From a bacterium (GTDB lineage Bacteria > Elusimicrobiota > Elusimicrobia > UBA1565 > UBA9628): a stretch of DNA of 38,267 nt. The notes under the pieces were generated by a model that saw only the letters and a list, made by a program, of their open reading frames with translations, was not told the DNA's origin and ran no database searches. The DNA lies in assembly GCA_021782205.1 (NCBI GenBank), contig JAJXVH010000017.1, positions 1 to 38,267 on the forward strand, in the 5' to 3' direction. Of the stretch, positions 1-38,267 are shown in pieces; position 1 is the first letter of the stretch, and every line of letters starts with the position of its first letter. The translations under genes and the position numbers were made by a program.

Positions 1-13
1 GAAGCCCAGCCTG

Positions 14-310
14 ATGCAGGACATCAAGAAGGACGTGGAACACGCCGACCGCGACATCAAGAACACCGTCGACCCGGACCGCGTGCGCCACTACACCGGC
101 GAAGTCAAGAGCGTGGACGCGGCGTCGCACACGTTGATCCTGTCTCGTCCCGACGGCAAGACCCGCAGCTTCCCCCTGCCGGAAGGCGTGAAGGTCCTCA
201 AGGGCAAGACCGCCGCGGCGCTGTCCGACGTGGCCGCCGGCACCAAGGTCCGCGTCTCCTACCGCATGGAGAAAGAGAAGGCGACGGTCTCGCAGATCGA
301 ACTGAAGTAA
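14..310 (+). CDS. Small hypothetical protein with a C-terminal beta-rich domain (possibly 5'-truncated)
   Basis: The frame reads to a TAA at 308-310 and is also open back to base 2, so the ATG at 14 may be internal and the true N-terminus may lie outside the window. The first ~27 residues are charged and helical. Residues ~28-98 alternate hydrophobic and polar residues, with the look of a small beta-barrel: a GEV-SVDA-THTLIL-type strand pair, then KV-LKGKT-ALSDV and a GTKVRVSY strand. This layout resembles DUF5666-like 'additive/metal-binding' domains, but I do not recognise a named family with certainty. No catalytic motif is visible. A strong hairpin terminator follows 20 nt after the stop. 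Confidence 0.6.
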   Translation: MQDIKKDVEHADRDIKNTVDPDRVRHYTGEVKSVDAASHTLILSRPDGKTRSFPLPEGVKVLKGKTAAALSDVAAGTKVRVSYRMEKEKATVSQIELK

Positions 311-330
311 TTCGCCGCTTCGACGCACCA

Positions 331-361
331 GGCCCCTTCCCGGTCGCGCCGGGAAGGGGCC
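331..361. terminator. Bidirectional hairpin terminator
   Basis: A perfect 13-bp GC-rich stem (331-343 pairing with 349-361) closes a 5-nt loop TCGCG. It lies between the convergent stops at 310 (+) and 380 (-). There is no long U-tract on either side, so its strength is inferred from the stem and from its position. Confidence 0.75.
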
Positions 362-379
362 TGTCGTCGGCGGGCAAGC

Positions 380-1828
380 CTAACGGTAGTAGTTGCCCTG
401 GTTGTAGATCCAATACGCGTCGAACGGTCGCAGGCGGGGCAGGCGCACGAAGCGGTCGCCGCGCGCGTCGGTCTCCTCGGCCAGGCCGAATTTCAGCTTC
501 GGCTTCTCGTCGGACTTATCGCCGGGCTGCTTGATGACCCCCGTCTCGCGGACTTCGCTCACCACGTTGTCCACCCACTTCAGCGCGACAGCCTTGTCGC
601 CGAATTCCTCCCAGTCGCCGTCGGAGTTGTGCTTGTACATGTCCTTGACGAGGGCGTCGAGCGAGATGCCCATCTTCTTGGCCACGGGATCGGCCAGGCG
701 CGCGAACCATTCCTTGTTGATCTGCAATTGCTCGGCCTGCTCGGTCATGTTGCCGAAGGCGCCGCTGATCATCTGGTGATGGAGAATGATGGCGTTTGGA
801 TAGACGTAGGAGTGCGGGGCCAGCGTCGTGATCACCGCGGCCATGCTGGCCGCGAAGGATTTGACGACGACGTGCACCGGAGCCTTGCTGGTTTCGATGG
901 CCTTGACGATCCGGTAGCCCTCCATCACCGAACCGCCGGGGCTGTCGTCGATGACCAGGAAGATCGGCAGCGTCTGATCCTTGTTGTTGAAGTAGTGGAT
1001 GCGCTCGGTCACGTAGTCCGCCACGCCCATGACGATGGGGCCGTCCAGCGCGATGCGCCGGTCCGAGATCGTCAACACGCCGTTCTGAAACGGCTGAAGA
1101 GGATACTCGGGGTCGCGGTTGGCTTGGGTCTTCCACTCTTCCTTCTTCTCGCGCAGTTCCAGATCGGTCTTGATGCCGACGGTCTTCTGCTCCGCGGCGT
1201 CGGACTCCACGTGCAGCTTGCGCGACTGCAAGTCCAACTCGCGCATGGCCACGTCGACCTTGAGCTTTTCCGCGTCGGCCTTGATCTCGTCGGACGCGAG
1301 CTTCTCGCGGTCGATCTCGTTGAGCAGCTTCAGGCGCTCGCTTTGTTCGCGCAGGGGCTCCGTCGCCTTCTTGAAGCGCGCGTCGACCAAAGACGCTTCC
1401 AACTGAAGCCGCTGCAGTTCCATCTCTTGCGGCTCCAACTCCAGATGTTGCTTCTCCTGCGCCGCGCCGTAACTGATGGCGGATTCGTCACGCTCCGTGC
1501 TGATCGGGCGCAAGCGCTCCATGAGCTTTTGTTGCTCGATCATGTTACGCGTTGTGATCTTGTCGAGTTCCTGCCGGTCCGGCCCGCCGCACATGGGCCC
1601 GCCGAACGGGGACATGCCCATCATATCTGGAAGGCCCGCTGCGCCCACCGGAAGGCCGGAGCCGGCGCTGGGCTGGCCTCCCAGCACAGACGCCGCCGGA
1701 ACGGCAGTGGACGGCAACACCGGCGCAGACGCCACAGCTGCCCCGCCGTACGGTGCGGGTCCTGTCGTCTGTGCGTAAGCGGCTACAGCCGCGCACAAAA
1801 AAATGCCTCCAAAAATCTTCGAGCTCAT
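380..1828 (-). CDS. Exported ClpP/SppA-like serine protease with N-terminal coiled coil
   Basis: 482 residues starting at the ATG at 1828, chosen because it gives a Sec signal peptide (MSSKIFGGIFLCAAVAAYA, cut near AYA-Q) and sits behind GAGGTGA; an in-frame start 51 nt upstream would bury the signal. Residues ~20-85 are a Pro/Ala/Gly-rich linker and ~85-240 are heptad-rich and highly charged, a coiled coil. Residues ~250-425 form a ClpP/crotonase fold: VIDDSPGGSV for the oxyanion region, FAASMAAV with the nucleophile Ser328, ILHHQM with His351, and an Asp near 405 (SDGDWEE) before a WVDNVV strand like the LVD end of ClpP. Cytoplasmic ClpP is ~200 aa with no signal, so this is an exported, fused relative. 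It should act in the periplasm as an ATP-independent protease, but the substrate is unknown. It probably has its own promoter at 1851-1879. Confidence 0.85.
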   Translation of the reverse strand: MSSKIFGGIFLCAAVAAYAQTTGPAPYGGAAVASAPVLPSTAVPAASVLGGQPSAGSGLPVGAAGLPDMMGMSPFGGPMCGGPDRQELDKITTRNMIEQQKLMERLRPISTERDESAISYGAAQEKQHLELEPQEMELQRLQLEASLVDARFKKATEPLREQSERLKLLNEIDREKLASDEIKADAEKLKVDVAMRELDLQSRKLHVESDAAEQKTVGIKTDLELREKKEEWKTQANRDPEYPLQPFQNGVLTISDRRIALDGPIVMGVADYVTERIHYFNNKDQTLPIFLVIDDSPGGSVMEGYRIVKAIETSKAPVHVVVKSFAASMAAVITTLAPHSYVYPNAIILHHQMISGAFGNMTEQAEQLQINKEWFARLADPVAKKMGISLDALVKDMYKHNSDGDWEEFGDKAVALKWVDNVVSEVRETGVIKQPGDKSDEKPKLKFGLAEETDARGDRFVRLPRLRPFDAYWIYNQGNYYR

Positions 1829-1850
1829 GTCATTCACCTCGGGCCCCCGA

Positions 1851-1879
1851 AGGATAGAGCGCACTGCCGCGCGCGTCAA
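1851..1879 (-). promoter_or_regulatory. Sigma-70-type promoter of the ClpP-like gene
   Basis: On the minus strand, TTGACG (1874-1879) is separated by exactly 17 nt from TATCCT (1851-1856). Transcription would start near 1844 and leave a ~16-nt leader holding the GAGGTGA ribosome-binding site. This is a pattern match only. Confidence 0.5.
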
Positions 1880-1891
1880 GGGGTCCGAGAT

Positions 1892-2617
1892 TTAATCGCC
1901 GAACAAGCGGTCGAAAAGGCCGCGCGCGGCGAAGACGTGCCGCGGCGGATAGGACTGCTCGCAGTGCAGGGCCGAAAGATCGTCGGCCGCCTTTTCCATG
2001 CGCCGGCGCTCCAACTCCAACGCCAGGCGCTCGTGCTCGCGCGCGACGTCCAGGCCCCCGCCGCGGATGAACGCGACGATGCGCGAGAGCTCGTCGGCGT
2101 CGAACCACACGCCGTGCGGCCGGCACGCGTCCAGAATCACGCCCGAGCAGCCCGCGAAGTTGAAGCGGTTCATCATCTCACCGCACAATGGGCACGGCCG
2201 GTAGAGAACCCCGTGCGCGCTGGGATTTCCGCGCGCGGGCGGGGCCAAGGCAGAGCCTTCCCCCATGTAGGCCGACTGAACGGCCCGGTCTTCGCATAGC
2301 AGCTTGAAAGACCCCGCGTCCGCCCAGACGCCGCCGCAAGCGCCGCAGGCGGCCAGGTGCGCCGCGCCGAGCGACCGCGTCGAGAGCGTGGCCTTCGTAT
2401 CGCGGCAGCTTGGACACGGCCGCCCAGCGCCCAAATCAGGCGAGGCCTCCGCGCGGGAACCGCAGCGCGCGCAGCCCGTGGCGCGCGCGTCGACCCAAGC
2501 AAAGCACCACGGGCAGCGCGCGGGCTGCAGTTCCGCGCGGCAATACTCGCAGGCCGCCGCACGCGGATCACTGGGCGCGCCGCACGAAGGGCAGCGGTAG
2601 ACCGCCGCGTCGCTCAC
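1892..2617 (-). CDS. Zinc-ribbon (zf-TFIIB-like) protein
   Basis: 241 residues from a GTG start. It has a string of CxxC pairs: CPSC, CEYC, CPWC and CARC in the first ~55 residues make double zinc ribbons, then CPSC...CGACGGVWAD (~67-100) and CPLCG...CRPHGVWFD (~142-175) make two TFIIB-type ribbons whose second halves carry the typical C-x-G-x-W-x-D signature. The C-terminus (~180-241) is a charged helix with no ribbons. No enzyme motif or membrane span is visible. Such proteins are usually of unknown function and are assumed to bind zinc structurally or to act as adaptors. It lies 16 nt downstream of the exported-protein gene ending at 2634 and is probably co-transcribed with it. Confidence 0.75.
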   Translation of the reverse strand: MSDAAVYRCPSCGAPSDPRAAACEYCRAELQPARCPWCFAWVDARATGCARCGSRAEASPDLGAGRPCPSCRDTKATLSTRSLGAAHLAACGACGGVWADAGSFKLLCEDRAVQSAYMGEGSALAPPARGNPSAHGVLYRPCPLCGEMMNRFNFAGCSGVILDACRPHGVWFDADELSRIVAFIRGGGLDVAREHERLALELERRRMEKAADDLSALHCEQSYPPRHVFAARGLFDRLFGD

Positions 2618-2633
2618 GGCCGCTCGACGCCCG

Positions 2634-3167
2634 TCATTGGGCCGGGCAGACCGGCGCGGCGGAGACCCAGTCCTTGCGGTAGGCGGCGCAGAGGTTCAAG
2701 GCTTCCACGGAGGCCGCGGCCCGCGTGGTTTCGACGGCGCTCGAAAAGAGGACCGGCTCCACGGGACTCATGAAGACCTGGGTCTGCCAAGCCCCGTAAT
2801 CCCCCGTGGGGCACAGCGCGGCGGCGCGGCGCACGACCGAGTATTGGGCATGCGCCTGCCACAGGCCCTCGGGCTGGTCGACCAAGCCCACAAAGCAGTC
2901 GGTCGCCTTGACCAGGCACCAGGACTGAACGCTGCAGCCTTGGGGCACGAAAGACTCGGCGCGAAACGCCGCCGCGGCCTGCGGGAAGGAGGCGTCGACG
3001 CTCAGGCGCGTCGCGTCCTCCCGAGACTGGGCCGCCGCGACGCTCGCGTCGCGGTAGGCCGAAGCCAAGGAGTCCTCGGCCGAAGCCGGAGCGGCGACCG
3101 AAAGAAAAATCGCGGCCAATCCGCAAACGACGCCGCCGGCAAATCCGACCTTCATGCGCGCGCTCAT
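2634..3167 (-). CDS. Small exported cysteine-containing hypothetical protein
   Basis: 177 residues. The ATG at 3167 is chosen because AAGGAGG lies 4 nt upstream and because it gives a clear signal peptide (positive MSARMK, hydrophobic core, cleavage after APASA). The mature part (~145 aa) is Ala-rich in its first half and has cysteines spread as CSVQSWC, then CF, CP, CAAY and a final CP, an arrangement that could form disulfides in the periplasm. I do not recognise a family. A TAGAAT -10-like box is present at 3193-3198, but its -35 is poor. The zinc-ribbon gene follows closely on the same strand. Confidence 0.7.
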   Translation of the reverse strand: MSARMKVGFAGGVVCGLAAIFLSVAAPASAEDSLASAYRDASVAAAQSREDATRLSVDASFPQAAAAFRAESFVPQGCSVQSWCLVKATDCFVGLVDQPEGLWQAHAQYSVVRRAAALCPTGDYGAWQTQVFMSPVEPVLFSSAVETTRAAASVEALNLCAAYRKDWVSAAPVCPAQ

Positions 3168-3244
3168 TGCGCCTCCTTTCGACGTCCAGCTTATTCTACC
3201 TATTGACGCCGCCGGCGCGGAAAAAATCTGCCCCTCCGGCGCAA

Positions 3245-3682
3245 TCAGCGTCGAGTACGTTTTAGATAAACGGTCGGGAGCATCAACGCCAGGCTGGCCA
3301 GCCACAACCATGCGCCGGAAGCCAGATGCACGTCCGCCATGCTTCCGCCTTCCAGGTCGGCCACGCTTTTCTTGATACCCAGACATGTCAGCCCGACCAG
3401 AAAAGGTAGCAGTCCCGCCGCGGTCGGTATGGATTGGCCCAGCGGCGAGAGCGTGAACACAATCAGCGCCAGATAGATGAAATTGGCGCTCCAGGCGACG
3501 GCCATGATCGGATTGACCGTCCAACTGAGCGGTCCGAAAAGGAGACATTCAAAACCGGACACCTCGCCGTTTTGGGCCGGCGAGTCGGGCACGATCGCCG
3601 GAGACAGCACGGCAAGAACATACAGTCCCGCGGAGAGCAGCAGCAGCAGCCGCCACACTTGAATCCGTTTTGGTGCGCCCAC
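3245..3682 (-). CDS. Four-helix inner-membrane protein of unknown function
   Basis: 145 residues with about four membrane segments: a start near WRLLLLLSAGLYVLAVL, then PIMAVAWSANFIYLALIVF, AAGLLPFLVGLTCLGI and WLWLASLALMLPTVYL, ending with a positive KRTRR tail. The frame stays open upstream to a TTG at 3748. I prefer the GTG at 3682 because TATACT lies 6 nt before it and the extra 22 residues of the longer form are Arg/Pro-rich and do not look coding. No catalytic or transport motif is seen. It is divergent from the Old Yellow Enzyme gene. Confidence 0.6.
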   Translation of the reverse strand: MGAPKRIQVWRLLLLLSAGLYVLAVLSPAIVPDSPAQNGEVSGFECLLFGPLSWTVNPIMAVAWSANFIYLALIVFTLSPLGQSIPTAAGLLPFLVGLTCLGIKKSVADLEGGSMADVHLASGAWLWLASLALMLPTVYLKRTRR

Positions 3683-3688
3683 GCGTGG

Positions 3689-3717
3689 AGTATACCCCGG
3701 CGGCAGCGCGGCCGCCA
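3689..3717 (-). promoter_or_regulatory. Candidate leaderless promoter, membrane protein gene
   Basis: On the minus strand, TGGCGG (3712-3717), a 17-nt spacer and TATACT (3689-3694) are followed after 6 nt by the GTG at 3682. This puts the expected transcription start at or next to the first base of the start codon. The -35 match is weak. Confidence 0.4.
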
Positions 3718-3770
3718 GGAGTCCATTTCGAGTCCGTTTCACGTCCAAGACGGCGAGTCCCGACTTTGGC

Positions 3771-3776
3771 TATGAT
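3771..3776 (+). promoter_or_regulatory. -10 box of the Old Yellow Enzyme gene (candidate leaderless)
   Basis: TATGAT ends 6 nt before the ATG at 3783 and no Shine-Dalgarno sequence is present, so the transcript would begin at about the A of the start codon. Only a poor -35 (AAGACG at 3747-3752, 18-nt spacer) can be proposed. Confidence 0.4.
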
Positions 3777-3782
3777 GTCTTC

Positions 3783-4862
3783 ATGAATATTCTATTGGAA
3801 TCCGCCCACCTTGGCCCCTTGACCTTGAAAAACCGCGTCGTGATGGCACCGATGACGCGCGCCCGCGCCGGAGCCTCCCGCGTGCCCAACGACCTGATGG
3901 CGGAGTATTACGCGCAGCGCGCCGGCGCCGGGCTCATCCTCACCGAGGCGACCGTGGTCAGCGCGCAGGCCGTCGGCTACGCCGACACGCCGGGCATCTG
4001 GTCGGCGGAGCAGACGGACGGCTGGAAGAAAATCACCGCCGCGGTCCACCACGCCGGCGGCGTGATCTTCCTTCAGCTCTGGCACGTGGGCCGCATCTCG
4101 GACCCCCTGTTCCTGGACGGCGCGCTGCCGGTCGCGCCCAGCGCGATCGCGGCCAAGGGCAACGTCAGCCTGGTTCGTCCGGAGCGTCCGTTCGTCGTGC
4201 CGCGCGCGCTGGAGCGCGCGGAAATTCCCGGCATCGTCGCGGACTTCCGCCGCGGCGCCGAAAACGCCCAGCGCGCGGGCTTCGACGGCGTGGAGCTGCA
4301 CGCCGCCAACGGCTACCTGATCGACCAGTTTCTGCAGAGCTCCACGAACCGCCGCACCGACGATTACGGCGGGCCCGTCGAGAACCGCGCGCGCTTCCTG
4401 CTGGAGACGGTGGACGCGGCCGTCTCGATCTGGGGCGCGGACCGCGTCGGCGTCCACCTGGCTCCGCGCGGCGACGCGCACGACATGGGCGACGAAAATC
4501 CGAAGGCGACTTTCGGCCACGTCGCCCGCGAACTGGGCCGTCGCAAGCTGGCGTTCATTTTCCTGCGCGAGTCCCAGGGCGAGGGCTATCTGACCCCCCA
4601 CTTGAAGGAACAATTCGGCGGGACCGTCATCGCCAACCAAGGTCTCGATGAAAAGTTGGCGCAAGCACTCATTCAGGAAAAGAAAGCCGACCTGGCCGCC
4701 TTCGGCGTGCCCTACATCTCCAACCCCGACCTGGTGGAGCGCTTGCGCTCCGGCGCGCCGCTGGCCAAGACGAACATGAAGACGATCTACGCCCCCGGCG
4801 CCGTCGGCTACACCGACTACCCGGCCCTGGCGCCGCAGACCGCGCCGTCCGCGGAGCGCTGA
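3783..4862 (+). CDS. NADH:flavin oxidoreductase, Old Yellow Enzyme family
   Basis: 359 residues, the normal length of an FMN-dependent ene-reductase of the NemA/OYE type (TIM barrel, cytoplasmic). The N-terminus has the phosphate/flavin-side motif LKNRVVMAPMTR. HAANGYLIDQFL carries His173 and Asn176, which bind the activated carbonyl or nitro group of the substrate, and Tyr178 at the position of the OYE1 proton donor. It is followed by the family signature NRRTDDYGG. The family uses NAD(P)H to reduce activated alkenes, nitroesters and maleimides; the natural substrate here is unknown. The gene stands alone: divergent from a membrane protein and convergent with the RND operon, with only 15 nt between the stops and no terminator visible. 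Confidence 0.93.
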   Translation: MNILLESAHLGPLTLKNRVVMAPMTRARAGASRVPNDLMAEYYAQRAGAGLILTEATVVSAQAVGYADTPGIWSAEQTDGWKKITAAVHHAGGVIFLQLWHVGRISDPLFLDGALPVAPSAIAAKGNVSLVRPERPFVVPRALERAEIPGIVADFRRGAENAQRAGFDGVELHAANGYLIDQFLQSSTNRRTDDYGGPVENRARFLLETVDAAVSIWGADRVGVHLAPRGDAHDMGDENPKATFGHVARELGRRKLAFIFLRESQGEGYLTPHLKEQFGGTVIANQGLDEKLAQALIQEKKADLAAFGVPYISNPDLVERLRSGAPLAKTNMKTIYAPGAVGYTDYPALAPQTAPSAER

Positions 4863-4877
4863 CCGGTTGGCGCCGCG

Positions 4878-7800
4878 TCACTCGCCGAAGCGGATCATCG
4901 CCGCCGGCAGCACCAGCAAGGTCAGCAAAGTGGAGGTGATCAGGCCGCCGATCACGGCGACCGCCAGCGGGCGCTGAAGCTCGGCGCCGGTGCCCCAGCC
5001 GGCCGCGAGCGGCAGCAGGCCCAAGGTCGTCACCGACGCCGTCATAAGAATGGGCCGAAGGCGCTTGGAGGCGGCCGTGCGGACCGCTTCCGCGCGCGTC
5101 GCGCCGCCGCGGCGCGCCATGTTCGCGTAGTCCACCAGCATGATGCCGTTGCGCACCACGATGCCGACGAGCATCACCGCGCCGATCATCGAGGAGACGT
5201 TCAGCGTCTCATTGAAACCATACAGGCTCAGCATGGCGCCGATCGCGGCCAGGGGGATCGTCAGCAGGATCAGGCCGACCTGGCGCAGGGAGCGGAACTC
5301 GACCCAGAGGATGACGGCGACCACCAGCACCGAGAGCGCGAAGACCTGGATCATGTTTCCCAGAGCGTGCTGCTCGGTCGCGTACTTACCCGAGAACGCC
5401 CAGGAATAGCCCGCGGGCAGGTTCAATTCCCCCAGCGCCTTCGTCAAGTCGGCCGCGACGTCCTTCGTCGGCCGCCCGGAGACGCCGGCGGTGAGCGTGA
5501 GCTTGCGGCTCATGTTCTCGTGCAGGACCTGGCTGGGGATGCCGCCGTAGCCCAGCTTGGCGACCTGCTCCAGCGGAACGGAACTTCCACCCGCGGTCTT
5601 GAGCGGCAGGCTGCGCAGCGCTTGCAGGTCCAGGTTGGCTCCGGCGGGGTTGAAGCGCAGGACGACGCCGATTTCCTTCTGGACCTCGCGCACCGACGTG
5701 GCGGTCAAGCCCAGGGAGTACGCGGCCAGCGCGTCGTGGATGGCGCGCTCGGTGATGCCCAGCCGCCCCGCTTCTTTTTTGTCGATCGTCACTTCCAGCG
5801 ACGGCACGGGCAAGTCCGACGGCGGACGCACGTCGCTGAGGCCCTTGATCGCGGCCATCTTCGCCAGCAGCTGCCCGGCGCGGGTATGCAGCACCTTCAG
5901 ATCGGGGCCGAACAGATCGATGCCGATGTCGGCGGGCACGCCGCCCAGGGCGTCGTTGATCTTGTCGGCCAGGGGCATCAGATAGTTCACCTGAACGCTC
6001 GGCAGGTCATCGGTCTTGTCCTGCAAGGCCGCGATGAACGCGTCGAGCGCGACCGGGCGCTGGTTCTTCGGCAGGAGCTTGATCATGATGTCGCTGTGGT
6101 TGACGTTGTCGGTGTCCTCGGAGCCCGACGCATGACCGGTCCGACGCACCACCGCGATGACGCCAGGCATCCCTTTAAGCCATTCCTCCAGCTTCATGCC
6201 CAGACGCCGCGCCTCCGCCAGCGACGTGCCCGGAGGCATGTCGGCGTTCAGCAGGATGGCGCTCTCATCGAGAGGAGGAAGGAAAGCGACCTCCAGCTTT
6301 CGATACGCCGCCAACGCCAGCAGCAGCGCCGGCAGCGTCAGGAACAGGACCGTCCGCGGCCGCGCCAAGACCGGCTCCAGGACGCGGGCATACACGGCGT
6401 GGAGGCTGCCTTCTTTTTCATGCGCCTCGTGACCGGCAAGCCAGCGATCGGCCAGAGCCGGAATCACCGTCAGCGCCACCACGAGGGACGCCAGAAGCGC
6501 GAAGGTGACCGTCCCGCTCACCGGCGCGAAAAGCCGGCCGGCGAAACCCTCGATCAGGAACATCGGCAGGAAGATCCCGATGTTGGTCAGGGTGGAGACG
6601 ACCACGGGCGCCGCGACCTCGGCCGTCGCGGCGACGATCGTTTCGCGGTGGGCGCGTCCGGCGCGCAGCTCCGGCGTCGAGAGCCAGCGGAAGATGTTCT
6701 CCAGAACCACGATCGCGTCGTCGACGATGATGCCCGTGCCGATGGCCAGGCCGCCCAGCGACATGATGTTGATCCCGATGCCGCAGGCGCGCATCAGGAC
6801 GATCGCGGTGAGCACGGAAAGGGGAATGCTCAGCGTCGCGATCACCGTGGTGCGCAGGTGGCGCAGGAAAAGAGCCAGCACCAGGACCACGAACACGGCG
6901 CCGATCCAGACGCTTTCCTTGACGCTCGCAATCGAGTCGTTGACGAGAAGGGCTTGGTCGTAGTAGTTTTCGATCTTGTCGCCGCCAGGCAGACTCTTGC
7001 GGAAGTCCGCGATCTCCGCGCCGACCTCCGCGGCGACCGCGCCGGTGTCGAAGTTCGGCTGTTTGAGGACGTTGATCAGCACGGCGGGCGTGCCGGCGTC
7101 CGACGTGTCGCCGCGCTCGTATTGAAGTCCCTTCTCGACCGTGGCGATGTCCTGGACGCGCACCGGGATTCCGCTCTTGACGGCGATGACCACGCCGCCG
7201 ATCTCACCCGCGTCGCGGAACTGGCCGTTGGTGTGAATGACCAGTTCTTGCGCGTAAGCGTTGACCACGCCCGGGCTGGCCAGGATGTTGTTTTCGGCCA
7301 GAGCGGCGCTCACATCGGCGAGGGTCAGATCGTACTTGAGCATCAACTGCGTGCTGGGCCGTACCGCATACTCCGCGACCTTGCCGCCCATCACCAGAAC
7401 CTTATAGACGCCGGGCAGGCGCTGAAGGCGCGGCTTGAGGCCGTACAGCGCCAGGTCGCGCATCGCGACCTGGTCGCCGGGACCGCTCAGGCTGTAGCCT
7501 TCGATCATGGCCAGCGCGGCGGTCAGGTTCTCGACGGTCGAGTTCGCGTCGGGCGGAAGCTGACCCTGGGCGGCGGAGAGCGCCTGGAGGAGCAGTTGGC
7601 GCGCCAAGACCATGTCCGTGCCCCACGCGAACTCGACCGAGACCATGGAGATGCCGGTCGCCGACGTGGAACGCACCTTGTTCACGCCGAGCACGCCCGA
7701 GGCCGCGCTCTCCAGCGGCAAAGTCACCTGGCGCTCCATTTCCAGCGAGGAGAAGCTCGGCACCTCGGTGATGACGTTGAGGATCGGGAAGTCGAGCGGA

Positions 7801-7925
7801 GGAAACAGGTCCACCTTCATCGAGCGGTACGTCAGCAGCCCGGCCAGGACGATCGCTCCCGCGACCCAGGCGACGAGTACACGGGAGGCCAGCACGCGCG
7901 CCAGCATTTTCTGGAAAGATTCCAC
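4878..7925 (-). CDS. RND-family efflux permease
   Basis: 1015 residues, full length for an inner-membrane RND pump (usually 1000-1050): TM1 near residues 15-32, a large periplasmic porter domain, TM2-6 from ~340 to ~490, a second periplasmic domain, and TM8-12 from ~855 to the end. TM4 carries the proton-relay pair Asp402-Asp403 in GTGIIVDDAIVVLEN. In TM10 the residue matching the essential Lys940 of AcrB is Arg925 (GIVVRNGIMLVDYAN). It pairs with the adaptor and channel encoded just upstream, so the complex should span the envelope and export substrate using the proton gradient. The start is a GTG 2 nt after the adaptor stop. The TM4 DD pair looks more HAE-like than HME-like; the linked ZIP gene and sensor hint at metal, but the substrate is not determined by sequence. 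Confidence 0.93.
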   Translation of the reverse strand: MESFQKMLARVLASRVLVAWVAGAIVLAGLLTYRSMKVDLFPPLDFPILNVITEVPSFSSLEMERQVTLPLESAASGVLGVNKVRSTSATGISMVSVEFAWGTDMVLARQLLLQALSAAQGQLPPDANSTVENLTAALAMIEGYSLSGPGDQVAMRDLALYGLKPRLQRLPGVYKVLVMGGKVAEYAVRPSTQLMLKYDLTLADVSAALAENNILASPGVVNAYAQELVIHTNGQFRDAGEIGGVVIAVKSGIPVRVQDIATVEKGLQYERGDTSDAGTPAVLINVLKQPNFDTGAVAAEVGAEIADFRKSLPGGDKIENYYDQALLVNDSIASVKESVWIGAVFVVLVLALFLRHLRTTVIATLSIPLSVLTAIVLMRACGIGINIMSLGGLAIGTGIIVDDAIVVLENIFRWLSTPELRAGRAHRETIVAATAEVAAPVVVSTLTNIGIFLPMFLIEGFAGRLFAPVSGTVTFALLASLVVALTVIPALADRWLAGHEAHEKEGSLHAVYARVLEPVLARPRTVLFLTLPALLLALAAYRKLEVAFLPPLDESAILLNADMPPGTSLAEARRLGMKLEEWLKGMPGVIAVVRRTGHASGSEDTDNVNHSDIMIKLLPKNQRPVALDAFIAALQDKTDDLPSVQVNYLMPLADKINDALGGVPADIGIDLFGPDLKVLHTRAGQLLAKMAAIKGLSDVRPPSDLPVPSLEVTIDKKEAGRLGITERAIHDALAAYSLGLTATSVREVQKEIGVVLRFNPAGANLDLQALRSLPLKTAGGSSVPLEQVAKLGYGGIPSQVLHENMSRKLTLTAGVSGRPTKDVAADLTKALGELNLPAGYSWAFSGKYATEQHALGNMIQVFALSVLVVAVILWVEFRSLRQVGLILLTIPLAAIGAMLSLYGFNETLNVSSMIGAVMLVGIVVRNGIMLVDYANMARRGGATRAEAVRTAASKRLRPILMTASVTTLGLLPLAAGWGTGAELQRPLAVAVIGGLITSTLLTLLVLPAAMIRFGE

Positions 7926-7927
7926 CG

Positions 7928-8560
7928 TCAGTCCCCCGCCGTCGCTTTGAAATCCGGATACAGCGCGCCGATCGCGCCGATCGTGACCACGCGGTCGCCG
8001 GCCTTGAGGCCCGACACGATCTCGATGGAATCGGCCGATTCGTCGCCCGTCGCGACGGGCGTCGGGACGTACGCGGCCTTGCCGTCCGCGCCCGCGTCGG
8101 CGCGCACCACGAGCGTGCGGCCGTCGCGCACCAGCACGGAGCTTTTCGGTACGGTGAGCGCGCGCCGCTTCACGGCGACGACGATGCTGGCCGTGACAAA
8201 TTCATTCGGCGCGGCGTGCACGCCGTCCGTCGGCTCAAGCCAAGCCAGCGCCTGGCCGGTCTCCGCGCTGGCGCGCGTCAGGACGCGGGTCACACGGCAG
8301 GAGATCGGAGCTTGGCCTGAGGCGAAAGCCGTCGCGTTCTGGCCGGCATGGACGCTCTTGGCGTCGCCGGCCTCGATGTTGACCGCGAGGCGGCCGTCTT
8401 TGAGCGCAATGCCGTACGCCGGCGCGCGCACCGGTATGTCGGCCAGGGCCGCCGTCGCGAGGGTCGGGGCATCGGTCAGCGGGGGCGCCACGAACGCCCC
8501 GCTCTTCCCGCATGCGGCCAGCGCCGCGCAAAGCGCCGGCGCCGCCAGGCGTCTATTCAT
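7928..8560 (-). CDS. Short RND periplasmic adaptor lipoprotein (HlyD/MFP-like)
   Basis: 210 residues, about half the usual 350-400 of membrane-fusion proteins. A lipobox (LAAC, Cys17) ends the signal peptide, so it should be anchored by lipid. What remains aligns with the C-terminal half of adaptors: a fragment like the second half of the lipoyl domain (IPVRAPAYGIALKDG), a beta-barrel segment (VHAGQNATAF...GQALAWLEP), and the membrane-proximal domain (ALTVPKSSVLV... IEIVSGLKAGDRVV). The alpha-helical hairpin that normally touches TolC is missing. The frame is clean from an ATG that overlaps the stop of the channel gene by 8 nt (ATGAATAG), so this looks like a real short protein rather than a broken gene. 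Function as the linker of the pump is inferred from position. Confidence 0.82.
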   Translation of the reverse strand: MNRRLAAPALCAALAACGKSGAFVAPPLTDAPTLATAALADIPVRAPAYGIALKDGRLAVNIEAGDAKSVHAGQNATAFASGQAPISCRVTRVLTRASAETGQALAWLEPTDGVHAAPNEFVTASIVVAVKRRALTVPKSSVLVRDGRTLVVRADAGADGKAAYVPTPVATGDESADSIEIVSGLKAGDRVVTIGAIGALYPDFKATAGD

Positions 8561-9845
8561 AGCTCACCGTGTCCCGCCCCAGGGCGTTTTCAATGCGGGC
8601 CAGGTCCAGCAGATACTCGTAGTAGTCCTCGCGCTCGGTGATCATCGCGTCCAGCCACGTGTTCCAAGCGTCGACGGCCTCCAGCACGCCGGTCGCGCCG
8701 CGTCGATAAAGCCGCGTCTGCACCTCGGCCGCGCTCCGAGTCTCGGACAGAAGCGCCGTCATGCGCGACTCGTCGGCCAGAGCCGCCTCGGCCCTGAGCC
8801 TCAGTCCCGACAGGTTGGCCGCCAGCTTCTGGCGCTCGATCTCCCGGTTGGCGCGCGCCAGCGCCGCGTCGCGTTCGTTCTGCGCCACCCGCGCGCTGAT
8901 GCCTCCCCAGTCCCACAGCGGCAGGCTCAGCGACAGCGAGGCGTTGTAGCCCCAGCCCAGCGGACTGCCGTAGGCATTGGCGGGATAATTGGCCGACGGA
9001 TACAAATTGAACAGCCCGCTGTTGCCCATGTAGCCGTAATCGAATCCGGCTCTCACGTCCGGGTATCTCTCCCGGCGCGCGGCGCGCGCACCGGATTCGG
9101 CCGCGGCAATCCGCTCCTGGAGCGCGAGCAGACGCGGATTATCGCCGGCGGCCGTCCGTTCGTCCGGCGTCGGCGGCATCGCCGGCGGCGCGGCCCTCAG
9201 CGGCCGCAAAGACAGTGAGTCTCCGTTCTTGAGCCCCAGCATCAGCGCCAAGGTTTCCTTATCCTCGTCCGTCTGGGCGGCGACGAAGTCGCGGCGGCGC
9301 GCCAGGGCGCTCAGCGAGGCTCGAATTTTGACCGCGTCGAAGGGCGGCAGGCGGCCGACGCTGTATTTGGGGATCATCGTCTCGCGCACGTTCTCAAGAC
9401 GAGCCTCGATCTCGGTTAAGCGCGCGGCCTCATCAAGACCGCGCAGGATGGAGAAATACAGCGTCTTGATCTCCAGCGCAACGTCTTGCTGGTTGGCGGC
9501 CTGCAGGGCGCTCTCCGCGCGGAAGTCCGCCTCTTTCTGGCGCGCGCGCTCCCACTGCGGCGAGAAAGGCGAGAGGTCCTGCGTCAGGCGCAGGGCCGCT
9601 TCGTTGTTGTCGACGACCTGAATGACGGGATTGTTGGACTGCTGGAAGAGCCCCACGGCCGACAACTGCGGCAAGAGGCCTGCGCGCGCCTCCTGGACGG
9701 CCGCACGCGCACGGGCTTCTTTTATGAGACCGGACTTCGCCTGAGCCGAAAGCGACTGGGCGCGGCGCAGGCAATCGCCCAACGACAACTCATCGGCGCG
9801 AACGGATCCCGCCAAACCCAGCCACAACGCCAGCAACCAAATCAT
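8553..9845 (-). CDS. TolC-like outer-membrane efflux channel
   Basis: 430 residues with a signal peptide (MIWLLALWLGLAGSVRA) and the two long, repeated helical segments of the outer-membrane efflux protein family. The first half contains LSLGDCLRRAQSLS at the start of the repeat and an R-x-K-E-A-rich helix. The second half has a LALQERIAAAES-like helix, the beta strands near DVRAGFDYGY and LSLSLPLWDWGG, then a final coiled coil. The trimer forms the outer-membrane and periplasmic tunnel of a tripartite pump with the permease and adaptor encoded downstream. The gene follows the PepSY gene by 15 nt. The start ATG at 9845 has no strong ribosome-binding site. Confidence 0.9.
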   Translation of the reverse strand: MIWLLALWLGLAGSVRADELSLGDCLRRAQSLSAQAKSGLIKEARARAAVQEARAGLLPQLSAVGLFQQSNNPVIQVVDNNEAALRLTQDLSPFSPQWERARQKEADFRAESALQAANQQDVALEIKTLYFSILRGLDEAARLTEIEARLENVRETMIPKYSVGRLPPFDAVKIRASLSALARRRDFVAAQTDEDKETLALMLGLKNGDSLSLRPLRAAPPAMPPTPDERTAAGDNPRLLALQERIAAAESGARAARRERYPDVRAGFDYGYMGNSGLFNLYPSANYPANAYGSPLGWGYNASLSLSLPLWDWGGISARVAQNERDAALARANREIERQKLAANLSGLRLRAEAALADESRMTALLSETRSAAEVQTRLYRRGATGVLEAVDAWNTWLDAMITEREDYYEYLLDLARIENALGRDTVSYE

Positions 9846-9860
9846 GCTGTCACTCGTATT

Positions 9861-10340
9861 TCAGCGCCGACTCCCGTCGACCGCCTTCAAACGAACGATC
9901 TTTCCGCCCACGGGGTCCACGAACGCGTCGAACGTCGCACCGTCGGCCATCTTCAATCGAAACAAGGCAAGTTCGCCGTCGCGGCCATGCCGCAGTTCGC
10001 CCTCCCCCATCTCGCAGGCAACGCTCTTCTTGAGGACGGCCTCCGCGCGGTCGAGAATTTTCTCGTCGGACTCCTGCCGCGCCGATTCGACCGCGTCCTT
10101 AACGACGGCGCCCGTCTCCGCGTCGACCCAGACCTCTCGCGTCTTGTCGCCGTCCTTCAGGTCGAACGACCAAATATGTTTGCCATCTTCCGTTTCCAAC
10201 TCAGAGCCGATGATGCGCGCGTTCGCATGAAGCGCGCGCGCGGCCTGCGTCGCGCGATCTTGAGTGATCGTCGCCGGCGAAGGGTCCGCCGCCGCCGAAA
10301 CCGCCAAAGCCAGCATCGAAACCATCATGGTCCGGATCAT
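9861..10340 (-). CDS. Exported PepSY-domain protein
   Basis: 159 residues from the ATG at 10340, which has GGGAG 6 nt upstream and yields a signal peptide (MIRTMMVSMLALAVSAAA). The mature part holds PepSY-like repeats: an ATQAARAL helix followed by IIGSELETEDGKHIWSFDL strands and EVWVDAETGAVV, then a second helix-strand unit ending FDAFVDPVGGKIVRL. PepSY proteins are periplasmic and often sit next to two-component systems and metal or peptide stress genes, where they are thought to modulate the sensor or a protease. Here the gene lies between the sensor kinase and the efflux genes, 67 nt after the kinase stop. The longer open frame upstream overlaps the kinase gene and was not used. Confidence 0.8.
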   Translation of the reverse strand: MIRTMMVSMLALAVSAAADPSPATITQDRATQAARALHANARIIGSELETEDGKHIWSFDLKDGDKTREVWVDAETGAVVKDAVESARQESDEKILDRAEAVLKKSVACEMGEGELRHGRDGELALFRLKMADGATFDAFVDPVGGKIVRLKAVDGSRR

Positions 10341-10407
10341 CGTTTTCTCCCTGCGTGCCGTCCTCAGGATTGTAGCAGGACCTACCGGGCCGAACATTGC
10401 GCGCGCA

Positions 10408-11799
10408 TTACACCTTCGTCGCACGCGCGGGCAGGCGCAGGCGGACACGCGCGCCCCCGCCGGAACCGGACTCGGCCTCGACGCGGCCGCCGTGCGCCAG
10501 CGCGATGGCGCGCACCAGGCTCAGGCCCAGACCCAAGCCTTTTTGGCCGCGCGCGCCCGCGCCGCGATAAAGCCTGTCCCAAACCCGCGGCAGTTCCTCC
10601 GCGGAAATTCCGGGTCCGTCGTCCTCGACGCTGAGCACGACTTCGCCCCCCTGGCGCGCCGCCGAAGCGCGCACGCGTCCGCCGGGCGGAGTATATTTCA
10701 CGGCATTGTCCAGCAGGTTAGCCAACGCCTGGCGCAGGCGCACGCGGTCGCCGTCGAGCGTCAGCCCCGGTTCGGCCGCGGTCTCCAAGACCAGGCCCTT
10801 GGCCTCGGCCGCGTCGCGATAGAGGTCCGCGGCGTCCTCGATCAGCCGCGCCGCGTCCGTCTCGACGCGGCGCAGCCGCAAAGTCCCCGTCTCGGCTTCG
10901 GACATATCCATCAACGCGTCGAGCAGGGCGATGATACGATCGGACTCCTCCACGCCTTCGGCCAGCGCCTCGCGCGCGGCCGCCGCGCCGCCTTCGCGCA
11001 GGGCCAGTTCCGCCGATGCGCGCAGACGCGTCAGCGGCGTGCGCAGTTCGTGCGCGGCCTCATCCAACGCCCCTTTCATGCCGCGCACCAGGGCGGCCAC
11101 CTGATCGAGCATGCGGTTGAACGCCGCGCCCAACTCGTCGAGTTCGTCGCCGTCGCCGCTGGGCCGCACGCGAGAGTCCAATTCACCCGCTTCGATGGCA
11201 TGGATGGCGTCCAGCAGAGCGCGCAGGGGCCGCAAGGCGCGCGCGGTGAGAAGAACGCCGCCTAAAGCCGCCAAACCGGCCGTGGGCAGAATGATCGCCG
11301 CGGCGATCCAGCGCAGGCGCTCCACCACGTCCTCGCGTTCGTCCACACTCAGTCCGGCCTGGAGCGTCGACCCATCGGGTTGACGCTGGGAGGCGACTTC
11401 CAGCGGCGAATCATCCCCGCTCAGCGGCACCCGTCCCCACGCGATCGTACCGGACGTCGGCGCCGAGGGTAGCCGGGAAAAATCCGGCGCAAGCCCCGCC
11501 GGAATGTCCGCCCAGCGCGCGGCGCCGTCCGGCCCCAACGCGCGAACCACTAAAGGAAGCCGCCGCGGCAAGGGCTCGCGACGCACCGCGTCCAGGCCGC
11601 CGCGCGCGTCCGCGGCGCGCAGGGCGTCCAACTCGGCCAGTATGGCGGCATGGTCGCGCGCCCGCAGCGACGAGGACAGCAACGCGGCGGACAGTGCCAG
11701 CACGGCAAGGCCGCCTATGATAAAAAATCCCGTGTACCAGAGCGCCAGCCGCGGACCCAGCCCGCGCCACGCCCGCCGGGAGCTAGGCGTCGAGGACAT
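10408..11799 (-). CDS. Sensor histidine kinase of the efflux operon
   Basis: 463 residues from the ATG at 11799, which overlaps the end of the regulator gene by 17 nt. Order: TM1 (~20-45), periplasmic sensor (~46-165), TM2 (~170-188), HAMP (~190-240), HisKA with H-box DEAAHELRTPLTRL (His250), and HATPase_c with N-box ANLLDNAVKYTPP, G1 DDGPGIS and G2 GLGLGLSLV. This is the CusS/QseC-like layout. The kinase should sense a periplasmic signal and phosphorylate the OmpR-type regulator encoded before it. The sensor domain has no obvious His/Cys metal cluster, so a metal ligand is only a suggestion from the neighbours. Confidence 0.92.
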   Translation of the reverse strand: MSSTPSSRRAWRGLGPRLALWYTGFFIIGGLAVLALSAALLSSSLRARDHAAILAELDALRAADARGGLDAVRREPLPRRLPLVVRALGPDGAARWADIPAGLAPDFSRLPSAPTSGTIAWGRVPLSGDDSPLEVASQRQPDGSTLQAGLSVDEREDVVERLRWIAAAIILPTAGLAALGGVLLTARALRPLRALLDAIHAIEAGELDSRVRPSGDGDELDELGAAFNRMLDQVAALVRGMKGALDEAAHELRTPLTRLRASAELALREGGAAAAREALAEGVEESDRIIALLDALMDMSEAETGTLRLRRVETDAARLIEDAADLYRDAAEAKGLVLETAAEPGLTLDGDRVRLRQALANLLDNAVKYTPPGGRVRASAARQGGEVVLSVEDDGPGISAEELPRVWDRLYRGAGARGQKGLGLGLSLVRAIALAHGGRVEAESGSGGGARVRLRLPARATKV

Positions 11800-12454
11800 A
11801 GCCCACGCCGCGGATCGTGCGGATCGACTTCGCGCCGAACGGCTTGTCGACCTTGTCACGCAGGCGGCAGACCAGCACGTCGACGACGTTGGTCTGCGGG
11901 TCGAAGTCGTAGCCCCAGACGTTTTCCAGGATCATCGCCTTGGACACCGGTCGCCCCGCGTGGCTTATCAAGAAGCGCAGCAGCGCGAACTCGCGCGCCT
12001 GAAGAACAACCTCCCGCTCGCCGCGCCGCGCCGCGTGCGCCGCCAGGTCCAACGTGAGTCCCCCCGCGCGCAGCCGCGGATTCTCAATTTCGCCGGTCGA
12101 ACGGCGGATCAGCGCGTTCACGCGCGCCAGCAGTTCCGAAAACGAAAACGGCTTTGCCAGGTAGTCGTCGCCGCCGGCGCGCAACCCGCGCACGCGCTCG
12201 TCGACCGAACGCTTGGCGCTGAGGATGATCACCGGCAGACGCACGCCGCGCTCGCGCAGGCGCTCGATCAGGCTCAGGCCGTCCAGGCCCGGCAGCATCA
12301 CGTCGACAACCGCCGCCGCGTAGCCTCCGCCCGCCGCGCGCTCAAGTCCTTCCAGGCCATCCGCCGCGACCTCCACAGAAAATCCAGCGTGCGTCAGCCC
12401 CTTGGCGACCTGCGCGGCAATGCGCGCGTCGTCTTCGACGATCAATATTTTCAT
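11783..12454 (-). CDS. OmpR/PhoB-family response regulator, first gene of the efflux operon
   Basis: 223 residues: a receiver with acidic pair EDD (8-9), phosphoacceptor Asp51 in VVDVMLPG, a Ser and Lys in the usual places (ILSAK, LAKPF), and a C-terminal winged helix (~125-220) with VWGYDFDPQTNVVDVLVCRLRDKVD and the final RGVGYVL. It should bind DNA as a dimer after phosphorylation by the kinase encoded downstream and control this operon and possibly the divergent ZIP gene. The ATG at 12454 follows a TATAAT box. Confidence 0.95.
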   Translation of the reverse strand: MKILIVEDDARIAAQVAKGLTHAGFSVEVAADGLEGLERAAGGGYAAAVVDVMLPGLDGLSLIERLRERGVRLPVIILSAKRSVDERVRGLRAGGDDYLAKPFSFSELLARVNALIRRSTGEIENPRLRAGGLTLDLAAHAARRGEREVVLQAREFALLRFLISHAGRPVSKAMILENVWGYDFDPQTNVVDVLVCRLRDKVDKPFGAKSIRTIRGVGYVLDA

Positions 12455-12471
12455 GGCGTCGACCTGCCGCG

Positions 12472-12477
12472 ATTATA
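12472..12477 (-). promoter_or_regulatory. -10 box of the regulator-kinase-efflux operon
   Basis: A perfect TATAAT on the minus strand lies 17 nt upstream of the ATG at 12454. The matching -35 region is poor (near 12495-12500), as is common for promoters that need an activator such as the operon's own regulator. Confidence 0.5.
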
Positions 12478-12498
12478 ACGCTTTCGGGCCGTCCGAGA

Positions 12499-12527
12499 TT
12501 GACCGCGCTCTATTGATAACATAAAAT
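12499..12527 (+). promoter_or_regulatory. Sigma-70 promoter of the ZIP transporter gene (candidate leaderless)
   Basis: TTGACC (12499-12504), a 17-nt spacer and TAAAAT (12522-12527) are followed after 7 nt by the ATG at 12535. No Shine-Dalgarno sequence fits in between, so the mRNA probably starts at or next to the ATG. Confidence 0.6.
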
Positions 12528-12535
12528 CATTATCA
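12514..12535 (+). promoter_or_regulatory. Fur/Zur-like operator overlapping the ZIP promoter
   Basis: TGATAA (12514-12519) and TTATCA (12530-12535) form an inverted repeat around an AT-rich centre. The right half, AATCATTATC, equals the right half of the classical Fur box. The site covers the -10 box and reaches the start codon, an ideal place for repression. It is a pure AT island in GC-rich DNA. Whether Fur, Zur or another regulator binds is not decidable here. Confidence 0.5.
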
Positions 12536-13266
12536 TGGATCCGCGCCTGGCCTTCCTGCTCGCTCTCGCGTTCGCGGCCTCCATGGCGGGAGGCCTGATT
12601 CCCGCCGCGTCCGGACTGCTGGAGCGCCTGGGCGCCGCGCGCGTGCTGTCGTTTCGCTCCGGCGTTCTGATCGCCGTGGCGCTGACCGACGTCTTACCCG
12701 ACGGCTGGCGTCTTTCTCCCGCGCCGTTTTCCGCGGCCGTCGCGGCCGCGTTGGGCCTGGGCTTCCTGCTGCACCGCGGCCACGGTCACGCGGGCCACGA
12801 ACTGACCCATCCTCACGTTCACGAAGACGACACCGTCCACCGGCCCTCCGCCGTCGCGGCGCTTTTCGCCCACTCGCTGGTCGACGGCGTGAACTTGGGC
12901 GCGGCGGCCTTCCTGGGCGGCACGGCCCTGCTGGTGATCGGCGCGGCCACGAGTCTGCACAAAATCGCCGACGGCTTCACCGTCTCAAGCCTGTTCGAGT
13001 TGAAAGGCCGCCCCACCGGGCGCGCGCTGGCCCTGCTGGTCCTGGTCTCGCTGGCCACGCCGGTCGGCGCCGTTTTGGCGCGCGCGGGCGCGCTGGACCT
13101 GGGCCCGACGCTGGCCGCGGCCATGCTGGGCTTCGCGGGCGGCTCCTTCCTGTTCGTCGGCGCCGCATCGGCCGCGCCCTTCCTGCGCCAGCGTGACCGC
13201 GGCACGGCACTGGCCTTCGGCGGCGGCGTCCTGGCGCTGCTGCTGCTGCGCGGCCTGGCGCCTTAG
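12535..13266 (+). CDS. ZIP-family divalent metal transporter
   Basis: 243 residues, normal for a bacterial ZIP (ZupT-like) protein with ~8 membrane helices. A histidine-rich cytoplasmic loop (residues ~80-102, eight His) separates TM3 from TM4, as in ZIP proteins. TM4 has HSLVDGVNLG (His113, Asp117) and TM5 HKIADGF (His142, Asp146), the binuclear metal site region. The family moves Zn2+, Fe2+ or similar ions into the cytoplasm. The gene is divergent from the regulator-kinase-efflux operon, with 80 nt between, and its promoter holds a Fur/Zur-like site, so induction on metal starvation is likely. Its stop codon overlaps the end of the convergent SPFH gene by 4 nt. Confidence 0.9.
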   Translation: MDPRLAFLLALAFAASMAGGLIPAASGLLERLGAARVLSFRSGVLIAVALTDVLPDGWRLSPAPFSAAVAAALGLGFLLHRGHGHAGHELTHPHVHEDDTVHRPSAVAALFAHSLVDGVNLGAAAFLGGTALLVIGAATSLHKIADGFTVSSLFELKGRPTGRALALLVLVSLATPVGAVLARAGALDLGPTLAAAMLGFAGGSFLFVGAASAAPFLRQRDRGTALAFGGGVLALLLLRGLAP

Positions 13267-14180
13267 CCGGCCGCGGGCGGCGCCCCGCCCTGCGCGGCCA
13301 GCAGTTCGTTGAGCAGGCCGGAGCGCTGGGGCACCAGGAAGATGTCCGCCGAGCCGTCCAGCGCGCGCTGGATTTCCAGGACCTCGAACATCGCTTCCAG
13401 GATGTCGGGCTGGGAGCCGATGGATTTAAGCGCGTCGCCCACGATCTTCGGGCGCAGGGCCGCGGCCTCGGCGAAGGCGACGGCGGCGGTGCGTTGGGCG
13501 GTGCTGGCGATGATGTTGACCTGGTTGTCGCCGTCCTGCTTGATCGACGAGGTGACCTGGCGCAGCCGATTGACGACTTTCTCCTCGATCTGCTTGATCA
13601 TGTTCGGATCGCGGAAGTGGACCTTGCGGATGTAGACCGAGCCCAGTTTATAGCCCCACTCGTGGCTTTTCGGCGAGACTTCCTCGCGCACCGCGTGGCT
13701 CATCGCGTGGCGGTTGCCCAGCATGTCGGCCAGCTTCATGTTGGACAGCGCGCGCACGGTGGCGTTGCTGACGTTGGCCGCCAAAGAGCCGCGCGGGTCC
13801 GCGTTCTTGAACTTGTAGGCGACCGGGTCCGAGATGAACATCTCATACCAGATGCCGATGCCCATGGGCGCGCCTTCCTCCGAGTTGACCGGCTCGCTGC
13901 GGCGGTAGACCTGGTCCATGCGCATGTCGAGCGTGTAGCACGCGCCGATCCAGTTGACGATCAGCGCCGCCGGGCCCAGCTCCATCCAGAGCACGTGGAT
14001 GCCCGGATCCTTGATGACGCCCAGCACGTTGCCGAACAGCACGTAGACGTTCGCGGTGCCTTCCTGAACGATCGTGTAGAAGCCGAAGAACCGCATCACT
14101 CCGAACAAGACCGGCACGCCGACCAGGAAGGAGAAGAAGCTCGCCATCGCCGACAGCAGGAACGGGTCGAGGCTGGACAT
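13263..14180 (-). CDS. SPFH/Band-7 domain membrane protein (second of a pair)
   Basis: 305 residues from the ATG at 14180. An N-terminal hydrophobic segment (~8-35) anchors it. The SPFH domain follows (~35-215), with DMRMDQVYRRSEPVNS and later an MLGNRHAMSHAVREEV helix, and a C-terminal helical region (~215-275) rich in Ala/Arg/Glu typical of the flotillin/HflK-HflC coiled coil. Such proteins form large rings or scaffolds in the membrane and often modulate FtsH-type proteases or lipid domains. The start is one nt after the stop of its partner (TGA-C-ATG), so the pair is translationally coupled and probably forms a hetero-oligomer like HflK-HflC. No FtsH or NfeD gene is nearby. Confidence 0.85.
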   Translation of the reverse strand: MSSLDPFLLSAMASFFSFLVGVPVLFGVMRFFGFYTIVQEGTANVYVLFGNVLGVIKDPGIHVLWMELGPAALIVNWIGACYTLDMRMDQVYRRSEPVNSEEGAPMGIGIWYEMFISDPVAYKFKNADPRGSLAANVSNATVRALSNMKLADMLGNRHAMSHAVREEVSPKSHEWGYKLGSVYIRKVHFRDPNMIKQIEEKVVNRLRQVTSSIKQDGDNQVNIIASTAQRTAAVAFAEAAALRPKIVGDALKSIGSQPDILEAMFEVLEIQRALDGSADIFLVPQRSGLLNELLAAQGGAPPAAG

Positions 14181-14181
14181 G

Positions 14182-15198
14182 TCAGCGATCCTCCCACGAG
14201 CGCGTCTCAAGGATGTATTTCTTGGCCCGCGCGAACAGCCCCAGATGCACGTTGCGCAGGTAGCCGATCAGCGCCTTCTCGCCGCCGATCGCCTTCAGGT
14301 CCGACAGCTGCTTGGCCAGCGCGGTCAAAGGCTCGACCTCGGCCTGCGCTTTCAGCGTTTCGATCTCCACGGCGCGGCGCGACTGCACGATCTTCTGGTC
14401 CGCGGAGGCCTGGGCCAGGCTGATGGCGGAGAAAACCTCGTTGTGCGCGGTGTTGATGGCGGCCAGCGCCGCCTCCACGTCCTCGGGCGGGTCGATGCCG
14501 GTGATCAACGACGCGTCCAGCGCCACGCCGTAGCGCGCGATCGAGGACTTGCAGTCCCGGTCCATCTCCTCGTTGAGCACGCGCATGTTCTTGCGGATGT
14601 CGTTGATCGAGATGCCGCTGACGTCGCTGAGGCCCGTGGCCAGGCCGGGGGCGGCGGCCTCGCCGGCAGGCAAGGGCGGCGCCTCGAACGTGGCGATGCG
14701 TTCGCGCAGGACGGAGACGAAGTAGCCCATGACGTGCGTGATCGGGCGTTTGATGCCGAAGAGGTAGGCGTAGAGGTTGCGCTCCGAGACGCGGTAGCGG
14801 ATCTGGCCGGTCAGGCCGGTGTTGAGCTGGTCCTTGGTCACCGCTTCCAGGACGGTGCCGCCGGAGTTGGCCTCCGCGGACTCCGGGTCGTAGGCGATGT
14901 TGACGCTCTGTGTCGCCACCGAAACCTTGTAGACGCGCTCCCACGGCCACTTGAAATACGGGCCGCCGGGCGGAATCACGCGCAGCTGCGGGTAGGTGTA
15001 GCGCTCGTGCTCGTCGGGCGTGAGCGTGCCGGCCATGTCCGGGTCGTCAAGCGTGGTCTTGCCCTCGATGCGCACCGCGCGGCCCAGGCTGGTCTTGACC
15101 GCGCGCTCGTTCTGGTCCACCGTGAACAGACCGGCGACCAGATAATTAAGAAGGAACCACGCCACAAACCCCACGAACGCGCCGAAAACGATGCTCAT
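14182..15198 (-). CDS. SPFH/Band-7 domain membrane protein (first of a pair)
   Basis: 338 residues. One N-terminal membrane segment (residues ~4-26) is followed by an SPFH domain that begins FTVDQNERAVKTSLGRA, the usual 'nerGvv' entry strand, and continues with VTKDQLNTGLTGQIRYRVSE, the typical strand describing the permitted non-membrane face. Residues ~235-310 form an Ala/Glu/Lys-rich helix. An insertion of ~25 residues (IEGKTTLDDPDMAGTLTPDE) after the first strand is longer than in HflC or stomatin. GAGGA lies 9 nt before the ATG and a good promoter is at 15244-15273. The role is probably a membrane scaffold working with the next gene. Confidence 0.87.
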   Translation of the reverse strand: MSIVFGAFVGFVAWFLLNYLVAGLFTVDQNERAVKTSLGRAVRIEGKTTLDDPDMAGTLTPDEHERYTYPQLRVIPPGGPYFKWPWERVYKVSVATQSVNIAYDPESAEANSGGTVLEAVTKDQLNTGLTGQIRYRVSERNLYAYLFGIKRPITHVMGYFVSVLRERIATFEAPPLPAGEAAAPGLATGLSDVSGISINDIRKNMRVLNEEMDRDCKSSIARYGVALDASLITGIDPPEDVEAALAAINTAHNEVFSAISLAQASADQKIVQSRRAVEIETLKAQAEVEPLTALAKQLSDLKAIGGEKALIGYLRNVHLGLFARAKKYILETRSWEDR

Positions 15199-15243
15199 GC
15201 AGAAATCCTCGCTCGCCGCCGCTGCCTTCGCGCGGCCTGCGGG

Positions 15244-15273
15244 AGTTTAGCCTGGGCAATCCGGGGCCGTCAA
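15244..15273 (-). promoter_or_regulatory. Sigma-70-type promoter of the SPFH pair
   Basis: On the minus strand, TTGACG (15268-15273), an 18-nt spacer and TAAACT (15244-15249) predict a start near 15237 and a ~39-nt leader that contains the GAGGA ribosome-binding site. Confidence 0.5.
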
Positions 15274-15283
15274 GGCCTGGCGT

Positions 15284-15601
15284 TCAACCGTATTTGTACT
15301 TCACGCCCATTCCGCCGCCGGGCCACTCGCAGTTGATGTTGTCGGAAGGACAGAGCATGCGGCAGGCGCCGCACTCGATGCAGTTCTCGTAGTTGACCAC
15401 CACTTTCTTATGGTCGGCCTCCCACTCGTAGACCTTCGCCGGGCAGACGGTGGTGCAGGGGCGGCCTTGGCACTCGGAGACGCAGGGCGCGTCGGCACCG
15501 GACTTCTTGAGCAGGATGTGCGCGTCGGGAGACTTCTTCCACTCCAGGTGGCCCAGCTTGGACTCGACGGAGTCCGTGATCTTGATGTCTTTAATGTCCA
15601 T
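15284..15601 (-). CDS. fixX: FixX-like ferredoxin partner of the ETF-quinone oxidoreductase
   Basis: 105 residues with two cysteine clusters. CxxxC...C..xCP in the first half (CVSECQGRPCTTVCP) resembles the FixX-type motif, and CIECGACRMLCP in the second half is a standard [4Fe-4S] ligand set. FixX is the small iron-sulfur subunit that works with FixC and the FixAB electron-transfer flavoproteins to pass electrons to quinone or ferredoxin. The start codon overlaps the fixC stop (TAATG), so the two are coupled. FixA and FixB are not in the window, so the electron donor must be encoded elsewhere. Confidence 0.88.
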   Translation of the reverse strand: MDIKDIKITDSVESKLGHLEWKKSPDAHILLKKSGADAPCVSECQGRPCTTVCPAKVYEWEADHKKVVVNYENCIECGACRMLCPSDNINCEWPGGGMGVKYKYG

Positions 15602-16905
15602 TAAATCGCCACCTTCCGCAGCGGGAACAGGTCCTTGGCCACGCGCAGGAAGCCGCGCTCGCGCACCATGCCGATGGCTTTCTTCAGGTGATCCCTTTTG
15701 GGCACGCCGTCGGCCGAGAAGCGCAGCTGGGCCAGCTCGCAGGCCAGCTTCGGATAGAACTCCAGGAAGCCCGGGGAGTTCTCCACGTGCTCCTCCAGGT
15801 CCATGATGTCCTCCATGTCGGAGAGGACGTAGGAGGCTTCCAGCTTGGTTTTGTAAGCCGACAGGGTCGCCGCGGAAAAATCTCCCTTGATCTTCGCCTC
15901 GATCACCGTCTCGCCGGCGAGCTTGCCCGCCGTCATCGCCAGGTTCGATCCCTCGCGATACGCGGGATTCGTCATCTGCGCGGCGTCGCCCGCGACCAGG
16001 AAGCCGTCGGCGGCCAGCGGCGGCATGGACTTGTAGCCGCCCTCCGGGATCAGATGCGAGGAATACTCCAGAGTTTTTCCGCCGGAGATCAGCTTCTTGA
16101 TCAACGGATGGGCCTTCACGTACTCCAGATGATCGGACGGGCGCAGGCCTTTTTTCTGATAGTCGGAGAGCTTGCAGCCCACGCCCAGCGCCAGCGATTC
16201 CTTGTTGGTGTAGATGAACGCGTAGCCGAGCATGCCCAAGGAGACGTCGCCGAACATCTCCATCGTGGCACCCTCGCCGGGGTTCAACTGAAAGCGGTCC
16301 TCGATCACGCCCGGCGGCAGGGCGATGACTTCCTTGGCGCCCAGGGCGACTTCCTTGGACTTAAGCTCGTCGATGAAGCCCGCCTTCTGCGCGATGATCG
16401 AGTTGACGCCGTCGCAGGCGATCACCACGCGCGCGGTCAACTCGTCGCCGTCGGACGTCTTGATGCCCGTGATCTTGCCCGCGGCGTCCTTGACCACGTC
16501 GCGGACCATCACGCCGCAGAACACCTCGGCGCCGGCCGCCTCGGCCTGCTTCGCATACCACTGGTCGAAATGCACGCGGATGATCGTGTAGCAGTTCGGG
16601 ATGCCTTCCAGAAACTTCTGCGACTTGTAGCCGACCGTCACGTAGGAGTCCGTGGTCGTAATGCAGGTCTTCTGCTCCACGATGGGACGCTCCACCGGCG
16701 CGTCGGCGGCCTTCCAGAAATCGGGTACGATCTCGTGCAACATCTTGGAGTAGAGCACCGCGCCCTGCACGTTCTTGGCGCCTGGATATTCGCCGCGCTC
16801 CAGCACGACCACTTTCAGCCCCGCGCGGGCCATCGTGATCGCCGCGGACAATCCCGCGGGTCCGGCGCCGACCACGATCGCGTCGTAGGAGGGTTCTTCA
16901 GCCAT
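15601..16905 (-). CDS. fixC: FixC-like electron-transfer flavoprotein:quinone oxidoreductase
   Basis: 434 residues, the normal FixC length. The N-terminal FAD-binding motif is IVVGAGPAGLSAA (residues ~10-22) and the second FAD contact is GFLVAGDAAQMTNPAYREGS (~305-325), with a RVVIACDGVNS strand between. The membrane-associated region carries the DMEDIMDLEEHV helix. Together with FixX it should take electrons from ETF to the quinone pool, or in bifurcating systems to ferredoxin. It lies 24 nt downstream of a single-domain receiver gene, an unusual partner. The ATG has no strong ribosome-binding site. Confidence 0.92.
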   Translation of the reverse strand: MAEEPSYDAIVVGAGPAGLSAAITMARAGLKVVVLERGEYPGAKNVQGAVLYSKMLHEIVPDFWKAADAPVERPIVEQKTCITTTDSYVTVGYKSQKFLEGIPNCYTIIRVHFDQWYAKQAEAAGAEVFCGVMVRDVVKDAAGKITGIKTSDGDELTARVVIACDGVNSIIAQKAGFIDELKSKEVALGAKEVIALPPGVIEDRFQLNPGEGATMEMFGDVSLGMLGYAFIYTNKESLALGVGCKLSDYQKKGLRPSDHLEYVKAHPLIKKLISGGKTLEYSSHLIPEGGYKSMPPLAADGFLVAGDAAQMTNPAYREGSNLAMTAGKLAGETVIEAKIKGDFSAATLSAYKTKLEASYVLSDMEDIMDLEEHVENSPGFLEFYPKLACELAQLRFSADGVPKRDHLKKAIGMVRERGFLRVAKDLFPLRKVAI

Positions 16906-16929
16906 AGCGTGGGGCGCGACCGCGCCCGG

Positions 16930-17307
16930 TCAGGACCCCGCCGATTTGGCGACGGCGTCCTGGACGGTCTTAAGCAGTTCCTCGGGCTTGAACGGCTTGG
17001 TCATGAAGCCCACGACCTGCGGAAATTTCTGGAAGAGAGTGCGCGAGGGCTCCAGCGCGGTGAGCACGATGATGGGCATATTCTTGGTCGATTCTTCGGC
17101 TGCGATCTTGACCTGGAGAGAATAGCCGTCGATGCCCGGAAGCATCACGTCGAGCAAGAGCAGGTCGGGCTTCACCTTCGCGATTTCGTCCCAGGCCTGG
17201 CGGCCGCTGTCGCAGGTGTGCACCTCGAAGCCGCCCTTCTCCAAAGTGAACTTGACGAGACCCAGCATCTCGGGTTCGTCGTCGACGACGAGTATTCTGT
17301 TGCCCAT
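16930..17307 (-). CDS. Single-domain response regulator (receiver only), copy 1
   Basis: 125 residues forming one complete CheY-like receiver: acidic residues DDE at 9-11, phosphoacceptor Asp53 (LLLLDVMLPG), Thr83 (VLTALE) and Lys104 (MTKPF). No output domain is present. The ATG at 17307 is preferred over one 30 nt upstream because the receiver begins directly after it. About three quarters of the residues match the third copy at 21707-22084 and the DNA is nearly identical to the deleted copy at 20752-20910. It precedes fixC-fixX by 24 nt, which suggests co-transcription. The partner kinase is unknown. Two short palindromes sit just upstream (17311-17335). Confidence 0.9.
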   Translation of the reverse strand: MGNRILVVDDEPEMLGLVKFTLEKGGFEVHTCDSGRQAWDEIAKVKPDLLLLDVMLPGIDGYSLQVKIAAEESTKNMPIIVLTALEPSRTLFQKFPQVVGFMTKPFKPEELLKTVQDAVAKSAGS

Positions 17308-17310
17308 GTT

Positions 17311-17335
17311 TGCCTGCAGGCAGGTTATCAATAAC
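17311..17335 (-). promoter_or_regulatory. Two adjacent palindromes upstream of the receiver gene
   Basis: TGCCTGCAGGCA (17311-17322) is a perfect 12-bp palindrome starting 3 nt before the start codon. It is followed by GTTATCAATAAC (17324-17335), whose 5-nt arms are reverse complements. The arrangement looks like operator sites, but no regulator can be named. The RNA could also fold here and affect translation. Confidence 0.35.
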
Positions 17336-17388
17336 ATTGCCGGGGATTCAAGGAGGTTGACGCTCCGTCCGCGCGGCCGGCACGTCGA

Positions 17389-17394
17389 TAAAAT
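17389..17394 (+). promoter_or_regulatory. -10 box of the DUF2079-asparagine synthase operon (candidate leaderless)
   Basis: TAAAAT ends 8 nt before the ATG at 17403 and no Shine-Dalgarno sequence is present. A TTGACG is found at 17357-17362 but its 26-nt spacer is too long, so the -35 is uncertain. Confidence 0.4.
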
Positions 17395-17402
17395 TTAGGA
17401 TA

Positions 17403-18815
17403 ATGCGCGCGATGCCGACGACCCGCTATCACCGTAGCAACCTCGCCGTCGTCGCCCTGGGGATATCGGCGTTCGTGGTTTTCCACGGCAGCCTCGCGCT
17501 CGCTTCTCTGCATCGCCTGTCGCCCAACACCGTCGATCTCTCCCTGTTCAGCCAGGCGCTCTGGTCGCTCGACTCGGGACACGCCCCATTGTCGACGATC
17601 CACGCGACGGCCGCGCCGGTCAACGTGCTGGGCGAGCATTTCATGCCCATTCTCTATCTCTTTGAGGTCTTCTTCCATTTCTGGCCGCGCCCGCAAACCC
17701 TCGTCTTACTGCACGTCCTCGGCCTGGGATTGGGCGCCGTGCCGCTGTTCGCCGTACTCGAGAAGATCATCGGCGAGGAAGGCGCCGTTTATCTGACTTT
17801 GGCCTATCTGGCCAGCCCCGTTCTGGCGTTCTCCGCCAGCGATATGTTCGTCCCGGAATCGTTCTCGGCCGGACTGTTCATCGCGGCGGTCTGGGCCTTA
17901 CGCGAAGGCCGCCGCACGGCCTACGCCACCCTGCTCGTACTGGCCCTCTGTTGCCGGGAGACCGGCGGCCTGGTCGCGGCCTTCCTCGGCCTGCTGACGG
18001 CGGCCGAAACGGAACATCGGCGCGAGGGGCTCCTGACCGCCGCCTTCGGCTTCGCCTGGTTCTTTGCCTGCATCCTCTGGGTTCAGCCTCGCCTGGGCTT
18101 CAACAATCCTCTTGGCCCCCTCGGCCTGCTTGCCTCCGACCAAATCACGACGCCCGCGTTCGTCCTCTCTCACCTCATGATCGAAGCGCCCGCGCTCTTC
18201 CTCGGTCTTTTCACGCCCGCGAAGTCCCTCTACATTTTCAAGCTGCTGCTGCCGTCCGGATTCCTGCCGCTGCTCAGGCCCGCCTGGCTGCTGCCGGCCG
18301 TCCCGCTGCTGGCCCTGGTGCTAATCGTCGCGAAGCGGAATCTTCTACTGGACAACCTCCCGTGGTACATTATTCCGGCCTACCCGTTCTTCTTCGTCGC
18401 GGCCGCGCACGCGGCGAATTCGAATCAACGGCTTCGCCGCTACGGACCGCGCTGGGCCCTCGGCTGCGCGCTGTCCTCCTATTTGCTGTTCAGCCCGCGG
18501 TTGGTCGTCGCCTATTGCGCCTCGATGCTTGAACCCGTGGAGCGCAGCCGCGCGTCGTTGATACGTCAAGCCGCGGCTCTGGTGCCGCCGAACGCGTCGG
18601 TCAGCGCCTTCGATCGAGCCTTGCCCCTGCTCTACACTCGTGACTTCGAATTTTTTTATCCGCGGCGCTGGGATCGCGCGCAATACGTTCTCGTCGACTT
18701 GAGCCAATATCGCCCCTCTTCAAGCGACACCCCGGAGGCCGCGCTCCTCTCCACGGGCTACCGCCCGCTGTACTCGCGCAGCGGGATATTCCTTTTTCAA
18801 AAGACGGAGCGCTGA
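17403..18815 (+). CDS. DUF2079 polytopic membrane protein
   Basis: 470 residues with about ten membrane helices. It has the DUF2079 hallmarks: an early VDLSLFSQALWSLDSG (the D-L/I-x-x-F-x-Q-x-L-W motif) after TM1, and LGEHFMPILYLFE, with the conserved His-Phe-x-Pro of the periplasmic loop. The family belongs to the GT-C-like fold superfamily of lipid-linked glycosyltransferases, but its activity is not established. The last ~90 residues form a soluble C-terminal part (FYPRRWDRAQYVLVDL). The gene ends one nt before the asparagine-synthase gene (TGA-C-GTG), so the two are expressed together, perhaps for a surface glycan. Confidence 0.8.
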   Translation: MRAMPTTRYHRSNLAVVALGISAFVVFHGSLALASLHRLSPNTVDLSLFSQALWSLDSGHAPLSTIHATAAPVNVLGEHFMPILYLFEVFFHFWPRPQTLVLLHVLGLGLGAVPLFAVLEKIIGEEGAVYLTLAYLASPVLAFSASDMFVPESFSAGLFIAAVWALREGRRTAYATLLVLALCCRETGGLVAAFLGLLTAAETEHRREGLLTAAFGFAWFFACILWVQPRLGFNNPLGPLGLLASDQITTPAFVLSHLMIEAPALFLGLFTPAKSLYIFKLLLPSGFLPLLRPAWLLPAVPLLALVLIVAKRNLLLDNLPWYIIPAYPFFFVAAAHAANSNQRLRRYGPRWALGCALSSYLLFSPRLVVAYCASMLEPVERSRASLIRQAAALVPPNASVSAFDRALPLLYTRDFEFFYPRRWDRAQYVLVDLSQYRPSSSDTPEAALLSTGYRPLYSRSGIFLFQKTER

Positions 18816-18816
18816 C

Positions 18817-20724
18817 GTGTGCGGCGTGGCGGGCGTCTTGTCGCTCGGACGCCCCCTCGACGAGCACGACGGCGAGGACGCGCGCCGCATGGGCGGCTTG
18901 CTGGCGCATCGAGGCCCGGACGGCCGCGGCCTATTTCAGGACGCGCGCTGCGCCCTGGCACACCGCCGCCTGAAGATCTTGGACATGTCCGAGCGGGGCG
19001 CCCAGCCGATGTCCAATCCCGCGAAGACGGTCTGGCTGTCCTACAACGGCGAGGTCACCAACTTCCGAGAACTGGCCGCACGATTCCGTCTGGACGGGCT
19101 TTCCTCGCGCTCCGACACCGAGGTTCTCCTGCGCCTCTACGAACGCTTGGGCATCGATTTCGTCCGGCACCTGAACGGGATGTTCGCGTTCTGCCTCTAC
19201 GACGTCAGGTCGGCCAAGGCCTACATCGTGCGCGACTTCTTCGGCCTGCGGCCGATGTTCTACATGCGCAAGCCCGGCCGACTTTACTGCGGCTCGGAGA
19301 TTAAGTCCTTCTTGTCCCTGCCCACATTCTCTGGACGGCTCGACCGAGAAGCGTTACACCACTTCTTCTCCCTGGCCTACATCCCCGGACGCGCCACCCC
19401 GTTCGAAGAAATCCGCGAACTGGACAGCGGCCACCTTCTGGAGGTGGATATGGCGGCCGGCACCGTCTCGGAGCGCGAATACTACACGTTGCGCTACGCT
19501 CCGGACGCCGCCTGCGCCGAGCAGGAAACGGCGCGCCGCGTGCTCGACGCGCTTCAATCCTCCGTTCATCGCAGCCTGGACGCCGACGCCCCGATCGGCC
19601 TCACCCTCTCGGGCGGCGTCGACACCAGCACCATCCTGGCGCTCGCCCGCGAGCAGGCCCCCGACCGAGAGTTGCACACGTTTTCAATCCGCATGGACGA
19701 GGCGAGTTTCGACGAGACGCGTTACCAGCGGATCATGACGGATTTCGCGCGCCCCATTCACCATGAAGTGCTTGTCACCCCGGCGAAGGTTCTCGAGCAA
19801 TTGGTGCGCCACGTCGCCTTTCTCGACGAACCTAACGGCGACGGCGCCGCCATACCGATGTTCCTTCTGGCCCAAGAGGCCCGCCGCCACGTCAAGGGGC
19901 TGGTTTCGGGCGAAGGCGGCGACGAGGTCTTCAACGCCTACGAGACCCACCGCGCCTACCGCGCGCGCGAGTTCTATCGAAACTGGACGCCCCTCCCACT
20001 GCGTCGCGCTCTCGCCGCGGCCGCCGAGGCCCTCCCCGTGTCCCACCGCAAGCTCAGTTTCGACTTCGTGGCCAAGCGCTTCACCCGCGGCGCGGAGATG
20101 AGCCCCGCGCGGGCTCATTTTTTTTGGAGGCATGCCCTTTCGGAAGAAGAAAAACGCGAGCTTCTGCCCGGAGGCGGCCCCTGGATCGAGACGGCCGCTC
20201 TCTTCGAACGCGCATTCGACTCCCTCGATTTCGAGGACCCTCTCAGCCGTCTGTCTTGGATCGATATGCGCTACTACTTCGTCGGCGACCTGCTGGTCAA
20301 GAACGACCGCATGACGATGGCGCACGGAGTGGAAAGCCGCTACCCGTTCATGGATCGGGAACTCGTCGAGCTCGCCAGCCGAATACCGACGACGCTCAAG
20401 ATCCGTGGCCTGGAAGGCCGCTACATCCATAAGCTCGCCATGAAGGGACGGCTGCCCGATAAGATCTGGCGGCGAAAGAATATGGGCCTGGAGATGCCGC
20501 ATTCCCTCTGGTTCCTGGGCCCGCTGCGAAAAACAGCCGAGCACTATTTTTCAAAACGCAACATCGAAAAGACGGGCATTCTCAGCCATGCGGCGGTCGA
20601 CGCGCTGTGGCGACAGCACCTGAGCGGCGCGCGCGACAACGGCCGACCGCTCTGGTGCATCCTGATCTTCTTGATTTGGTTCGATCTCTTCGTCTATGAC
20701 CGCAACTACCGCCAGTATCTTTGA
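18817..20724 (+). CDS. asnB: Asparagine synthase-type glutamine amidotransferase
   Basis: 635 residues from a GTG start giving MCGVAGVL, so that Cys2 becomes the N-terminal nucleophile of the class II glutaminase domain (residues ~2-210: HRGPDG, SYNGEVTNFREL, RSDTEVLL). The synthetase domain holds the PP-loop SGGVDTS at 265-271, SGEGGDEVF, and NDRMTMAHGVESRYPFMD near residue 500. The canonical reaction makes Asn from Asp, Gln and ATP. This long form (635 rather than ~550) next to a GT-C-like membrane protein is typical of paralogues that amidate sugars or other acceptors in surface polysaccharide loci, so true asparagine synthesis is not certain. A stem with a bulge (20721-20730 with 20747-20755) overlaps its stop codon. 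Confidence 0.88.
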   Translation: MCGVAGVLSLGRPLDEHDGEDARRMGGLLAHRGPDGRGLFQDARCALAHRRLKILDMSERGAQPMSNPAKTVWLSYNGEVTNFRELAARFRLDGLSSRSDTEVLLRLYERLGIDFVRHLNGMFAFCLYDVRSAKAYIVRDFFGLRPMFYMRKPGRLYCGSEIKSFLSLPTFSGRLDREALHHFFSLAYIPGRATPFEEIRELDSGHLLEVDMAAGTVSEREYYTLRYAPDAACAEQETARRVLDALQSSVHRSLDADAPIGLTLSGGVDTSTILALAREQAPDRELHTFSIRMDEASFDETRYQRIMTDFARPIHHEVLVTPAKVLEQLVRHVAFLDEPNGDGAAIPMFLLAQEARRHVKGLVSGEGGDEVFNAYETHRAYRAREFYRNWTPLPLRRALAAAAEALPVSHRKLSFDFVAKRFTRGAEMSPARAHFFWRHALSEEEKRELLPGGGPWIETAALFERAFDSLDFEDPLSRLSWIDMRYYFVGDLLVKNDRMTMAHGVESRYPFMDRELVELASRIPTTLKIRGLEGRYIHKLAMKGRLPDKIWRRKNMGLEMPHSLWFLGPLRKTAEHYFSKRNIEKTGILSHAAVDALWRQHLSGARDNGRPLWCILIFLIWFDLFVYDRNYRQYL

Positions 20725-20751
20725 CCCGGCGTTACGGGCATGCGTTGCCGG

Positions 20752-20910
20752 TCAAACCTGGGCGCGCTTGGCGACGGCGTCCTGGACGGCCTTAAGCGGT
20801 TCCTCGGGCTTAAACGGCTTGGTCATGAAGCCGACGACCTAGAAGCCGCCCTTCTCCAAAGTGAACTTGACGAGACCCAGCATCTCGGGCTGGTCGTCGA
20901 CGACGAGCAT
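20752..20910 (-). pseudogene. Internally deleted copy of the single-domain receiver
   Basis: Read on the minus strand, the DNA closely matches the receiver gene at 16930-17295 at both ends but lacks 207 nt (69 codons) between them. The N-terminal part reads MLVVDDQPEMLGLVKFTLEK, then GGF and an in-frame TAG. It continues in the same frame as VVGFMTKPFKPEE...VQDAVAKRA and ends at a TGA in the same place as the intact gene. The phosphoacceptor Asp is lost. The breakpoint falls on an ACCT present at both ends of the deleted segment in the intact copy, so a slipped or micro-homology deletion is the likely cause. The original start codon is also lost. It is not expected to make a working protein. 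Confidence 0.85.
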
Positions 20911-20953
20911 TCTCGCGCACTCGGCGACGCCGGTTATGCTAGCGTGGAAGGCG

Positions 20954-21694
20954 ATGAGCTCCGCGATTCTGGTGGCGGCCGTGATGCTTCTGGCCACGAC
21001 CGTGCGCTCCGCCTTCGGCTTCGGCGAAGCGCTGATCGCCGTTCCGCTGCTGGCCCTGGCCATGCCGGTCGCGACCGCCGCCCCACTCGCGGTGCTCGCC
21101 TCGATCACCGTCGCGGCCATCATCCTCATACAAGACTGGCGCGAAGTCCATTTTCACAGCGCGGGCCGCCTGCTGCTTTGGACCTTGCTCGGCATCCCCT
21201 TCGGCCTGCTTCTCTTAAAATTGTTTCCCGAGCGCGCCGCCAAGGGATTGCTCGCGGGGACGATTCTTTTCTTTAGCGCGCGTTCTTTTCGTTCGAGCGG
21301 GAATTTCTCGCTTCGCGACGACCGCCGTCTATGGCTTTTCGGGCTGGCGGCGGGAGTCCTCGGCGGCGCGTACGGAATCAATGGCCCCCCGCTGGCCGTC
21401 TACGGTTCCCTGCGCGGCTGGTCGCGCAAAACTTTTCGGGCGACACTGCAAGGCTACTTTCTTCCGGCCAGTCTAGCGGGAATGTTCGGATTCTGGTGCG
21501 CCGGTTTATGGACGGCGCGCGTCGATTATTTTTATCTCCGGTCCCTGCCTGAGATCATCGCGGGTGTCGCGCTCGGAGGCGCCATCAACCGCCGCCTAGA
21601 AGCGGAGCGATTCCGGCGCGCGGTCCAATTGGGATTGGGCCTGATCGGACTTCTTCTGCTGATCCAAGCCGCCTTCGGGCCCGCGAAAGGCTGA
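20954..21694 (+). CDS. TauE/SafE-family permease
   Basis: 246 residues from the ATG at 20954, which has GGAAGG 4-9 nt upstream; a second possible start lies at 20936. There are 7-8 hydrophobic helices in two halves. TM1 has the typical TVRSAFGFGEALIAVPLL (family pattern G-x-G-G-x-x-x-P) and the second half begins with GLAAGVLGGAYGINGPPLAVY, the matching G-G-x-x-G-x-x-G-P motif of the inverted repeat. Members export sulfite, sulfoacetate or other organosulfur anions; the substrate here is unknown. TATGCT at 20935-20940 may be the -10 box. It is convergent with the third receiver gene, with 12 nt between stops. Confidence 0.85.
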   Translation: MSSAILVAAVMLLATTVRSAFGFGEALIAVPLLALAMPVATAAPLAVLASITVAAIILIQDWREVHFHSAGRLLLWTLLGIPFGLLLLKLFPERAAKGLLAGTILFFSARSFRSSGNFSLRDDRRLWLFGLAAGVLGGAYGINGPPLAVYGSLRGWSRKTFRATLQGYFLPASLAGMFGFWCAGLWTARVDYFYLRSLPEIIAGVALGGAINRRLEAERFRRAVQLGLGLIGLLLLIQAAFGPAKG

Positions 21695-21706
21695 GCCACC
21701 GCGGCG

Positions 21707-22084
21707 TCAGGAGCCGGCGGCCTTGGCCAGGACATCCTGCACGGTCTTGAGCAGATCCGAGGGCATGAACGGCTTGGTCATGAAACCCACGACCTGGGGA
21801 AACTTCTGGAACAAGGCCCGCGCGGACTCGAGCGCGGTGAGAAGAATGACGGGGATACTCTTCGTCGACTCGTCTTGGGACATCCGCGTCTGCAGTGAGT
21901 AGCCGTCGATGCCGGGGAGCATCACGTCGAGCAGGAGCAGATCGGGCTTAAACGCCGCGATCTCGTCCCACGCGCGGCGGCCGCTGTCGCAGGTATGCAC
22001 CTCGAAGCCGCCCTTTTCGAGCGTGTGCTTGACGAGGCCCAAAATATCCGGCTCGTCGTCGATGATCAGGATCTTAGCGGCCAT
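21707..22084 (-). CDS. Single-domain response regulator (receiver only), copy 3
   Basis: 125 residues, exactly the length of the copy at 16930 and ~76% identical by eye, with Asp53 (LLLLDVMLPG), Thr83 and Lys104 conserved. The identical stretch KFPQVVGFMTKPF and the start LILIIDDEPD... show common descent, while the DNA is clearly more diverged than that of the deleted copy. The ATG lies inside the end of the CpaF-like ATPase gene (11-nt overlap), so translation is coupled to the ATPase. A role in controlling that ATPase or its pilus/secretion machine is an inference from this linkage. Confidence 0.9.
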   Translation of the reverse strand: MAAKILIIDDEPDILGLVKHTLEKGGFEVHTCDSGRRAWDEIAAFKPDLLLLDVMLPGIDGYSLQTRMSQDESTKSIPVILLTALESARALFQKFPQVVGFMTKPFMPSDLLKTVQDVLAKAAGS

Positions 22085-23141
22085 GATTCTCCTCGCGCTT
22101 GAAAAACTCCAGCGGCGGCTCCTCGCCCTGCTTGCGCAGGCGCTCGTAAAAACGGGGCATCGCCCCGACCGGGCGCAGCGCTCCCTCAAGGCCCTGCGCG
22201 CCGCGCTTGAGATCCAGCGTGAACAGGTCCGCCATCGACACGGTTTCCAGCTCCATGCCGGTGACTTCCGAAATCTGCAGCACGCGGCGCGTGCCGTCGG
22301 AAAGACGACTCATCATCACGACGAAGTCCAGCGCCGAAACGATGTTCTGCCGAATCGCCTTCAGTGGCATGTCGATGCCCGCTTGAAGCACCAAAGTCTC
22401 CAGCCGCGCCAGCGCCTCGCGCGGCGAATTCGCGTGGAGGGTGGACATCATGCCGTCCTGGCCCACGTTCATCGCCTGGAGCATGTCCGCGGCTTCCGGC
22501 CCTCGCGTCTCGCCGACGATCACGCGGTCCGGGCGCATGCGCAAGGTGTTGACCACCAGCTCGCGCAAGGTCACGTCGGGCAGGCCGGCGGAGTCCCGCA
22601 GTCGCGTGCGAAGGTAGAGCACGTGCGGCTGGGGCAAGGATAATTCCGGAGTGTCCTCCAGCACCAGGATGCGCTCCGTGTCCGGCACACGCGCGCATAA
22701 CGCGGAGAGCAACGTCGTCTTACCGGAGCTGGTGCCGCCGACGACCAGCACGTTGAGCCGCCGCTGCACGCAGTAGTCCAGGAATCCAGCCGCCGCCTTG
22801 GTCAAGGTGACCCCGCCGGCCAATTCTTCCAGTTTAGGGCGACGCGCCGGTCGGCGCCGAACGCTGATCGTCAAACCGCGCGTCAGCGGAGGGGCAATCA
22901 CGTGTACGCGCGAGCCGTCCAAAGCGCTGAGGTCCGCGTAAGGCCGTCTCGGGCCGAATTCCTCGGGCGCGCCCACGATCACGCGCAAAAACGACAGCGC
23001 GTCCTCCGCCGTGGGATTGAGCGCCAGCCGCTCCAAGCGCGCGCCCGCGCGCTCCACATAGACCGCCCCGTCGTGGTTGACCAGAAGCTCCACGACGGCC
23101 GGATCCCTGAACGCCTCGGCCAGCTTGTCTATCTCCGGCAC
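22074..23141 (-). CDS. CpaF/TadA-type secretion ATPase
   Basis: 355 residues. A short N-terminal domain (~1-100) is followed by a RecA-like ATPase: Walker [10 protein letters not shown] (135-143), [10 protein letters not shown] (Asp box), Walker B-like [12 protein letters not shown] (206-217) and the His box STLHANSP (233-240). This is the CpaF/VirB11 class of type II/IV secretion and Tad pilus motors, which form cytoplasmic hexamers that drive pilus assembly or secretion. Typical CpaF is 400-480 aa with a longer N-terminal part, so this is a short form. No other Tad or T4SS genes are in the window. The GTG start follows TACGAT by 6 nt and the gene overlaps the receiver gene. Confidence 0.87.
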
Positions 23142-23147
23142 GGCCGC

Positions 23148-23153
23148 ATCGTA
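23148..23153 (-). promoter_or_regulatory. -10 box of the CpaF-like gene (candidate leaderless)
   Basis: TACGAT lies 6 nt before the GTG at 23141 on the minus strand. No Shine-Dalgarno sequence is present. No convincing -35 is seen at 16-18 nt. Confidence 0.35.
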
Positions 23154-23205
23154 TCAAATCGACGCGCCGCCATGACCGGCCGAACGATGCCGCCCGCCGC
23201 TGGGC

Positions 23206-24102
23206 TTACGCCGCCAGCGGCTTGCGCGCGCGCGCGACGGTCTCGCCGATCTCGGAGAGGTTCTCGACGACGGTGATGCCGGCCGCGCGCAGGGCGGCGA
23301 TCTTGGAGGCGTGCGTGCCCGCGCCGCCCTCGACGATGGCGCCCGCGTGGCCCATGCGCCGGCCTTCCGGCGCGGCCTTGCCCGCGATGAAGCCGAAGAC
23401 GGGCTTGGTCATTTTCTCTTTAAAGAAGCGCGCCGCTTCTTCTTCCGCGGAGCCGCCGATCTCGCCGATCATCACGACGGCCTCGGTCGCGGGGTCCGCC
23501 TCGAACTTGGCCAGGATGTCGGTGAAGCTGGAGCCGTTGATCGGATCGCCGCCGATGCCCACGACCGTGGACTGCCCCAAGCCGCGCTTGGTGAGCTGGT
23601 CGACGGCCTCGTAGGTCAGCGTGCCCGAGCGCGAGACGACGCCGATGGGACCCGGCTTGTGGATGAAGGCGGGCATGATGCCGGCCTTGCACTGGCCGGG
23701 CGTGATCACGCCGGGGCAGTTCGGACCGATGAGCGTCAACTCGCGTCCGGCGCGCTCGGCCTGCTGGATGTAGCGCTTGACGCGCGCCATGTCCAGGACC
23801 GGGATGCCCTCGGTGATGCAGATGATCACGGAGCAGCCCGCGTCGACGGCCTCCATGATGGAATCGGCCGCGAACGGGGCGGGCACGAAGATCAGGGAGA
23901 CGAACGCGCCGGTATTGCGCACCGCGTCGTGGACGGTGTTGAACACCGGCCGGTCCAGGTGCGTCTGGCCGCCGCGGCCGGGCGTGACGCCGGCGACGAT
24001 CTGCGTGCCGTAGGCGATGCACTGCTGGGCGTGGAAGCTACCGGCCGAGCCGGTGAAGCCCTGCACGACGATCTTCGAGTCCTTGTCGAGAATGATGGCC
24101 AT
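23206..24102 (-). CDS. sucD: Succinyl-CoA ligase [ADP-forming] subunit alpha
   Basis: 298 residues, the standard length. The CoA-binding Rossmann part has [16 protein letters not shown] and [11 protein letters not shown], then IGPNCPG. The C-terminal ligase part carries [12 protein letters not shown] with the phospho-histidine His252. With SucC it converts succinyl-CoA to succinate with substrate-level phosphorylation, or runs in reverse in the reductive TCA branch. The start is one nt after the sucC stop (TAA-C-ATG). Confidence 0.97.
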
Positions 24103-24103
24103 G

Positions 24104-25261
24104 TTATTTCGCGGCCTCCACCGCTTTCTTCGCCGCGTCCCAAAGCTCGTCGGCCTGGATCAGGGGAATGCCCGACTTGCGCAGGATGTCCTTGCCGGCC
24201 TCCACGTTCGTGCCCTGCAGGCGCACGACCAGCGGCACCTTCAGCTTGATCTTCTTGAGCGCGCCGACCACGCCGGCCGCGATCATGTCGCACTTGACGA
24301 TGCCGCCGAAGATGTTGATCAGGACCGCCTTGACCTTCTTGTCCTTGAGGATGATCTTGAGCGCCTTGGTCACGCGCTCCTCGTTGGCCGTGCCGCCGAC
24401 GTCCAGGAAGTTCGCGGGGCTGCCGCCGGCCAGCGCGATGGTGTCCATCGTTCCCATCGCCAGGCCCGCGCCGTTGACCATGCAGCCGATGCTGCCGTCG
24501 AGTCCCACGTAGGAGATGTCCGCGGCCTTGGCCTCGGTCTCCAGCGCCGTGGCCTCATGATCCTTCATCTTGGCGAGGATCGGCTGGCGGAACAGCGCGT
24601 TGTCGTCGGTGATCACCTTGGCGTCGAGGGCCATGACGCCCTTCGGCGTGAGAATGAGCGGATTGATCTCCAGCATCGACGCGTCCAGGTCGATGAAGGC
24701 CTTGACCAGCGCCTTGGCGGTCTTGGCGAACTCGCCGACGCGGTCGTTGGGCACGTTCAGCGCGAACGCCAGCCGCCGCGCCGCGAAGTCGCGCAGGCCG
24801 ACGACGGGGTCGACGGTCATGCGGATGAGCGCCTCGGGCTTCTCGGCGGCCAAAGTCTCGATCTCCATGCCGCCCTGCGCGGAGGCGATGATGGCGGGAG
24901 CCGCGGCCTTGCGGTCCATGACCACGGAGAAATACAGCTCGCGCTCGATCTTCACGCCGCCTTCGATCAAAAGCTCCTGGACCTTGATCGCCTGGCCGTG
25001 GGTCTGATGCGTGACCAGGTCCATGCCGATCATCGCCTTGGCCAGCGCCGCGGCCTCTTTGGGCGTCTTGGCCAGCTTGATGCCCCCGGCCTTGCCCCGT
25101 CCGCCGGCCAGCACCTGGGCCTTCAGCACCCACGGCGCCTTGCCCGCACGCTTGAGCGCCGCCGACAACTGAGCCGTCTTGGCGATCACGCCGCCGTTGG
25201 GCGGCACCGCCACCCCGCGCTCCTTCAATATCGCTTTCGCCTCATGCTCCAGCAGCTTCAT
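24104..25261 (-). CDS. sucC: Succinyl-CoA ligase [ADP-forming] subunit beta
   Basis: 385 residues, standard length, with an ATP-grasp N-terminal domain ([43 protein letters not shown] with metal-binding Glu/Asn) and a C-terminal CoA-ligase domain ([39 protein letters not shown]). The ATG at 25261 is preceded by AAGGAGATATC, a very strong ribosome-binding site. Between this gene and korB lies a 24-bp inverted repeat. The kor-suc order puts 2-oxoglutarate oxidation and succinyl-CoA cleavage in one run of genes. Confidence 0.97.
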
Positions 25262-25277
25262 GATATCTCCTTTCCGG

Positions 25278-25337
25278 GAGGGTCAGTCCTTGACATGTTG
25301 ATATTCCGCCCAGTCAACATGTCAAGGACTGACCCTC
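25278..25337. repeat. Perfect 24-bp inverted repeat, REP-like
   Basis: The arms 25278-25301 and 25314-25337 are perfect reverse complements, separated by a 12-nt loop. Each arm contains GGGTCAGTCCTTGACATG. It lies between the stop of korB (25345) and sucC (25261). A T-rich run (CGCTTTTTCT) follows on the plus strand, which is the wrong side for terminating these minus-strand genes. It may be a mobile REP/MITE-type palindrome or an mRNA stem between the kor and suc cistrons. Confidence 0.85.
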
Positions 25338-25344
25338 GCTTTTT

Positions 25345-26376
25345 CTATGCGACGGTCCAGGTCTCGGGGCCTTTGAGCAGTTTTTGGAGGTCGGCGGGCT
25401 TTTCGGCTTGCGCGCGGGCGACCTGTTCCGACATCAGGGCGTCCAGGGTGGGACGCTCGACGGAGCGGAAGACGCCCTGCACCACGGGCTCCCCCATGTG
25501 CGCGAGAGCGTAGGCCTGCTGGGCCGGGGCTTTTTCGTCGTGGACCAGCAGGTCGGCCGGCGGGGCCGCGGGATCGAACGAGACGACTTCCAGGTCGAAG
25601 CCCTTCTGACGCAGGCCCTTATCCTTGTTCTTGCCGAAGATCATCGGCTTGCCTTGAACCAGCTTAAGATTCTTCTCGTCGCGCACTTCCTTGGCCGTGA
25701 CCGCGTCCCAGGCGCCGTCGTTGAAGACGATGCAGTTCTGAAAGATTTCGATGAAGGCCGAGCCTTTGTGACGCGCGGCCTGGCCCAGCACGTCGGACAG
25801 GAACGGCAGGTCGGTGTCCACCGCGCGCGCCACGAACGTCGCCTCGCTGGCCAACGCCAGAGCCAGCGGATTGATCGGGGTGTCGATGGTGCCCATCGGC
25901 GAGGACTTGGTCTTCTTGCCGATCTCCGACGTGGGAGAATACTGACCCTTGGTCAGGCCGTAGATCCGGTTGTTGAACAGCAGAATCTTCAAGTCGGCGT
26001 TGCGGCGCAGGGCGTGGATCAAGTGGTTGCCGCCGATGGACAGGCCGTCGCCGTCGCCGGTGACCACCCAGACCTGGAGCTCCGGACGCGCGCACTTGAT
26101 CGCGGTCGCGAACGTCGGCGCGCGGCCGTGGATCGAGTGGAAGCCGTACGTATTCATGTAGTAGGGGAACCGCGAGGAACAGCCGATGCCCGAGATGAAC
26201 ACCGTGTTCTCGCGCTTGACGCCCAGCGTGGGCATCAGCTTCTGCACCGTCGCCAAAATGGCGAAATCGCCGCAACCGGGGCACCAGCGCACCATCTGGT
26301 CGGACTTGAAGTCCTTGGCCGTCAGCATGGGGCCCGACGCCGGCAAAGTCTCGAGCTCGTCCTGGATATCGGCCAT
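25345..26376 (-). CDS. korB: 2-oxoglutarate:ferredoxin oxidoreductase subunit beta
   Basis: 343 residues, the usual length of the TPP-binding beta subunit. MVRWCPGCGDFAIL near residues 28-41 holds the CPGCG cysteines for an iron-sulfur cluster. VTGDGDGLSIGGNHLIHALR with the later FNNRIYGLTKGQYSPTSE is the thiamine-diphosphate/Mg site. KorAB oxidises 2-oxoglutarate to succinyl-CoA with reduction of ferredoxin. The 2-oxoglutarate assignment rests mainly on the sucCD neighbours; other 2-oxoacids are possible. The start follows the korA stop as TAA-C-ATG. Confidence 0.95.
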   Translation of the reverse strand: MADIQDELETLPASGPMLTAKDFKSDQMVRWCPGCGDFAILATVQKLMPTLGVKRENTVFISGIGCSSRFPYYMNTYGFHSIHGRAPTFATAIKCARPELQVWVVTGDGDGLSIGGNHLIHALRRNADLKILLFNNRIYGLTKGQYSPTSEIGKKTKSSPMGTIDTPINPLALALASEATFVARAVDTDLPFLSDVLGQAARHKGSAFIEIFQNCIVFNDGAWDAVTAKEVRDEKNLKLVQGKPMIFGKNKDKGLRQKGFDLEVVSFDPAAPPADLLVHDEKAPAQQAYALAHMGEPVVQGVFRSVERPTLDALMSEQVARAQAEKPADLQKLLKGPETWTVA

Positions 26377-26377
26377 G

Positions 26378-28246
<1,869 letters not shown>

Positions 28247-28290
28247 GAAATTTCTCCCGAGGTCTGCGGCAGACATCCGCCGCTTGCGCT

Positions 28291-28320
28291 ATTCTACCGC
28301 CGGACGCCACCTCGATTCAA
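28291..28320 (-). promoter_or_regulatory. Sigma-70-type promoter of korA
   Basis: On the minus strand, TTGAAT (28315-28320), an 18-nt spacer and TAGAAT (28291-28296) predict a start near 28284 and a ~38-nt leader with GGGAG before the ATG. Confidence 0.5.
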
Positions 28321-28365
28321 TTGATTTCGGTCAACGAATCGCGCGGGCCGAGCACATGATGAAGA

Positions 28366-28947
28366 TTATGGAAGGTCGCAGGATGCCGCGGCCAACAATT
28401 CGGCGAAGCCGCGCCGGACGCCGGCGAGAGACGTAGCGGCTTCTTGACCGGCGCCCGCCGTCGCGCGCGACGCGCGCCCACCGCCACGCGAAGGAAGAGC
28501 GGCCCGCCCGCTGCGCGCGTGTCGCGTCGACGGTGCCAACCGGAAGAAGCGCATCGCCCAGCGCTTCATGCGCGCCGCTTCCAAATTCAGGGCGGGGGCC
28601 TCCGATGCGGAAGAAAACGCTGGCGAGGCGGCGGCCGTCGGCTCGGAACCCGATGAGGAAGCGGCGTCCATCGCAGCCTCCATGGGCGCCTGCTCCGCAG
28701 ACCGCGCGGCGGAAGCGGCGGCCGAGGGCAATGGGACGAAAGCTCGGCCGCGCATCGGACCAACGCGATCGGAGCGCCGCGCGCCGGATCGATCGTAAGG
28801 CGGTTCGCCCCCCTGAGGGCCGCGGTCCGTCGCCGCCGCGCGGCCCATGCTCAGCAGCACGGGATAGGCGCCTTCCTCGGCCCCCGCGAACACGGCAAGA
28901 GGCGCGCAGACGGCCAAGGGCAGCAAAAGCCGAACGATCACGTCCAT
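28366..28947 (-). CDS. Exported low-complexity hypothetical protein
   Basis: 193 residues with an N-terminal signal peptide (MDVIVRLLLPLAVCAPLAVFA, cleavage near FAGA). The mature protein is rich in Ala, Ser, Arg and Gly with no recognisable domain. A mid-region of Ala/Ser/Glu (~85-118) is probably disordered and the C-terminal third is Arg-rich. It lies 113 nt after the FHA gene on the same strand and could be the last gene of the kinase operon. The signal peptide is the main evidence that it is real. A frame of similar length on the other strand has no such feature. Confidence 0.5.
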   Translation of the reverse strand: MDVIVRLLLPLAVCAPLAVFAGAEEGAYPVLLSMGRAAATDRGPQGGEPPYDRSGARRSDRVGPMRGRAFVPLPSAAASAARSAEQAPMEAAMDAASSSGSEPTAAASPAFSSASEAPALNLEAARMKRWAMRFFRLAPSTRHARSGRAALPSRGGGRASRATAGAGQEAATSLAGVRRGFAELLAAASCDLP

Positions 28948-29060
28948 ATCTTAGCGGCGCTTGCGCGGACTCGGCAGGGGCGGTAGGGGAAGGCAAGCCT
29001 CGGCAGGAGACCCGTCTGCGGCGGGCCGAGAGTCCCCCGTCCGCCTGGGACCGAAAGCCG

Positions 29061-29783
29061 TCAGGCGGCCGGCGTACGCGTGTCGAACTGCATCGTCGTC
29101 GCGCCACAATCGATGATGTCGCCTTCCTTAAGCACGATCGAACCGGAGATTTTTGAGCCGTTGACGATCGGATAGCCGTCGGTCACCGCGACGAGAACGA
29201 AGCCTTCCGGCTTGCGATGGATCGACGCGGCCACCTCCGGCGCCGAGCCGAACAAACCGGTACCTTTGATCGGGATGTGTACGCGGTCGGACTTGCCGAT
29301 GTAGGTGGAATTGCCCTTGAGCTCGTACTCGGGCTCTCCGACCACGCCTTTGAGCACGCGCAACCAGCCGGTTTTCTGCTTGTCGCCGCCGCTCGCGGCG
29401 GCGGTCGACGCGGCGATGATTTCGGACTGCTTAGCCGCCCCGATCATCACCGTCGCGTCCGACGAAGGCGGCGGAGGCGGGCCGGGCGGGGTCGCCGCTT
29501 CGATGACGAACACGAGCGCGTGCTTGGCGATGCCCACCACGTCATTGTTCTTCAGGTCGGCGGTCTTGACGCGCTTCTCGTTAAGGTAGGTCCCGTTGGT
29601 CGAATCCAAATCCTCGATGAAGTAAGCGTCGCCGCGCTTGCCGATGCGGCAGTGATGGCCGGAGATGGCGGGGTTGTCGATGACCACATCGTTGTCGGGC
29701 TTGCGCCCCACGCGGATCTCGTCCTTGTCGACCGCGATTTCCTTAATCACCGCGGCGTTGAACTTTAAAAGCAGCTTCGGCAT
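29061..29783 (-). CDS. FHA-domain protein with a second degenerate FHA module
   Basis: 240 residues. The N-terminal FHA domain (~1-95) has the phosphothreonine-binding signature: IRVGRKPDNDVVI (Arg24, Arg27), ISGHHCRI (Ser41, His44) and DLDSTNGTYLN (Ser61-Thr62-Asn63-Gly64). A Pro/Ser-rich linker (~97-130) contains DATVMIG around Thr111. Residues ~139-235 repeat the fold in weakened form (YIGKSDRVHI, AASIHRKPEGF, PIVNGSKI, GDIIDCG), missing the canonical SxxH and TNG residues. FHA proteins read the Thr-phosphorylation state set by Ser/Thr kinases. The gene is 19 nt from the PP2C gene and has GGAG 6 nt before its ATG. Confidence 0.9.
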   Translation of the reverse strand: MPKLLLKFNAAVIKEIAVDKDEIRVGRKPDNDVVIDNPAISGHHCRIGKRGDAYFIEDLDSTNGTYLNEKRVKTADLKNNDVVGIAKHALVFVIEAATPPGPPPPPSSDATVMIGAAKQSEIIAASTAAASGGDKQKTGWLRVLKGVVGEPEYELKGNSTYIGKSDRVHIPIKGTGLFGSAPEVAASIHRKPEGFVLVAVTDGYPIVNGSKISGSIVLKEGDIIDCGATTMQFDTRTPAA

Positions 29784-29802
29784 CTCGTTCTCCTTAACCG
29801 GA

Positions 29803-30618
29803 TCATCGCGGGAACAAACGCGAGACCAACCCCTTGACTCCGCCGGCCCCGTTCTCGGACACGCGCGCGGCCACGATCGTCACGTTGTCCACGCCCCCGG
29901 CTGCGCGCGCCTTGGCTATGAGGGCGTCGACGACCACCTTCGGCACCGGCGCGGCTGCAAGGACGCGCGCCACCTCCGCGTCCGGCACCATTTTCGACAA
30001 ACCATCCGTCGCGAGCAGTATAAGGTCTCCGGGAAGCAGCGAATGCTCGGAGACGTCCACCTGCACGTCCGCCTCCGCGCCCAGCGCCCGCGTCAGGATG
30101 TTCTGGAGGTTCGAGCGCGCGGCCTCGTCGGCCGTGATCTGTCCGCGGCGCACCTGCTCGGCGACCAAGGAATGGTCCTGCGTCAGCGCGGTCAAATCGC
30201 CGCGGCGCCAAAGATACAGTCGGCTGTCGCCCACGTGGGCGACGGTCAACGAATCCGCGTCCATATAGGCGGCGACCACGGTCGTGCCCATGCCCGCGTC
30301 CTTCGGGAACTGCCGGCCTTTTTCATAAATCAGATTGTTCGCGTGCTTGACGAAAAATTCCAACCGCCGCCCCCTCGGCGACAGACCCGGGGAGACTCCG
30401 TCCGGCGGCTGCAGCTTCGCGCCTTGGCGCGCGAAATCAAGAATGGTTTTCGTCGCCAACTCGGCGGCGACCTCGCCGGAATTATGGCCGCCCATGCCGT
30501 CGGCGACGATCAACAGGCCGAGATCCTGGTCGTAGACGAAATTATCCTCGTTGTTGGCGCGCACGCAACCCGGGTCGGTCGCTCCAGCGATCTCGACCGC
30601 GCCGCGCGCGCCCGTCAC
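29803..30618 (-). CDS. PP2C-type Ser/Thr protein phosphatase
   Basis: 271 residues, the standard size of bacterial Stp/PrpC phosphatases. Metal-binding motifs are ANNEDNF (Asp25), VADGMGGH (Asp40, Gly41), HVGDSRLYLW, LLATDGLSKM and GVDNVTIV near the end. It is a Mn2+/Mg2+-dependent phosphatase that reverses Ser/Thr phosphorylation. The start is a GTG that overlaps the kinase stop as GTGA, so the kinase and phosphatase are made together. Confidence 0.95.
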   Translation of the reverse strand: MTGARGAVEIAGATDPGCVRANNEDNFVYDQDLGLLIVADGMGGHNSGEVAAELATKTILDFARQGAKLQPPDGVSPGLSPRGRRLEFFVKHANNLIYEKGRQFPKDAGMGTTVVAAYMDADSLTVAHVGDSRLYLWRRGDLTALTQDHSLVAEQVRRGQITADEAARSNLQNILTRALGAEADVQVDVSEHSLLPGDLILLATDGLSKMVPDAEVARVLAAAPVPKVVVDALIAKARAAGGVDNVTIVAARVSENGAGGVKGLVSRLFPR

Positions 30619-33600
30619 GCGGCCTCCTTCGGCGGAGGCGGCGGAGGCGGCGCGCCACCGCCGATGCCGGAGCGCGCACCCAACTCGATGCGCATGCCTC
30701 CCGTTTCGGGCGCCGGAGGTTCGACGAAAGTCGACTCGGCGACGGACACGGCCGGCACGGGCATGGTGATCGTTTTATCCGAGAACGCCGACCCGGCGAT
30801 CGGCTCGACGGCCACCGTCTCCGCGGTCGATTCCGCGACCGGCGCCGCGGCGGATTCCTCCGGGGCCGGGACGGCCTCCGGCTCGACGGCCGCCTCCGAC
30901 GTCGGCACGGCCTCGGCTTCCAGCTCCGGCACGACTTCCTCGGGCGCCAGCTCCGCCTCGACGGCGAGCTCGGTCTCGGCCGTGGCCTCGGACACCGGCT
31001 CCGTCTCCGCGACAGACGGCCCCTCTTGCGCGGCAAGGGCGCCCGGCTCTGCCGCCACGCTCTCCACGGCGACCTCGGCCAGCGGTGCCGACGACGGTTC
31101 GGCGGCGGCGGGAGCGGCGGCCGCGACCGGAACGGCCGGCATCGGCGAGGTGCGCTCCTCCGTGCGCTCCGGCGGCGGCACGAATTGCGGCGGGCGGCGC
31201 TCCTCGTTGGGCGCCGCGGGCAGGATCGTCTCAAGCGCCCCGGCCTTCATTCCGGCCAGCGCCGAGCGCAGGGCCGTGGCCAGGTCCGCGCCGCGCTGGT
31301 AGCGCTGCGCGGGATTCTTGGCCAGCCCCTTGTCGATGATCGTCTTAAGCTCCGGCGGCAGATCGTCGCGCACGGTGCGGATGTCGGGATGAGGATCGTT
31401 GGCGATCTGAAAGAGCAACGTGCCGATGCCGTCGCCGCCCTTGAACGGCTTCTCGCCGGTGAGCAGTTCGAACAGCGCGACGGTCAAGGAGAACAGGTCG
31501 GAGCGGCCGTCGACCTTGCGCCCGGCGACCTGCTCGGGGCTCATGTAGGACGGCGTGCCCATCACCGTGCCGCTGGCGGTCTTCGACGAGGCGGTGATGC
31601 GCGCGATGCCGAAGTCGGCCACGCGGATGCCTCCGTCCTTGAGCAGCATCACGTTGGCGGGCTTGATGTCCCGGTGCACGATGCCCTGGCGGTGCGCGTA
31701 GTCGAGCGCGTCGGCGACGATCGCGACGTACTCGAGCGTCTTGTCGACGGGCAGAAGCGCGTTCTTGACGGTGTAGCGCGTCAGGTCGTGGCCGTCGAGA
31801 AGCTCCATCGCGATATAGGCGACGTCGTTCTCTTCGCCGGCGTCGAAGATGCGCACGATGTTGGGATGGTTGAGCGTGCCCGCCGACTCCGCCTCGCGAA
31901 AGAAACGCTCCTTGACTTCCTTTGAAGAGGCCCCGCCGTCGCCTTCCTCCAGCATCATCGTCTTGATGGCGACCTGACGGTTGATCTTCGGATCGCGGCC
32001 CAGATAGACCACGCCCATCGCGCCGCGGCCCAGCTCCTTGTCAATCTCGTAGCGGCCGAGCGTGGGCTTGGCGCCGCCCACAGAGGTCAGGAGCGCCGTG
32101 GCGTCCTTGCGGCCGCCCACGCCGCCGAACACCGCGCCGTCCGAGGCGGCCTTCAAGGTCTCGATCTTCTTGGCCGCGTCCTTGTATCCGGCGTCCTCGG
32201 CCACGATGTGGCCCAGCACGGAGGCGGACTTCGAGAACATCCGCTTGCGCTCGAAATCGAGCGCCAGATTGTAGAGGAGCTCCTTCATCGCTTCATCGAG
32301 CGGGCACAGGCGGAATTTTTCGAAGGCGAGATCGAGCATGCCCTGTCCTTGGAAAGAAAGGCCGAGCATCTTATTGGTCTCGATGGCCGAGGCTTCGACC
32401 AGTTCCTTGCCGCGCTCGGCGAGAAGGAACTGACGCGAAACAATGACCAGGTAGCCGGCCAGAAGCAGGGACAGCGCATAGGCGATCTGGACCCACTGCC
32501 CGAGCACGAAGTAGTAGGTCCCCGCGCCGATCACTCCAACCGAGATCAGCAGGCTGGCGACCAGGCCCCAAAAAGCGCGCAGCCGCGGGAGGATCAGGGT
32601 CAGGAAAAGCCCGATGACGGCCAGCATACCCCACTCCGCTTGCGGCGCCCACGCGGGCTGAGTCAAGAAGCGGGAGTGGATGACGTTCTCCGCCGCGTGG
32701 GCGAAAATCTCGACGTCGGCCATGCGCCCGCCCAGCGGCATCGGCCGCTCGTTGCCCACGCCGCTGGCGGTCGGGCCGATGATGACAAGCTTGTCCTTGA
32801 AGTAATCCGCGGACAGCGTGCCGCCCAGGACCTGCTGGAAGGAGACGCGCTTGATCGTGCGCGCCCCCGGCGGACCGAGGAAGGTGATCGGCATCATGCC
32901 GTCGGCGTCCAGCGGCACGCTCAAGCGTCCGGCGGTCAACACTCCGGGCTTAAGCTTGATCTGGGCTGGAGTCGCGCCGGCATAAGCCATCGCCAGACGC
33001 AGCGCGAAAGACGGATACAGCAGGCCGTCATGCAGCACCAACGGGGCGTCGCGGCGTAGCACGCCGTCCGACTCCGTATACATATCGGCGTGCGCCAAGC
33101 CCTCGGCCGATTCCGCGTAAACGGTCAAGGGCGCGACCGCCTTGTCCTCCACCGGAAAGCTCCCCGCGGGCACGGACGCGCGCACCCCTGAGCTGGACAC
33201 CTGCGGCGGCAGCGCGTTGGGCTTGTCTCGCGTCGGGTTGGCGACGAAGAATAGCGGAAGAATGACGTCGTTCGAGGCTCGAATCGAAGCCACAAGGCGG
33301 CCGTCCGAATTGAGAGCGGCGTCGGAGGAGGAGAACTCCACGTCGAAGTCCGTGCCGCGCTTCTGGAAAATTCGCCGCCCCGCGACCAGCGCGTCGAAGC
33401 GCTCCCGCAGGCGCTGGATCTCGGCGCGCCCGGTGTCGCGCTCGGCCTCGGAGTAAAGAATATCCAAGCCGACGACGCGCGGGTGCTGCCGGGCGATCGC
33501 GTCAAGAGCGGCGGCGATGCGCGAGCGCGGCCACGGCCAGCGGCCGATCTGCGCGATCGAGTCGTCGTCGATGGCGACCAGCACGATTTCGTCCGGCGTC

Positions 33601-33752
33601 TTCAGCGACTCCCGCAGAACGGACCGCAGGTCGTAGGCCTTGAACTCCAGCGCGGCCAGCGGCCCCCAGCCGACCCGATAGCCCAGAGCCGCCGCCGCGG
33701 TCAGCAGCAGGCCCAGCGCCGCGTCGATGAGCAGTCCCTTCTTTTTCTTCAT
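30615..33752 (-). CDS. CHASE2-domain Ser/Thr protein kinase with acidic Ala/Glu/Pro tail
   Basis: 1045 residues. TM1 (~7-24) leads to an extracytoplasmic CHASE2 sensor (~30-365: AIDDDSIAQIGRWPWPRS, VVGLDILYSE, VIIGPTASGV), then three close membrane segments (~372-440), a helical region (~455-545) and a Hanks-type kinase (~565-830): P-loop GRGAMG 575-580, Lys597, HRDIKPAN with Asp695, DFG 713-715, and GTPSYMSPEQ. The last ~190 residues are an unusual tail very rich in Ala, Glu, Pro and Val, followed by DKTITMPVP and a poly-Pro end. It should sense an external cue and phosphorylate Thr/Ser in the cytoplasm. PP2C and FHA genes follow in the same operon. A good promoter is at 33789-33817. Confidence 0.94.
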   Translation of the reverse strand: MKKKKGLLIDAALGLLLTAAAALGYRVGWGPLAALEFKAYDLRSVLRESLKTPDEIVLVAIDDDSIAQIGRWPWPRSRIAAALDAIARQHPRVVGLDILYSEAERDTGRAEIQRLRERFDALVAGRRIFQKRGTDFDVEFSSSDAALNSDGRLVASIRASNDVILPLFFVANPTRDKPNALPPQVSSSGVRASVPAGSFPVEDKAVAPLTVYAESAEGLAHADMYTESDGVLRRDAPLVLHDGLLYPSFALRLAMAYAGATPAQIKLKPGVLTAGRLSVPLDADGMMPITFLGPPGARTIKRVSFQQVLGGTLSADYFKDKLVIIGPTASGVGNERPMPLGGRMADVEIFAHAAENVIHSRFLTQPAWAPQAEWGMLAVIGLFLTLILPRLRAFWGLVASLLISVGVIGAGTYYFVLGQWVQIAYALSLLLAGYLVIVSRQFLLAERGKELVEASAIETNKMLGLSFQGQGMLDLAFEKFRLCPLDEAMKELLYNLALDFERKRMFSKSASVLGHIVAEDAGYKDAAKKIETLKAASDGAVFGGVGGRKDATALLTSVGGAKPTLGRYEIDKELGRGAMGVVYLGRDPKINRQVAIKTMMLEEGDGGASSKEVKERFFREAESAGTLNHPNIVRIFDAGEENDVAYIAMELLDGHDLTRYTVKNALLPVDKTLEYVAIVADALDYAHRQGIVHRDIKPANVMLLKDGGIRVADFGIARITASSKTASGTVMGTPSYMSPEQVAGRKVDGRSDLFSLTVALFELLTGEKPFKGGDGIGTLLFQIANDPHPDIRTVRDDLPPELKTIIDKGLAKNPAQRYQRGADLATALRSALAGMKAGALETILPAAPNEERRPPQFVPPPERTEERTSPMPAVPVAAAAPAAAEPSSAPLAEVAVESVAAEPGALAAQEGPSVAETEPVSEATAETELAVEAELAPEEVVPELEAEAVPTSEAAVEPEAVPAPEESAAAPVAESTAETVAVEPIAGSAFSDKTITMPVPAVSVAESTFVEPPAPETGGMRIELGARSGIGGGAPPPPPPPKEAA

Positions 33753-33788
33753 TAATTAATAGACGAAAAAACGTCCCGAATCGGGCTA

Positions 33789-33817
33789 AGTGTAGCGGAC
33801 CGCTCCGGCGCTGTCAA
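33789..33817 (-). promoter_or_regulatory. Near-consensus sigma-70 promoter of the kinase-phosphatase-FHA operon
   Basis: A perfect TTGACA (33812-33817), exactly 17 nt, then TACACT (33789-33794). It predicts a start near 33782 and a ~30-nt leader containing GACG-TTTTTT-CGTC, a weak stem, followed by an AT-rich stretch and no obvious Shine-Dalgarno site. It is the best promoter match in the window. Confidence 0.7.
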
Positions 33818-33832
33818 TGCCCGGGACCGGCG

Positions 33833-34426
33833 TCATTTTTTCGGGTTGCTCCGCCCCAGGAGTCTCCAACCCAGCGGCAAAAGACCGGCCGAAACTGCCG
33901 CCTTTATAATGTCCCCCGGAACGAACGGCCACAAGCCTTGGAGGAGCAAGCCGCGCGCCGGCACGAAGCGCGACAGACCCAGCAGGCCCGCCGCGAAGAT
34001 GGGGACGCCGGCCAGCAGCATCGCCGCGAAGGCGCGCAAAGGCGTCCGGTCCCAGCCGCGTTCGGCGAGCAGTCCGCACAGCGCCGCGCCCAGCGGGAAG
34101 CCCAGCAGATAGCCGCCGGTCGGACCGAGCAGGAACAGCGCTCCGCCCGCGCCGCCGGAGAACACGGGCAGGCCCGCGGCCCCCTCCAGAATATAAAGCG
34201 CGGCCGCCGCGGCGCCGCGGCGCGGGCCCAGCAAGGCGCCGGCATACAGCACGCCGAGCGTTCCTCCGGAAATGGGCACGGGCGTGAACGGCAAGGGGAG
34301 ATGAATGCGCGCGCAGGCCGCGATCAGAAGGCTGGCGGCGGCCACGGCGGCCGCGTCAGCCAGCGCTCCCTCGGGCAGAATCGCGTCGGCGAGAAATTGC
34401 GGCGGGGCGGCGGCAGCGGTTCTCAT
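33833..34426 (-). CDS. bioY: BioY biotin transporter
   Basis: 197 residues with six hydrophobic helices. The N-terminal half has LPFTPVPISGGTLGVLYAGALLG, close to the BioY signature, and later FSGGAGGALFLLGPTGGYLLGFPL, the second BioY signature. BioY is the substrate-binding S component of ECF transporters and can also move biotin alone; no EcfA/EcfT genes are next to it. It starts one nt after the stop of a histidine kinase gene (TGA-C-ATG), so both are in one transcript. The first ~20 residues are hydrophilic and may be extra. Confidence 0.9.
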   Translation of the reverse strand: MRTAAAAPPQFLADAILPEGALADAAAVAAASLLIAACARIHLPLPFTPVPISGGTLGVLYAGALLGPRRGAAAAALYILEGAAGLPVFSGGAGGALFLLGPTGGYLLGFPLGAALCGLLAERGWDRTPLRAFAAMLLAGVPIFAAGLLGLSRFVPARGLLLQGLWPFVPGDIIKAAVSAGLLPLGWRLLGRSNPKK

Positions 34427-34427
34427 G

Positions 34428-35834
34428 TCAGACGGCCTCCTTGGCGGCCTGCGTCAGCGGCAGGCGCGCGACGAAACGCGAACCCGAGATTTTACCGGCC
34501 TCGACCCAGATGACTCCACGGTGAAGCTGCACGATCTTCGCGCAAATGGACAAGCCCAACCCGAAACCCGATTTCGGCGCGCCGCCTTCCAGCTGGCGGA
34601 ACTTCTCGAAGACCAAGGCGCGCTGGGACTCCGGGATGCCGGGGCCGTCGTCTTCCACCGAAAGCTCGATTTGATCGCCCCAGGCCGCGGCGCGCAGAGC
34701 CACGCGGCCGCCGCGCGGCGTGAACTTCAGCGCGTTGCCCACGAGGTTGTGCAGAAGCCGCTCGATGAGGCGCTCGTCGGCGGAGAACGTGGCCGGCGCG
34801 CCCGGCACGGGCGCGGCCTCAAGCCCGATGCCGCGCTCGTCGGCCAGCGGCTGGAACAGGCGCTGGACGCGCCGCAGCAGGGCCGGCACGTCCACGGGGG
34901 CGGGTGCCAGCCGCAGATGGCCGTTTTCGATGCGCGCGGCGTCGAGCGCGTCCTTGACGAACAAGGTGAGCTTCTCGCCGGACTGCTCGATCGCCTCGAA
35001 ATACGAGGCCTGCCGCTCATCGGGCGTCATGGACTTGCGCAAGAGGCGCAGGTAGCCCTGCACCGCGAACAGGGGCGCGCGCAGGTCGTGCGCGGCGGAT
35101 TGGAAAAATTCCTCCTTGAGCGCGTCCAGCCGCCTCTCCGCGGTCACGTCGCGCAAGGTCACCAGAACGCCGAAGTCGCCGCTGGCCGCGTCGTTGAACA
35201 TGGTCACGAAGCTGCGGTAGGTGAAGACGGCCTCGTCGGCGGCCGTGCGTTCGAAGAACCGTCCCAGCGTGTGATTCTTGAGGATGTCCTGGACCTCCAG
35301 GCGCCAGCGCTCCGGTTGGAGCGGCGTGAACAGCGCGCGGCCACCGGAGCGCACGTCCTCGGGCTTGGCGCCGAGCAGAGGCATGGCGGCCGCGTTGAGG
35401 AACTGCACGTCGCCGCGCATATTCGTCATGATCAGCGCGTCGGGGATCTTCTCGATGAGGGTCTGCAGGCGCGCGCGCTCGCGGCCCAGTTCGGCCTTCG
35501 CCTCGTCAAGGCTGTGCTGGAGGTCGCCCTGCGCGCGCGAGAACTGCCCGGCCAAACGCCGCCAGCCGCCCATGCGCGCGTCGTCGAGCGGGGTCGAAAG
35601 ATCTCCGGCAATCCAGCGCTCAAGGCCGCGTTCCAGCTCGCGCAGCGGGGCCACGAACCAGCGCCAGGCCAGAAGGGAGCCGGCCAGCGACGCCAGCGCC
35701 GAGGCCAGCGCGACCAGCGCCAGCGCCCACGGCGAGGCCGCGCCCAGGCGGCTGCCGATCCACCAGCCCGCCAGGCCGGTGGGCAGCGCGCCGACGGCGA
35801 ACATCACCCAGGAGGCGCGGCCGAAGAGGTCCAC
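34428..35834 (-). CDS. PAS-containing sensor histidine kinase
   Basis: 468 residues from a GTG start. Two close N-terminal membrane segments (~10-28 and ~36-58) with almost no periplasmic loop are followed by a HAMP-like linker (~60-105), a coiled coil, a PAS domain (~120-235: LIEKIPDALIMTNMRGDVQFLN), HisKA with FFQSAAHDLRAPLFAVQGYL (His249) and HATPase_c (NLVGNALKFTPRGG, DDGPGIPE, GFGLGLSI). The lack of a periplasmic domain suggests that it senses an internal or membrane signal. No response regulator gene is adjacent; one of the single-domain receivers could be its partner. It is co-transcribed with bioY. Confidence 0.92.
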   Translation of the reverse strand: MDLFGRASWVMFAVGALPTGLAGWWIGSRLGAASPWALALVALASALASLAGSLLAWRWFVAPLRELERGLERWIAGDLSTPLDDARMGGWRRLAGQFSRAQGDLQHSLDEAKAELGRERARLQTLIEKIPDALIMTNMRGDVQFLNAAAMPLLGAKPEDVRSGGRALFTPLQPERWRLEVQDILKNHTLGRFFERTAADEAVFTYRSFVTMFNDAASGDFGVLVTLRDVTAERRLDALKEEFFQSAAHDLRAPLFAVQGYLRLLRKSMTPDERQASYFEAIEQSGEKLTLFVKDALDAARIENGHLRLAPAPVDVPALLRRVQRLFQPLADERGIGLEAAPVPGAPATFSADERLIERLLHNLVGNALKFTPRGGRVALRAAAWGDQIELSVEDDGPGIPESQRALVFEKFRQLEGGAPKSGFGLGLSICAKIVQLHRGVIWVEAGKISGSRFVARLPLTQAAKEAV

Positions 35835-35841
35835 GGCGCGC

Positions 35842-35870
35842 AGTCTATCAAATCCCCTGGACGCCCGCCA
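35842..35870 (-). promoter_or_regulatory. Candidate leaderless promoter of the PAS kinase-bioY operon
   Basis: On the minus strand, TGGCGG (35865-35870), 17 nt and TAGACT (35842-35847) are followed after 7 nt by the GTG at 35834. The -35 is the same hexamer as that of the gene at 3245-3682. It overlaps the divergent promoter at 35858-35886. Confidence 0.4.
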
Positions 35871-35886
35871 TCGCGCCTGCTATGCT
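35858..35886 (+). promoter_or_regulatory. Candidate leaderless promoter of the CxxC exported protein
   Basis: TGGACG (35858-35863), 17 nt and TATGCT (35881-35886) are followed after 6 nt by the GTG at 35893. The fit with the start codon is close and no ribosome-binding site is present. Confidence 0.45.
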
Positions 35887-35892
35887 GAAACC

Positions 35893-36240
35893 GTGAAAGT
35901 TTCCGCGTGGGCCCTCGCCGTTTTTTTGCTCGTTCCTGGCGCGTTCGCGGCGCCGGCGCCGTCGGCCCGCGCCGACGCGCAACTGCCCGCCGGACGCTAC
36001 GCGGTCCCGCTGAAAGGGCTGCTGTGCGCGGTGTGCGCGCGCGCGATCGCGGCCGAGTGGTCGAAGCTGCCCGAGGTGGAGTCGGTGAAGCTCGGCTACG
36101 ACTCCGGGCCCGCGGTGGTCACGGTGCGTCTGGGGCGGACTTTGGCGATCGCTTCCTTGCGCCGCGCCTTGCGCCGCGCGGAGGAGGTCGCCAACCTTCG
36201 CGCGCGCTACGAACTGGGCGACGTCGCCTATCTCCCCTGA
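35893..36240 (+). CDS. Exported HMA-like (CxxC) small protein
   Basis: 115 residues from the GTG at 35893, which gives a signal peptide (MKVSAWALAVFLLVPGAFA, cleavage near AFA-A). The mature domain runs from ~33 to ~110: YAVPLKGLLCAVCARAIAAEW (CxxC at Cys45 and Cys48), then VESVKLGYDSGPAVVTV and a helix-strand end. This beta-alpha-beta-beta-alpha-beta layout with CxxC after the first strand is that of heavy-metal-associated domains (MerP/CopZ). A role in periplasmic metal binding is therefore likely, but the usual M/T-x-C-x-x-C context is altered (LLCAVC). The longer open frame upstream overlaps the kinase gene and was rejected. It is convergent with the csp gene. Confidence 0.7.
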   Translation: MKVSAWALAVFLLVPGAFAAPAPSARADAQLPAGRYAVPLKGLLCAVCARAIAAEWSKLPEVESVKLGYDSGPAVVTVRLGRTLAIASLRRALRRAEEVANLRARYELGDVAYLP

Positions 36241-36246
36241 AACGAA

Positions 36247-36272
36247 GAGGGCCCGCCTTTCGGCGAGCCCTC
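36247..36272. terminator. Hairpin terminator between convergent genes
   Basis: A 10-11-bp stem (36247-36257 with 36262-36272, one mismatch) has the loop TTTC. It lies between the stop of the CxxC gene (36240) and that of csp (36298). A short T-rich stretch follows on the minus-strand side, so it serves at least the csp gene. Confidence 0.6.
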
Positions 36273-36297
36273 CGTTGCGGCGGTCCGTCGCTCAGGC

Positions 36298-36501
36298 TTA
36301 GAGCTTGCGGATGTTACCGGCGCGGGGTCCCTTCGGGGACTCCTGCACTTCGAACTCCACGGCCTGGTTCTCGGCCAGGGACTTGAAGCCCTCGCCCATG
36401 ATCGCCGTGTGATGCGCGAACAAATCCTTGGAACCGTCGTCAGGGGTGATGAAGCCGAACCCCTTCTGGTCGTTGAACCACTTCACTTTTCCGGTCGGCA
36501 T
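36298..36501 (-). CDS. Cold-shock protein (CspA family)
   Basis: 67 residues, the standard length, starting at the ATG at 36501. [19 protein letters not shown] contains RNP1 (KGFGFI) and DLFAHHTAI is the RNP2 region, where the usual VFVH is LFAH. The C-terminal [10 protein letters not shown] matches the KGPQAANV end of the family. It is a cytoplasmic single-strand RNA/DNA-binding OB fold that acts as an RNA chaperone. An in-frame extension upstream to 36666 lies in the leader and is not coding. The gene has an extended -10 promoter and a ~63-nt leader, as csp genes usually do. Confidence 0.95.
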
Positions 36502-36571
36502 TGTGTCTGTATCCTCTTTCACGTACGTCGTACCGCGCTGTCGCGGCCAAAGCCCTCTCAGGCCTCGCGAT

Positions 36572-36580
36572 ATTATACCA
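36572..36580 (-). promoter_or_regulatory. Extended -10 promoter of the cold-shock gene
   Basis: The minus strand reads TGGTATAAT: a perfect -10 with the TGn extension. No good -35 is present, which fits an extended -10 promoter. The transcript would start near 36565 and have a ~63-nt untranslated leader. Confidence 0.6.
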
Positions 36581-36643
36581 CGGATCGCCCGCGGCGCGCG
36601 CTTGAATTTGACGCGCGGGCCCGCATAAAGGGACAATCCCGGC

Positions 36644-36880
36644 GTGGAGCCCACCGACCCGGTCAAGCTGGCGGAGTATCTGGAGAGGATGGTCGCGGGC
36701 CTGGAGCAGACGCGCGAGAATCTGAAGTTCGAGATTCCTTACTACAAGCCCGACGACATCCAGGGCCGCTACGCCAAGAAGTATCTGGCCTCCGTCGAGC
36801 AGCACATCGCCGACACGTCCAAGCGCCTGGAAGAACTGCGCAAGACCCTGCCCCCGGCCGCGAAGCCGAAAGGCGAGTAG
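36644..36880 (+). CDS. Small helical hypothetical protein
   Basis: 78 residues from a GTG start. The sequence is charged and helical: an [17 protein letters not shown] helix, a short [18 protein letters not shown] turn, and a second helix [20 protein letters not shown], ending in a Pro/Lys tail. It looks like a small coiled-coil hairpin with no cysteines, membrane segment or enzyme motif. I do not recognise a family. The gene is divergent from csp and ends 3 nt before the end of the convergent caspase gene. Good codon use and the helical periodicity support it as real. Confidence 0.6.
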
Positions 36881-36883
36881 CCC

Positions 36884-38267
36884 TCAGCCGGCCGCGGGCG
36901 CGGCGTCCCGGCGCAGGGGCATGGCGCGCTCGCCGTCGGGCGGGACGAGAAGCTGCGGGCTTTGATCGCGGCTGTCGCGCCGGGCCGCGTCCTCGACGCT
37001 GGGCTGGACGTAGTCGAACAAGCCCTGCACCGTGACCTCCCCCTCGGCCTCGGCCGCGCCGTTGAGGCCCTTGAGGAAGTAATACGTGAACAGGCCGTGC
37101 CCCTGGGAGGCATCGACGCCGGTGATCTCGTCGGAGGCGGACGCGCTGTAGACGATGAGGCGCGCCGCCGCACCCCGCGCCTCATCGACGCGCGTGACCA
37201 GCGGCCGCGCGCCCGAAGGCAGGACGGAGCGCCCGCCCGCGCCGGAAAAGCAGGAGTCCAGCGCCACGACCACGTCCGCGGCCGGAAGCGCGCTCAACTT
37301 GTCATACAGGCGCTTGAGCGGGTAGCCGGTGTCGGCCAGATACTTCGGATCTCCGTCCCAGGGCATCAGGTAGGAGGTGCCGCTTTGCGGGTCCGGCGCG
37401 CCGTGGCCGGCGAAGTAGACGAACACGCGCGAGCGCGCGTCCACGCGCTTGGGCAGCCAGGCTTCCACGTACTTGACCAGGCTGGAACGGGCGGCGCGGC
37501 TGTCGGTCAGCAGGATGATGTTGCGCTCCGGGTAGCCCAGGTGGAGCAGGTGATCGTGCATCGTCGCGGCGTCGCGCGCGGCGAAGTCCGCCTGGGGCAG
37601 GTTCTGATAGGACTCCACGCCGACGACCAGCGCGTAGCTGTCCGTGCTGACCGGCATCTGATAAGTGGGGATGTCCACGTCCGACGCGTAGGCCGGCGCC
37701 GCCGTGGACACGCTCACGACGGGCGCGGCCGCGGGGGCCGTCGAAGCGGCGGCGGAATACTCCGCCCGCGCCTGGGCGTAGGGCACGTACGATCCGCCGG
37801 CATAGACGTAGGCGACGCTCGGCGCCGCGGGGTTCTGCCACCACCAGTAGCCGCCGTTGTAGTAGTCCCAGCGCGCGGCGCCGGGATCATACCACCACCA
37901 GCGGTTGGCGTAGTAGCGCGTCCAGTAGTAGTTGGAGCCGTTATAGAAGCCGTACCAGTGATAGCCGCCCGTGTAGTAATGGACGTAGTTTCCGCCGTTG
38001 TAGGCGTGCCAGTAGTAGGTGTTGGGGCGCGTCTCCGTCCTCTGGACGTTGACGATCCCGGCCGCGGCGGGCGTGGCGAGAAAAGCCGCGTGCTGTACCG
38101 GCGGATGGAGAAGGGGCGCGCCTGCGACCACGACGCCGTGGGGCGGAGACTTGGGCGTCGCCGGCGGGACGGCGGGCTTGGCCGGCATCCACTCTTTCTT
38201 GGCCAACCGCGCGGGCGCGGGCGGCGGCGCGGCCGGCCGCTCGCGCGCGAACGCCCCGCCGCGGACC
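36884..38267 (-). CDS. Caspase-family (peptidase C14-like) protein with a Tyr/Trp-rich N-terminal region (5' end outside window)
   Basis: The frame stays open from the window edge to a TGA at 36884. A TTG at 38206 would give 440 aa, but the upstream Pro/Ala/Arg codons read on with no stop, so the true start (probably with a signal peptide) is outside. Counting from 38206: Pro-rich linker 1-60, a region at 64-126 where about 28 of 63 residues are Tyr, Trp or Phe with many Gly/Asn, an Ala/Ser/Pro linker, then a caspase-like domain ~188-420. Its catalytic dyad is His268 (VYFAGHGAP) and Cys319 (VALDSCFSG), in the fold order of bacterial orthocaspases. The fold cleaves after basic or acidic residues; specificity here is unknown. 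The aromatic region probably binds glycans or forms a surface matrix. Confidence 0.9.
   Translation of the reverse strand, partial: VRGGAFARERPAAPPPAPARLAKKEWMPAKPAVPPATPKSPPHGVVVAGAPLLHPPVQHAAFLATPAAAGIVNVQRTETRPNTYYWHAYNGGNYVHYYTGGYHWYGFYNGSNYYWTRYYANRWWWYDPGAARWDYYNGGYWWWQNPAAPSVAYVYAGGSYVPYAQARAEYSAAASTAPAAAPVVSVSTAAPAYASDVDIPTYQMPVSTDSYALVVGVESYQNLPQADFAARDAATMHDHLLHLGYPERNIILLTDSRAARSSLVKYVEAWLPKRVDARSRVFVYFAGHGAPDPQSGTSYLMPWDGDPKYLADTGYPLKRLYDKLSALPAADVVVALDSCFSGAGGRSVLPSGARPLVTRVDEARGAAARLIVYSASASDEITGVDASQGHGLFTYYFLKGLNGAAEAEGEVTVQGLFDYVQPSVEDAARRDSRDQSPQLLVPPDGERAMPLRRDAAPAAG

Follow-up and report, generated by a model that had tools for sequence, protein, structure and literature searches.

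An aromatic beta-sheet domain fused to a probably exported caspase-like protease in the Elusimicrobiota

The last open reading frame of the window (the whole 38,267-nucleotide stretch of DNA analysed here) runs on the minus strand and encodes what is, by its sequence, a prokaryotic caspase of the orthocaspase/metacaspase type. Ahead of the caspase part lies a stretch extremely rich in aromatic residues, which is strongly supported as a true domain of about 82 residues, and as neither the outcome of a frameshift nor low-complexity noise. Together the two parts may form an exported, envelope-located protease with a basic P1 specificity, which the aromatic sheet would tether to a ligand outside the cytoplasm and which would cleave exported proteins; we regard the chances of this account as evenly balanced. 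Discussion of bacterial caspase homologues has mostly centred on cytoplasmic enzymes of cell death, stress or defence, and the Elusimicrobiota are a little-studied phylum of groundwater and soil bacteria.

The frame is open over 460 codons and is cut by the end of the contig, which is identical in extent to the window (Table 1). The initial annotation, which counted 440 residues and in that numbering named His268 and Cys319 (His288 and Cys339 here) as an intact catalytic dyad, was correct on both residues. The TTG start that it implied does not hold: the closest orthologue (same genus, 93% identity over 328 residues) runs about 118 residues further and begins with a signal peptide. The missing 5' end of the gene was not found on other contigs of the same assembly. 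The convergent 78-residue frame lies, as far as shown, outside the system. Elsewhere in the window (29061-33752, minus strand) lie genes for an FHA-like protein, a PP2C-like phosphatase and a CHASE2-Ser/Thr kinase, the kinase recognised by Pfam and the others by eye, which are likely to form a phosphorylation signalling unit.

Table 1. Position of the caspase gene, its parts and the adjoining frame in the window (residues in the 460-residue numbering)
Feature	Position	Strand	Remark
Caspase gene, 3' 460 codons and stop	36884..38266	-	about 118 5' codons, including signal peptide, beyond contig end
Basic Pro/Ala-rich linker, tail, residues 1-53	38108..38266	-	K/R 23% over seven orthologues
PPxxH pre-module segment, conserved, residues 54-81	38024..38107	-	common to stand-alone exported module proteins
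Aromatic beta-sheet domain (W/Y module), residues 82-163	37778..38023	-	nine predicted strands
44%-aromatic core of the initial annotation	37829-38017	-	inside W/Y module
Ala/Pro/Ser linker, residues 164-195	37682..37777	-	Lys/Arg 2.5% over seven orthologues
Peptidase_C14 caspase domain, residues 211-439	36950..37636	-	Pfam match E 1.8e-13
Catalytic His288 (FAGHG)	37403..37405	-	motif and orthologues
Catalytic Cys339 (LDSCFSG)	37250..37252	-	motif and orthologues
78-residue ORF, convergent with caspase gene	36644..36880	+	stop codons 3 bp apart

In the protease part the Peptidase_C14 profile (PF00656) scores 51.2 bits against a Pfam cut-off of 21.4, and the His/Cys dyad is kept in every orthologue covering those sites. 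In fold comparison the best matches of the caspase part were the MALT1 paracaspase (E 4.4e-6, a match obtained with a longer model whose caspase part has low confidence) and caspases. An Asp residue stands two positions ahead of the catalytic Cys, as in metacaspases and MALT1, where animal caspases have Gln; from this Asp-x-Cys motif, taken with what is known of the family, cleavage after Arg or Lys would be expected.

The signal peptide is not visible in the window copy because the contig ends, and the case for export is made by its orthologues. Those of G010, G012, G034, L096 and G234 carry Sec signal peptides, judged by eye and by position, at their N-termini (MNARAAVMLSLLAFGSLAPRAFAQ, MRTRAFFLLTVLACGGVAASRARAQ, MRRSVIPVCAVLLVVAGAWAQ, MSRTLVFLLTALALAALSLQSMAQ and MKLALALLLAFSPAFG, the last beginning two codons after a stop). 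That full-length orthologues with clear starts begin in this way implies that the window protease is exported too, and bears out the earlier suggestion of a protease presented outside the cytoplasm. A hydrophobicity score alone failed, in a control, to tell exported proteins from cytoplasmic ones, since the choice of start site was free; reliance was therefore placed on lipobox positions and on signal peptides lying directly after a stop codon. Lipoboxes were found at the expected place in 17 of the 25 caspase entries listed, against 1 of 31 control frames.

The aromatic stretch had been described as containing 28 Tyr, Trp or Phe among residues 64-126 of the 440-residue numbering, and a recount agrees. 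The background in the 31 other frames of the window is 6.8%, so that the binomial chance of at least 28 in 63 is 1e-16, and no 63-residue stretch of those frames holds more than 13. A frameshift, or absence from all orthologues, had been named as what would overturn the observation. Neither applies: the frame is the right one, with a dN/dS for the segment of 0.09 and 0.24 against two same-genus orthologues, and the orthologues have the segment, except for a single secondary loss. Frameshift and chance composition are ruled out by these dN/dS values and by the composition statistics. The segment is more than the NGG-Y/W repeats originally proposed: it is a domain of about five beta-hairpin-like units, with an aromatic periodicity close to 10 residues (autocorrelation 0.30, shuffle p 0.001, with His counted as aromatic).

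That this region is a module, as first proposed, is strongly supported by its recurrence in other proteins and genomes. It recurs in two further proteins encoded by the same genome, the three copies sharing 31 invariant columns, and it is present in 27 of 58 relatives and in 39 of 341 Elusimicrobiota genomes, all of one class and mostly in other exported proteins. A GTDB-wide scan gave 23 confirmed loci, a figure obtained with a single peptide pattern, which may overlook remote homologues outside this phylum. Module-bearing contigs are labelled Elusimicrobia or Elusimicrobiota with few exceptions (two are labelled only 'bacterium', one Gammaproteobacteria), and W, H, G, F, Y and D columns are invariant in the alignment. 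Most carriers look exported and lack a protease: a signal peptide comes first, repeats rich in Pro or Gly and the module follow, and the C-terminus has a region of the form SADGTRxVxVxGxxxEAFLYD; no Pfam model matched any of the five such carriers scanned. Among these exported proteins, L020/L052 (C28), L056, L057, L059 and others make up a family with long RPQPNP or PPRQEPPRQQ repeats, the module and an unclassified beta-like region at the C-terminus, and those scanned gave no Pfam match. In L075 (G004:C53) the module is followed by what appears by eye, without Pfam confirmation, to be an outer-membrane beta-barrel, in a stretch that is partly N.

The module itself had no match at E<=10 in Pfam (three copies searched) or NCBIfam (two copies), and a profile search of PDB sequences and searches of phage, plasmid and viral (IMG/VR) sequences found no occurrence. 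The HMM search proposed at the outset thus yielded no carbohydrate-binding or cell-wall repeat family. AlphaFold2, supplied with 22 aligned sequences, predicts nine short antiparallel strands (mean pLDDT 85.8, pTM 0.64) linked by tight Gly/Asn/Asp turns, with aromatic residues on both faces of the sheet. Foldseek comparison of this model found nothing significant in the PDB (best E 0.17, TM 0.33) or in a viral library (best 0.37). The weak, non-significant matches were to beta-propellers and to small Trp-rich lectins such as RSL (E 2-5.5 and TM about 0.25 for RSL-type lectins). RSL and the aromatic cell-wall or glucan-binding repeats of the PF01473 type are built of short aromatic beta-hairpins similar in length to those of the module; the PF01473-type repeats gave no profile match to it, and the resemblance of the model to beta-propellers or RSL may be taken as a lead only.

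Module and caspase are fused in seven genomes: that of the window, G010, G012, G034, G233, G234 and that of L096. In a caspase tree, from which the truncated G010 protein was omitted, the caspase domains of the fusions form one clade (support 100/98) that includes a nested protein, L026, in which the aromatic core has been lost and only the tail of the module is kept. The fused modules cluster in turn with a stand-alone type, L098 (support 99/96), with which the window protein shares 42% identity over 128 residues, including the PPxxH segment ahead of the module. On these sequence comparisons the simplest account is a single fusion followed later by one loss of the aromatic core, in which the module was acquired on one occasion from among the stand-alone exported module proteins and retained since. 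The fusion L096 (DAIDHD010000046.1) lies on the contig labelled Gammaproteobacteria; the label is suspect because this fusion nests among Elusimicrobiota copies, and the bin is probably mislabelled, with transfer a possibility. Examination of synteny in relatives, which had been proposed as a check, disclosed no conserved operon partner: neighbouring genes around the fusion differ between genomes, and only the convergent 78-residue frame seems to recur, its antisense reading being found beside the G012 orthologue.

Purifying selection acts on the module about as strongly as on the enzyme. Against the window copy, dN/dS of the module is 0.09-0.32 in five of six comparisons and 0.60 in the sixth, and that of the caspase domain is 0.08-0.29, whereas both linkers reach 0.7-1.4 in distant comparisons, for which synonymous sites are near saturation and the values are rough. 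The closeness of module to caspase domain, while the linkers drift, indicates that the module is kept. The linker of residues 1-53 evolves fast except within the closest pair. In the orthologues a long, basic Pro/Arg/Gln-rich linker precedes the module, and over seven of them Lys and Arg make up 189 of 812 residues before the module against 5 of 202 between module and protease. A joining linker poor in Lys and Arg is what would be expected if a protease with basic P1 specificity has to avoid severing its own anchor; since low Lys/Arg content is common in Ala/Pro linkers, the contrast lends slight support to such an anchored enzyme.

The fusion is one of many caspases in these bacteria. The same genome holds about nine other caspase genes or gene fragments, relatives have up to 28 matches per genome (G029), and most of the matches that were read have export signals. 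Kelch, di-cytochrome-c, CsgG-like and ankyrin regions were recognised by Pfam ahead of the caspase domains of own-genome paralogues. Of these, L012 (C9:3289-4005), L010 (C38), L014 (C85) and L017 (C160), several with lipoboxes, are fused to Kelch, to ankyrin repeats (two) and to a CsgG/LpoB-like domain. L015 (C103:24323-25120 and upstream) is exported-looking, with two cytochrome-c domains and then the caspase domain; its Cys motif reads LDACFLAG, the catalytic Cys seemingly kept and the following SG lost. At C77:20863-21697 (matches L016, L018 and L022) a caspase copy lies in three overlapping frame pieces with stops, beside an intact one, and is either a pseudogene or an assembly error. G030 has a stand-alone module gene at a distance of 2.4 kb from an ankyrin caspase; two further genes separate them, so no weight is given to their proximity.

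What the module does for the protease can be read in several ways. The one that we prefer is that it binds a putative extracytoplasmic ligand and so keeps the enzyme there, although no family or fold match favours glycan binding, and L026 persists without the aromatic core. The module might instead be an input domain that responds to a signal from the envelope or from outside by activating a latent caspase, as one of several interchangeable sensors in a family of envelope caspases. The varied N-terminal regions that precede a similar caspase in paralogues of the same genome speak for this, but the module occurs also without any catalytic partner, and neither a signalling gene nor a conserved operon partner is seen beside the fusion, which leaves the idea doubtful. 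Self-assembly, by stacking of sheets or as an amyloid-like fibre, with an extracellular matrix that displays or releases the caspase, would suit the 44% aromatic content, the strand-turn-strand pattern and the aromatic residues on both faces, and long Pro-rich repeats reminiscent of fibrous surface proteins occur in other carriers; it is nevertheless unlikely, since the predicted antiparallel meander (pLDDT 86), with its conserved turns and invariant residues, suggests a specific fold.

A prodomain or inhibitor covering the active site until cleaved is quite improbable: the module precedes the caspase, a common position for prodomains, but the joining linker is almost devoid of the Lys and Arg at which cleavage would be expected, and the module is present in proteins that are not proteases. 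That the aromatic stretch is low-complexity sequence with no specific role is scarcely credible. Such a reading can appeal to the extreme composition and to the loss of the core in L026, yet seven of the eight clade members keep the stretch under purifying selection and its invariant positions extend across many proteins, so that conservation at the sequence level largely refutes it.

Anchoring, the preferred reading, would operate as follows. A Sec signal peptide would direct export of the caspase from the cytoplasm; the basic linker and the aromatic sheet would then tether the enzyme to a ligand in the envelope or outside the cell, with the stacking of exposed Trp and Tyr residues on a polymer as the most plausible means; and the caspase so held would cleave exported proteins after Arg or Lys. 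More tentatively, and with the balance somewhat against it, the aromatic domain might be an undescribed extracytoplasmic binding fold, and the fusion one branch of a phylum-specific system of exported caspases with interchangeable N-terminal sensing or targeting modules. If that were true, caspase proteolysis would be one of the chief means by which Elusimicrobiota act at their cell envelope. So strongly conserved a domain offers a concrete handle on what the exported caspases hold and cut. The papers found describe neither the domain nor the caspase expansion in Elusimicrobiota. In their 2012 survey, Asplund-Samuelsson and colleagues (PMC3501461) placed Elusimicrobia among the groups without metacaspases; in fact these bacteria carry many caspases, and most of those read have export signals.

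With known prokaryotic metacaspases and orthocaspases the window protein shares a caspase domain scoring over the Pfam cut-off, the His/Cys pair and the Asp-x-Cys motif; the aromatic domain is absent among the domains described in the available part of that survey. The best NCBIfam match (residues 210-425) is to the EACC1-associated caspases (NF047832), from which the protein differs in scoring 80.4, below the cut-off of 140, and in having exported orthologues. An anti-phage defence caspase would be expected in the cytoplasm and in a defence locus with partner genes, whereas the orthologues here are exported; only the generic PADLOC caspase profile matched, and no defence neighbours were recognised in the window. 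A Bradyrhizobium caspase that is secreted and carries two putatively peptidoglycan-binding YARHG domains (PMC3355149) likewise combines a signal peptide, a caspase and a putative envelope-binding domain. The YARHG domain, of about 70 residues and four predicted helices, is C-terminal, whereas the domain described here has no Pfam match and is all-beta, aromatic and N-terminal. The 2012 survey (PMC3501461) also records, outside Elusimicrobia, metacaspases with membrane segments or signal peptides and fusions to cell-wall-binding domains; with these and the YARHG caspase on record, an exported caspase joined to an envelope-binding domain belongs to a known kind.
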